This document shows positions 1 through 50,866 of a stretch of DNA of 50,866 nucleotides, piece by piece (position 1 is the stretch's first letter; the number at the start of each line of letters is the position of its first letter). The position numbers were made by a program, and so were the translations under genes. This DNA is from Gammaproteobacteria bacterium. GTDB taxonomy: Bacteria > Pseudomonadota > Gammaproteobacteria > Steroidobacterales > Steroidobacteraceae. Below the pieces are notes generated by a model, which saw only the letters and a list, made by a program, of their open reading frames with translations, had not been told where the DNA came from and did no database searches. The stretch spans positions 1 to 50,866 of the forward strand of contig JANYJY010000016.1 of the NCBI GenBank assembly GCA_025358295.1. Direction: 5' to 3'.

Positions 1-413
1 CCTCGGTAAGTAGAGCCGCGCCATCACAGCCCGCAGCGTCGAGCGCCCGGCCGATGGCCTTGACGCAAGAACCTAAGATTGAATTTTGCCGCGTAGCGGT
101 ATATGTCCGCATGGCGCAACGACCTCCCGCCCGAGCCCGCCAATTGTTGCTTTCAAGCTTACCCCCAATGTGCCAGGGCGTCGATCATGGCTCCTGCCAG
201 ATGGGTTCTGTCTGATCCGAGCACCCATTTTATGTCGTTTGATGTCAAAACGTTGTCGTCTACGGTGCCGCACCACTCCCTGTATCTCGTATTTTACACT
301 GCATGTACGACTGTGGTGGAAAGGCATCAGTCGAGAAAAATAGCCGGTTTAATTCGTTATAGGTTTGGGTTAATAAAAAAACGGCGTGCGGGATCGCTGC
401 GGGGAGATAGCTG
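1..413. other. Upstream region without a convincing gene
   Basis: No reading frame here looks like a real protein. The stretch is the 5' region of the TonB-receptor operon that starts at 414 and contains the 43-base element at 229-271, which recurs at 9191-9233. Just before the receptor gene there is a GGGGAG ribosome binding site. The left edge (about 1-75) could carry the end of a neighbouring gene on either strand, but I see no start codon or recognisable family and make no call. Confidence 0.5.
229..271. promoter_or_regulatory. Shared 43-base regulatory element, copy A
   Basis: The sequence begins TTTATGTCG, continues with six unmatched bases, then a 28-base stretch ending CTACGGTGCCGC. 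Aligned without gaps to 9191-9233 it gives 33 of 43 identities; the 28-base part has 24 of 28. It lies about 140 bases before the start of the first TonB receptor. Regulator unknown; an activator or repressor site common to both promoters is inferred from position and conservation. Confidence 0.6.
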
Positions 414-2930
414 ATGAATCACTCAAGTTGGTTTAAGAGAGTACTTGTCGTTTTGAGCGGGTTAGGTGCGATCGCAACCACGCTGCCCGCCCTGGGCGAG
501 GGCAGCAGCACGACTCCGATCCCGGAAATTACTGAAATCGTGGTTACCGCGCAAAAGCGCGCGGAAAGCGCGCAGAGCGTACCGATTGCGGTGACCGCAT
601 TCACCGGTGCGACTCGCGATTTGATCGGCATCGAAACCACCCAGGATTTGACTAACTATGCCCCGGGCGTGACGTACAGCTTCCAATCCGATCGTATGTA
701 TGTTCGAGGCCTGGGCCGCTCGGCGAATAATTTGGGTATCGACAACTCGATCGCCACTTACTTGGACGGCATCTACAGCTCCTTCTTTCGTATTGCGGAT
801 TCGAGTTCTCTGTTTATCGGTCAAGAGGAAATTTATCGGGGACCTCAGGGCACGTTGTTCGGACGCAATGCCATTGGCGGCGCCTTCGTGCTCAGCAGCC
901 CGCGCCCGACGGACCAGCTGGAGGGTGAGGCGCATCTGAAGATCGGCAACTATCAGTCTCAGGACATCGAAGCCACGGTTTCAGGCCCCATCAGCGATTC
1001 CTTGCGCTTTCGCGCCACTGCTGGTGAGTACAAGCAAGGACAGGGATACTTTAAAAGCGTGACGGGTAGCGATCGCGATGGTGCTGGCTGGAAGAACGAC
1101 CATGAGTATCAGATTCAATTTGCCGGCAACATCGGCACTGCGTTCGAATGGTGGCTGAAGGCCGATCATCTTCATTGGAACATCGGCTGGGGCTCGCAGG
1201 TTCAAACCAGCCCTTATGTCACGAATTGCGTGGGCCCCAGCCTATTGGGCAGCCCCGGTTCCATTAATTGCGGTGGTCTGCAGCCAAGTCCGTGGTACAA
1301 CGCCGCGCCCGGCTTGAATCCGGCGGTGCCGCAATTGACACAGCCAAACCCAGCGAATACCGGCTCAACGTACACAACTCCCAACGACACCAACAATCGC
1401 GAACGTCTCAAAGACGATCAATTGTTCGTGTTCGAAGGCGTAGGGCATTTGGGCTTCGCCAATTTGAAATACACGGGCGGCTTTTTTTCCTCGGAGTACC
1501 AACTAGTCACCGACTACGACAATACGGCACGTCCGTCCTATGTGTTTACCCCCAACGGCGGCGCACCGGTCACGATCAATTCAGCAGAATATTTGAGCTA
1601 CAAGGAAGTCCGGCGTTATTACAGCAATGAGTTGGACCTCATTTCGAGCACCGACGATGCGCTGCAGTACGTTCTTGGCCTGTATCAATACGATGAGCAT
1701 AGCCGACAGCCGGTAAGCATAGGCAATGTCGTGCCGCAGGCCGTGTATCAGTCCCCGCTCGACGGTGCGAGCCTCTTGGCCGGCGCCCCCGCCCCCGCGC
1801 CGCTGAATCCCGATGGAGCCTGGTACCACGTCGACCAGCACACGGCATCGAGATCTGAAGCGGCCTTCGGCCAGCTTGACTGGAAGTTTGCCGACACCTT
1901 GAAGGCAACGGTCGGAGTACGCTACACCCGGGATAGCAAGTCTTCGCGGGATTCCGCACGGTACGTGGTATGGGACCCGACGTTGCCGTTTGGCCTAGGC
2001 GGCGTAGGCATCGATTTCACACCGTTGGCTTTCGGAAAGGTGGCTAAACCCGATCCGTCAGGCAATGGCTACTACAGCCGTCAGCTGCAGATCAATTCGC
2101 ACGCCGTGACAGGGACCGCGGGTGTCGAGTGGATGCCGGATCGCGACACCCTGGGCTACCTTAAGTACAGCCGCGGCTACAAGGAAGCGGGTATCAATGC
2201 CGGCTCCGCGCTAGTCGCAAACCCCTACACCAAGCCTGAATACAACGACGCCTTGGAACTCGGCTGGAAGCAGACCTTGAATCACGTGTTTCAGATCAAT
2301 TCGTCACTGTTCTACTACAAGTACAGGGGGGCGCAATATCCCTTGGTTGAATTTGGTGGCCCGGTTGCGCAGACGGTCTTCTTCAATCTCGACGAGAAGA
2401 TTTACGGCGCGGAATTCGAGACTCAGTGGCAGGCCACAGACGCGCTGCGCTTCCTGATCGACTATTCGTATCTGCGCGCCTATTTCACGGATCGCAACAC
2501 CTATGTCGATGCATTCTCCGGGCTGCCGACGAGCATTTACGGCAACGCGGTCCCGGGGTCGCCCAAGAACAAGTTCACCTTTAATGGCGTGTACACCTGG
2601 CTATTCGCACCAGGCTCCTTTGCGCTTTCAGGTACTTACGCTTGGCGCGATCGCGTCGTATCCACTCCTTTCCCCGATCCTCAATTTGCCGCAGGCTCCT
2701 ATGGGCAAACTGACTTTCGCGGGACTTGGACAGATGTCACCAACCGCTGGAGTGTATTCGGGTATTTAAGAAACGCCCTTGACGTGCGCGGCAGCGATGG
2801 GGTCGGCATCGATTCCAGTCTCTATAGCGCACCGGTGGGCGCGGGCGGACCCACGCTGGCTCGAAGTCTCATCTACCCGCGAACCTTTGGGGTCGAGTTT
2901 AGAGTTCGTTTTGGGGCTAAGGTGCACTGA
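414..2930 (+). CDS. TonB-dependent outer-membrane receptor
   Basis: A protein of 838 residues that should form a 22-strand outer-membrane barrel closed by an N-terminal plug and import a substrate using TonB energy. Residues 1-30 are a signal peptide. The TonB-box region (EIVVTAQKRAESAQSVPIAV) is at about 43-62, followed by a plug domain with the typical YRGPQGTLFGRNAIGGAF stretch near residue 140. The length fits the family. The start is ATG with GGGGAG nine bases upstream. It is the first gene of a tight four-gene operon: the quinohemoprotein gene begins 33 bases after its stop, so the ligand is probably the substrate of that enzyme. The family is common in gammaproteobacteria and sphingomonads for uptake of diverse organic compounds; the substrate cannot be read from sequence. 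The last residues (VRFGAKVH) extend a little beyond the usual terminal aromatic residue. Confidence 0.93.
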   Translation: MNHSSWFKRVLVVLSGLGAIATTLPALGEGSSTTPIPEITEIVVTAQKRAESAQSVPIAVTAFTGATRDLIGIETTQDLTNYAPGVTYSFQSDRMYVRGLGRSANNLGIDNSIATYLDGIYSSFFRIADSSSLFIGQEEIYRGPQGTLFGRNAIGGAFVLSSPRPTDQLEGEAHLKIGNYQSQDIEATVSGPISDSLRFRATAGEYKQGQGYFKSVTGSDRDGAGWKNDHEYQIQFAGNIGTAFEWWLKADHLHWNIGWGSQVQTSPYVTNCVGPSLLGSPGSINCGGLQPSPWYNAAPGLNPAVPQLTQPNPANTGSTYTTPNDTNNRERLKDDQLFVFEGVGHLGFANLKYTGGFFSSEYQLVTDYDNTARPSYVFTPNGGAPVTINSAEYLSYKEVRRYYSNELDLISSTDDALQYVLGLYQYDEHSRQPVSIGNVVPQAVYQSPLDGASLLAGAPAPAPLNPDGAWYHVDQHTASRSEAAFGQLDWKFADTLKATVGVRYTRDSKSSRDSARYVVWDPTLPFGLGGVGIDFTPLAFGKVAKPDPSGNGYYSRQLQINSHAVTGTAGVEWMPDRDTLGYLKYSRGYKEAGINAGSALVANPYTKPEYNDALELGWKQTLNHVFQINSSLFYYKYRGAQYPLVEFGGPVAQTVFFNLDEKIYGAEFETQWQATDALRFLIDYSYLRAYFTDRNTYVDAFSGLPTSIYGNAVPGSPKNKFTFNGVYTWLFAPGSFALSGTYAWRDRVVSTPFPDPQFAAGSYGQTDFRGTWTDVTNRWSVFGYLRNALDVRGSDGVGIDSSLYSAPVGAGGPTLARSLIYPRTFGVEFRVRFGAKVH

Positions 2931-2963
2931 CAGGGCAAACCTTGTTCGCGTGTAAATCTACCG

Positions 2964-4886
2964 ATGACTAAATCTTTCAATCTGCGATTTTGCCGTGCCG
3001 CGTGGGCTGGACTAGCCGCGAACGCCTGTCTTGCCGCCATCGCAGCGGCGCAATCGGCTCCGGCCTCACCGGTCAGCGGTGCGGCCGTGTTCACTGCGCA
3101 CTGCAAGTCTTGTCATGAGCCGCCCATCGAACGAGCTCCGAGTCGGGTGGATTTCGTGTTTCGCCCGCGCGGAGCCATCGTGTCGGCATTGATGACCGGG
3201 GTGATGTCGCCGATGGCAAAGGACCTGTCGCCTGCGGAGATTGACGCGGTCGCTGCCTACTTGCAGCCGAGCGAGATGTTGAGTTCGACCGGGATCGACA
3301 GGCCATGCTCGACAAATGAACCCCTACGCGCCGGCGCCTCCGACTGGCTGAGCATGGGCATTGACGACTCTGCCAGCCGTTTTCAGCGACATCCGGGATT
3401 GCGGGCCGAGGACGTGCCCAAGCTCAAGGTCAAGTGGTCCTTTGCCATGCCGGGCGGGGGTCAGCCCACCGTGATCGGACGTTGGCTGTTCGTCAACAAC
3501 CGCGGCGGAAAGCTATACGCCTTGGACGCAAGGACTGGATGTGTTCATTGGGCTCATGAGGGCTCCGGATCTCGCACGACCCCGATGGTGCTCCGCTCTG
3601 AGATTTCGCCGAGCGGCTGGGTGACGCTTGCAGGCATCGACATCCGCAGGGTGCGCGCCTTTGATGCCCAAACCGGCAAGGTGTTGTGGACCAGCGAATC
3701 GCTGGATTCCCACGCCGCGGCATTCATCAATGGCTCCCCCGTTGTCTCCGGAACACAGATCTTCGTTCCTATCTCCTCGGGCGAGGAAGTGCTGGCCATC
3801 CCGAAAGACTATCCCTGCTGCTCCTTCCGCGGATCCTTGGTCGCGCTGGACCTTAGGACGGGTCGCAGGCAATGGCAGACGTTTATGATTACAGAGCCGC
3901 TACGCGCTACCCGCGTCAACGCAGCGGGCACACAGATGCAAGGACCGGCCGGGGCACCCGTTTGGGCGGCACCCACAGCCGATCCGCAGCGGGGCGTGGT
4001 GTACGTGGCCACGGGAAATAGCTATACCGACGTACCGGCGGACGGTGCCGACTCCATCGTCGCCCTCGACATGAAAACCGGCAGCCTGCGCTGGCGAACT
4101 CAGGCCACTGCGAACGACAATTTTATTCAAGGCTGCTTCGGCTCGATTAAAGCCGCAAATTGTCCCCAGACCACAGGTCCTGACCATGACTTCGGCGCAA
4201 CGCCAATCCTGTTCGGTAAACGCGGGACGCCGCAGGTCCTGATAGCAGGACAGAAGTCGGGAATAGTGTACGGCCTCGACCCCGACACGGGCCGCGTGCT
4301 GTGGGACACAGCCGTAGGGAAAGGTTCGCCTCTCGGCGGAATAGAGTGGGGAATAGCGTCCGATGAGCGCCATGTTTTCGTACCGGTCTCGGATATCGGC
4401 GAAATTTTCGATGAAATTTTAGTGGCCGCCGGCAGACCTCCCATGCTTGGGCTTAATGCGCCGGGCAAACCGGGCCTGTCTGCGCTGGACCCAACGAGCG
4501 GCAAACTCATCTGGAACACGCCCGCCCCCGTCGCGCCGTGCAATTACGCGGGCGACCGGTCCGGCGACTTCATGCGCGGGGCCTGCGTACGCGCGCAATC
4601 CGCGGCGCCGGGCGTCATGCCAGGGGTTGTCTTCTCCGGCACATTGGATGGATGGCTGCGTGCCTATGATTCGGCCACTGGAAAAATCATTTGGGCCTTC
4701 AGCACGACCGCTCAAACTTACCAGACAGTCAACGGCATTGCCGAACAGCCCGGCGGCGGAATCGATGGGATGGGACCGACCATCGCCGGCGGCATGCTTT
4801 ACACCATGTCAGGGTTCAATGGCGCCAGTCGTACGGGAGGCAATGGAATCAATGTCCTGTTGGCATTCTCGGTCGACGGTCGTTAA
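2964..4886 (+). CDS. Periplasmic quinohemoprotein, polyvinyl-alcohol-dehydrogenase-like
   Basis: A protein of 640 residues with a signal peptide (cleavage near residue 30), an N-terminal cytochrome c domain with CKSCH at 47-51 and a likely Met ligand in GVMSPMAKDLSP, then a PQQ-type eight-bladed propeller. Blade repeats such as GKLYALDARTGCVHW, VRAFDAQTGKVLW, GIVYGLDPDTGRVLW and GWLRAYDSATGKIIW are plain. Length and the order heme-then-propeller match the quinohemoprotein polyvinyl alcohol dehydrogenase family (EC 1.1.2.6), which oxidises secondary hydroxyls in the periplasm and passes electrons to cytochrome c. Many relatives of unknown substrate exist, so the family is better supported than the substrate. 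It sits between the TonB receptor and a second secreted heme-motif protein, consistent with periplasmic oxidation of an imported compound. There is no strong Shine-Dalgarno site, so translation may depend on the upstream gene. Confidence 0.82.
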   Translation: MTKSFNLRFCRAAWAGLAANACLAAIAAAQSAPASPVSGAAVFTAHCKSCHEPPIERAPSRVDFVFRPRGAIVSALMTGVMSPMAKDLSPAEIDAVAAYLQPSEMLSSTGIDRPCSTNEPLRAGASDWLSMGIDDSASRFQRHPGLRAEDVPKLKVKWSFAMPGGGQPTVIGRWLFVNNRGGKLYALDARTGCVHWAHEGSGSRTTPMVLRSEISPSGWVTLAGIDIRRVRAFDAQTGKVLWTSESLDSHAAAFINGSPVVSGTQIFVPISSGEEVLAIPKDYPCCSFRGSLVALDLRTGRRQWQTFMITEPLRATRVNAAGTQMQGPAGAPVWAAPTADPQRGVVYVATGNSYTDVPADGADSIVALDMKTGSLRWRTQATANDNFIQGCFGSIKAANCPQTTGPDHDFGATPILFGKRGTPQVLIAGQKSGIVYGLDPDTGRVLWDTAVGKGSPLGGIEWGIASDERHVFVPVSDIGEIFDEILVAAGRPPMLGLNAPGKPGLSALDPTSGKLIWNTPAPVAPCNYAGDRSGDFMRGACVRAQSAAPGVMPGVVFSGTLDGWLRAYDSATGKIIWAFSTTAQTYQTVNGIAEQPGGGIDGMGPTIAGGMLYTMSGFNGASRTGGNGINVLLAFSVDGR

Positions 4887-4924
4887 TCAAAGTCACAAGC
4901 GCAAACTGCGCACTGGGAGTGTTC

Positions 4925-6583
4925 GTGGCCAGTAGGTATCTCTTGGCATTGAGCTTGATGATGGCAGGCATGAGTACCCAGGCGGGTACGCTGTCCGGGA
5001 CAGTCAAAGGCGAGGCGGGGGCCCCGCAGGCTGGCACCATGGTGCGAGTGACCGAAGACAGGCCGAACGGCAATTCGATAACGGTGTACTGCGATGCGCA
5101 AGGCCGCTTCCTCTTAAAAACCAGCCTGAAGGGCGCGTTGAAAGCCCGCTTGCGACAGCCTTATTACGAAGATCTTGAGGAGTCAATCACCCTGCAGTCG
5201 GATGCAGTGCTTACTCGCACATACGTTCTGAAGAAGATGGGGGACGCCCAGGCAATCTCCGACAGCTTGCCCGCAGGCTATCATTTTGGACACCTACCCT
5301 TCGAGACCGCCGTGGGCTCGCCGTTCACGAAGTACCAATTTCAGCGCGACTGCCTGACCTGCCATCAACTGGGCAACGCCCTGACGCGCGTACCGCGCTC
5401 GGCGGAAAGCTGGGCGACCACGATTCAACGCATGCATGCTTACCTTGGAAACTTCGACGTCGAGTTGCGAGAGCGTCGCGCCAAGTTGCTCGCGGCAGGC
5501 TTTGACGGCAATCCTCTAGCAGTGCGTCCGGCGTTTCCCGTGGATCCGCTGATCTTCAAGGCCGCTGTCTACGAGTATCCCCTACCGCGTGCATACTCGC
5601 CGCACGATGCAGCTGTCAGCGAGACCGATGGCTGGGTGTATATCGTCGATCAAGGGGCCGACTTCATGGCGGCAGTCAACCTTGCAACCGGCACCTCTCA
5701 CTATATTCCGCATCCGGCGCAGGGGGTGCAATCCCATGGACCGACCGAGATGGGCGGCGGAGTCCTTCACGGCCCACATTCGCTCGCCATGGCGCCTGAC
5801 GGCAAGTGGTACACGACCAACTCGTTTTCGCAGCGCATCGGGGTTTTCAACCCTAAATCCATGCAGTGGGAAGACTCGATAACGATCGGCGGCCACGCTG
5901 CATATCCGCATACCATTCGTTTCGATAAGCATGGCATTGCTTGGTTCACCCTCGCCCAGAGCGAACAAGTAGGACGATTGGACCCGAAGACTCGGGAGGT
6001 GAAACTGATCGATTTGCCGGCTCTGCGCTCAACGGGAATAGCGGGAGTCACTGTCCCTTACGGAATCGATGTCAGTCCGATCGACGGCACCGTGTGGTAC
6101 ACGCGTTTGTTCGGCGACAAGATCGGACGCATCGAGCCGCAGACTCTGCAACTCAAAGAATACGATTCCCCGGTCAGGGGCCCGCGCCGCATGCGCTTTG
6201 ACAAGGAAGGCTCGCTATGGATCACCGGTTTCTCGGACGGGATATTAGCGCGGGTGCGGCCGAAGCCATTCGCAGCGAGCGAGGGCTTCACGTCAGAACT
6301 TTATCGCTTGCCCGAGTTTACGGCGGGATATCAGCCGGCGCCGTATGCACTGGGCATTAATCCAAAAACACAGGAAGTGTGGATCAACGAAAACCTCACC
6401 GATCGCATTTTCCGGTTTATTCCGAAGGCGAAACGCTTTGTCGTGTATCCCATGCCACTGAGAGGCACCTACACTCGCGATTTCAGCTTCACAAAGGACG
6501 GTAAAGCGTGCACCAGCAACGATCCCGTGCCGCCGGCGGCGCTCGAAGGTGGCGTACAGGAATTGATTTGCATAGAACCGTAG
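4925..6583 (+). CDS. Secreted heme-motif protein with virginiamycin-B-lyase-like propeller
   Basis: I place the start at GTG 4925, preceded by GGGAG five bases upstream, giving 552 residues with a signal peptide (RYLLALSLMMAGMSTQA). An open frame runs back to 4691 inside the previous gene and is not used. Order of parts: a carboxypeptidase-regulatory-like beta-sandwich (about 23-95, beginning TLSGTVKGEAG), a region with one CLTCH heme motif at 143-147, and a beta-propeller of the virginiamycin B lyase/SMP-30 type from about 215 to the end, with repeated DP/NPKT and I.P.T blade motifs (LDPKTREVKLIDLP, IEPQTLQLKEYDSP). Known Vgb lyases open a streptogramin lactone by elimination; relatives with a heme motif are uncharacterised. 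Close spacing to the quinohemoprotein suggests it either takes its electrons or acts on its product. This is a family-level call only. Confidence 0.72.
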   Translation: MASRYLLALSLMMAGMSTQAGTLSGTVKGEAGAPQAGTMVRVTEDRPNGNSITVYCDAQGRFLLKTSLKGALKARLRQPYYEDLEESITLQSDAVLTRTYVLKKMGDAQAISDSLPAGYHFGHLPFETAVGSPFTKYQFQRDCLTCHQLGNALTRVPRSAESWATTIQRMHAYLGNFDVELRERRAKLLAAGFDGNPLAVRPAFPVDPLIFKAAVYEYPLPRAYSPHDAAVSETDGWVYIVDQGADFMAAVNLATGTSHYIPHPAQGVQSHGPTEMGGGVLHGPHSLAMAPDGKWYTTNSFSQRIGVFNPKSMQWEDSITIGGHAAYPHTIRFDKHGIAWFTLAQSEQVGRLDPKTREVKLIDLPALRSTGIAGVTVPYGIDVSPIDGTVWYTRLFGDKIGRIEPQTLQLKEYDSPVRGPRRMRFDKEGSLWITGFSDGILARVRPKPFAASEGFTSELYRLPEFTAGYQPAPYALGINPKTQEVWINENLTDRIFRFIPKAKRFVVYPMPLRGTYTRDFSFTKDGKACTSNDPVPPAALEGGVQELICIEP

Positions 6584-8292
6584 TGAGCCGCGACGGCCCG
6601 AGTCTGCGGCCGCCGCATCGATTCGCCAACGCGCTCAAGCGCCACGGCGTCGAGTATCTGTTCGGACAGAGTAATCCACCCGCCCTGACTCTGGCTGCAG
6701 ATGATCTGGGGATTCGTCAGATTGGGTACCGACAAGAAAATGCCGGCACCTACATGGCCGATGGCTATGCGCGTATCACAGGCAAGGTGCCTGTTGTTAC
6801 GGCCCAGAATGGCCCGGCGGCGACCTTGTTGGTGCCAGGGCTGGCCGAGTGCCTGTCGGCGTCCATTCCCATCGTCGCCCTGGTCCAGGATGTCGGTCCC
6901 GGCTGCCGGGATCGCAACGCGTTTCAGGAATTGGATCAGTTGGAACTGTTCAAGGGAGTGTCCAAATGGATCCGGCGTGTAACGACTGCGGATCGAATCG
7001 AGGACTATGTGGACATGGCTTTTACTGCGGCTGCCAGCGGACGTCCGGGACCCGCGGTGCTGCTGGTGTCCATGGAATTGCTGGCCGAACAAGCCGAGCA
7101 GTCGGTGGCGTCGCGCAAAGCTCGCCTAGGCACTTATCCGCTCGACCGTACCCAGGCTGACGCAACACAAATTGCCGCGGCAGCCGAATTATTGGCCGGC
7201 GCTCACGCACCATTCGTCTTTGCCGGCGGTGGTGTAATCGGTTCACGGGCTGAAGAGGAACTGCGGAGATTGCAGGAGTTGGCTCACCTGCCGGTCGCGA
7301 CAAGCACCATGGGCAAGGGCAGTGTGGACGAAACACATCCCCTGTCGATGGGCGTCATTGGCTACTTCATGGCAACCCGGGGCATGGCGAAGTTCGTCAA
7401 GCCGATCGTAACGGAGGCAGACGTCATCTTGCTGATTGGCAATCGAACCAACCAAAACGGCACCGACTCCTGGAAGCTGCTGCCGGCACAGGCAAACTAC
7501 ATTCACATTGATATTGATCCCGGCGAAATCGGCCGAAACTACGAGGCGCTGCGCCTCAATGGCGACGCCAAACTAACCCTGCAAGCCCTGAATTCCGCCT
7601 TGGCTGCACAGGACCTTTCCAAGCGAAGGTCAGCACGCGCAGCGGTAGAGAGCATCATCGCAACCGCGAAGATTCGCCATCGCGAGGAAATCGCCGGCGT
7701 CACTTATTCCAATGCTGCGCCGATTCGCCCCGAGCGTTTCATGGCCGAAGTCGAAGCGCAATTGTCACCCGATCATATCGTAGTGGCTGACGCGAGTTTC
7801 TCGTCAATCTGGGTGGCCAACTACCTCACTGCCAAATTCGAACGGCGCTTTATAACTCCCCGAGGCCAGGCGGGTCTCGGCTGGGGGTTCCCCATGGCCA
7901 TGGGCGCCAGCATAGGCAGGCCCGATAGACCAGTCTTCTGCGTTGTCGGCGACGGGGGCTTTGGCCATGTGTGGTCTGAATTGGAAACGGCACGGCGGCA
8001 CGGCATTCGAGTGGTAGTGGCGGTCATGAATAACGCGGTTCTCGGCTACCAAAAACATGCCGAAGACGCTCTGCTGGGGCGGCATACGAATGCCTGCGAT
8101 TTCTTGCCGGTTGACCATGCAGCGATTGCTGAGGCGTGCGGAGTGAAGGGAATTCGCGTCGCCCGCGCCGAGCACATTGCGGCGGCGATCAAGGAAGCAA
8201 TGGCGGCCGACACGGCCGTGCTCATCGATGTACTTGTCGATCCCGACGCCCTGCCGCCGGTGACGGCGTTTACCCGATTGCCGCACTACTGA
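6583..8292 (+). CDS. ThDP-dependent enzyme, acetolactate-synthase/decarboxylase-like
   Basis: The likely start is GTG 6583, which shares one base with the previous stop (TAGTG) and suggests translational coupling; TTG 6568 with an upstream ACAGG is the alternative. The protein is about 569 residues with the three-domain plan of the IlvB family: an N-terminal pyrimidine domain with the cofactor-activating glutamate at E52 (YRQENAGTYMADGYAR), a central Rossmann-like domain, and a C-terminal pyrophosphate domain with the motif GDGGFGHVWSE...NN at about 456-486. These enzymes cleave or form C-C bonds next to a carbonyl (acetolactate synthase, benzoylformate or oxalyl-CoA decarboxylase, 2-hydroxyacyl-CoA lyase). 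No small regulatory subunit gene lies nearby, which argues against a housekeeping acetolactate synthase. As last gene of the operon it probably acts in the cytoplasm on an intermediate produced after import. No signal peptide is seen. Confidence 0.85.
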   Translation: MSRDGPSLRPPHRFANALKRHGVEYLFGQSNPPALTLAADDLGIRQIGYRQENAGTYMADGYARITGKVPVVTAQNGPAATLLVPGLAECLSASIPIVALVQDVGPGCRDRNAFQELDQLELFKGVSKWIRRVTTADRIEDYVDMAFTAAASGRPGPAVLLVSMELLAEQAEQSVASRKARLGTYPLDRTQADATQIAAAAELLAGAHAPFVFAGGGVIGSRAEEELRRLQELAHLPVATSTMGKGSVDETHPLSMGVIGYFMATRGMAKFVKPIVTEADVILLIGNRTNQNGTDSWKLLPAQANYIHIDIDPGEIGRNYEALRLNGDAKLTLQALNSALAAQDLSKRRSARAAVESIIATAKIRHREEIAGVTYSNAAPIRPERFMAEVEAQLSPDHIVVADASFSSIWVANYLTAKFERRFITPRGQAGLGWGFPMAMGASIGRPDRPVFCVVGDGGFGHVWSELETARRHGIRVVVAVMNNAVLGYQKHAEDALLGRHTNACDFLPVDHAAIAEACGVKGIRVARAEHIAAAIKEAMAADTAVLIDVLVDPDALPPVTAFTRLPHY

Positions 8293-8294
8293 AA

Positions 8295-8308
8295 GCGGCG
8301 AACGCCGC
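8295..8308. terminator. Small GC hairpin between convergent genes
   Basis: GCGGCG and CGCCGC separated by two bases form a short dyad between the stops of the ThDP enzyme and the SDR, which are only 22 bases apart. There is no T tract on either side, so a termination role is only a guess from position. Confidence 0.22.
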
Positions 8309-8314
8309 GACGTA

Positions 8315-9082
8315 TCAATCCGCGAGGCGAGCTAGGACCTTGTTGCGAAAACCCGTGAGCCGCCCGCCGTCCACCACGAAGGTGTGGCCGGTGATGTACC
8401 TGCTCTGATCGCTGGCGAGGAAGTGGTACACACCCACCAAATCGTCTACTTCAGCGATTCGCCCTAGCGCTGAAAGATGCTTTGCAAGGGTGTTCAGAAT
8501 GTGTCCCGGCGGTAGCATGGGAGTTTTGACCGGCCCAGGCGCAACGGCATTGCAACGAATGCCGCGTAAGCCGAGTTCGACTGCTGCGGTCTTGGTCATG
8601 CTGATGGTGGCTGCCTTGGTCGCGCTATAATCGAAGAAGCCTTCATTTTGCTGCAATCCGGCCACCGAGGCCGTGGTAATGATCGACCCACCGTCTCGCA
8701 TGTGCCGCGGTCCATACTTCAAGATGTAGTAGGTGCCATAGAAATTCAGTGCCACCACGGCGTCCAGCATTTCCTCATCGGAGTCCGTGAGGTGGTGGCC
8801 CTTTCCAGGCATGCCCGCATTGTGAACGATGACATCAAGCTTGCCGATGGTTTCCTCGGCGTACTTGAAGGCACTGACGACGTTGTCGCGATCGGTGACG
8901 TCGGTCGCCCGGAAAATCGCCCCGGCGTCGAGCACCGATTTCGGCGGCGCTTGAATGTCAGCAACGACAACCCGAGCGCCCTCCTGCAAGAAGCGCTGAC
9001 ATGTGCCGAGACCGATCCCCGACGCGCCGCCGGTGATGAAAACGGATTTATTCTCGAGGCTGAAGGGGGATGAATTTTCGAT
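8315..9082 (-). CDS. Short-chain dehydrogenase/reductase with non-canonical ATC start
   Basis: Classical SDR: the NAD(P)-binding motif TGGASGIG is at residues 17-24, the HNAG segment near 87, catalytic S139, Y152 and K156 (YSATK). The frame reaches back to a TGA at 9095-9097 without any ATG, GTG or TTG; the first of these inside the gene is TTG 8989, which would remove the whole nucleotide-binding motif. The only plausible start is ATC at 9082, which has GGAG with a six-base spacer upstream and gives 255 residues, the normal size for the family. ATC starts are very rare, so this may be a mutated ATG (a weakened or dead gene) or a sequence error. It converges on the ThDP enzyme and is divergent from the MFS transporter; it probably oxidises or reduces a hydroxyl or carbonyl in the same pathway. 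Confidence 0.8.
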   Translation of the reverse strand: MENSSPFSLENKSVFITGGASGIGLGTCQRFLQEGARVVVADIQAPPKSVLDAGAIFRATDVTDRDNVVSAFKYAEETIGKLDVIVHNAGMPGKGHHLTDSDEEMLDAVVALNFYGTYYILKYGPRHMRDGGSIITTASVAGLQQNEGFFDYSATKAATISMTKTAAVELGLRGIRCNAVAPGPVKTPMLPPGHILNTLAKHLSALGRIAEVDDLVGVYHFLASDQSRYITGHTFVVDGGRLTGFRNKVLARLAD

Positions 9083-9190
9083 AAATCTCTCCGGTCAAGA
9101 TATCCCTTTCCCATGTGAGTGAGGGGCCTGGATGTTTCAAGCCTATATATGGGCGGCATTAGATTCAATACGCTTGGCAGACGGCACGCC

Positions 9191-9233
9191 TTTATGTCGC
9201 CGCCGGTCAATACCTTGTCCGCTACGGTGCCGC
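9191..9233. promoter_or_regulatory. Shared 43-base regulatory element, copy B
   Basis: Gap-free match to 229-271 (33 of 43 bases). It lies in the 223-base region between the divergent SDR (start 9082) and MFS (start 9306) genes, so one site could serve both. The outer bases also carry GGCAC on the left (9183-9187) and GTGCC on the right (9227-9231) as an inverted pair about 40 bases apart. It is not inside any credible gene. Confidence 0.6.
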
Positions 9234-9305
9234 GCAGCGATCGCTTTCCGGTAAGAAAGGGACGTGTAGTACATCCCATCAAGATCAAAAATCGGGGAGT
9301 GACCC

Positions 9306-10760
9306 ATGTCGAAGCCCTTGCAATCCATCGCAGCCGCTGCGCGCAACGGCGATCGCTCGCGCGAATTTCATCCTGCAGGCGTCTCGGCAACATGGTTCGC
9401 ACTGTTCGTACTTTTCGCGCTCAACCTGCTAAATTTTTTTGACCGGCAACTCATCGGTGCACTGGGCGAGCCGATTCGCAAGGAATTTCATTTGAGCGAT
9501 ACCGGGCTTGGCCTGCTGAGCACCGTTTTTACGTTGATGTACGCCGTCGTCGGTATTGCATTCGGGCGCTTGAGTGATCGGTGGTACCGCACGCGGCTCA
9601 TCGCCGCCGGCGCCGCAGTTTGGAGCATTCTGACTGCCGCTTCTGGGCTGGCCCAAAGCTACACGCAGCTGTTCGTCTCCCGGCTGGGCGTGGGGGTGGG
9701 TGAAGCGACCTGCGCGCCCGCTGCCCACTCGCTGATCGGCGACTTGTATCCGCCGCATCAGCGCGCGCGCGCCATGGGCGTGTTCATGCTTGGTCTGCCC
9801 GCCGGTATATTTCTCGCCTACCTGAGCGCCGGCGTCCTCGGTTCGGTACTTGGCTGGCGCAGAACGTTTCTGATCGCCTGCGTTCCCGGCTTGATATTCG
9901 CGGCGTTAGCGGCGGGCATTAACGAACCAATACGTGGTGCCTGGGATACGGCCGGGGCGGCGGTATCGTATGACGCCATCCGTTCGCCGTACAGGGCGGT
10001 GCTCAGACTGCCGACGATGTGGTGGATCATCCTGTCGGGCGTCTTCCACAATTTCAACATGTATGCTCTGAATGCTTTCCAGACGCCGTTCCTGCAGCGC
10101 TTCCATGAAATGACCCTCAAAGAGGCCAGCAATGTGTCCGCAGTATCGGTGGGCCCGGTCGGGGCCATTGGTCTGCTAGCCGGCGGATGGCTCGCCGATA
10201 GGATCAGTGTCACGCGCCGCGATGGACGGCTGGTGGTCTCAGCGTGGGCCATGGCCATCGCTGCACCGTGCATATTCTTCGCTCTCAATCAACCCAAGGG
10301 CGCCACTGCGGGCTTCATTGTGCTCATGTCGCTGGGCACGATGACGATGTATGTTTACTACGCTACTGTTTATTCAGCGATTCAGGATGTGATCGAGCCT
10401 GCACTGAGGGGTACCGCGGTCGCCATTTATTTTTGCGCCATGTACATACTCGGAGCCAGCATGGGGCCGCTCGGGACGGGAATTCTGAGCGATCACTTTG
10501 CGCATCACGCGATGATCATCGCCGGTGCAAATTCCATGACGGCGGGCTTCAAAGCAGCCGGCTTGCATAGCGCCATGTATGTCATCCCAGCGCTGGCGGT
10601 GGCGGCGTCGCTGACACTTTTCGCGGCGTCACGGACAGTGGCAAAGGACATACAACCGCAGGATCGGGCCGGCAAAGAATCGGGTAGCGTGACCCACAAC
10701 GAAACCGCGAACACCAGCGTGCGCAGGTACGGTATGCCGATGATGTATATCGGAAAGTAA
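9306..10760 (+). CDS. MFS transporter with a chimeric C-terminus
   Basis: The frame encodes 484 residues with about 12 hydrophobic segments. It contains the family signatures LNFFDRQLIGALGEPIRKEF in TM1 and GRLSDRWYRTR in the TM2-3 loop, typical of the spinster-like/anion-cation-symporter side of the major facilitator superfamily. The ATG has GGGGAG six bases upstream. It should carry a small organic anion or lipid-like compound across the inner membrane. The last 25 or so residues (from about GSVTHNETAN to the stop) are the antisense reading of a MAPEG-family gene fragment on the other strand, so the natural stop appears to have been lost at a rearrangement near 10690. The tail lies after the last membrane segment and may be harmless. 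The adjacent 43-base element links it to the TonB-receptor operon. Confidence 0.85.
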   Translation: MSKPLQSIAAAARNGDRSREFHPAGVSATWFALFVLFALNLLNFFDRQLIGALGEPIRKEFHLSDTGLGLLSTVFTLMYAVVGIAFGRLSDRWYRTRLIAAGAAVWSILTAASGLAQSYTQLFVSRLGVGVGEATCAPAAHSLIGDLYPPHQRARAMGVFMLGLPAGIFLAYLSAGVLGSVLGWRRTFLIACVPGLIFAALAAGINEPIRGAWDTAGAAVSYDAIRSPYRAVLRLPTMWWIILSGVFHNFNMYALNAFQTPFLQRFHEMTLKEASNVSAVSVGPVGAIGLLAGGWLADRISVTRRDGRLVVSAWAMAIAAPCIFFALNQPKGATAGFIVLMSLGTMTMYVYYATVYSAIQDVIEPALRGTAVAIYFCAMYILGASMGPLGTGILSDHFAHHAMIIAGANSMTAGFKAAGLHSAMYVIPALAVAASLTLFAASRTVAKDIQPQDRAGKESGSVTHNETANTSVRRYGMPMMYIGK

Positions 10761-10948
10761 GCGAGCCGCGCCCAGAAGTAGAGCTGCGCCCCGAGCGCCG
10801 TATGGCCTGTGGTCTGTCTTGCAAGAACCACCGCCAGTACGACCGCGGCGAAGAAAGGAAAGGTTTCAAGGAAGTTTCGGCTAGCCCGCTCAGCGCGGGA
10901 GGCGGCTCCGGTGAGTGGTTCGGGGGTGCCGTCGCGGTTGCCCATCAT
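10690..10948 (-). pseudogene. MAPEG-family protein fragment
   Basis: On the minus strand the frame from ATG 10948 reads GNRDGTPEPLTG, then RNFLETFPFFAAVVLAVVLA and GAQLYFWARLAYFPIYIIG followed by IPYLRTLVFAVSLW, the conserved core of small MAPEG membrane proteins of about 130 residues. The N-terminal membrane helix is absent: an in-frame TAA lies three codons before the first ATG. After FAVSLW the frame runs into the antisense of the MFS gene, and the family C-terminus is lost. Both ends are therefore missing, and I read it as a relic. Confidence 0.6.
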
Positions 10949-11019
10949 GCCGAATTATCGCCGAGCATGGAACTGGCCACGCGACGGGCTCGGCGGGACG
11001 CTGCTGGGACCCATCCGGG

Positions 11020-11214
11020 CTACTTGCCGAACTTGTAATTCGCTTCCACGAAGAAGCTGTGTCCGTAGTCATTGTACTCAGCACGTTATATGGCTGATTA
11101 CCTAGCTGTTGTCGGTCGGCGGTCATGTGCTGAACACCTTGATCACGTTCGCGGACAATACCAATCCCGGGAGTACGTCGTATTTCGCGCTAACAATTGG
11201 CAACGGCCTAGGTC
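11020..11214 (-). pseudogene. TonB-dependent receptor C-terminal relic with two frameshifts
   Basis: Three consecutive minus-strand pieces in three frames join to a receptor C-terminus: KYDVLPGLVLSANVIKVFST, then a TGA at 11123-11125 and a shift to TADRQQLGNQPYNVLS, then a shift near 11085 to YNDYGHSFFVEANYKFGK and the stop at 11020. The order, spacing and final aromatic-rich strand are those of a TonB receptor end. The rest of the gene is not present upstream. It is a different receptor from the two intact ones here. Confidence 0.55.
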
Positions 11215-11658
11215 CCTACCCGGCCGGTCCCGCCCGATCCGGCATAGCCGTCAGCGATGAGCGCGGCGGCGTAGTTCGGCGTGTGTCTATAGCGTTCGAC
11301 GTAGACCGCTTTGCACTCGATTTGACTAACGATAACGAATCGTGCCGAAGTTTGGGCGCCAAATGCATGCAAGTGGCGTTAGATCATCTACCTTTGGCCG
11401 ACCGCCTCCGAATCGCCCTCAGCTATCATCCCTGGTCACACGACCCGGAGCTCAAGCAACCATAACGAGTTAGGGCGAACAGGCGGCATCTGCTCCTTGA
11501 CGACTTTCCTTGGATGGACCGACGCACCGTCGATCGTTCCGAAGAAGCTATCGCAGCACAGTTGTCATGGCCGCAAGATGTGCGCTTGCGAGCACGGTTG
11601 ACCACCGCCCGAACAGAATCCAACTGAAGCGGATCTGTGCATCGACTTCCCGAAGGTT
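11215..11658. other. Decayed intergenic stretch
   Basis: No intact gene is recognised. On the minus strand a frame stays open for about 50 codons ending at 11208 (including YRHTPNYAAALIADGYA), with a coding-like residue mix but no family I can name. On the plus strand a short open frame covers about 11466-11627 without a good start. Together with the two relics on its left this looks like gene debris. Confidence 0.4.
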
Positions 11659-12819
11659 TCAGCCAAGGTCGATTTGGCGGCGCCGCATGACGTGCTCAAA
11701 TGCTTCCATGAAGTGCTCATTGTCTGCACGCCTACCCACGCTGACGCGTATGAAAGTATCGTACCCGGGTTCCAACCACGGCTTGACAATGACGCCAAGC
11801 CGCAGCAGTGCCTCGGCAATTTCGCGGCTAGAATTTGCAGTGTCGATGAATAGGAAGTTTGCCCTAGACGGCGCAATTCGCAAGCCGTATCCCTGCACCG
11901 ATTCGACGGAGTTGAGCCTATCCGCCAGCAAATCGCGCTCTCGGGCTGTTGCGCTAACCGTCGCTTGCAAATGCTCGGCGTCGCTCAGCGCTGCTAAGGC
12001 TGCCTCTTGGGCGGCCGAATTGACATTGAACGGTGTTCGAACTCGATCCAGGATCGATACCAGCTCGGCGTCAGAGGCTAACCCATAACCGATGCGCAGA
12101 CCGGCAAGAGAATAAGCCTTGGAAAATGTCCGGAGAACTAACCAGGGGCGCGGTTGCGCGGACAATAATTTGAGGCTATCCGGGTAGTCTTCATGCGCCG
12201 CGTACTCGTGGTACGCCTCGTCCACTACCAGCACAGCGTCCGGAGGAGCGGCATTGATCAACTCCCGAAACTCCGCGGTCCTCAATATACAACCAACGGG
12301 ATTAGAGGGCGTGCTGAACATTACCAACTTAACAGGAGCCCGGCACAACGATCTGCGCCAGAGCGGCAGATCATAGCCAAAATCGGCATTGATCCGAACC
12401 TTGTCGACCGTAGCGCCCATCATTAGCGGAAATATTTCATGGAGTCCGAACGTCGGCGCAAGGGTCACCACCCGATCTCCTGGTGAAAGTAGGGCCTTGC
12501 ACAGCATTTCGATAATGTCCTCGGAGCCGTTGCCAAAGACAATCCGGTCGGCCTCGATTGCGTTAAGCGCCTGAATTCGCTCCCGCAGCGCCGTGCATTT
12601 AGGATCCGGATAGCGATAAATCTGGTGAAACGCCCGTTCGAATACTTCAATGACCGCAGGGCTGACGCCGAACGGATTTTCGTTGCTCGCAAGTTTGGTT
12701 ACCCGCGCAAGATTGTATTTGGCCCGGGCGGTACGTTCGGAAATGCCCGCGTTATAGATCGGCAGCGATCGGGCTTCCGGTCGGCAAAGATCAAGACTGG
12801 AGGTAGGAGCTGGCGTCAT
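11659..12819 (-). CDS. Histidinol-phosphate-aminotransferase-like PLP enzyme
   Basis: A protein of 386 residues of the class I/II aminotransferase fold, HisC group. Visible parts: substrate/PLP region ASNENPFGVSP (44-54), GNGSEDII (97-103), STPSNPVG, the cofactor aspartate in VVDEAYHEY (D200), and the Schiff-base lysine K234 in RTFSKAYSLAGLRIGY. HisC transfers an amino group between histidinol phosphate and 2-oxoglutarate, but HisC-like paralogues also act on aromatic amino acids or other imidazole or amino substrates. No other his biosynthesis gene is in the window. It lies 132 bases downstream of a TonB receptor on the same strand and close to a HutC-type regulator and an NCS1 permease, so a catabolic or salvage role on an imported nitrogen compound is as likely as histidine synthesis. 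Confidence 0.8.
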   Translation of the reverse strand: MTPAPTSSLDLCRPEARSLPIYNAGISERTARAKYNLARVTKLASNENPFGVSPAVIEVFERAFHQIYRYPDPKCTALRERIQALNAIEADRIVFGNGSEDIIEMLCKALLSPGDRVVTLAPTFGLHEIFPLMMGATVDKVRINADFGYDLPLWRRSLCRAPVKLVMFSTPSNPVGCILRTAEFRELINAAPPDAVLVVDEAYHEYAAHEDYPDSLKLLSAQPRPWLVLRTFSKAYSLAGLRIGYGLASDAELVSILDRVRTPFNVNSAAQEAALAALSDAEHLQATVSATARERDLLADRLNSVESVQGYGLRIAPSRANFLFIDTANSSREIAEALLRLGVIVKPWLEPGYDTFIRVSVGRRADNEHFMEAFEHVMRRRQIDLG

Positions 12820-12951
12820 TGTACGGATCTAATGTCTCGCGTCCGGAAGTAACACACCATAAGGCCCTTCCGTTAGAGAGTTGGTGAGTTGATCGCGTCT
12901 AGCGGTCTACGCTTTGCACGGAAATAGCGGCACCTTGGCCGGCGCATGTCC

Positions 12952-15378
12952 TTAAAAGTGGAAGTCTGCCGAGACACCAATGGTTCGCGGAGTGAGAGTG
13001 TAGCCACGATTCACTGTCTGAAGATTCGGTCGCTGAATGATTTTTTGATCGTTGAAGACGTTTTTGGCAAAAACCGAGAATTCCCAAGCGTGGTAATCGG
13101 CGCCGGCAGTGATTGCAGCGACGGCATACGCGGGACGTTTGTAGTCAGGATCGGTCACGCCGACCGTGCCATGACTCGCGCCCAAATAATTCCAGTCAGC
13201 GGTTGCGAAACCGACGACGTTGGTGCCGACCGCTGCATTGTATCGGGTGGAAACATCAGCGCTCCAGCGCGGTACCCCGGGGACATCCTGGCCGCGCGTA
13301 ATACCGAGCGACGGCACGTCCGATGTTAGCGTGGCGTTGGTATATCCGCCCGCTATTCCGACCGTCATGCTCGATATCGGCTTGAACCGGATCTCCGCTT
13401 CGCTGCCGTAGCTTCTTGCAGACCCGGCGTTCGTGTTGTAGTCGAACGTGCACGCTAAGTTGATATCGACCTGAATATTCTTCCAGTCGATAAAGAATGC
13501 ATCGCCGACAATCGAAAGCCTTCCATCGAGAAGCAGAGATTTGACGCCCACTTCGTAGTTCCACAGCGAATCAGGACCATAAGATGCCGGCGTGGTGGGA
13601 CAAAACGAGGGTAGTGGCCGGTTCGGTCCTCCCAAACGAAATCCCTTGCTTGCGGTGAAATAAGCGGAGGTGTCGTCGTCAATGTCATAGCTCAGCGTGA
13701 ATTTTGGAGTCGTCGGCCTGGCGCGATCCACGACCTTAATTGCGGGCGGTGAACCCGTAGCAAAATAAAATTCTCCCATCCGCAAGAGCGATGTCTGCGC
13801 AGTGAGGTAGCGAAGCCCTACCGTGGCGCGCAGCTCGGGCAGAATGTGATAGGTGGCCTCGCCGAATACTGCAATCTGGCGCTCGTTGAACAGTTTGTTA
13901 TTGAGATAGACCGCATCGCCGAGAAATACCGGTGGTGCTGGGCCACCTAGCGCCTGCAGAAATGCCGGCGCAGTGGCGAATCCGCTGCCATACACAGTCG
14001 TCAGCGCGTTACCGAGGCCGGGAGCAGTCTCAAAATCACGCGAGTCGAGCTTTTGATTCGAGTAAAACGCGCCTGTGATCCAAGTGAGCTTGGAACCGTT
14101 GTTCACATATGGCTTGGAGGCGAGCCGCAGTTCTTGCGTAAATTGCTGGGTCCGGATCTGATAGTGAACTGGAGATGCGATATTGCCGATTTGATTTCCA
14201 TCCAGATTGCCGTCGAGGCCCACGATGCCGGCGCCATCAATGAGCGAACCGATGAAGCCTGAGTTATAAAATGTGCCATCAACTATACGATCAAAGTTGC
14301 GATAAAAATAACTCGTAACCGAGGTCAGATCCGCGCCGCCAAAATCATAGCCTACGGCGACACTCGGGACGGCCAAGGTGTCCTCGCCGGACTCCACCAC
14401 CCGCTTGTGCTGCGACAATAAATCTGCCGAGCCGAGGTCCAACACATTGAGATCATCGCTTTTGAAACGCTGGTATAGGAGCGATGGCTTGACGTTCAGA
14501 GCAGCCGACGGCTCCCATTCCAGCTCGAGCCGCGCCGTGATCGACCGATCGCCGTTGACGCCTTTGGCGCGGAGCTTACTGGGATCATCGGGAGAGAAGT
14601 GGTCGATATAACCACTGTTGGAGGACGCGGAGATTCCCGCACGAACCCCCAGCTCACCGGGAATGATCGGCGCATTCAGGACGCCCCGTTCCTTATAGTT
14701 GGCGCCGCCGTGTTTGGTCCAAGACACCTCGGAGTGGACTTCGCCACTGAATTTGTCGAGCGACACGGGCGTCGAGATGTACCGAATCGTGCCGCCCTCG
14801 GAACTGGCGCCATAAAGCGTGCCTTGAGGACCGCGCAAGACTTCCACCCTTTGAATGTCGAAGAAACTGGGTTCGACCTGGCCCTGAGTATCCAAATTGC
14901 GCACCGTCAACGGAATATCGTCGAGATAAACAGCAACCGTTGATGACCCCGCAGTCGAGCTGATCCCGCGCAATTCTATATTTTGATTGCCCTCGCCGCC
15001 TTGAGTGGAGAAAGACAAGTTCGGCACCGATCGCGCCAAGTCTGCGATTTCAGTGATATGTTGATCGGCGATGTCCGCCGCGGATACGACCGTGATGCTT
15101 GCAGGAACCTTGCGCACATCTTCTTTGATTTTTTCCGAGGTCACGATCACCTCATCGAGCTCCGCCGCGGGGTCAATCGGCCCGGGCGAGGCAGCTACAG
15201 CGAAGAGCGAAGGCGCTGTAGTCATGAGCGCTGTGAGGGTTATGAGCGATATGCTTGAGAATCGGGGGAGGCCATTCATTCTACTTCGCCGATCGCAGGG
15301 TCGAATCCCGCTGTCACAGGGTCGCATGGATCGTATAATCGGCAGAATCACGTGTCCGCGCGGGTGGCTTTTTTTCAT
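12952..15378 (-). CDS. TonB-dependent outer-membrane receptor
   Basis: The frame gives 808 residues from ATG 15378, which has AGGAG about 11 bases upstream. A second ATG at 15279 would give 775 residues and a cleaner signal peptide (SSISLITLTALMTTAPSLFAVAAS), so the true start is open. The TonB-box region DEVIVTSEKIKEDVRKVPAS is followed by a plug with VEVLRGPQGTLYGASSEGGT and a barrel ending in the terminal aromatic GVSADFHF. It belongs to the same broad family as the receptor at 414 but is clearly diverged from it. Direct repeats at 15480-15509 lie about 100 bases upstream and match those in front of the GntR gene, which predicts control by that regulator. The ligand is unknown; the neighbouring NCS1 permease points to a nucleobase-, hydantoin- or imidazole-like nitrogen compound. 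Confidence 0.92.
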   Translation of the reverse strand: MKKSHPRGHVILPIIRSMRPCDSGIRPCDRRSRMNGLPRFSSISLITLTALMTTAPSLFAVAASPGPIDPAAELDEVIVTSEKIKEDVRKVPASITVVSAADIADQHITEIADLARSVPNLSFSTQGGEGNQNIELRGISSTAGSSTVAVYLDDIPLTVRNLDTQGQVEPSFFDIQRVEVLRGPQGTLYGASSEGGTIRYISTPVSLDKFSGEVHSEVSWTKHGGANYKERGVLNAPIIPGELGVRAGISASSNSGYIDHFSPDDPSKLRAKGVNGDRSITARLELEWEPSAALNVKPSLLYQRFKSDDLNVLDLGSADLLSQHKRVVESGEDTLAVPSVAVGYDFGGADLTSVTSYFYRNFDRIVDGTFYNSGFIGSLIDGAGIVGLDGNLDGNQIGNIASPVHYQIRTQQFTQELRLASKPYVNNGSKLTWITGAFYSNQKLDSRDFETAPGLGNALTTVYGSGFATAPAFLQALGGPAPPVFLGDAVYLNNKLFNERQIAVFGEATYHILPELRATVGLRYLTAQTSLLRMGEFYFATGSPPAIKVVDRARPTTPKFTLSYDIDDDTSAYFTASKGFRLGGPNRPLPSFCPTTPASYGPDSLWNYEVGVKSLLLDGRLSIVGDAFFIDWKNIQVDINLACTFDYNTNAGSARSYGSEAEIRFKPISSMTVGIAGGYTNATLTSDVPSLGITRGQDVPGVPRWSADVSTRYNAAVGTNVVGFATADWNYLGASHGTVGVTDPDYKRPAYAVAAITAGADYHAWEFSVFAKNVFNDQKIIQRPNLQTVNRGYTLTPRTIGVSADFHF

Positions 15379-15458
15379 GCCCTCGTACTCTCCTGATGAA
15401 CAAGAATCGTTACGAAAATGCGTTTATCGTGATCTGGAATCCAGCCTTTTAAGGCGCT

Positions 15459-15472
15459 CGTCTAAATAGACG
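15459..15472. promoter_or_regulatory. Near-palindromic TCTA/TAGA site
   Basis: CGTCTAAATAGACG is an inverted repeat (CGTCTA and TAGACG around a central AA) directly beside the direct-repeat array at 15480. Its arms match the TCTA core of the array, so it may be another binding site for the same GntR-type protein. Confidence 0.4.
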
Positions 15473-15479
15473 CTATATC

Positions 15480-15509
15480 TCTATACATGTCTATACATTT
15501 CTATACATT
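15480..15509. promoter_or_regulatory. Three 10-bp direct repeats, candidate GntR/HutC operator
   Basis: TCTATACATG, TCTATACATT and TCTATACATT follow each other without a gap at 15480, 15490 and 15500. A 10-bp period places all copies on one face of the helix. The TCTATAC core recurs twice with the same period, in the other orientation, upstream of the GntR gene (16336-16355). The array lies between the GntR gene and the receptor gene that starts at 15378. Confidence 0.62.
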
Positions 15510-15580
15510 TAAAACTAACAGATCATCCGCTCCAGCGTCAACTTATTGCGCAGCGTCCAGCCGGTTGGTGAAGCGGCTGA

Positions 15581-16321
15581 CTAGCGCTCTGGCGCTTCTG
15601 AGACCTTATATCGACTGGCGAGACTGTACCGAGAACCCGGGTATGTGAAGATATTATTGGTGGCGGGGTCCGAATTGACCCAGGTTTGTCGCGTCATCTG
15701 CAAGCATGGCTCCGAAGCCTCGGTATTAAGGAGCTTGCAAATACGAGCGTCAGGCCGGATCGCATACACCGCATTCGCGACCTCCGTCGGAGCCGCAATA
15801 CCCTGTAGGTAGTGGGTCGTCGTTATGTTCGCAAAGTCCTGTTGCAGATAATCCGGGGCAAACAATGGTGTGACAAATCGTTCTTCTAGTTGCACGGCTA
15901 TGCCTTCCTCGAAGTGCACAACTAATGAATGAAAAATTCGCGCATTGGGCTTCTGTTGGAGCACAGCGGCGAGTTCGGAATTGGCTCGGATAACGCCTAT
16001 TTTAATGAGACGCAATGAATGACGGTGCCCGCGGGCCACAATATCATCGGCGATATCCCGGACTTCTATAAGCGGCGACCGCTGTGTCGGGGTGGCGACA
16101 AAAGTGCCCACTCCCACCATCCGCTGTACCAGGCCTTTGGCTGATAGTTCGCGCAAGGCGCGGTGGACCGTCATCCGCGAAACGCCAAACTGTGCCACCA
16201 GTTCGTGTTCTGAGGGAAGACGGGTCCCCACGGGCCAGTCGCCATTGTGGATGTGAGTAAGGATGTGCTGCTTAACGTGCTCGTAGAGCGGCCCCGGAGA
16301 GACTGGGCGGCGCTTTGTCAT
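15581..16321 (-). CDS. GntR-family regulator, HutC/UTRA subgroup
   Basis: I choose ATG 16321, giving 246 residues, the usual family length; an open frame continues to TTG 16375 but would overlap the operator repeats. Residues 1-75 are the winged helix (LPSEHELVAQFGVSRMTVHRALRELSAKGLV, with the recognition helix near SRMTVHRAL). Residues 80-240 are a UTRA ligand-binding domain. HutC proteins repress histidine-utilisation genes and release DNA on binding urocanate; relatives sense other small molecules. The gene is divergent from the NCS1 permease, and the two repeats at 16336-16355 sit 15 bases before its start, so autoregulation and joint control of the permease are likely. The end of the UTRA domain contains the expected TRQTWV segment. 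Confidence 0.86.
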   Translation of the reverse strand: MTKRRPVSPGPLYEHVKQHILTHIHNGDWPVGTRLPSEHELVAQFGVSRMTVHRALRELSAKGLVQRMVGVGTFVATPTQRSPLIEVRDIADDIVARGHRHSLRLIKIGVIRANSELAAVLQQKPNARIFHSLVVHFEEGIAVQLEERFVTPLFAPDYLQQDFANITTTHYLQGIAAPTEVANAVYAIRPDARICKLLNTEASEPCLQMTRQTWVNSDPATNNIFTYPGSRYSLASRYKVSEAPER

Positions 16322-16335
16322 CGGAATGTACACAT

Positions 16336-16355
16336 AGTATAGACTAGTATAGACA
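16336..16355. promoter_or_regulatory. Two 10-bp direct repeats between regulator and permease
   Basis: AGTATAGACT and AGTATAGACA are adjacent copies; on the minus strand each contains the TCTATAC core found three times at 15480-15509. The site is in the 112-base gap between the divergent GntR and NCS1 genes and could block both promoters. Confidence 0.6.
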
Positions 16356-16433
16356 ATCGATCTTCGAAGCACCAACGGGGCCTTGCGCCCAGTTGGGCTG
16401 GTTCTTAATCACGCCGGCAAGGGATTACCACGC

Positions 16434-17819
16434 ATGGAGACGCTGTCACCCGCTGTCATTGAGACACGTTCGATCGACTTCATACCCGATGCAGAGCGCC
16501 ATGGCGGGTTGGCGAGCCAATTCACTTTGTGGTTGGGCGCAAACATGCAGATCACTGCGATCGTGACCGGTGCACTCGCCGTTGTATTGGGAGGCGATGT
16601 CTTTTGGTCCTTGGTGGCTCTGCTCGCTGGCCAATTGATCGGAGGAGCGGTGATGGCTCTTCACGGCGCGCAGGGTCCGCAGCTCGGACTGCCTCAGATG
16701 ATCTCGTCGCGAGTGCAATTTGGCGTCTACGGCGCCGCGATACCGATCGTCGCAGTCTGCCTGATGTATATCGGATTCTCCGCGAGCGGCTCGATTCTCG
16801 CCGGCCAGGCGCTAGCGCAAGTGTTACACGTCGACTTGCGGTGGGGAATCGTCATCTTCGCAGCCTTGATCATCGTCGTGACGATGTTCGGCTATCGCGT
16901 AATCCATTGGCTCGGTCGCATTTCGACCGCGGTGGGGGTCGCCGCCTTCACCTATATGTTTTACCGGCTGCTCGCTCAGCACGACATCGCCGCCCTGCTG
17001 AAGATGCGCCACTTCTCGTTGAATCAGTTCCTGCTCGCCATGTCGCTCTCCGCATCCTGGCAGATCGCATTCGGGCCCTATGTTGCCGACTACTCGCGCT
17101 ACCTGCCGCGCACGATACCGGCCGGCAGTGTGTTCGCCGCGGTCGGGCTTGGTTCGATACTCGGCGCGCAGGTTGCAATGACCTTCGGCGTGCTCGCCGC
17201 CACACTCGCGGGTACGGAGTTCGAGCACCACGAGGTGGCCTACATCGTCCACCTTGGCTCCACCGGTGCCGTGGCCGCCTTGCTCTTTCTCTGTATCGCC
17301 TTCGGCAAAATCATGGTGACTTCGCTCAATTCGTACGGAAGCTTCATGTCGATGGCAACCCTGGTCAGCGGCTTTCGGGGCACGGTACGGCTTTCGGGCA
17401 TGAGCCGCGCGATTTACATTGTCGCGGCAGTAAGCGTGGCCTGTGGGCTGGCGTTGGCAGGCAAGGATTCCTTCCTGAAAAGCTTCGAATCCTTCATTCT
17501 GTTGTTGCTGGCGGTATTTACGCCCTGGAGTGCGATCAACCTGGTCGATTACTACTGCATTACGCGGTCACGCTACGACGTACCCGCGCTGACAAATCCG
17601 GACGGGCGCTACGGGCGTTGGAACATGAGGGGAATCGTGATTTATCTAATCGGTATCGTCGTACAGATTCCCTTTCTTGCCACAGGGCTTTACACCGGCC
17701 CGTGCGTCGCCGCTCTAGGGGGTGCCGACATCTCCTGGATACTCGGCCTCATTGTGCCCGGCCTTATCTACTTTGCGTTCGCGCGCCGCGTGGGTGAACA
17801 GGCCCGCGCGAGCCAGTGA
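16434..17819 (+). CDS. NCS1-family permease (cytosine/purine/hydantoin type)
   Basis: The start is ATG 16434 (461 residues, AAGGGA about ten bases upstream); a frame open to TTG 16383 is less likely. About 12 hydrophobic segments are seen. The N-terminus has the family signature: SIDFIPDAERHG, then LWLGANMQITAIVTGALAV in TM1, and later SRVQFGVYGAAIP and FGPYVADYSRYLP. NCS1 proteins are sodium- or proton-coupled importers of nucleobases, allantoin, hydantoins, thiamine precursors and similar heterocycles, and some lie in histidine/urocanate loci. The divergent HutC-type regulator and the shared operator suggest induction by the transported compound. With the TonB receptor at 12952 it would complete an outer-to-inner-membrane uptake route. 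Confidence 0.88.
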   Translation: METLSPAVIETRSIDFIPDAERHGGLASQFTLWLGANMQITAIVTGALAVVLGGDVFWSLVALLAGQLIGGAVMALHGAQGPQLGLPQMISSRVQFGVYGAAIPIVAVCLMYIGFSASGSILAGQALAQVLHVDLRWGIVIFAALIIVVTMFGYRVIHWLGRISTAVGVAAFTYMFYRLLAQHDIAALLKMRHFSLNQFLLAMSLSASWQIAFGPYVADYSRYLPRTIPAGSVFAAVGLGSILGAQVAMTFGVLAATLAGTEFEHHEVAYIVHLGSTGAVAALLFLCIAFGKIMVTSLNSYGSFMSMATLVSGFRGTVRLSGMSRAIYIVAAVSVACGLALAGKDSFLKSFESFILLLLAVFTPWSAINLVDYYCITRSRYDVPALTNPDGRYGRWNMRGIVIYLIGIVVQIPFLATGLYTGPCVAALGGADISWILGLIVPGLIYFAFARRVGEQARASQ

Positions 17820-17831
17820 TTTAAATGGATT

Positions 17832-17851
17832 CAGCCGGTACTTGCCGGCTG
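17832..17851 (+). terminator. Hairpin after the NCS1 permease gene
   Basis: CAGCCGG and CCGGCTG form a perfect seven-base stem around a six-base loop, 12 bases after the permease stop. The bases after it (GGTTCGTATTACTTTT) are only moderately T-rich, so it is a weak terminator candidate. Confidence 0.4.
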
Positions 17852-18379
17852 GGTTCGTATTACTTTTCTCGAGCACGGGCGAAACGCGCGCAGCGCCCTA
17901 TACCGCCCGAGTGGAGGCGTGACGCTGCAATTTGCAATGTCGCTCGGTGCGCCGCGCGCTTAAGGAAACTCTATTTTACGCCGGGCAAGTCGAACCTGTC
18001 CTCAGGGCGTTTAATCCGAGCTACGCAGAAATCGAATGGGCACGAAAAGTATCCCTGTCGGAAGTTGGGGGCGTGAGCGTCGTGGACGGAGCAATGATCG
18101 ACGCCCCGGTGCACTGGCGAGCATCTCGCATTCTTGACTTCGCCCTCCGGTGCCATCGCCTTCGAGAGAATACACGCCAAAAATCGCTCCCGTCCATGAA
18201 GCGGCAACAGATAGCAAAGGCTTGCTCACCCCTTCGACGGTGTAATCATTTCGAGCCATAGCTCAAGGGATTTGTAATGCCAGGCTTCTTTGCCGAGCCA
18301 ATAGGGTCGAAGCGTAACGAAATAGCGGAACTTCCGTTCCGCCTGTCCCGAAAACGGCTGCGAAGTAGGCGAACCGCTT
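17852..18379. other. Intergenic stretch with one gene relic
   Basis: Apart from the citrate-lyase-like fragment at 17971-18148 I recognise nothing here. A minus-strand frame at 18226-18441 is open but matches no family known to me and overlaps the operators of the next gene. Confidence 0.4.
17971..18148 (+). pseudogene. C-terminal relic of a CitE/HpcH-HpaI-like lyase
   Basis: The frame reads FYAGQVEPVLRAFNPSYAE, then IEWARKV and GGVSVVDGAMIDAPVHWRA followed by SRILDF. This is the end of citrate-lyase-beta-like (malyl-CoA/citramalyl-CoA lyase) proteins, which have HPxQVEPVxxAFxPS, WA(R/Q)xV, DGxMID.PV and RA..I. Everything upstream of this segment, including the metal and CoA sites, is missing, and no start codon is well placed. 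It lies 150 bases downstream of the permease on the same strand, so an operon once extended here and was eroded. Confidence 0.6.
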
Positions 18380-18395
18380 GTCCAATATATTGGAC
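18380..18395. promoter_or_regulatory. 16-bp perfect palindrome, operator 1 of the XRE module
   Basis: GTCCAATATATTGGAC equals its own reverse complement. It lies 31 bases before the XRE start codon, 28 bases centre-to-centre from operator 2. Its right half TTGGAC could also serve as a -35 box. Confidence 0.65.
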
Positions 18396-18407
18396 TATTC
18401 CATATAA

Positions 18408-18423
18408 GTCTAGTATATTGGAC
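18408..18423. promoter_or_regulatory. 16-bp near-perfect palindrome, operator 2 of the XRE module
   Basis: GTCTAGTATATTGGAC matches operator 1 in 14 of 16 bases and ends two bases before the ATG at 18426. A candidate -10 (GTATAT, 18413-18418) lies inside it, 17 bases from the TTGGAC of operator 1. That would put transcription start at or next to the start codon, i.e. a leaderless message fully covered by the two operators. Confidence 0.58.
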
Positions 18424-18425
18424 CG

Positions 18426-18902
18426 ATGAATTTACATGCAATTGGCCGCCTGATTGCTAAACGCCGGCACGCCAAAGGATACACGCTGGCAGAGCTTGCA
18501 TCGAAGGCGCAGGTTGGACGTTCAACACTGGCCGCGCTTGAGGCTGGCACGCTGTCCGAACTCGGACTTGGGCGAGTCGCTCGATTATGCTCTGCCGTCG
18601 ATCTGGTACTCGAGGCTCGTCCGCTTCTGCTGCGGGAACCACTAATGCAGCATCGGCACCTGGTCGAAGCAGCCGGACGTGAACTTACGAAAGCCGCCAT
18701 CGAAGACATTCTAACGAGGGGAAACATCGGCGCATGGCGCGGACTAGTGCAGACGATCAACACAGATCTATCAGGCCGCATTGCCCGTCGCGTCAGTGAC
18801 ATTGTTGCAGCATTAGGCAAGCACGATCCAAAGGTACGTGCTTTCGCTACGCTGCTACCGCGGGTAACTCGCAAAATTCGTCGCCCTGAAACGCCCACAT
18901 GA
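18426..18902 (+). CDS. XRE-family HTH protein, probable antitoxin/autorepressor
   Basis: A protein of 158 residues. Residues 4-60 form a helix-turn-helix of the XRE/Cro type (IGRLIAKRRHAKGYTLAELA, then VGRSTLAALEAGTLSELGLGR). The remaining residues are helical and of no clear family. No Shine-Dalgarno site precedes the ATG; the operator ends two bases upstream, so the message may be leaderless. The next gene, a nucleotidyltransferase, overlaps it by four bases (ATGA). Two palindromes in the promoter imply cooperative self-repression. In two-gene modules of this kind the HTH protein neutralises the partner and represses the operon; here that is inference from gene order and overlap. Confidence 0.78.
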   Translation: MNLHAIGRLIAKRRHAKGYTLAELASKAQVGRSTLAALEAGTLSELGLGRVARLCSAVDLVLEARPLLLREPLMQHRHLVEAAGRELTKAAIEDILTRGNIGAWRGLVQTINTDLSGRIARRVSDIVAALGKHDPKVRAFATLLPRVTRKIRRPETPT

Positions 18903-19615
18903 AAAAAAGCGCCGCAGTGCCTGACTGGGAAACTCTGCTGGCGCACGCGGCGGCACTACAGGCGAGGATACCGTCGGCGATCCTCGTGGGTGGAACCGCC
19001 GCGGCTGTCCATGCCCGCCATCGATTTTCAATCGACCACGATCATGTAGTTAGGGATCTTGCGAATAACTATGAGACGGCGACTCGCGCGTTGGAATCCA
19101 TCGCCGGCTGGCGCACCAATCGGCGGGTGAAGGGAAAAATGGTTCTCGGCGGAGTGAACAACATTGCGGCCGGACTTCGTAACCAACGACGCTCGGCTCC
19201 TCTGGAAACAACGGAAGTGTCGGTGCGCGGAGGCCGGATCCGTTTGCCCACCATCGAGGAGACGCTACGAATTAAGACGTTTCTCATAGTCGATCGCAAT
19301 GCGACTCGAGATTATTTGGACGTTGCCGCGCTTTCACATCATCTGGGCCTAAAAAAAAGCGCGCTGGCGCTGGATCGGATGAATGAACTCTATGCTGAGT
19401 TCGCTGGCGAAGGTGGCGATATGCTGACTTCCGTTCTCGTCAAGCTATCCGCGCCCGATCCTTATGACCTCACTGATATCGATCTGAGGGAGTACAAAGG
19501 CATCATCGCTCCTTGGAACAATTGGTCCGCAGTTCAAAAACAGTGCGCTTCGCTCGCCGCCGCAATTCTTTCGATGCCGCAAGCATCCGAATCGAAAAAG
19601 CGCAAATCCGAGTAA
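18899..19615 (+). CDS. AbiEii-like nucleotidyltransferase, putative toxin
   Basis: A protein of 238 residues with the signature of the nucleotidyltransferase-like AbiEii/AbiGii toxin family: GGTAAAVHARHRFSIDHDHV at about 31-50 (glycine pair 31-32, metal-binding D46 and D48), then a helical part with LRIKTFLIVDRNATRDYLDV (about 121-140), corresponding to the family's conserved K...R.KD..D segment. The metal-binding D-x-D is present, so it looks active. Known relatives (AbiEii, MenT) transfer nucleotides to tRNA or other targets and arrest growth, sometimes in phage defence. It is translationally coupled to the XRE gene by a four-base overlap. It could instead be a nucleotidyltransferase of other function. 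The module lies 180 bases from the 3' end of tRNA-Met, a usual site for acquired DNA. Confidence 0.72.
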   Translation: MKKSAAVPDWETLLAHAAALQARIPSAILVGGTAAAVHARHRFSIDHDHVVRDLANNYETATRALESIAGWRTNRRVKGKMVLGGVNNIAAGLRNQRRSAPLETTEVSVRGGRIRLPTIEETLRIKTFLIVDRNATRDYLDVAALSHHLGLKKSALALDRMNELYAEFAGEGGDMLTSVLVKLSAPDPYDLTDIDLREYKGIIAPWNNWSAVQKQCASLAAAILSMPQASESKKRKSE

Positions 19616-19796
19616 TCCTAGCTGGTGTAAACCACCGTGCAATTCGATATACGCCATTCCCGGTGTACCCGGAACGGGCCCTTAGCGCCTCGCGAATATT
19701 CAAAGTTCGGGTAAATATCCGTGAACAGGGGATCCCACAAAACCTCCCCACTGGCAATTGTGCGAGCTCGCCCGGAGGCCAAGTGATTGATTTGAC

Positions 19797-19873
19797 TGGT
19801 GGTGAGAGAGGGACTCGAACCCTCGACCCCGGCATTATGAGTGCCGTGCTCTAACCAGCTGAGCTACCTCACC
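19797..19873 (-). tRNA. tRNA-Met (CAT)
   Basis: A 77-base cloverleaf on the minus strand including an encoded CCA. The acceptor stem GGTGAGG pairs with TCTCACC (one G-T pair), the anticodon stem CGGCA/TGCCG holds the loop CTCATAA with anticodon CAT, and the T arm contains GGTTCGAGTCC. The regular first base pair indicates an elongator rather than initiator tRNA. It marks the border between accessory (left) and core (right) genes. Confidence 0.93.
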
Positions 19874-20004
19874 ACGAAGAGCGCCGGATTCTCCGGAGCT
19901 ATCTGACCCCTGTCAAGCCGAATCATTGGGCTATCGTTGCAAAATCAACAAGTTATGCCAAATTGCTGCCGTGTCCGCTACTGGGCCAGCCGCACGGTCC
20001 AGCG

Positions 20005-21096
20005 CTAGACGTTAAACCGAAAGTGCATCACATCGCCCTCTTTGACGATGTACTCCTTCCCCTCCAGCCGCAGCTTGCCTGCCTCTTTCGCCCCGGCCTC
20101 GCCCTTGAACGCTATGAAGTCCTCGTAGGCAATCACCTCCGCGCGGATGAAGCCATGCTCGAAGTCCGTGTGGATCACGCCGGCAGCTTGCGGCGCCGTC
20201 GCACCACGGTGCACGGTCCAGGCGCGCACTTCTTTGACGCCAGCGGTGAAGTAGGTTTGCAGGCCCAGCAGCGCGTAGCCGCCGCGAATTACTCGGTTCA
20301 GGCCCGGCTCGTCCAGCTTTAATTCCTTGAGGAAATCGTCCCGGTCGGCCTCCTCCAGCTGCGAGATCTCCGCTTCGATCGCGGCACATACCGGCACCAC
20401 CACCGCGCCGTCCGCTTTCGCCAGCTCGCGCACGCGATCGAGCATGGGATTATTGCTAAACCCATTCTCATCCACATTCGCTACATACATGATCGGCTTT
20501 TCCGTGAGCAGGTGCATGTCGCGCAGCAGCAGCAAATCATTCGCATCCAGCCCCAAAGTACGTACCGGCTTCGCTTCGTTCAGTTGCTTGCGCACGCGCT
20601 CCAGCACATCGCGAATCTTCACGGCATCCTTGTCGTTGGCCTTCGCCGCCTTCACCGATTTTTGATACGCCCGCTCCACGCTGTCGAGATCGGCCAGCGC
20701 CAGCTCCGTGTTGATGACTTCGATGTCGCTGGCCGGGTCGATCTTGCCGGCGACGTGGATGATGTCGTCGTTGACGAAGCAGCGCACCACATGCGCGATG
20801 GCATCCACTTCGCGGATGTGCTGCAGAAATTTATTCCCTAAACCCTCGCCCTTCGACGCCCCGGCCACCAAGCCGGCAATGTCCACGAATTCCACCGTGG
20901 TCGGCAGTATCCGTTCCGGATGTACGATGGCCGCCAGCGCATCGAGGCGCGGATCGGGTACCGGCACCACACCGACGTTCGGATCGATGGTACAGAATGG
21001 ATAATTCTCCGCAGCGATCTGTGCGCGCGTCAGCGCGTTAAATAACGTGGACTTACCCACATTCGGCAAACCGACGATTCCGCATCTAATAGGCAT
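20005..21096 (-). CDS. ychF: Ribosome-binding ATPase YchF
   Basis: A protein of 363 residues, the normal length. The P-loop GLPNVGKST is at 8-16, the G3 region DIAGLV follows, and the G4 position has the YchF-type NVDE instead of NKxD, which explains its preference for ATP over GTP. A coiled-coil arm lies in the middle and a TGS domain at the C-terminus ([16 protein letters not shown]...). YchF binds ribosomes and modulates translation and oxidative-stress responses. Its ATG shares one base with the stop of pth (TAATG). The order rplY-pth-ychF is conserved in gammaproteobacteria. Confidence 0.97.
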
Positions 21097-21686
21097 TAAG
21101 TCTTTCCCGCCCGGCTGTGCAGCCGGGTCATGGCGCGCTCTGCGCCTTGTTCAAGTAAAAGAGGCATGCAATCCGCCGCCGTACTTACCGCTTCGAGGAT
21201 GAGATCCTCTTCGGCGCGCGGCGCTCGGGTCAATACATAATCGATGACTTCGCTCTTGTTGCCGGGATGCCCGACACCCAAACGCAGTCGCCAAAAGGTC
21301 TCGCCGATATGGGCGATGATGTCGCGCAGGCCGTTGTGACCGCCGTGGCCGCCGCCTTGCTTCAGACGCACGCTGCCCACGGGCAGATCCAGTTCATCGT
21401 GCGCCACCAGAATATCTTCCGGCGCTATCTTGTAGAACTCACTCAGCTGGCGCACCGACAGCCCGCTGCGATTCATGTACGTCGTCGGCTTCAACAGGAT
21501 GATTTCCCGCTCGCCCAAGGTAATTCGCGCGGTTTCGCCCGAGTACTTGCGGTAGTCGCGAAACTCGCCACCGTGGCGACGCGCAAGCAAGTCCACTAAC
21601 CAGAAGCCCGCGTTGTGGCGGGTAACCAGATGTTCGGGACCCGGATTGCCCAGGCCGACGATAATGCGCAGCGGTAATCCAGACAT
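21096..21686 (-). CDS. pth: Peptidyl-tRNA hydrolase
   Basis: Cleaves peptidyl-tRNA that drops off ribosomes so that tRNA is recycled. I use ATG 21686 (196 residues), which has GGTGAG seven bases upstream; GTG 21698 would add four residues. The family core is plain: [20 protein letters not shown] with the catalytic His in TRHNAGF, then [10 protein letters not shown] and [15 protein letters not shown] (catalytic Asp in HDELD), and [12 protein letters not shown]. It is overlapped by ychF by one base and separated from rplY by a hairpin with a T tract. Confidence 0.97.
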
Positions 21687-21711
21687 GAACGCACTCACCA
21701 GACAGTAAATT

Positions 21712-21743
21712 GAAAAAGTAAGGGCCGTCCTGCAGACGGCCCC
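21712..21743 (-). terminator. Rho-independent terminator after rplY
   Basis: Read on the minus strand: GGGCCGTC, a five-base loop, GACGGCCC, then TTACTTTTTC. The eight-base GC stem and T-rich tail 25 bases after the rplY stop fit an intrinsic terminator. Some read-through into pth is possible because pth starts only 25 bases further on. Confidence 0.65.
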
Positions 21744-21767
21744 ACTGATCCAATACGCCGAAAAACG

Positions 21768-22502
21768 CTATTTCTTTGCGTCTTTCTTCGCCGGTTCCTT
21801 CTTGGCATCGTCCTTCTTCGCGGGTTCTGCCTTCTTCGCCGCGTCCGCGCCTGCCGCAGCCGCTGGTGCCGCTGCACCATCCGCGACCGGAGCACCAGTC
21901 GCTGCAGCTGCCGTCGGTTCGGGTTCTTCCGCACGCGGGCTGTGGATGGCCACAACCGCCGAATCTTCATTCACCAGATCGACCAGGGTGACGCCCTCGG
22001 GAATCTTCAGCTGCGAAAGATGGATGCTTTCGTTGAGCGACAGTCCGGAGATGTCGACCTCGATGAATTCCGGCAGATCCTTCGGCAAGCAGCTGACTTC
22101 CGTCTCGTTGCGCATATGCGAAACGATTCCGCCCTGGGATTTGACGCCCGGAGAAACCGCCGCGCCGGTGAAATGCAGCGGAATGCTGATACGGATCTTC
22201 TCGTTCTCTTCAACACGCTGGAAATCGACGTGCACGATCGCATTCTTGAACGGGTGCCGTTGCACGTCCTTCAAAATGGCCGCTTGCGCCTGATCGCCCA
22301 CCTTCAAGTTCAGGATGGTCGAATAGAAGCGCTCGTTGTCGAGCATGATCAAGAGTTTCTGATGGCTCACAGTCAGGGTACGCGCGTCAGCGTGCCCACC
22401 ATACAGAATTGCCGGTACTTTTCCTTCGTGACGCAGGCGGCGGCTCGCACCTTTGCCTTGCGTCTCGCGGAACTCGGCGACGAGTTCGAAAGAGGTTTTC
22501 AT
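21768..22502 (-). CDS. rplY: Ribosomal protein bL25, Ctc form
   Basis: Binds 5S rRNA in the central protuberance of the large subunit. At 244 residues it is the long Ctc type: N-terminal 5S-binding domain (about 1-95, starting FELVAEFRETQGKGASRRLR), TL5-type C-terminal domain (about 100-185) and a low-complexity tail of Ala, Pro and Lys (from about 200, ending in repeated KKDAKKE-like units). The tail is longer than in most relatives. The ATG is preceded by GGAG. It follows prs with a 69-base gap. Confidence 0.96.
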   Translation of the reverse strand: MKTSFELVAEFRETQGKGASRRLRHEGKVPAILYGGHADARTLTVSHQKLLIMLDNERFYSTILNLKVGDQAQAAILKDVQRHPFKNAIVHVDFQRVEENEKIRISIPLHFTGAAVSPGVKSQGGIVSHMRNETEVSCLPKDLPEFIEVDISGLSLNESIHLSQLKIPEGVTLVDLVNEDSAVVAIHSPRAEEPEPTAAAATGAPVADGAAAPAAAAGADAAKKAEPAKKDDAKKEPAKKDAKK

Positions 22503-22571
22503 AATAATCTCCAGTTACATCACAAACACGGCGCCCGCACATCGCGACCAATTGCGCGGGCACCGACCAAT

Positions 22572-23540
22572 TCAATCTATATAGAGCGAACTCACCGACT
22601 CCTCGTCGTTGATGCGGCGGATGGTCTCGGCCAGCAAACCGGCCACGCTCAGCTGGCGTATTTTCTTGCAGGCCTTGCCGGCCTCCGACAGAGGTATCGT
22701 GTCGGTTACCACCAATTCATCCAATACCGACTTCGAAATGCGCTCGATAGCCGCGCCTGACAACACGGGATGCGTGATGTAGGCGACCACCTTGAGTGCG
22801 CCCTCGTCTTTGAGAGCCTGCGCGGCCTGGCACAGTGTGCCCGCCGTATCCACCATGTCGTCGATCAGTACGCAGGTGCGTCCCTCGACTTCGCCGATGA
22901 TGTTCATCACCTTCGACTCGTTGGCTCGCGGCCGGCGTTTGTCGATGATGGCCAAATCCGCATCGTCCAGGCGCTTCGCCAATGCCCGTGCGCGCACCAC
23001 GCCGCCCACATCGGGCGAGACAACCACCATGTTCTGGTATTTCTGGTTCCAGGCATCGCCCAACAACACCGGCGAGGCATAAACATTGTCTACCGGTATG
23101 TCGAAAAATCCCTGGATCTGATCCGCGTGCAAATCGACGGTCAGCAACCGGTCGACGCCCGCGCCCGCAATCATGTTCGCCACCAGCTTCGCCGTGATTG
23201 CCACCCGCGTGGCGCGCGGTCGGCGGTCCTGCCGTCCGTAACCGAAGTAAGGCACCACCGCTGTAATGCGCTTCGCCGAGGCACGCCGGCAGGCGTCCGT
23301 CATCATCACCAATTCCATCAAATTCTCGGCCGGCGGATTCGTGGACTGCACGATGAAAACGTCGCGTCCGCGCACGTTCTCCATCAGTTCCACGCTCACT
23401 TCACCGTCGCTGAATCGGCCCACATCCGCGCGGCCCAATTGCACGTGGAGATGCCGCGTGATCTCGTGCGCAAGCGTCGGATTCGCTTTGCCGGTGAACA
23501 CGGCAATCGTCAAGGTATCGAACTCTTTACTCTGCGACAT
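22572..23540 (-). CDS. prs: Ribose-phosphate pyrophosphokinase
   Basis: Makes PRPP from ribose 5-phosphate and ATP for purine, pyrimidine, histidine, tryptophan and NAD synthesis. From ATG 23540 it has 322 residues; a longer open frame back to 23630 runs through tRNA-Gln and is rejected. Motifs: [11 protein letters not shown] near the start, [14 protein letters not shown], the ATP loop [13 protein letters not shown], and the PRPP-binding loop [13 protein letters not shown]. It lies between tRNA-Gln and rplY, as in Pseudomonas. Confidence 0.97.
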
Positions 23541-23559
23541 TGGACTTCTGGCTCTAAAT

Positions 23560-23634
23560 TGGCTGGGGTGGAAGGATTCGAACCTCCGTATGGCGGGATC
23601 AAAACCCGCTGCCTTACCGCTTGGCGACACCCCA
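23560..23634 (-). tRNA. tRNA-Gln (TTG)
   Basis: A 75-base cloverleaf on the minus strand with encoded CCA. The acceptor stem TGGGGTG pairs with CACCCCA, the weak first pair being typical of tRNA-Gln. The anticodon stem GCGGG/CCCGC encloses TTTTGAT with anticodon TTG. It lies between ispE and prs, a conserved place for this tRNA in gammaproteobacteria. Confidence 0.95.
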
Positions 23635-23675
23635 ACTTGGAATCAACAATCAGCGAACTTAAGCAGGGCTGACTC

Positions 23676-24533
23676 TCAGCCGGTCGCTAATCTTTCAAGC
23701 AAAGGCGAGTCGTTCAGTCCGCGAGCCACATAGGCTTCTAATCCGGGCGGCAGTTGCCGCACTATTTCTTGCCCGAATTCCGGCGTTTCGCACGCCAAAA
23801 ACACACAGGCCCCAGTGCCCGTCAGGCGCGCAGGCCCAAAGGCCGACAGCCAATCGAGCGCGCGCGCCACCTCCGGATATCGACGCCGCACCACGCCCAC
23901 GCAGTCGTTCCGTCCACCAGACGCCAGGAAGCCGTGAATTGTGATGGGCGCAGAATTCCTTGTCAAATCAATATCCTGAAACACCTCGGCTGTACCGACA
24001 TTAACATTTGGCTTTAAAATCAAATAGTTAGTCTCGGCCGGAGCCAACGGCGGATACAAGGGGGTGAGGCGCTCCCCTACCCCCTCCGCCCACGCCGCCC
24101 GACCGCGGACGAACACAGGCACATCTGCACCCAATTTGAGCCCAAGCGCGGCCAGCGCATCCACGGGCCAGTGCAATTGCCACAAATGATTGAGGGCCAC
24201 CAGGCAAGTCGCCGCATCTGAACTGCCGCCGCCCAGACCGCCACCCATGGGTATGCGCTTCAGTACACCGATGTTTGCGCCCTGGGTGCAGCCGGCAGCG
24301 GTTTGCAACGCCCGCGCCGCGCGCACACAAAGATCAGCATCCTCCGGCACGTCAGCAAGCTCGGATACGCGATGGATGGCGCCGTCGGCGCGCACCTCGA
24401 TGGAAATCTCGTCGCACAGATCGACGAATTGAAAGCACGTCTGTAGTTCGTGATAGCCGTCCGGCCGCCGGCCGACAATGTGCAAAAAAAGATTCAACTT
24501 GGCGGGCGCCGGCCAAAACCGCGGCGCGCTCAT
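23676..24533 (-). CDS. ispE: 4-diphosphocytidyl-2-C-methyl-D-erythritol kinase
   Basis: Phosphorylates CDP-methylerythritol in the MEP route to isoprenoids. From ATG 24533 it has 285 residues. GHMP-kinase motifs: PAPAKLNLFLHIVGRRPDGYH at the N-terminus (substrate region), the ATP-binding loop PMGGGLGGGSSDAATCL in the middle, and LTGTGACVFLAC in the C-terminal domain. The ATG overlaps the lolB stop by four bases (ATGA), so the two are translationally coupled. Confidence 0.97.
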   Translation of the reverse strand: MSAPRFWPAPAKLNLFLHIVGRRPDGYHELQTCFQFVDLCDEISIEVRADGAIHRVSELADVPEDADLCVRAARALQTAAGCTQGANIGVLKRIPMGGGLGGGSSDAATCLVALNHLWQLHWPVDALAALGLKLGADVPVFVRGRAAWAEGVGERLTPLYPPLAPAETNYLILKPNVNVGTAEVFQDIDLTRNSAPITIHGFLASGGRNDCVGVVRRRYPEVARALDWLSAFGPARLTGTGACVFLACETPEFGQEIVRQLPPGLEAYVARGLNDSPLLERLATG

Positions 24534-25111
24534 GGCCGCACATCCCAATGATCGACGGCGATGCGCACGCGCACGCCCTCGCGGTTCAACACCAAATGCG
24601 CCGGCAGCACATCGCCGTTCGACGGGATGTAACGATCATAGTCGACGGACCAGCCGTCCTGAATCAATTGCAGTGCGCGATCCTGATCGCCGCGTTTGAG
24701 TTCCGACGCCACGCTCGGATCCGGCACCCCGAGCAGCCAAAACCGCAGGTGATCTAGCGGCAGTTCAAAGCCAAGTTTTTCTTGCAGTTGCCCCAGCACC
24801 GCATCGCTCGGCGCCTCGCCATTCAAGGAAAGGCCCGCCGCTGTGCGCTTGAGCACCACGGCACCGACGCCGAAGGGCCCCGATAAATGAACCTCCGATG
24901 AATCACCGCGTTGCCGCCAATCCAAAGTCGCCTGCCAACCTTGCGTCCCGACGGCGACGGCAGCCCGGCCATCGAGTTGCCAGAGATTCAAGGCCTGCAA
25001 TGCGGCCACCCGCTCCTCCCATCTCGCGGTCAAGTTTACGGGCGCAGGCCGGGTGGTCACGCAGGCCACGAGCACCACGCAACACAAGACCAGAGAACCT
25101 AGACGCAGCAT
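24530..25111 (-). CDS. lolB: Outer-membrane lipoprotein receptor LolB
   Basis: Receives lipoproteins from LolA and inserts them in the outer membrane. From ATG 25111 it has 193 residues and a lipoprotein signal ending in LVAC (Cys17). Later segments match LolB: LNLWQLDGRAAVAVGTQGWQ with the W/Q-rich first strands, LSGPFGVGAVVL, and LPLDHLRFWLLGVPDP with the conserved WL.G.P. A longer upstream frame is not used. It begins four bases after the TPR lipoprotein gene and overlaps ispE. Confidence 0.93.
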   Translation of the reverse strand: MLRLGSLVLCCVVLVACVTTRPAPVNLTARWEERVAALQALNLWQLDGRAAVAVGTQGWQATLDWRQRGDSSEVHLSGPFGVGAVVLKRTAAGLSLNGEAPSDAVLGQLQEKLGFELPLDHLRFWLLGVPDPSVASELKRGDQDRALQLIQDGWSVDYDRYIPSNGDVLPAHLVLNREGVRVRIAVDHWDVRP

Positions 25112-25115
25112 GGGC

Positions 25116-26885
25116 TCAATGCACCGTGGGCAAGGAGGGCTTGGCCGAGGGCCCGGGCGCCGGAGAAGATGGTGCCGGAGGCGGCAGCGGCGAGGCGTGA
25201 AATCGTTGGCGCGTCGCCTTGAGCAAGCGATTGTCGCGTTCGACGGCGCCGGCCTCGGCCCAGATTTGTTCGGCTTCGGTGGACCTGCCCAGCTGCCAAA
25301 GCACTTCGCCAAGATGGGCCGCGATATCGCCGCCCCGATCGTCCTTGTAAGCCGTGCGTAGATAGATCTCCGCTTCCGCGGCGCGCCCCTGGCGAAACAG
25401 CACCCAGCCCAAACTATCAAGAATTGCCGCATTATTCGGCGCCACCGCATGTGCGCTATCGATCAACCGGCGCGCCCGTTGCAATTCCAGTGAATGATCA
25501 GCCAGCGTGTATCCCAGCGCATTCAAGGCCGCGGGATCGTCAGGGCGCGCGTTCAGTAAACTCGTCAATTCACGCATGGCATCGCGAACCCGTCCCTCAT
25601 TCTCATAGACGGTCGCCATGGCGTAGCGCAAATCCACGTTGTCCGGATATTCCTCGATGCTGCGCTTGAGCACCGCGATCGCGCGTGGCGAATCGCCGGC
25701 GTCGGCATACATCCGAGCACGCGCGGTCAAAATTTCCGGTGCGCGCAACGGCTCGTCCTCCACGAGGCGGTCGAGCAATTCGTCGGCCGCCGCCGCGGCG
25801 CCGTGCGCCTGCAGTATGGTGGTCGCCCTCAGCATGGCCGGCATCGTGTTCTCGCCGTACTGTACCTGCGCAAACAGTCGCAATGCATGCTCCGGGTCGT
25901 CGTGACGATCGGCAATCAGCCCCAGATAATAGAACGCATCGTCGAGATACTTGTCCGCCTTCAACAAGTCGGCAAATCTCGCGGTCGCGGCATCAAGATG
26001 CCCCTCCTGAAAATCGATCAGTCCCAACAAACGCAGCGCCACGGGGGCGTACTCGGCGCTATGCGACAGAACCTGCAATTGCTGTGTGGCGGCAGAATTT
26101 TGCTGCGCCGTCATCAGCAGCAGCGCGTACTCCAGGCGGTTGGCGGGCGTATCTTCATTCGCCAACTTTTCCTGAGCTTCGGTGAGCGGAGCGTCGGCAT
26201 CGCCCGCCATGATTCGCGCGCGCGCCAGCGTCTGCAGCAAGTCGCCCCGCGCATTCTCATCGCCCTTGCCCGACGTGTCCGGCAACGCCAACGCCGCCGT
26301 GAAGCTGCGCACCGCCGCGATTGGATCGTCCGCCCGTAGAGCGGTGAAGCCTTGCAGACGCAGTGCGGCCGCAGACGAGGGAAACGCCGCGGCTAAACGA
26401 TCCGCCAGCTGTCGCGAGCCAAAGATATTGTCATTGCCGGCGAGGTAGATCTCAAGCGCTGCGAATTCCGCATCCGTGCCCAGCGGCGAATTGACCAGCA
26501 CGAAACGATAATGCGCCGCTGCGGGGTCTATCTTGTACAAAGCCAGTGCGGTACGCGCCGCCGCGCGTCGCGCTTCCACGGACTTCGGCTCGCTTGCAAT
26601 CCAACGCGCGGCCAGCTTTTCTTCCAGGGTGGGCTGCAGCGTTTGCGCCGCCACCTGGGTGGCCCGCTCCAGCAGCCGCGGGTCCGAATCATGCTCGCTG
26701 GCAGCGGCATATTGGAGCGCGGCAACTCGAGGCTGGTGTCGTGCCAGGGCTAACTCGGCCGTGACGGTATAAAATGCCTGGGGTGGGGGCGGGTCTTCAG
26801 TCTTCTTGCCCAAGCCGGCGCAGGCGGTGCAGGCAGCCAGCCCGAGACCAAAGGAAGCCCTTGCGAAGATTGAAATCGAGAACAC
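25116..26885 (-). CDS. TPR-repeat lipoprotein
   Basis: A protein of 589 residues from GTG 26885. A lipoprotein signal (FGLGLAAC, Cys19) is followed by a long helical array of tetratricopeptide units; clear ones include DDAFYYLGLIADRHDDPEHALRLF, NVDLRYAMATVYENEGRVRDAM, DPAALNALGYTLADHSLELQRA and AAILDSLGWVLFRQGRAAEAE (each shown here only in part). The tail is Pro/Ala-rich. The same kind of gene lies between hemA and lolB in Pseudomonas, where its role is not well defined; a scaffold function in the envelope is a reasonable guess. It is divergent from hemA and forms the head of the lolB-ispE transcript. Confidence 0.85.
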   Translation of the reverse strand: MFSISIFARASFGLGLAACTACAGLGKKTEDPPPPQAFYTVTAELALARHQPRVAALQYAAASEHDSDPRLLERATQVAAQTLQPTLEEKLAARWIASEPKSVEARRAAARTALALYKIDPAAAHYRFVLVNSPLGTDAEFAALEIYLAGNDNIFGSRQLADRLAAAFPSSAAALRLQGFTALRADDPIAAVRSFTAALALPDTSGKGDENARGDLLQTLARARIMAGDADAPLTEAQEKLANEDTPANRLEYALLLMTAQQNSAATQQLQVLSHSAEYAPVALRLLGLIDFQEGHLDAATARFADLLKADKYLDDAFYYLGLIADRHDDPEHALRLFAQVQYGENTMPAMLRATTILQAHGAAAAADELLDRLVEDEPLRAPEILTARARMYADAGDSPRAIAVLKRSIEEYPDNVDLRYAMATVYENEGRVRDAMRELTSLLNARPDDPAALNALGYTLADHSLELQRARRLIDSAHAVAPNNAAILDSLGWVLFRQGRAAEAEIYLRTAYKDDRGGDIAAHLGEVLWQLGRSTEAEQIWAEAGAVERDNRLLKATRQRFHASPLPPPAPSSPAPGPSAKPSLPTVH

Positions 26886-26989
26886 GGCCTCACTATAGCG
26901 AAATGACCACCCCGATGCCGTGGATTCCAGCTTGATCTAGTCACACCTCCTCCACCAGAATCAGAGAGTTACAGCCCAAAAGCGCTTCC

Positions 26990-28246
26990 ATGGCATTCAA
27001 CATCCTAGGCATCAATCACAAGACCGCACCGGTCGCCCTGCGCGAGAAGGTGGCGTTCAGTGAGGAACGATTGCTTGCCGCATTGGGCGCTTTGCGTCAG
27101 GAAGCCGGGGTTACCGAGGCGGTGATTCTGTCCACCTGCAATCGCACCGAGGTGTATTGGTCCGGTTCCGCCAGCGGCGAGGACCTATCGAGCTGGCTCG
27201 AACGGCACCACGGCAACAATCTCAGCCTCGCCTCCAGTTTGTACGTTCACCAAGAGCAGCGCGCCGTGGAGCACGCCTTCAGCGTCGCCTCCGGACTCGA
27301 CTCCATGGTGCTCGGCGAGGCGCAAATTCTCGGCCAACTCAAGGACGCCTACCGCATCGCCCAAGAAGCCGGTAGCACCGGCCCCTCGCTCAACAAGCTG
27401 TTCCAAGCGGCCTTTTCCGCGGCCAAGCGCGTGCGCTCGGAGACCCGCATCGGCGAGAATGCGGTATCCCTCGCATCTGCGACCGTGAGCTTGGCGCGAC
27501 GCGTATATGCGGATTTAAGCGTTCACACCGTGCTCATGGTAGGCGCCGGCGACATGAATGCGGTAACCGCGCGACATTTCATGAGTGCCGGCGTCAAGCG
27601 CATGGTGATTGCCAACCGCACGCTGGGCCGGGCACAGGCCCTGGCCTCGGAATTGAAGGCACATGCCGTGGGACTCGGGGATCTCGACAAGGAACTGGCT
27701 CAGGCGGATATCGTGGTCGCATGCACCGCAAGCGCAGTCCCGCTCATCACCAAGAGTGCGGTCGCCACAGCCATTCGCGCGCGGCGGCGACGGCCGATTT
27801 TCATGGTCGATTTGGCAGTGCCGCGCGACATTGATCCGGCCGTCGCCGACCTGGAAGACGTGTATCTGTTCTCGATCGACGACCTGCAGCAGCTCGTCGA
27901 TGAGAATTTGCAGCAGCGCGCAGTCGCGGCCGGCGGGGCGCGGCTGGTCATCGACGAGGAAGTCGCGCGATTTCTCACCGAATCGCGCGCGCACGACGCG
28001 GGCCCCGCCATCCGCGAATTGCGCCGTCAGGCGGAGGGGATCCGGTTGCAAACCGTGGAACAGGCCAGGCGCCTGCTGGCGGCCGGCAAATCGACCGACG
28101 AGGTGATCGAATTTCTCGCCAACACACTGACGAATAGACTGTTGCACACCCCGACGCAGGCCTTGCGCCAGGCGTCGGAACATGCGGACGCCGCCCTCGC
28201 CCAAGCCCTCACTCGTCTATTGATCGAAGAACGCGACCGGCAATAA
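26990..28246 (+). CDS. hemA: Glutamyl-tRNA reductase
   Basis: First step of C5 tetrapyrrole synthesis: reduces Glu-tRNA(Glu) to glutamate-1-semialdehyde with NADPH. At 418 residues the length is standard. The N-terminal catalytic domain starts NILGINHKTAPVALREKVAF, and the active-site Cys50 lies in STCNRTE. The NADPH-binding fold has LMVGAGDMNAV, and the C-terminal dimerisation domain is helical. It heads a rightward operon with prfA and prmC, the widely conserved hemA-prfA-prmC order, and is divergent from the TPR lipoprotein gene. Confidence 0.97.
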   Translation: MAFNILGINHKTAPVALREKVAFSEERLLAALGALRQEAGVTEAVILSTCNRTEVYWSGSASGEDLSSWLERHHGNNLSLASSLYVHQEQRAVEHAFSVASGLDSMVLGEAQILGQLKDAYRIAQEAGSTGPSLNKLFQAAFSAAKRVRSETRIGENAVSLASATVSLARRVYADLSVHTVLMVGAGDMNAVTARHFMSAGVKRMVIANRTLGRAQALASELKAHAVGLGDLDKELAQADIVVACTASAVPLITKSAVATAIRARRRRPIFMVDLAVPRDIDPAVADLEDVYLFSIDDLQQLVDENLQQRAVAAGGARLVIDEEVARFLTESRAHDAGPAIRELRRQAEGIRLQTVEQARRLLAAGKSTDEVIEFLANTLTNRLLHTPTQALRQASEHADAALAQALTRLLIEERDRQ

Positions 28247-28273
28247 ATCTCAGGGCCGCTATAATCCGCCGCC

Positions 28274-29356
28274 ATGAAAGACTCCATCCGGCGCAAGCTC
28301 GAGAGATTGGACGAGCGATTCGAGGAAATAAGCCGCCTGTTGTCGGATCCGGGCGTCATTGCGCGGCAAAACCAATTCCGCGAACTGTCGATGGAATACG
28401 CCAAATTGGGGCCGCTCATCGAGCGCTACCGGCGCTTCATCGCGCTCGAAGGGGATCAGACCATAGCGCACGAACTGGCCGCGGACAAAGATCCCGCGAC
28501 CCAGACCATGGGCGAGGAAGAAATCGCGGATCTCGCGCCGCGCCTTGCCGCCGAGGAACTCGAGCTGCAGCGCCTATTGGTACCCAAGGATCCGCACGAC
28601 GACAGTAATATCTTCCTGGAAGTTCGCGCCGGCACCGGCGGCGATGAAGCCGCCATCTTTGCCGGTGACTTGTTTCGAATGTACGCGCGCTACGCTGAAT
28701 CCAAGGGCTGGGGCGTCGAGACCCTGAGCGAAAGCCCTGGCGAGCACGGCGGCTACAAGGAAATCATCAGCCGTATCATCGGCAAAGGCGCCTACTCGCT
28801 GCTCAAGTTCGAATCGGGCACTCATCGGGTGCAGCGAGTGCCCGCAACCGAAGCGCAGGGACGGATACATACCTCGGCCTGCACGGTGGCCATTCTGCCG
28901 GAGCTGGAGGAAGTCGAGGCCGTGGACTTAAATCCGGCGGACCTGCGCGTCGATACCTTTCGCGCCTCAGGCGCGGGCGGTCAGCACGTCAACAAGACCG
29001 ACTCGGCCATCCGCATCACGCACATCCCCACGGGGGTCGTGGTCGAATGCCAGGATGAGCGCTCACAGCACAAGAACCGCTCACGCGCCATGTCGCTGCT
29101 CAAAGCCCGCTTGCTGGCCGCAGAACGCGAGAAGCAGCAGAGCCAACAAGCTCAGTCGCGTAAATTGCAGGTCGGCTCAGGCGACCGCTCCGAGCGGATT
29201 CGCACCTATAATTTTCCGCAAGGCCGGGTCACCGACCATCGCATCAATCTCACGCTCTACAAACTCGACGATGTCATGAAGGGCAATCTCGACGAGCTGA
29301 CTCGCGCCTTGAATCAGGAGCACCAGGCCGAAGAGCTGGCGCAGCAGGTCGAATGA
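28274..29356 (+). CDS. prfA: Peptide chain release factor 1
   Basis: Recognises UAA and UAG stop codons and triggers peptide release. It has 360 residues, the usual length. An N-terminal helical domain is followed by the catalytic GGQ loop [16 protein letters not shown] (GGQ near residue 235) and the codon-recognition region just ahead of it. The glutamine of GGQ should be methylated by PrmC, whose gene overlaps this stop by four bases. Confidence 0.97.
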
Positions 29357-30207
29357 CGACGGTTGCCGAAGTCCTGCAGGGCGGCGCGCGCGCGCTGCAA
29401 AGCCACAGCGACTCGCCGCGGCTCGATGCAGAATTGCTGCTGGGCAAAATCTTGGGACTGTCGCGGTCCGGATTGATCGCGCACGGCAACGAGATCCTCG
29501 GCGTCGACAGCGAGCGAAATTACGCTGGATTGATCGATAAGCGCCTCCACGGTGAGCCGGTGGCGTATCTGACGGGCAGCCGCGAATTCTGGTCGTTGCC
29601 GCTCAAGGTAACGCCGGCAGTCCTTGTGCCGCGGCCGGAAACCGAGGTGTTGGTCGATCTGGCGCTGCAGCGATTGCCCCCAGATCGAGCCAGTTCGGTG
29701 CTCGATCTGGGCACGGGCAGCGGCGCCATTGCGCTCGCCATCGCTTCGGAACGGCCGCGGGCGCGGGTCACGGGCGTCGACATTTCCCCTCAAGCCCTCG
29801 ACGTCGCCAGGCAGAACTCGCGCGACCTCGGACTCGCGCGCATCGATTGGCGCCTGGGCTCCTGGTTCTCGCCCGTCGCGGCGGAGCGATTCGACATCAT
29901 CGTCGCTAATCCGCCCTATGTCGCCGCCGCCGATCCGGCCCTCAAAGCACTGGCGGCCGAGCCGGCGATTGCACTGTCGGTCGGGCCCACTGGCCTTGAA
30001 GCGTTGCAGGAGATCGCCGGTGCTGCGGCAGCTCATTTGCACACACAGGGCTGGCTTATAATGGAGCACGGCTGCGACCAGGCACAGGCTGTCGCACAAA
30101 TGCTCGAACGCCATGGCTTCACGCACGTGTGCTCGCATCTCGATTTATCAGGCAGGCCCCGCGTAACGCTGGGAACCGTTCACTCACCACATCAGGAACC
30201 GACATGA
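29353..30207 (+). CDS. prmC: Release factor glutamine methyltransferase
   Basis: Methylates the GGQ glutamine of release factors using S-adenosylmethionine. It has 284 residues with an N-terminal helical domain, the SAM motif [19 protein letters not shown] and the catalytic NPPYV (Asn186). It overlaps prfA (ATGA) and is overlapped in turn by ppiB (ATGA), so all three are coupled. Confidence 0.97.
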
Positions 30208-30692
30208 TCCGCTTCGAAACCACGCTGGGCGATTTCACCATAGAATTTTTTGAGAAAGACGCACCCTTATCGGTCGCCAATTTCTTGCGCTACATCGATG
30301 AAGGATTTTTCGACGGCACCATTTTTCATCGCATCGTCCCCGGCTTCGTCATCCAAGGCGGCGGCTTCACCGAGGACATGACTCAGAAGAAGAACCACCC
30401 GCCCGTGAAGAATGAAGCCGATAACGGTCGCAAGAACGCGCGCGGCACCCTGTCCATGGCCCGCACCAACGACATCAACAGCGCCACCTCGCAGTTCTTC
30501 ATCAACTTGAAGGACAACGAGTCTCTCGATCATTCCCGCGGCAACTTCGGATACGCCGTTTTTGCGCGCGTCACCGAGGGCATGGACGTCGTGGACAAGA
30601 TCGCGGCGGTACAGACCGGCCGCAAGCGCGGCTTCGACGATGTGCCGGTCGATGCGGTCATCATGAAGAGCGTACGCCGCATCGCCGCCTAA
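30204..30692 (+). CDS. ppiB: Cyclophilin-type peptidyl-prolyl isomerase
   Basis: Catalyses cis-trans isomerisation of prolyl bonds in the cytoplasm. From ATG 30204 (AGGA seven bases upstream) it has 162 residues and no signal peptide. Cyclophilin motifs: FHRIVPGFVIQGGGFT, LSMARTNDINSATSQFFINL and the closing region GMDVVDKIA. A longer frame back to 30129 lies inside prmC and is rejected. It overlaps the prmC stop by four bases. Confidence 0.95.
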   Translation: MIRFETTLGDFTIEFFEKDAPLSVANFLRYIDEGFFDGTIFHRIVPGFVIQGGGFTEDMTQKKNHPPVKNEADNGRKNARGTLSMARTNDINSATSQFFINLKDNESLDHSRGNFGYAVFARVTEGMDVVDKIAAVQTGRKRGFDDVPVDAVIMKSVRRIAA

Positions 30693-30698
30693 CCAAGC

Positions 30699-31436
30699 GT
30701 GGCGCAGAAGAGATCTTTCCTGGGCCGATTGCTGCGAGCCTGCGTGTGGCTCGTGGCAATGTTTCTGGTATCGAGCGTACTCGCGGTGGTCCTGTTGCGG
30801 TGGATCAATCCGTTATTCACGGCATTCATGGCCGAGGCGCAAATCGATGCCTGGGCCGGCCGCGATTCCAGCTATGTCTTTCGCCACAGCTGGGTCGATT
30901 TGGACCGGATCTCTCCCAATCTGCCGCTGGCGGTGGTCGCCTCGGAGGATCAGAAGTTCCCAGAGCACTGGGGCTTCGATGTCGAAGCCATCGAAAAAGC
31001 TTACGCGCTCAATCAACACAGCCACAAAGTGCGCGGCGCCAGCACCATCAGCCAGCAGGTCGCCAAGAACCTATTCCTCTGGTCGGGACGCAGTTACTTC
31101 CGCAAAGGCCTCGAGGCTTACTTCACGGTATTGATCGAGAGCATTTGGAACAAGCGGAGGATATTGGAAGTTTATTTGAACGTTGCCGAGTTCGGCTATG
31201 GCACCTACGGCGCCGAAGCAGCCGCGCAGCGCTTCTTCCACAAGCCCGCGAGCCGCCTGACGCGCAGCGATGCCGCCGTGCTGGCCGCGGTCTTGCCGAA
31301 CCCACAGCGTTATTCCGCCGCAACGCCATCGCGCTACGTGGCGCAGCGGCGCGACTGGATCCTCGTCCAGATGCAGGCGCTGGGTGGGCCGGAAATGCTG
31401 GACGACATCGACGCCTACCCCAACCGCCGCCGCTAG
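30699..31436 (+). CDS. mtgA: Monofunctional peptidoglycan glycosyltransferase
   Basis: Polymerises lipid II into glycan strands. It has 245 residues from GTG 30699, with one N-terminal membrane anchor (about 10-32) and a GT51 domain: [13 protein letters not shown] with the catalytic glutamate E83, [16 protein letters not shown], and [20 protein letters not shown]. No transpeptidase domain follows, hence MtgA rather than a bifunctional PBP. It starts six bases after ppiB. Confidence 0.96.
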
Positions 31437-31500
31437 CTGTCGGACTTCGCCTACGCGACACGCTCCCATCTGGACGACATCGCGCGCCGCGCTTCGATCC

Positions 31501-31506
31501 TATACT
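31501..31506 (+). promoter_or_regulatory. Possible -10 box before the small lipoprotein gene
   Basis: TATACT, 68 bases before the ATG at 31574, resembles a sigma-70 -10 hexamer. I see no good -35 at 16-18 bases. The 137-base gap after mtgA suggests the lipoprotein has its own promoter. Confidence 0.28.
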
Positions 31507-31573
31507 CCCCCCGAAGTTCATGCCTCCCGATGGTGTGGATGGCATCCAATCGAATTCCAATAAGGGGACAAAA

Positions 31574-31966
31574 ATGCGTACGCTTCCGATCTCTGCGATT
31601 GCCTTCATGTTCCTAGCGCTCGCTGCATGCGACAAAGCCAAGTCGCCCGAGGCTGTCGAAAAGAACGTGGCGGCGGCCGAGCAAAAGGCTTCGAACGAAG
31701 TCACGAACAGCCAAAATGATGCGGCCAAGGACATATCCAAGAGCGCCGACAAGGTGGGCGACAAGCTGGTCGATCTCAACAATACCGCCGCCAAGGATGC
31801 CTACACCATTGCAGTGGCACAGGCCGACGGTGATCGTAAGATCGCGCTTGCCAAGTGCGAGGCGCTGAGCGGCGACGCGCAGAAGAATTGCAAGAATCAA
31901 GCTGACGCCGACTATGATGCAGCCAAAGCCAATGCCAAGGCACATGAAACGACCGAGAAACAGTAG
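31574..31966 (+). CDS. Small Ala/Lys/Asp-rich lipoprotein
   Basis: A protein of 130 residues from ATG 31574 with AAGGGG upstream. A lipoprotein signal ends in LAAC (Cys18). The mature part is helical and highly charged, rich in Ala, Lys, Asp and Asn (KSADKVGDKLVDLNNTAAKD), likely a coiled coil. Two cysteines (in KCEALSGDAQKNC) ten residues apart could form a disulfide. I do not recognise a family. Its stop is six bases from the stop of the convergent glycosyltransferase gene. Confidence 0.75.
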   Translation: MRTLPISAIAFMFLALAACDKAKSPEAVEKNVAAAEQKASNEVTNSQNDAAKDISKSADKVGDKLVDLNNTAAKDAYTIAVAQADGDRKIALAKCEALSGDAQKNCKNQADADYDAAKANAKAHETTEKQ

Positions 31967-31972
31967 CTCAGC

Positions 31973-33142
31973 TCAGTGAATAATGGCCGCGGTGCGCGGC
32001 AATGGCATCGGCCATTGCCGCGTTTGCGCGGATATTAGGATTCTCTCAAGAATTTCCGGTATTTCGAAAACTGCGCGATTCTGAATGCGTTCCACCGCGG
32101 CACGATAATCCATCAATTGACGGGTGAGGGCCGCCACCGCGGTGCCGATGCCCTTGAAAGAATCCAACACCAACCCCGCCCGATTCTCTTCGACCCAGTC
32201 CGTGTTGTAGCGTTCCTGCGGCATGGTCCATACGTTTCGTACCACGATGACGGGCAGGCGTTGCTGTATGGCCTCGCTGATGCTGCCGGGACCCGGCTTG
32301 CCGATGAAAAAGTCGCTGAGCTGCATAAAATAGCGAATTTGCGTCGAAAAGCCCACCACCACTCGCGGCGCCCGCGCACTCATCGCGCGTAGTTCATCGG
32401 CCAATGAGGCATTGTGTCCGCAAATCAAAATCAGCTGCGTGTCGTCCAAACGCTTCGCGATGCGGCGCATCACGGACGAGCCATGCCCGCCGAACATGAC
32501 GATGCCCGTCGGCCGATCCGGATCGAGCTGCAGCTTGCAGCGCTCGGCGCTCCGATCGATGGGCGAATCCTCGTAGAAATCCGGGCGAATGATCATCCCG
32601 GAGGTCGCGTGAATCCTGCTCTCGTCGTAGCCTAAATCCCGCGCCTGGCTCAGCGCCTTCGCGGTACCGCAAATCAAGTGCTGCGCCTGATTCGGCTCGA
32701 TCCAAAAATGCGGCGGAGAATCCGCGAAATCCGTCAGGATGGTCACGAACGGCGCGTCCGAACGCGCCTCCGCCAGAGCCTGGTACATGGCGCGATTAAA
32801 ATTCGGCACCAGCGACACCACCATATCGGGCTTGGTTTTCTGCCAATAGCGGCGCAATTGGCAGCGCAAGGACTTGTGGCTCAGCCGAATCAGCGCCTGC
32901 AACACCTTGAGCTCCTGACCCAAGCCCAAGGTCCAGCCCCGGGCCAGACGAGCGTTGTAGTACTGCTCAGGCTTCATCCCGGTGGTCTTGCCGAATACAT
33001 CGTTGGGATCGAGCACCTCGAATAGATTGACCAGCCGCACATCCCACGACAGTGTTTGAGCGCGAATTGCCGCATCGAGCGCCAGTGCCGCTGAACGATG
33101 CCCCCCGCCAGCGTTGAAATAGACCATGTCGATGGTTTTCAT
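31973..33142 (-). CDS. MGDG-synthase/MurG-like glycosyltransferase
   Basis: From ATG 33142 it has 389 residues; a frame open to 33316 lacks support. The N-terminal half starts VYFNAGGGHRSAALALDAAI, the G-G-G-H-R loop of monogalactosyldiacylglycerol-synthase-type GT28 enzymes. The C-terminal half has GIVMFGGHGSSVMRRIAKRL and the donor-binding FFIGKPGPGSISEAIQQRLP. These enzymes transfer a sugar from a nucleotide donor to diacylglycerol or a similar lipid acceptor. Donor and acceptor cannot be told here. It is divergent from an AcvB/VirJ-like gene that may also act on membrane lipids. Confidence 0.78.
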   Translation of the reverse strand: MKTIDMVYFNAGGGHRSAALALDAAIRAQTLSWDVRLVNLFEVLDPNDVFGKTTGMKPEQYYNARLARGWTLGLGQELKVLQALIRLSHKSLRCQLRRYWQKTKPDMVVSLVPNFNRAMYQALAEARSDAPFVTILTDFADSPPHFWIEPNQAQHLICGTAKALSQARDLGYDESRIHATSGMIIRPDFYEDSPIDRSAERCKLQLDPDRPTGIVMFGGHGSSVMRRIAKRLDDTQLILICGHNASLADELRAMSARAPRVVVGFSTQIRYFMQLSDFFIGKPGPGSISEAIQQRLPVIVVRNVWTMPQERYNTDWVEENRAGLVLDSFKGIGTAVAALTRQLMDYRAAVERIQNRAVFEIPEILERILISAQTRQWPMPLPRTAAIIH

Positions 33143-33225
33143 CGGCTGCCATTTTGCGTAAGGACTATGACTAAACCGTGAAATTTTCGACCTGGTAGGC
33201 TGTGTCCCCTGCCGCAAGGAACGAA

Positions 33226-34713
33226 ATGGGACGCATATACACATTGCCATCTCGATGGCTGCCCACCCTGGCGCTGCTGCTAGCCGGTGCCGCCGGCCAG
33301 GCGACGACGGCTGCACACACGCTGGCTACGCCCGCTGCGCCGGCGCAGGCCGCGCCTATGCAGGCCGCGCCTATGCAGGCCGCCGAGCACCTGAGTCACG
33401 GCCGCTTCCGCGACCTCGTGGTCTACCACCCGGCCGGAACACCGGCCAGCTTCGTTCTATTCCTGTCGGGCGATGATGGCTGGAACGCCATCGCCGATAC
33501 CCTGGCGCGACAACTCGCCCAGCAAGGCGCGATGGTGGCCGGCATCGATTGGATGCGCTTCAAGGCGAACCTGGAAGCCGACGGCGATCAATGCGTGTTT
33601 CCCGACGGCGACTTGGAAAATCTCAGCCACTTCGTGCAGGCCTACTTCCACACGCCCATTTATCGGTCGCCGCTGCTGGTGGGCATCGCCTCCGGGAGCG
33701 CGATGACATACGCCATGCTGGAGCAGGCGCCGCGCAACACCTTTGCGGCAGGCCTGACCTTGGGATTTTGTCCCACCTTGCGGATGCAAAAGCCGCTGTG
33801 CAAGGGTTCCGGGTTCGAATCGGTTCCGGACGCCCACGGCGCCGGCATGGATCTTCTGCCGAACAAGGAACTCGCCAACCCCTGGCTCAACCTGCAAGGC
33901 GAGTCCGACCAAGTCTGTCCGGTAAGCGCAGCCAGACATTTCATCTCGCTGATTCGCGGTGCCGCCATGGTCGCGCTGCCGGCCGTGGGCCACGACCTCG
34001 CTTCCCCGGCCCGCTGGATGCCGCAATTCACGGCAGGATATCGCAAGCTCGCCACCCAGAATCCCACGGTGCGCATGACGCCCCCGCCGGCGGGACTCGC
34101 CGATCTGCCGGTGGTTGAAGTCCCCGCCCAACCTGTCGCCGGTTCCGACGCCTTTGCCATCATCATGTCCGGAGACGGCGGTTGGGCGGGACTCGATCAA
34201 GACGTCGCCGCCGCGCTCAGCGCAAACGGCATTCCGGTCGTGGGTTTGGATTCACTGCGTTATTACTGGACCGCGCGCACGCCGGACGGGCTGGCGGGCG
34301 ACACCGACCGTATGATTCGCTACTATCTGACCCATTTCGGCAAGCAGCGAGTGCTGCTCATCGGCTACTCCCAAGGCGCCGATGTGCTGCCGTTCGCGAT
34401 CAATCGATTGCCCGCGGTCACCCATGCGCGAGTCGCCTTGACCGCTGTGATGGGCATGTCCGAGCACGCCCTATTCGAATTCCACTTGAGCAGTTGGATG
34501 GCGGACAGCAATGCGGGACCAGAGACTCTGCCCGAGATCAATCGGATCACCGGGATGCCGGTGCTGTGCATCTATGGCGCCGAGGAGAGCGACTCTCTTT
34601 GTCCCAAACTGGACCCTCAGAAATTCCACATCGTGAAGCTCAAAGGAGGGCACCACTTCGACGGCGACTATGCCGGCTTGGCGCGGCAAATTCTCGCTGC
34701 GGCGAAGCCCTGA
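33226..34713 (+). CDS. AcvB/VirJ-like periplasmic protein with two alpha/beta-hydrolase halves
   Basis: From ATG 33226 (AAGGA five bases upstream) it has 495 residues and a signal peptide. A low-complexity segment with a 15-base tandem repeat (QAAPMQAAPMQAAEH) follows. Two related hydrolase-like halves come next: about 60-280, where the nucleophile elbow reads GIASG (153-157) with Ala where Ser is expected, and about 300-495, the VirJ domain, with an intact elbow GYSQG (380-384) and SGDGGWAGLDQDVAAAL at its start. AcvB/VirJ of Agrobacterium are linked to virulence and to hydrolysis of lysyl-phosphatidylglycerol. By analogy this could be a periplasmic lipid hydrolase; the substrate is inferred. 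Confidence 0.78.
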   Translation: MGRIYTLPSRWLPTLALLLAGAAGQATTAAHTLATPAAPAQAAPMQAAPMQAAEHLSHGRFRDLVVYHPAGTPASFVLFLSGDDGWNAIADTLARQLAQQGAMVAGIDWMRFKANLEADGDQCVFPDGDLENLSHFVQAYFHTPIYRSPLLVGIASGSAMTYAMLEQAPRNTFAAGLTLGFCPTLRMQKPLCKGSGFESVPDAHGAGMDLLPNKELANPWLNLQGESDQVCPVSAARHFISLIRGAAMVALPAVGHDLASPARWMPQFTAGYRKLATQNPTVRMTPPPAGLADLPVVEVPAQPVAGSDAFAIIMSGDGGWAGLDQDVAAALSANGIPVVGLDSLRYYWTARTPDGLAGDTDRMIRYYLTHFGKQRVLLIGYSQGADVLPFAINRLPAVTHARVALTAVMGMSEHALFEFHLSSWMADSNAGPETLPEINRITGMPVLCIYGAEESDSLCPKLDPQKFHIVKLKGGHHFDGDYAGLARQILAAAKP

Positions 34714-34849
34714 GGCAGGCCGAATGATGCGCGCCGACGGAGCCACGATGGCCGCCCGCATTGATCAACAACTTCGGGTAGACTGGGAGTGAACGAGGCC
34801 TGCCATACAGAAATGTCTGCGGGCAACCATACTCAAGGATTGTGTGCCG

Positions 34850-35410
34850 ATGAGCATCGCCAGCCCAGCCGAGCGTGACCAGCTGAACCAGCTGTTGATT
34901 CAGACTGGTCGCAACGATCAAAGGGCGTTTGCCGAACTCTACAATCGTACCTCCGCAAAACTGTTCGGCGTATGTCTGCGCATGTTGCGGGATCGCGGCG
35001 AAGCCGAAGAAGTACTGCAGGAGACCTACACGACCGTATGGCGCCGCGCCGCCGCCTTCGATGCTGCGCGGGCCAGTGCCATTACTTGGCTGATCACGCT
35101 GTCGCGCAACAAGGCGATCGATCGCCTGCGTCAGCGTCGCGAGGAAATTCTGGATGACCCGTCTGTGCTGGACGCGATCGTCGATGAACGCCCCGCACCA
35201 GCGACGGATGCCCAGACCAGCCAGGAGCATTTGCACCTGCAGAACTGCCTGGATGAGCTCGAACCGCAACAGCGTGACTCAGTCCGCGAAGCCTTTTTCA
35301 CCGGCGCTACGTATAACGAATTGGCGGTACGCTGCAAGGTGCCGCTCGGAACCATGAAAAGCTGGATCCGTCGCAGCTTGATACAACTACGGACATGCCT
35401 GGATCAATGA
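34850..35410 (+). CDS. ECF-type RNA polymerase sigma factor
   Basis: From ATG 34850 it has 186 residues; GTG 34844, closer to the AAGGA at 34835, would add two. Region 2 (FAELYNRTSAKLFGVCLRML, EEVLQETYTTVWRRA, ITWLITLSRNKAIDRLR) and region 4 (LEPQQRDSVREAFFTGATYN, VPLGTMKSWIRRSLIQLR) are both complete, and regions 1 and 3 are absent, as in group 4 sigma factors of the SigK/RpoE-like kind. The next gene, a membrane anti-sigma factor, overlaps by four bases. A photolyase and lipid-modification genes follow, so the likely signal is light or singlet-oxygen stress. Self-activation is usual, but I cannot define its promoter motif here. Confidence 0.9.
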   Translation: MSIASPAERDQLNQLLIQTGRNDQRAFAELYNRTSAKLFGVCLRMLRDRGEAEEVLQETYTTVWRRAAAFDAARASAITWLITLSRNKAIDRLRQRREEILDDPSVLDAIVDERPAPATDAQTSQEHLHLQNCLDELEPQQRDSVREAFFTGATYNELAVRCKVPLGTMKSWIRRSLIQLRTCLDQ

Positions 35411-36198
35411 ATACGACCGCTGAGGAGGCTGACGACCGTCTGCGCTACGCCGAGTACGTACTTGGCGTGCTGGACGCCGATGCGCGCGCAGCGGTGGCCC
35501 AGGAAGTCCAGAGCACCGATGAGGCGGCGGCCGCCGTTGCCCTCTGGCAGCGCCGGCTGATGCCATTGGCCGAGGAGATTGTTGAGGTTGCCCCTGCCCG
35601 GCATGTGTGGACGCGCATCCGCGATCTGCTGCCGCTGGAAAGAGCCGCCAGCCGCCAGCCGCGCAGGGAACTGTGGAACAACTTGCCGCTGTGGCATTGG
35701 ATCGGTATCGGCGCCGGCGCCGTGGCTGCCGCTTGCGTCGTGATGTTGTTGACCTACCCGCAGCAGCCATCCGCACCCACGGCGGTCGCAGCCGGCTACA
35801 TGGTAGCGGCCCTGCAGCAAGACAATGGTGTGACCGGTTGGACCGCCACCATGGATCTGCAACGCTCGCGGATGGTGGTGGTGCCCGCGACCCCCGCCGC
35901 CCTCGCGCAAGGTCGCGCTGCGGAGTTGTGGCTTATTCCGGCAGGTCAGAAACCGATCTCGGTGGGTGTCATCACACGTGACAAACCGACTACCCTGACG
36001 CTGCTCCCCGCCTTGCTGGCGCGGCTTGGCCCGACGGCCGTGCTCGCGGTGACCGTGGAACCCGCGGGCGGCTCGCCGACCGGTCAGCCCACCGGCCCAG
36101 TTATTGCCAAGGGTGCCATTAGCGGCAGCCCCGATGCGCCGGATCGCAGATCCGCGGCGTCGCACAACGACGGCCACGCCAAGCGCACCGCTGCTTAG
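35407..36198 (+). CDS. RskA-family transmembrane anti-sigma factor
   Basis: From ATG 35407, overlapping the sigma stop (ATGA), it has 263 residues; ATG 35395 is an alternative. A cytoplasmic helical part (about 1-90, DRLRYAEYVLGVLDADARAA) should bind the sigma factor. One membrane segment follows (WIGIGAGAVAAACVVMLL, about 98-118) and then a periplasmic RskA domain with GWTATMDLQRSRMVVVP and AAELWLIPAGQKPISVG. There is no zinc-binding HxxxCxxC motif, so it is not the ChrR type that senses singlet oxygen in Rhodobacter, although the downstream genes resemble a ChrR regulon. The C-terminal tail is Pro/Gly/Ala-rich. Confidence 0.85.
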   Translation: MNTTAEEADDRLRYAEYVLGVLDADARAAVAQEVQSTDEAAAAVALWQRRLMPLAEEIVEVAPARHVWTRIRDLLPLERAASRQPRRELWNNLPLWHWIGIGAGAVAAACVVMLLTYPQQPSAPTAVAAGYMVAALQQDNGVTGWTATMDLQRSRMVVVPATPAALAQGRAAELWLIPAGQKPISVGVITRDKPTTLTLLPALLARLGPTAVLAVTVEPAGGSPTGQPTGPVIAKGAISGSPDAPDRRSAASHNDGHAKRTAA

Positions 36199-36222
36199 TC
36201 CGAGCAGACCGGCGTATCGAGC

Positions 36223-37644
36223 ATGAGTACCGCGCTGGTTCTGTTTCGGCGCGATCTGCGCCTTATCGATAATCCTGCGCTTGCCGCCGCCTGCAGCGCT
36301 CATGCAGGCATCCTGCCGGTGTACATTCACACTCCCGGCGAGAATGACCCATGGCCGGCCGGAGCTGCCAGTCGCTGGTGGCTGCATCACTCGCTGACTT
36401 CCCTACAGACAGAACTGCGTCGCCTGCAAGGCAGCCTGCATTTGCGCGAGGGCGACAGCCTGTGCATCTTGCGGGATTTGATCAAGCAGAGCGGCGCGGC
36501 TACCGTGTACTGGAATCGCCGCTATGAGCCGGCGGCGATCGCCTGCGATACGAGGATCAAGGCGGCGCTGCGCGACCACGGCATCGAGGTGCAAACCTAC
36601 AATGCCGCGCTGTGGCGGGAACCATGGCAGATCGCCAACCAACAGGGCGAGCCGTATCGCGTCTTCACCCCCTATTGGCGCAATCTGCGAGCGCAGCTGG
36701 AGTCCACACCGCCGCCTGCGCCCGAGCCCTCTGAGTCTCGCTGGATCAAACTGCCCGGCAGCGTGCCCCTGCGCGCGCTGCAGCTGCTGCCGACTATCCG
36801 TTGGGACGGCGAAATGAACAAAACCTGGCGACCCGGCGAGACGGGTGCACGGCAAATGCTGGAAGCGTTCTGCCACGAGGCCCTCGGAGACTACGCGCAG
36901 GCCCGCGACCTACCGGCACGCCATGGCACCTCGAGGCTATCCCCTCACCTGCATTTCGGGGAGATATCGCCGCGGCAGATCCACTTTGCGCTGCTGCAGC
37001 ACGCCCGGCGCCTGGATGTAAGGCAGCGGCCTGACATCGAACCATACCTGCGCCAATTGGGTTGGCGCGAGTTTGCCCATCATCTGCTGTACCATTTTCC
37101 GCATACGCCTATGGAGAACTTCAACTCGCGCTTCGATGGCTTTCCTTGGCAGCCGCCTGATGATGCGCTCTTAACGCGCTGGCAACGGGGACGCACCGGT
37201 ATTCCCCTGGTCGATGCGGGCATGCGCGAACTGTGGCACACGGGCTGGATGCACAACCGCGTGCGGATGGTCGTTGCAAGCTTTCTGACCAAGAATCTTC
37301 GCCAGCACTGGCACCACGGCGCGCACTGGTTCTGGGATACCCTGGTGGACGCCAATCTAGCCAACAATACGCTGGGATGGCAGTGGGTGGCCGGCAGCGG
37401 CGCAGATGCTGCGCCTTATTTTCGCGTGTTCAACCCGGTGGCACAGGCGAAAAAATTCGATCCGCAGGGCATGTATTTGCGGCGTTGGCTACCGGAGCTG
37501 GCGCAGCTACCGCTCGATCTGCTGCATGAGCCATGGCGAGATCCTTCGCAATTGACCGGCAGAGGCTATCCGTCGCCCATGATCGACCTGGCTGAGTCGC
37601 GCAAACAGGCACTCGCCGCCTATCAGGCCTCTAAAATGCAATGA
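36223..37644 (+). CDS. phrB: Deoxyribodipyrimidine photolyase
   Basis: Repairs cyclobutane pyrimidine dimers with blue light and FAD. At 473 residues it fits a class I enzyme. The N-terminal antenna domain (about 1-130) starts ALVLFRRDLRLIDNPAL. The C-terminal FAD domain has LSPHLHFGEISPRQI, QLGWREFAHHLLYHFP, GIPLVDAGMRELWHTGWMHN and LANNTLGWQWVAGSGADAAP, the photolyase signatures. It begins 24 bases after the anti-sigma stop and is probably co-transcribed with the ECF sigma pair, so it should be induced with them. Confidence 0.95.
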   Translation: MSTALVLFRRDLRLIDNPALAAACSAHAGILPVYIHTPGENDPWPAGAASRWWLHHSLTSLQTELRRLQGSLHLREGDSLCILRDLIKQSGAATVYWNRRYEPAAIACDTRIKAALRDHGIEVQTYNAALWREPWQIANQQGEPYRVFTPYWRNLRAQLESTPPPAPEPSESRWIKLPGSVPLRALQLLPTIRWDGEMNKTWRPGETGARQMLEAFCHEALGDYAQARDLPARHGTSRLSPHLHFGEISPRQIHFALLQHARRLDVRQRPDIEPYLRQLGWREFAHHLLYHFPHTPMENFNSRFDGFPWQPPDDALLTRWQRGRTGIPLVDAGMRELWHTGWMHNRVRMVVASFLTKNLRQHWHHGAHWFWDTLVDANLANNTLGWQWVAGSGADAAPYFRVFNPVAQAKKFDPQGMYLRRWLPELAQLPLDLLHEPWRDPSQLTGRGYPSPMIDLAESRKQALAAYQASKMQ

Positions 37645-37785
37645 GTCGGGCCGCAGGGGCTCGCCCACACGGGCCGCAGCGTGCATCCGTATGAACAATT
37701 CCCCCGTATATAACTAGGTACGTGTACGGCAGAAACCTATGGCATTCACAAAACCAGTGCGAATCACCGCTCCAGAGGAGGCCAA

Positions 37786-39081
37786 GTGCGTATCGCAGTC
37801 GTAGGCTCGGGTATCGCAGGACTCGCTTCGGCTTGGCTGCTGTCGCGCAAGCATGAGGTGACTTTATTCGAGGGGAACGCTTACCTCGGCGGCCATACTC
37901 ACACGCATAATGTCGTGCAGCAGGACCGGAGTTACCGAGTCGACACTGGTTTCATCGTGCACAACCCCTTGCACTATCCACTGCTGACCGCGCTGTTCGG
38001 CGAGCTGGGCGTGGCAACGCAACCCACCACGATGAGTTTCTCGGTTCACAACGAAGCCACTGGCCTGGAGTACAACGCGGCCACGCTCGATACCCTGTTC
38101 TGCCAGCGCAAGAACCTCTGGTCGCCGCGCTTTCTCGGCATGGTGCGCGATCTGATTCGCTTCTATCGCGAGGCGCCGGCACTGCTCCAACAGCCCGACG
38201 AGACCACGTTGGGCGACTATCTGATGCAACACGGGTACGGCGCAGCCTTCCGCGATGAACATTTGGTACCCATGGCCTCGGCACTCTGGTCTTCGCCTCC
38301 GCAGCATATACTCGGTTTCCCTGTGCGCTATCTGGTGCAGTTCTTGGCCAATCACCAGATGCTGCAGATCAGCGGCCGCCCGCAATGGCGGGTCGTGAGC
38401 GGGGGTTCAGCGACCTATGTGCAGGCGCTGCGCGCGCGCTGGTCGGTACACGAGCGAATGAACTGCGCCGTGCGTTCGATCAGGCGGCATGCGGATCGCG
38501 TGGAAGTGTCAAGCAGCGCCGGTACGGAGCATTTCGACCAAGCCGTACTGGCATGCCACGGCGATCAAGCACTGGCATTGTTGGCCGACGCGGACGAGCG
38601 CGAGCGATCAATCCTGGGCGCAATCAGCTACCAAACCAACGACACCGTGCTGCATACCGATGCCAGAGTGCTGCCGGCACGGCGCAAGGCATGGGCAGCC
38701 TGGAACGCATGGCTGCCTCGCGATCCCGGCGAGTCCTGCACCGTGAGTTATTGCATGAACCTATTGCAGGGCATCGAGTCACCCGAGCCCTTTGTGGTCA
38801 CGCTGAACCGCACCAGCGCGATCGACCCGGACAAGATACTGCGGCGCATGAGCTACCAGCACCCCGTCTACACGCGCACTTCGGTTGCGGCGCAAAGACG
38901 CAAGGCCGAGATCCAGGGCCGTCGCCGCACCTGGTTCGCCGGTGCCTATTGGGGCTGGGGTTTCCATGAGGACGGCATGCGCAGCGCTCAGGAAGTGGCC
39001 GAGACTCTGGGCGGTCGTGAGCTGGCACGAATTGCACCCATGCCGGACATGCCGCGACTCGAGCGGGATGCTGCAGCGTGA
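37786..39081 (+). CDS. FAD/NAD-binding amine-oxidase-like oxidoreductase
   Basis: A protein of 431 residues from GTG 37786 with an ideal AGGAGG five bases upstream. The dinucleotide-binding motif RIAVVGSGIAGLASAWLLS is at the N-terminus, followed by E-x-x-x-x-GGH (FEGNAYLGGHTHTH) and DTGFIVHNPLHYP. This subgroup of flavin desaturase/oxidase-like proteins lies next to DUF1365 and CFA-type genes in many proteobacteria. In Rhodobacter sphaeroides a related operon serves furan fatty acid synthesis and singlet-oxygen response, with a flavoprotein acting as acyl desaturase; a similar role is inferred here. The next gene overlaps by four bases (GTGA). The 141-base gap after the photolyase suggests its own promoter. 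Confidence 0.85.
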   Translation: MRIAVVGSGIAGLASAWLLSRKHEVTLFEGNAYLGGHTHTHNVVQQDRSYRVDTGFIVHNPLHYPLLTALFGELGVATQPTTMSFSVHNEATGLEYNAATLDTLFCQRKNLWSPRFLGMVRDLIRFYREAPALLQQPDETTLGDYLMQHGYGAAFRDEHLVPMASALWSSPPQHILGFPVRYLVQFLANHQMLQISGRPQWRVVSGGSATYVQALRARWSVHERMNCAVRSIRRHADRVEVSSSAGTEHFDQAVLACHGDQALALLADADERERSILGAISYQTNDTVLHTDARVLPARRKAWAAWNAWLPRDPGESCTVSYCMNLLQGIESPEPFVVTLNRTSAIDPDKILRRMSYQHPVYTRTSVAAQRRKAEIQGRRRTWFAGAYWGWGFHEDGMRSAQEVAETLGGRELARIAPMPDMPRLERDAAA

Positions 39082-39860
39082 GCGTGCCGCCCGCCGCCGG
39101 CTTGCCGATGGCAAGCGCAATATACGAAGGCGTGGTGCGTCATCGTCGCCTCGCGCCGCGTCCGCATGCATTCGATTACCGGATGGCACAACTCTACTTG
39201 GATCTCGATGAGATCGACCGCGTCATGGCGCCGCGCTGGCTGTGGTCCATCGAGCGGCGCAACGTCGCGGTATTTCGTCGCAGCGACTATCTAGGCCCGC
39301 CCGACCTGTCCCTGTCGGACGCGGTGCGTCTGCGCGTCCAACAGGCCACGGGCAGGCGGCCCACCGGACCGATTCGTCTACTGACCCATCTGCGTTACTT
39401 CGGCCATGTGTTCAATCCGGTCAGTTTTTATTACTGCTTCGCCGAGGACGGCACGACCCTGGACTGCATCGTCGCGGAAATCACCAACACGCCTTGGCGC
39501 GAGCGCCATGCCTACGTGTTGCCGGTGGCAACCGCGCAGGTACAGGGACAGATTTACAGCTGGGTGTTCCCCAAGGCCTTTCACGTGTCGCCCTTCATGC
39601 CGATGGAGCGCAATTACGCATGGCGCTTCACGATACCGGCGCACGACCTGAACGTGCATATGGACGTGACGCGCGATGGCCGGCGCGAGTTCGACGCCAC
39701 GCTGACGCTACAGCACCGGCCATTGGATGCCGCTTCGCTGGCCCGCGTGCTATGGCGCTATCCGCTCATGACCATGCAAGTGGTGGGCGCCATTCATTGG
39801 CAGGCGCTGCGGCTCTGGCTGAAGCGCAATCCCGTATACAACCATCCGCAACCGCTTTGA
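39078..39860 (+). CDS. DUF1365 family protein
   Basis: A protein of 260 residues from GTG 39078, overlapping the flavoprotein stop. Family features: YEGVVRHRRLAPRPHAFDYR at the start, the conserved LLTHLRYFGHVFNPVSFYY (about 95-115) and FPKAFHVSPFMPME. The biochemical function is not known; the gene is nearly always between an FAD oxidoreductase and a CFA-synthase-like methyltransferase, as here, so it should take part in the same lipid modification. No membrane segment is evident. Confidence 0.88.
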   Translation: MSVPPAAGLPMASAIYEGVVRHRRLAPRPHAFDYRMAQLYLDLDEIDRVMAPRWLWSIERRNVAVFRRSDYLGPPDLSLSDAVRLRVQQATGRRPTGPIRLLTHLRYFGHVFNPVSFYYCFAEDGTTLDCIVAEITNTPWRERHAYVLPVATAQVQGQIYSWVFPKAFHVSPFMPMERNYAWRFTIPAHDLNVHMDVTRDGRREFDATLTLQHRPLDAASLARVLWRYPLMTMQVVGAIHWQALRLWLKRNPVYNHPQPL

Positions 39861-39867
39861 GATTCGC

Positions 39868-41121
39868 ATGAACGCCATCCTTAATCCTCAATCCGTTCAA
39901 TCCACTCACCCCAGAGTATCGTCATCCGCCGGGGCGCGATTCCTGCGGCGGCGGTTCGTGGCGCAACTGGCGGGAATGCGGCAAGGCCGATTGGTCCTGC
40001 AGGACGCGCTGGGCAGGGTGGAGTTCGGCACCCCGGTCGCGGACCGTCCGGAAATCGTCGTGCATCTCGACATCCTCGACATGGCCTTCTACCAGGCAGT
40101 GGCCGCGAACGGCAGCGTCGGTGCGGGCGAGGCCTATATGGAAAAACTCTGGCGCTGCGACAATCTGGTCGGTTTGATGCAGTTGCTGGTGCGCAATCGC
40201 GATTTGCTCGACGGCATGGAAACGGGCCTTGCGTATCTCGGCGGCATGCTGATGCGGACTTGGAATGCTCTGCGGCGCAATACCCGCGGCGGCAGCCGCC
40301 GCAATATCGCCGCACACTACGATCTGAGCAACGATTTCTTCGAGCTGTTTCTGTCGTCCGATCTGATGTACTCCGCGGCGATTTGGCAGGGTGCCGCTGA
40401 CACGCTGGAGGCAGCCTCGGCCCGCAAACTCGAACGCATCTGCTGCCGGCTCGACCTGCGGCCGACCGATCATGTGGTCGAGATCGGCACCGGTTGGGGC
40501 GGCTTCGCGCTGTACGCCGCGCAGCACTATGGTTGTCATGTCACCACCACCACGATCTCGCGCAAGCAGCACGCGCTGGCCGGCGAACGCATTGCCGCGG
40601 CGGGCCTCGGCGGGCAGATCACCCTGCTGCGAGACGACTATCGCGATTTACGCGGACAATTCGACAAGCTGGTATCGATCGAGATGGTCGAGGCGATCGG
40701 TGCACCCTACCTCGATACCTACTTCGACCAGGTGGGCCGGCTGCTGAAACCCGGCGGCTTGGCGCTGATCCAGGCCATCACCATTGAGGATCACCGCTAC
40801 GCGCAGGCCCTAAGGTCGGTGGATTTCATCAAGCGTCATATTTTTCCCGGCAGCTTCATCCCATCGATCAACGCGCTGCTTGCGGCCAAGACGCGCAGCT
40901 GCGACCTGGCACTGCTCCACCTGGAGGACTTCGGAGATTCCTACGCGCGAACCTTGCAGGCATGGCGGGAGCGTTTCATGGCCAGTCTCGATCAGGTACG
41001 CGCACAAGGGTTCGGCGACAGCTTCATCCGCCTGTGGGAATACTATTTAGCCTACTGCGAGGGCGGCTTTCGCGAGCGTTCGATCGGCGTCGCACAGCTG
41101 CTGCTGGCAAAACCTGGCTGA
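39868..41121 (+). CDS. Cyclopropane-fatty-acyl-phospholipid-synthase-like methyltransferase (copy 1)
   Basis: A protein of 417 residues. The N-terminal lipid-binding domain (about 1-130) includes VGAGEAYMEKLWRCDNLVGL. The SAM domain has NIAAHYDLSNDFFELFLSSD, the motif VEIGTGWGGFALYAAQHYG and later SIEMVEAIGAPYLDTYF, typical of CFA synthases, which add a methylene group from SAM to unsaturated acyl chains in phospholipid. In flavoprotein-DUF1365 clusters the product may be a methylated or furan acyl chain instead. It starts seven bases after DUF1365 and is last in the rightward operon. A second paralogue is encoded at 41730-42812 on the other strand. Confidence 0.87.
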   Translation: MNAILNPQSVQSTHPRVSSSAGARFLRRRFVAQLAGMRQGRLVLQDALGRVEFGTPVADRPEIVVHLDILDMAFYQAVAANGSVGAGEAYMEKLWRCDNLVGLMQLLVRNRDLLDGMETGLAYLGGMLMRTWNALRRNTRGGSRRNIAAHYDLSNDFFELFLSSDLMYSAAIWQGAADTLEAASARKLERICCRLDLRPTDHVVEIGTGWGGFALYAAQHYGCHVTTTTISRKQHALAGERIAAAGLGGQITLLRDDYRDLRGQFDKLVSIEMVEAIGAPYLDTYFDQVGRLLKPGGLALIQAITIEDHRYAQALRSVDFIKRHIFPGSFIPSINALLAAKTRSCDLALLHLEDFGDSYARTLQAWRERFMASLDQVRAQGFGDSFIRLWEYYLAYCEGGFRERSIGVAQLLLAKPG

Positions 41122-41157
41122 CCGCAGCCGGCGAGCGAGTACCGCTACACTGAAGCT

Positions 41158-41706
41158 TTACGGACTGGCCTCCGGCCATTGCTGCGGCACTTTGCGCAGA
41201 TCCTGGATCGAATAGCCGAGCCCCCGCACGCGTTCCACCAATGTGTCGTACTCAGCCTGCGAGATGCTCGGTGTTCGCGCCATGATCCATACGTAGTCGC
41301 GCTTGTTGCGCGCGATAATTGTCTCGCGGTAGTCATCGTCCAGGTACGCCACGATGTATTCAGCCCTGATCGGCCAGATGAACTGCATGCCCCACACGGC
41401 ATTGCCGCTATCGGGCTCCACGGTTCCGACGGGATGCATTATCTTGAGCGCGGCGTCGAATCCGCCGTTGCGATAGCGAAAAGTCGTGCGGATTCGTCCA
41501 TCGGCTTGCAGCTCGTATGACTCGATCGCGTTATAGGCATTCTTTTCCAGGAAGGTCGGGATCGATGCAATCACGTACCAAGGGCCCATGAAACGCTGCA
41601 AATCCACGTGTTTTGCGCGTTGGATGGGCTGCACACTGCGCACGCAGCCGCTCGCCAGGACGCAGGCGACGAGGCCGCACAAGGCGAGGGTACGCGACAG
41701 CGGCAT
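41158..41706 (-). CDS. Lipocalin-family outer-membrane lipoprotein (Blc-like)
   Basis: A protein of 182 residues from ATG 41706 with a lipoprotein signal ending in LASGC. Lipocalin motifs: the G-x-W first strand in LQRFMGPWYVIASIPTFLEK, and further on YIVAYLDDDYRETIIARNKR with YVWIMARTP, as in bacterial lipocalin Blc, which binds lysophospholipids and fatty acids. It starts 23 bases after the CFA-like gene on the same strand. A role in carrying or storing damaged or modified membrane lipids fits its neighbours. Confidence 0.9.
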   Translation of the reverse strand: MPLSRTLALCGLVACVLASGCVRSVQPIQRAKHVDLQRFMGPWYVIASIPTFLEKNAYNAIESYELQADGRIRTTFRYRNGGFDAALKIMHPVGTVEPDSGNAVWGMQFIWPIRAEYIVAYLDDDYRETIIARNKRDYVWIMARTPSISQAEYDTLVERVRGLGYSIQDLRKVPQQWPEASP

Positions 41707-41729
41707 GCCGTCTCTGGTGGAGGCGACGG

Positions 41730-42812
41730 TCACAGGGGGCGCCTGAAGCGATAATGCGCTACCAGCCATTCCTGGCCATTGGCATAGCCGAACAGCTCGG
41801 CACAGGCCATCCAAAACATCCGCCAGCGCTGAAACCACAGCCCGGCGTTATCGCCGTACGCTTGCTTGAGTACGGCCATCACGGCGTCACGCTGCTCGTC
41901 CTGCCGTTCCAGCCATTGATTGGCCGTGCGTTCGTAGTGTCTGCCGTCGACATGCCAGCGTTGTTCGATCAACAAATTGCGCTGAAACCACAGCAACGTG
42001 TCCGACGCGGGCATCAAGCCGCCGGTGAAGAAATGCCGCCCCATCCAGTTGTCGGCACGTTCGGTCTGAAACGGGTACATCAGCGTGCGATGCGCGAAAA
42101 TGTGCACGAACAACTTGCCGCCCGGCCGCAGCCAGCTACCGATGCGGCCAAGCAGCGTCTCATAGTTGCGCAGGTGCTCGAACATTTCCACCGACACACA
42201 GCGGTCGTACCTGGCAACATCCAGTGTCAGTGAGTTGACGTCCTGCGTGATCACCTGCACGTTGGCAAATCCGCGGCGGCGACACTCCGCTTCTATATGG
42301 GCGCGCTGGCTGTGCGAGTTGGATACGGCGGTGATGGCGGAATTCGGATATCGCTCAGCCATCCACAGTGTAAGCGAGCCCCAGCCGCAACCGAGCTCCA
42401 GAATTTGCTGGCCATCTCGCAGCTCGGCGCGCGCCCCGTAGAGTTCGAGCATCGCAGCCTCGGCCTGAGCCAGCGGCTCGTCACCGTTTGGGTAGTAGCA
42501 GGCGGAGTATTTCAAGTGAGGACCGAGGCAAAGTCGGAAGAATTCGGCCGGCAACTCATAGTGCTGCGCATTCGCCGCGTCGGTATGAATGGCGATCGGA
42601 CTTTGCCTAAGTTCATCGATGTGCCGGGCGAAGCGCTCAGCTTGTGCACGGCTTCCCCCGCTGCGTTCCGCGCGCAGCCGCTGTGCGCAGAGTCGGCGGA
42701 TGCCGGCACGCACCAGAGCATCGGGAATCAGCCCGCGTTCGGCGAGCCCCAGCAGGCCGGGCGCAGAGCGGTCACCTGCCAATTCGACGAAATCGAGCGC
42801 AGCGGAGTTCAT
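41730..42812 (-). CDS. CFA-synthase-like SAM methyltransferase (copy 2)
   Basis: From ATG 42812 it has 360 residues; the ATG overlaps the DUF1295 stop by four bases. The SAM motif reads LELGCGWGSLTLWMAERYP and the acceptor-side segments include HYELPAEFFRLCLGPHLKYS and CVSVEMFEHLRNYETLLGRI. It differs from copy 1 in the N-terminal part and in the GCGWG rather than GTGWG motif, placing it nearer to coclaurine-N-methyltransferase-like and UfaM-like proteins. It may methylate an unsaturated acyl chain without ring closure. It is co-transcribed with DUF2878, DUF1295 and the lipocalin. Confidence 0.85.
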   Translation of the reverse strand: MNSAALDFVELAGDRSAPGLLGLAERGLIPDALVRAGIRRLCAQRLRAERSGGSRAQAERFARHIDELRQSPIAIHTDAANAQHYELPAEFFRLCLGPHLKYSACYYPNGDEPLAQAEAAMLELYGARAELRDGQQILELGCGWGSLTLWMAERYPNSAITAVSNSHSQRAHIEAECRRRGFANVQVITQDVNSLTLDVARYDRCVSVEMFEHLRNYETLLGRIGSWLRPGGKLFVHIFAHRTLMYPFQTERADNWMGRHFFTGGLMPASDTLLWFQRNLLIEQRWHVDGRHYERTANQWLERQDEQRDAVMAVLKQAYGDNAGLWFQRWRMFWMACAELFGYANGQEWLVAHYRFRRPL

Positions 42813-43618
42813 GATCCTGTCCTCATTGGTATGTAGCGGGAAATGGTCGATTTCGGAATCCAAGGAAACAGCATCGGCGTACTGCGCTGGTATTCGCGGT
42901 AATCATCGCCGCGCGTGCGCAATGCCTGTGCTTCGGTATAGGGAATCCCGCTAATCCACCGCAGAAAGACGAACATCACTAACGGGCCGATCCAGGCCAG
43001 CCACGCGAGCGGCGAACCGACGGCGAGCGCGGCATAGGTGAACCAATGTATCCATTCGAAAAAATAGTTCGGGTGACGGGAGTAACGCCAAAACCCCTCA
43101 CGGCAGGTCTTGCCCTTTTTCTCAGGGCTGGCTCGAAAGCGCGACAACTGATGATCGGCGATCGCCTCACCGATCACGCTGCATAACCAGATCGCAACGC
43201 CCACTCCTATCCAGGCGGCGGACGAGTGCGGATTGCGCGCCACTGCTATGGAAGGCAGCGAAAACAGCGGGATCAACAGCGCCTGAAACTGAAAAAACCC
43301 GAAAATCTTGCCTTGCTGGCCCTGCCAGCGCCCTCGCAATTGACGATAGCGACCGTCTTCCGGTTCGCCGCGCACGCGATGCCACAAATGCAGCGCGAGC
43401 CGCGATCCCCACAGCGCACCGCACAGGGCCAGCGCCACACGCGATGCAGCAGCGCCATCACCGAGCGCCGCCAGCAACATGGCGCTTGCGCCCAGGCCCA
43501 CTGCCCATAAGACATCAACGATGCCGATATTGCTATGCCGACGTTGCCAAAGCCAGCCGGCAGTCATCATCACGACAGCGCAATGCCAGACAATCAATAT
43601 CGAACTCCAGACTGTCAC
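42809..43618 (-). CDS. DUF1295 family membrane protein (steroid 5-alpha-reductase-like)
   Basis: A protein of 269 residues from GTG 43618, overlapping DUF2878 (GTGA) and the downstream methyltransferase (ATGA). Six or seven hydrophobic segments are present. Family marks: NIGIVDVLWAVGLG at the start, and CREGFWRYSRHPNYFFEWIHW near 190-210, the conserved region shared with isoprenylcysteine methyltransferases and sterol reductases that bind NADPH. The substrate is unknown; its place among lipid-modification genes suggests reduction of an unsaturated lipid. Confidence 0.88.
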   Translation of the reverse strand: MTVWSSILIVWHCAVVMMTAGWLWQRRHSNIGIVDVLWAVGLGASAMLLAALGDGAAASRVALALCGALWGSRLALHLWHRVRGEPEDGRYRQLRGRWQGQQGKIFGFFQFQALLIPLFSLPSIAVARNPHSSAAWIGVGVAIWLCSVIGEAIADHQLSRFRASPEKKGKTCREGFWRYSRHPNYFFEWIHWFTYAALAVGSPLAWLAWIGPLVMFVFLRWISGIPYTEAQALRTRGDDYREYQRSTPMLFPWIPKSTISRYIPMRTGS

Positions 43619-44175
43619 GGCGCCAGCTCCTGCAGGTTTAGGTTCACATCATCCATCGGTCGTGACCACTTCCGCGCCAGGCCGGCCAGCAGTGGCATGG
43701 CAACACCCCAGCCAACGGCCAGTGCCGCGACACCATGCCACGCCGGCGCAGTCAGTGTCACCGCATGCCAGCCGCGCGATGCACCAAAATACGCTGCCGG
43801 GCCTCCCACCGCACCGAGCGCCGCGGCAAGCCAGGGGCGATTTTGCAGATAACGGAACGACTCGTTGAGCGTCAGCGCAAACGACCCCCATAGGGTGAGT
43901 ATCCAGATCGGCGCGCCGCCCCCAGGCAGTGCCGGCGCGGACGTCGCGTAAACACACCAACCCTTGAGTGCCAAGGTGCCGTCGAGCAGTACGCCGAGCA
44001 GCACCGCCGTCGCGATCAGCTGCAAATCGGCCGCCCTATGGCGCGAATTTGCCAGCTGCCACCCGGCGAACAAGGCAAATGCAAGCGGGCCAGGCCATGC
44101 CCAGCCGTGCCCAGCTGCAATCACCGCGCAGAACCAAACCAGTTGATAGCCGATTAAATTTGCCCAAAATCTCAT
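43615..44175 (-). CDS. DUF2878 family membrane protein
   Basis: A protein of 186 residues from ATG 44175 with about five membrane segments. The start RFWANLIGYQLVWFCAVIAA and the middle GGGAPIWILTLWGSFALTLN match the family. Function unknown. It is first of the leftward lipid-modification operon, 61 bases downstream of metH on the same strand, and its stop overlaps DUF1295 by four bases. Confidence 0.85.
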   Translation of the reverse strand: MRFWANLIGYQLVWFCAVIAAGHGWAWPGPLAFALFAGWQLANSRHRAADLQLIATAVLLGVLLDGTLALKGWCVYATSAPALPGGGAPIWILTLWGSFALTLNESFRYLQNRPWLAAALGAVGGPAAYFGASRGWHAVTLTAPAWHGVAALAVGWGVAMPLLAGLARKWSRPMDDVNLNLQELAP

Positions 44176-44236
44176 GCGCTATGCCGACACTCACCCGGGA
44201 TCGTCCGTGGATACCCGCAAGCTACGTACCGGCAGC

Positions 44237-47979
<3,743 letters not shown>

Positions 47980-47980
<1 letters not shown>

Positions 47981-48861
47981 CAGGCTACCTGCGCCTCAGC
48001 CACTCGCGGCCGCAAGCCCAATGCATGGCAGATGGCATAGGTAAGTTCGGCGCGGTTCAAGGTATAGAAATGAAATTCCTGAACACCCTGTGCGCGCAGG
48101 CTCTGCACCTGTTCGATCGCCACATTCGCCGCAATCATGCGCCGGGTCTCAGCATCGTCATCCAAGCCGTCGAAGCGTTGCCGCAACCAGGCCGGCACCG
48201 TGGCCCCACAGCGCTCGGCAAAGCGCAGCAATTGGGGAAAGCGCGTTATCGGCAATATCCCGGGGACGAGGTTTGCGCGAATGCCGGCGGCGGCGCATCG
48301 ATCCCGATAACGCAGAAATACATCGGTATCGAAAAAAAACTGCGTAATTGCGCGTCGCGCGCCCGCATCGACTTTGCGTTTCAAGTTGTCCAAATCGGCA
48401 TCGACACTGCCGGATTCCGGGTGCCCCTCCGGGTACGCCGCCACTGCGACATCGAATGTTCCGACGCCGGTCAATCCTGCCACCAAATCGGACGCGTAGG
48501 CGAAGCCATCGGCGCCGGGACAATAACGCCCGTCCGACAGATTGGCGGCCGGCGGATCGCCGCGCAGCGCCACCAGGTGGCGGATTCCCTGCCGCCAATA
48601 TCCTTCGGCAATTCGCAGCACCTCGGCGCGGGTGGCGCCGATGCAGGTCAGATGCGGCGCAACCACCAGATCCGTCTCCCGTAGGATGCGCAACACACAT
48701 TCATGCGTTCGGCTGCGGGTCGATCCATCGGCGCCATAGGTCACCGACACAAATTCCGGCTGCAGGGGCGCAAGCCGCTGCACGCAGCTCCACAGCTGCT
48801 GTCCCATGGACTCATCGCCCGGCGGGAAGAACTCGAATGACACTTTGACCGGATTCACCAT
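47980..48861 (-). CDS. metF: 5,10-methylenetetrahydrofolate reductase
   Basis: An FAD-dependent enzyme making 5-methyl-THF for MetH. It has 293 residues, starting [20 protein letters not shown] with the catalytic glutamate in FEFFPP, followed by [29 protein letters not shown] and GAFRA-type [11 protein letters not shown]. It is divergent from a LysR-type regulator gene 93 bases away and overlaps metH by one base. Confidence 0.97.
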
Positions 48862-48910
48862 CCTCTCCTACCCAACCTCACTCGACTGACAGCATGCAGG
48901 AGCCTAGACT

Positions 48911-48925
48911 ATGATCCAAACTCAT
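48911..48925. promoter_or_regulatory. Possible LysR-type operator between metF and metR
   Basis: ATGA and TCAT form a dyad with seven bases between them in the 93-base gap between divergent metF and the LysR gene, a usual position for the LysR box. It is not the TGAA-N5-TTCA form known for enterobacterial MetR. Confidence 0.3.
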
Positions 48926-48954
48926 TATTCTCATACCTAGGATGAAACTGGCTC

Positions 48955-49878
48955 ATGCCCTCAGCCTTGGAACTCCGTCACCTCGAAACCCTGCTGGCTT
49001 TGGCTGAATGCGGCAGCCTGTCGAAGGCAGCGGCGCGCCTGTTTCTGACCCAGTCGGCGCTGTCGCACCAGCTCAAAGCATTGGAAAGTCACTACGGCGC
49101 GGCGCTGGTCGAGAAAAACGTTCGGCCACTGCGCTTTACGGCCATCGGCCAGCGCTTGCTCGTGCTGGCCCGCTCGGTGCTACCGCAAGTCGCGGACGCG
49201 GCACGGGACGTGGCCCGCCTGGCCCAAGGTCATGCCGGACCTTTGCGGGTTGCAGTGCAATGCCATAATTGCTTCGACTGGCTGATGCCGGCCATGGACG
49301 CGTATCGCTCCCTATGGCCGGAAGTCGAACTCGATATCATTTCGGGGTTCGTCGTCGACCCCCTGCCCCTCCTGGATCGGGGTGAAGCAGAGCTCGCCAT
49401 CATTCACGATTCCCAGGCGGCCCACCCCAACGTGGTGTTCAGTCCCCTGTTTCGCTACGAGAGCGTCGCCCTCATGAGCCCGCGCCACCGATTGGCCGCG
49501 AAGCCCTGGCTCGAGGCCGAGGATTTCAGCGCAGAGACGCTCATCACCTACCCCGTGCCTGACGACATGCTGGACCTGATGAAGCACTGCCTGACGCCGG
49601 CCGGGATCAATCCGAAACGTCGCACGGCCGAATTGACGGTGGCCATCTTGCAGCTGGTCGCGAGCGGCCGCGGTATTGCGGCGCTGCCGTCCTGGACGGT
49701 GGGCAACTACATCGAGCGCGGCTATGTGGTGTCGCGCCCCATAGGTCGAACGGGCCTGCGCTGCGAACTCTATGCCGCCACCAGCAGCGCCGGCGCGGAC
49801 GCCGCCTATATTAGAGAGTTCATCGCGCTCACTCGAACACAGAGCCTGACCGAATTGGCCGGTGTATCCGCTCTCTAA
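48955..49878 (+). CDS. metR: LysR-family regulator, MetR-like
   Basis: A protein of 307 residues. The winged helix is at about 1-65 (LETLLALAECGSLSKAAARL, TQSALSHQLKALESHYG), and the effector domain is at 90-300. The segment HNCFDWLMPAMDAYRSLWPE is characteristic of MetR, which activates met genes with homocysteine as co-inducer. Its divergent position to metF-metH supports that role. The gene name rests on this context and similarity. Confidence 0.88.
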   Translation: MPSALELRHLETLLALAECGSLSKAAARLFLTQSALSHQLKALESHYGAALVEKNVRPLRFTAIGQRLLVLARSVLPQVADAARDVARLAQGHAGPLRVAVQCHNCFDWLMPAMDAYRSLWPEVELDIISGFVVDPLPLLDRGEAELAIIHDSQAAHPNVVFSPLFRYESVALMSPRHRLAAKPWLEAEDFSAETLITYPVPDDMLDLMKHCLTPAGINPKRRTAELTVAILQLVASGRGIAALPSWTVGNYIERGYVVSRPIGRTGLRCELYAATSSAGADAAYIREFIALTRTQSLTELAGVSAL

Positions 49879-49922
49879 TGCCGATGCTAAGGTGCGGTTC
49901 GCAAAACAAACAGGGATATTCC

Positions 49923-50866
49923 ATGTACAAGGCACTTGCTGCGGCCGCCGTGGCTGCATTACTGACCGCCGGCCTGAGCGTCGGCGCACAGAACGCCGGC
50001 GAGACTAATTTTCGCGGGCTGTACAAAGAGCTGGTCGAGACCAATACCACTCTGTCGAGCGGTAGCTGCACCCTGGCCGCCGAACGCTTGGCCGCGCGCC
50101 TGAAGGCGGCGGGTTTCGCCGCTGAGGACCTGCATCCCTTCGCGGCGCCGGATCATCCCAAGGAGGGTGGCTTGGTTGCCATCTATCCCGGCCGCGATTC
50201 CAAGCTCAAGGCCGTACTGCTGCTGGCGCATATCGATGTGGTCGAGGCCAAGCGCGAGGACTGGACGCGCGATCCTTTCACTCTCGTTGAGGAGAACGGC
50301 AACTTCTATGCGCGTGGCACGTTGGACGACAAGGCCGAGGCCTCTATTTGGACGGACACGCTGATCCGCTACAAACAAGAGAACTTCAAACCACGCCGGA
50401 CCATCAAACTGGCACTGACCTGCGGCGAGGAGACGGCAGGCGCATTAAACGGGGCGGAATGGCTGGTGAAGAATAAGCGCGAATTGATCGACGCCGCCTT
50501 CGCCGTTAACGAAGGCGCATTCGGCGAAATGGATGCCGAGGGCCACAAGGTGGCGCTGGAAATCCAAGCCGGCGAGAAGACCTCCCAGAATTACCGCCTC
50601 GAGGTCACCAACCCCGGCGGCCATAGCTCGCGGCCGCTCAAGGACAATGCCATCTACCGCCTCGCCGCAGCGCTGCTGCGGGTCGAAAGCTACGAATTCC
50701 CGGCGCAGTTTACCGACGGCAATCGCGGTTACTTCACCGGCATGGCGAAAATCCAGGCAGGCAAGGGCAACACCGAGATCGCCAATGCCATGCAGTCCTT
50801 GGTCAAGAATCCGAACGACACGGCGGCCATCGCGCTCGTCTCGTCCAAGGATCCGAGCTGGAACGC
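49923..50866 (+). CDS. Secreted M20-family metallopeptidase (cut by right edge)
   Basis: At least 314 residues from ATG 49923 are encoded before the window ends. A signal peptide (ALAAAAVAALLTAGLSVGAQ) is followed by the M20 metal-binding segments LLLAHIDVVEAKREDW (His and Asp), ARGTLDDKAEASIW (bridging Asp in LDDKA) and LTCGEETAGALNGAEWL (catalytic Glu and metal Glu), then the start of the lid domain (TNPGGHSSRPLKDNAIYRLA). M20 enzymes are zinc peptidases or deacylases; this one acts in the periplasm or outside. It begins 44 bases after metR. Confidence 0.88.
   Translation, partial: MYKALAAAAVAALLTAGLSVGAQNAGETNFRGLYKELVETNTTLSSGSCTLAAERLAARLKAAGFAAEDLHPFAAPDHPKEGGLVAIYPGRDSKLKAVLLLAHIDVVEAKREDWTRDPFTLVEENGNFYARGTLDDKAEASIWTDTLIRYKQENFKPRRTIKLALTCGEETAGALNGAEWLVKNKRELIDAAFAVNEGAFGEMDAEGHKVALEIQAGEKTSQNYRLEVTNPGGHSSRPLKDNAIYRLAAALLRVESYEFPAQFTDGNRGYFTGMAKIQAGKGNTEIANAMQSLVKNPNDTAAIALVSSKDPSWN

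Follow-up and report, generated by a model that had tools for sequence, protein, structure and literature searches.

The operator of XylS at the Pm promoter is TGCA-N6-GGNTA-N6-TGCA-N6-GGNTA, with a period of 21 bp (PMC4514859, PMC5481539), and the ARG box of Pseudomonas ArgR is TGTCGC-N6-GNAA, found in tandem with 5 bp between copies and likewise a 21-bp period (PMC10963909). An element of comparable build was analysed in a Steroidobacteraceae genome, in a stretch of 50,866 nucleotides (contig JANYJY010000016.1) referred to here as the window. We estimate at roughly 84% the probability that this element is the operator of an adjoining, predicted activator of the AraC/XylS type, whose putative targets follow three strong copies (a, b and c) and probably a weaker fourth one (d). 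The literature searched contained no earlier report of such a regulon.

Copies of the element in the window and the genome

Ungapped comparison of positions 229-271 (+ strand; element a) and 9191-9233 (+ strand; element b), the first and second copies named in a preliminary description of this DNA, gave 33 identical bases of 43, and 24 of 28 at element positions 16-43. Both figures of that description were thus reproduced, and its placement of the two copies outside genes was borne out. The runner-up to either element among the ungapped 43-mers of the window, both strands included, matched at 26 of 43 positions. In addition, 33 was the maximum for any 43-mer between the intergenic stretches 113-413 and 9091-9305; when both were resampled with a first-order Markov model, the maximum was 29 and none of 1500 resamplings reached 33. 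Elements a and b have the same orientation and are 8,962 bases apart.

Element a precedes an operon (operon a) opened by the gene of a TonB-dependent receptor (414-2930) and continued on the same + strand by genes encoding a PQQ-propeller protein of the quinohemoprotein type with a cytochrome c domain (2964-4886), a Vgb-like propeller protein with a CXXCH motif (4925-6583) and an acetolactate-synthase-like thiamine-diphosphate enzyme (6583-8292) scoring above the NCBIfam NF004772 cut-off. Element b is located between an SDR gene (8315-9082, - strand), which was kept out of the regulon, and a divergent MFS transporter gene (9306-10760, + strand), its presumed target.

The pattern TGTCGN6GTCAAN4TTGTC has three exact places in this genome and three in that of the congener G021. 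The strong copies of the genome are a, b and c, the last on contig C68 upstream of a flavin-monooxygenase gene that adjoins the regulator gene, and the weaker copy d is found on contig C54 upstream of a second TonB-receptor/MFS operon. A motif model gave four top places in the genome (E ≤9.7e-5), each upstream of a gene, and random or coding occurrence, which the preliminary description had named as grounds for discarding the element, was not observed among them. The other six places listed had E values of 0.078 and weaker and resemble noise. Weak sites can escape these scans, in which 150 first-look candidates were scored in this genome and 30 per genome in the family. Site d deviates in its sequence (TGGCG/TGACG), perhaps as the relict of a paralogue that has decayed.

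Half-site architecture

The element consists of two direct half-sites with a period of 21 bp, the self-match being maximal at a shift of 21 (26/48; runner-up 19 among shifts 5-39). Element a has the upstream half-site TGTC-N6-TGTCAA (233-248, +) and the promoter-proximal one TGTC-N6-GGTGCC (254-269, +); those of element b are TGTC-N6-GGTCAA (9195-9210, +) and TGTC-N6-GGTGCC (9216-9231, +). The upstream half can be written as box A (TGDC), six bases and box B (KGYYAA), and the downstream half has an identical box A and a box B that begins with RGY and is only loosely conserved. Among nine aligned sites 13 of 41 columns were invariant, forming two blocks per half, and the sequence between the conserved boxes was divergent. 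As in AraC/XylS operators, the half-sites are direct and about two helical turns apart, and each holds two boxes spaced by about 6 bp, one per helix-turn-helix motif.

A palindromic operator was rejected, since no inverted repeat of at least 12 was found at promoter a or promoter b. The 3' core TTGTCNNCTACGGTGCCGC was also rejected as a sole motif: by the reversed-pattern control its places were mostly noise, and at up to two mismatches it had places in 72 of 98 genomes, convincing only for the window pair and the G021 copies. The useful core is the entire 37-bp double half-site.

Promoter layout

The predicted -10-like boxes are TATTTT at promoter a (290-295, +) and TAAGAA at promoter b (9252-9257, +). 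A -10-like TA-box was located 38-39 nt from the site in 12 of 13 sites, and at site e the box is 2-3 nt more distant. The peak of the -10 score was matched by 2 of 5000 shifted sets in a test on eight of the 13 sites, near copies (three of G021, G150 and d of G014) being omitted; a second, lesser rise appeared at offsets 51-56. From the distance of the -10-like box, the proximal half-site is predicted to overlap the -35 region. A half-site in front of a near-fixed -10-like box, with no sigma-70-like hexamer pair found at promoters a and b, is the layout of activated promoters.

AraC-family proteins are also capable of repression, and element b sits between divergent genes. The adjoining regulator might thus repress, or element b might act on the SDR gene, whether alone or in addition to the MFS gene. 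We consider this unlikely, as repression accords poorly with the layout just described and element b faces its -10-like box in the same way as the remaining sites. Elements a, b and d and the sites of genomes G099, G144, G027 and G150 all lie between divergent genes, so that the direction in which each is taken to point at a target is in part a choice of interpretation.

The adjoining regulator

The preliminary description stated that positions 1-11,000 contain no regulator gene and took the regulator to be unlinked or unseen. The first statement was wrong and the second was not supported: the 5' end of an AraC-family regulator gene, comprising its first 37 codons, occupies positions 1-112 (- strand), divergent to element a, and runs off the contig start. 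The remainder is on contig C68 (L048 8412-9476, - strand). A contig edge that cuts a regulator gene can make the regulator seem absent. The intact orthologue of G021 (L033 4098-5183) matched PF12625 with 150 bits and HTH_18 with 74.5 bits, and consequently a regulator with a C-terminal AraC helix-turn-helix domain is encoded next to the element.

Conservation in related genomes

The element is conserved in the congener G021. Receptor d was absent there at E 1e-200, for which reason site d is unconfirmed in that genome. In G144, G099, G027 and G150 a regulator with 67-70% identity is divergent to a TonB receptor orthologous (65-67%) to that of site d, and in all four a site was located between regulator and receptor (Markov p 2.5e-4 to 5e-4, with a matrix built from the sites of the window's genome and G021 only). 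Fisher's combination (4.9e-11) was set aside because G099, G150 and G027 are closely related. Thirty control loci (85,794 bases) had been fetched by a related pattern and are biased upward; their top score of 24.2 equals those of two of the four orthologue sites, and in that scan the G150 site was second in its locus (17.1 vs 18.5), the other three being first. The separate Markov controls were therefore relied on.

In G013 and G009 the regulators (65 and 62% identical) are encoded at another locus, and a site precedes the receptor-d homologue (p 0.001 and 0.002, respectively, with a matrix that includes the window genome's own site d and so favours G013). The site of G020 is weak (p 0.018), and the regulator there is only 28% identical. 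No convincing site was detected in L063, the locus of a second regulator copy of G027 (66%, one TGA reported), nor upstream of 17 remote receptor homologues. Receptor-d homologues were present in 27 genomes: six already had a listed site, G213 was left out and 20 were read upstream. For nine of these 20 the presumed start codon is none of ATG, GTG and TTG, and the stretch read may be misplaced.

Among 217 family genomes, seven had a place with E ≤1e-5. Another regulator, for instance the PF12625 protein of contig C26 or an AraC type outside our count, which took in PF12625 carriers, might bind the element and its adjacency to the regulator gene be coincidental. Half-site types could be common across the AraC family, and no regulator was found in G014 (71% complete), though it has sites d and e. 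However, the C26 protein is just 28% identical, the clade of the adjoining regulator flanks the site in four other genomes and six of the seven genomes above carry that clade, a co-occurrence to which the model itself contributes in part, those six having been its training set. Binding by another regulator is thus very improbable. That the copies are the remnant of a promoter duplication, mobile element or recombination event with no regulatory role can practically be dismissed: they are direct repeats in the same orientation flanking about 9 kb, but further copies stand at promoters on other contigs and in other genomes and not at the ends of one unit, they have the two-half-site structure at 21 bp and their sequence diverges between the conserved boxes.

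Weak model matches at G014:C10, G027:C5 and G033:C4 were excluded from the sites; that of G014:C10 falls inside a gene (L127 7170-8153). Operon a as a search guide gained little: among 16 loci encoding a Vgb-like protein the element was found only in L033, the congener itself, and the best score elsewhere was 14.2. In Povalibacter L032 an AraC gene (26% identical) adjoins the cluster, and the top place (13169-13206, 20.8 bits) is away from it.

The proposed regulon

The idea of one regulator shared by both copies, as put forward in the preliminary description, gained from the further copies and their repeat structure, the -10 spacing, the conservation, the genome scan and the co-occurrence with a regulator, all seen in the sequence; its unlinked or unseen regulator was not supported. 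In the proposed activation, two regulator monomers with two helix-turn-helix motifs each would bind the two direct half-sites, which at 21 bp apart would lie on the same helix face, and the dimer, with its proximal half-site over the -35 region, would recruit RNA polymerase once the N-terminal domain had sensed a ligand. The predicted targets are the TonB-receptor/PQQ/Vgb/TPP operon (a), the MFS gene (b), the flavin-monooxygenase gene (c) and, probably, the second TonB-receptor/MFS operon, that of contig C54 (d). The outcome is a defined operator together with a candidate regulator and the list of its putative targets, for a proposed uptake-and-oxidation regulon of Steroidobacteraceae, as well as a route to its substrate, as the regulator ligand should be the substrate or product of the receptor, PQQ-dehydrogenase and monooxygenase genes.

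In four relatives (G144, G099, G027 and G150) clade regulators are neighbours of the second TonB receptor, and in G013 and G009 they are encoded at a different locus. The window's genome has a decayed regulator copy at the G013-like locus (C48); the only full-length clade member found adjoins the window's TonB-receptor/PQQ operon, and receptor d on its other contig retains a site. It is possible, though doubtful, that one activator took over an older promoter together with new catabolic genes, the operator changing from TGGCG to TGTCG. If true, this hand-over would be a case in which the growth and rewiring of a regulon can be read.

Comparison with known systems

The upstream halves of b and c resemble the ARG box in being TGTCGC-N8-AA. 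However, b and c have TGTCGC-N6-TCAA, with T replacing the G of GNAA, element a reads TGTCGT, and no arginine gene is among the targets; an ArgR site was rejected. QhpR (NF049968), an AraC-like regulator, is the top NCBIfam model for the window regulator. Nevertheless, its score of 213.9 bits falls short of the 250 bits that the curated cut-off requires, and equivalence to QhpR was rejected. Family searches returned no amine-dehydrogenase match among the operon a proteins. With XylS at Pm the element shares two direct half-sites, the order box A-N6-box B and the 21-bp period; a proximal site at -35, as at Pm, is predicted for it. The element differs in box A, which is TGDC and not TGCA, and in box B (KGYYAA/RGY); the window regulator has a PF12625 N-terminal domain, and the targets here are receptor, dehydrogenase, permease and monooxygenase genes.

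A repeated intergenic element and its copies in the genome

The 43-base element reported in the preliminary description for two promoters is real. Bases 229-271 (site a), before the TonB-receptor/PQQ/Vgb-like/TPP operon, and bases 9191-9233 (site b), between the divergent SDR and MFS genes, were identical at 33 of 43 positions in a direct ungapped alignment (24 of 28 across the last 28), whereas the best 43-mer match in 1500 Markov resamplings of both intergenic stretches was 29. Any other 43-mer of the window, on both strands, matched either element at 26 positions at most.

The pattern TGTCGNNNNNNGTCAANNNNTTGTC had three exact places in this genome and three in that of the congener G021; at up to three mismatches, 199 and 172 places were obtained, respectively. 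A sequence-only model, R1, was built from nine sites, site d not being among them. In the R1 scan of the genome, sites a (E 1.8e-7), b (E 2.1e-8) and c (E 6.2e-9) were recovered, the last on the minus strand of contig C68, 121 nt before the start of a flavin-monooxygenase-type gene and with the regulator gene on its other side. The fourth-ranked place, site d on contig C54 (E 9.7e-5), was located 173 nt ahead of a second TonB receptor gene (receptor d), with an MFS gene after it and a PQQ dehydrogenase gene in divergent orientation; the place ranked after it had an E of 0.078. Downstream of the C68 flavin-monooxygenase gene, L048 1859-5404 (minus) encodes a 1181-residue indolepyruvate ferredoxin oxidoreductase family protein.

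For the SDR gene (8315-9094, minus), the reading frame from the upstream stop at 9095-9097 to the Rossmann motif contains no ATG, GTG or TTG, and the gene's likeliest start is ATC at 9080-9082, preceded by GGAG. The listed ORF of the G021 orthologue (L031 8581-9255) likewise starts only at an internal TTG. Elsewhere in the window are genes of another TonB receptor (12952-15378, minus), of a GntR/UTRA regulator (15581-16375, minus) and of a permease of the cytosine/purine type (16383-17819, plus).

Anatomy of the predicted operator

When the first 16-base half of a, b and c together was compared with the same elements at a shift of 21, 26 of 48 positions matched; the other shifts between 5 and 39 gave 19 at most. 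The element is composed of two direct half-sites, TGDC-N6-KGYYAA-N5-TGDC-N6-RGY, plus looser bases. In 12 of 13 sites, with positions read from the scan output, the distance from the TTG of the second half-site to the start of a -10-like TA-box (TATTTT, TAAGAA, TAAGAT, TAAGCT, TACGCT, TAGTCT or TAGGCT) is 38-39 bases; in site e, found in genome G014, it is 41. Summed TATAAT matches were highest at this 38-39 offset (44 of 78). They were 12-30 at most off-peak offsets and rose again, to 37, at offsets 51-56. For eight less redundant sites the peak was 27; circularly shifted sets averaged 20.4, and 2 of 5000 reached 27. A predicted -35, set 17 bases ahead of the TA-box, would overlap the second half-site. 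In a sigma-70 scan neither a nor b showed a hexamer pair, as is expected for activator-dependent promoters.

The candidate regulator gene

The regulator had been described as unlinked or unseen, which is wrong: window positions 2-112 (minus) hold the beginning of an AraC-family gene. Its translation, MRTYTATRQNSILGSCVKAIGRALDAAGCDGAALLTE, is the N-terminal start of a 361-residue AraC-family protein encoded intact in G021 (L033 4098-5183), in which Arabinose_bd (PF12625) scores 150 bits and HTH_18 74.5 bits. G021 (L031/L033) showed 92.9% identity over 10,690 aligned positions. The window start is the contig start, and the remaining part of the gene is at L048 8412-9476, on C68 of this genome. 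The assembly break is inside the regulator gene, and the end of C68 (L048) and the window start (1-91) map to L033 stretches overlapping by 91 bases. A PF12625 search, which counts PF12625 carriers only, gave two genes in this genome, the other one, on C26, encoding a protein of 28% identity; the C68/window gene was the only full-length clade member found.

Contig C48 carries two pieces of a clade regulator gene, equivalent to residues 1-19 and 160-296 of a 336-residue match in genome G013, at the G013 regulator locus and in conserved surroundings. This decayed second AraC-family copy (L069 10471-10928, minus) is full-length in G013 at that locus. The C68/window regulator may now serve site d.

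Relatives with the regulator clade

G099, G150, G027 and G144 have regulators that share 67-70% identity with the G021 protein, and in all four a TonB receptor gene is divergent to the regulator gene, with the site between both. With a matrix made from the sites of this genome and G021 only, the Markov p of the best intergenic score was 2.5e-4 in G099, G144 and G150 and 5e-4 in G027, and the same-locus window p was 0.0016 (G099), 0.0025 (G144), 0.0013 (G027) and 0.0099 (G150); since G099, G150 and G027 are alike, these are not four independent tests. The four receptors are orthologues (65-67%) of receptor d. The regulator-receptor adjacency in these relatives, retained here as site d on another contig, argues independently that regulator clade and site belong together.

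In G013 and G009 the regulator (65 and 62% identical, respectively) is at a different locus, and the site precedes the receptor-d homologue (p 0.001 and 0.002, respectively), with a -10-like box in each. G020 was intermediate, with a site at p 0.018 and a regulator only 28% identical. Among 17 remote receptor homologues (49-52%) there was no standout site, two being below p 0.05 (0.035 and 0.038). G014 has site d plus the strong site e (E 4.8e-7; L124 1576-1616 on contig C175, minus), which precedes an acyl-CoA dehydrogenase gene by 47 nt; the regulator was not found in this genome, which is 71% complete. Of 217 family genomes, seven had an R1 place at E <=1e-5, eight a clade regulator of at least 62% identity and six both. 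Training R1 on sites of those six accounts for part of this co-occurrence.

Two results count against this association of clade and site: a convincing site was not found in the locus of the second G027 clade member (66%), and receptor d was not found in G021 at E 1e-200. The gene of this second G027 regulator (L063 11763-12743, minus) lies beside an SDR-like gene. The further genomic copies, the repeat anatomy and the site beside the same regulator clade in relatives support the regulon initially proposed.

Predicted targets and comparison with known systems

The predicted target genes code for a receptor of the outer membrane, a protein of the cytochrome c/PQQ type, a Vgb-like propeller protein carrying a CXXCH motif, an MFS permease, a flavin monooxygenase and a thiamine-diphosphate enzyme that is acetolactate-synthase-like and scores above the NF004772 cut-off of NCBIfam. 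Such a predicted regulon looks like one for taking up a single organic substrate and oxidizing it, and its regulator, operator and targets are now defined closely enough to be tested.

The closest curated regulator family was QhpR, and membership was rejected at 213.9 bits against a cut-off of 250, 36 short. The ARG box of ArgR is TGTCGC-N6-GNAA, present as tandem copies spaced by 5 bp (PMC10963909). The upstream halves of sites b and c (TGTCGC-N8-AA) are like this box but lack its GNAA part. XylS at Pm recognizes TGCA-N6-GGNTA-N6-TGCA-N6-GGNTA (PMC5481539, PMC4514859), and the element shares with Pm a pair of direct half-sites of two boxes each, at a spacing of 21 bp. The predicted system is of the AraC/XylS kind in its layout, which is already known, and this putative set of regulator, operator and targets is an additional case of it.
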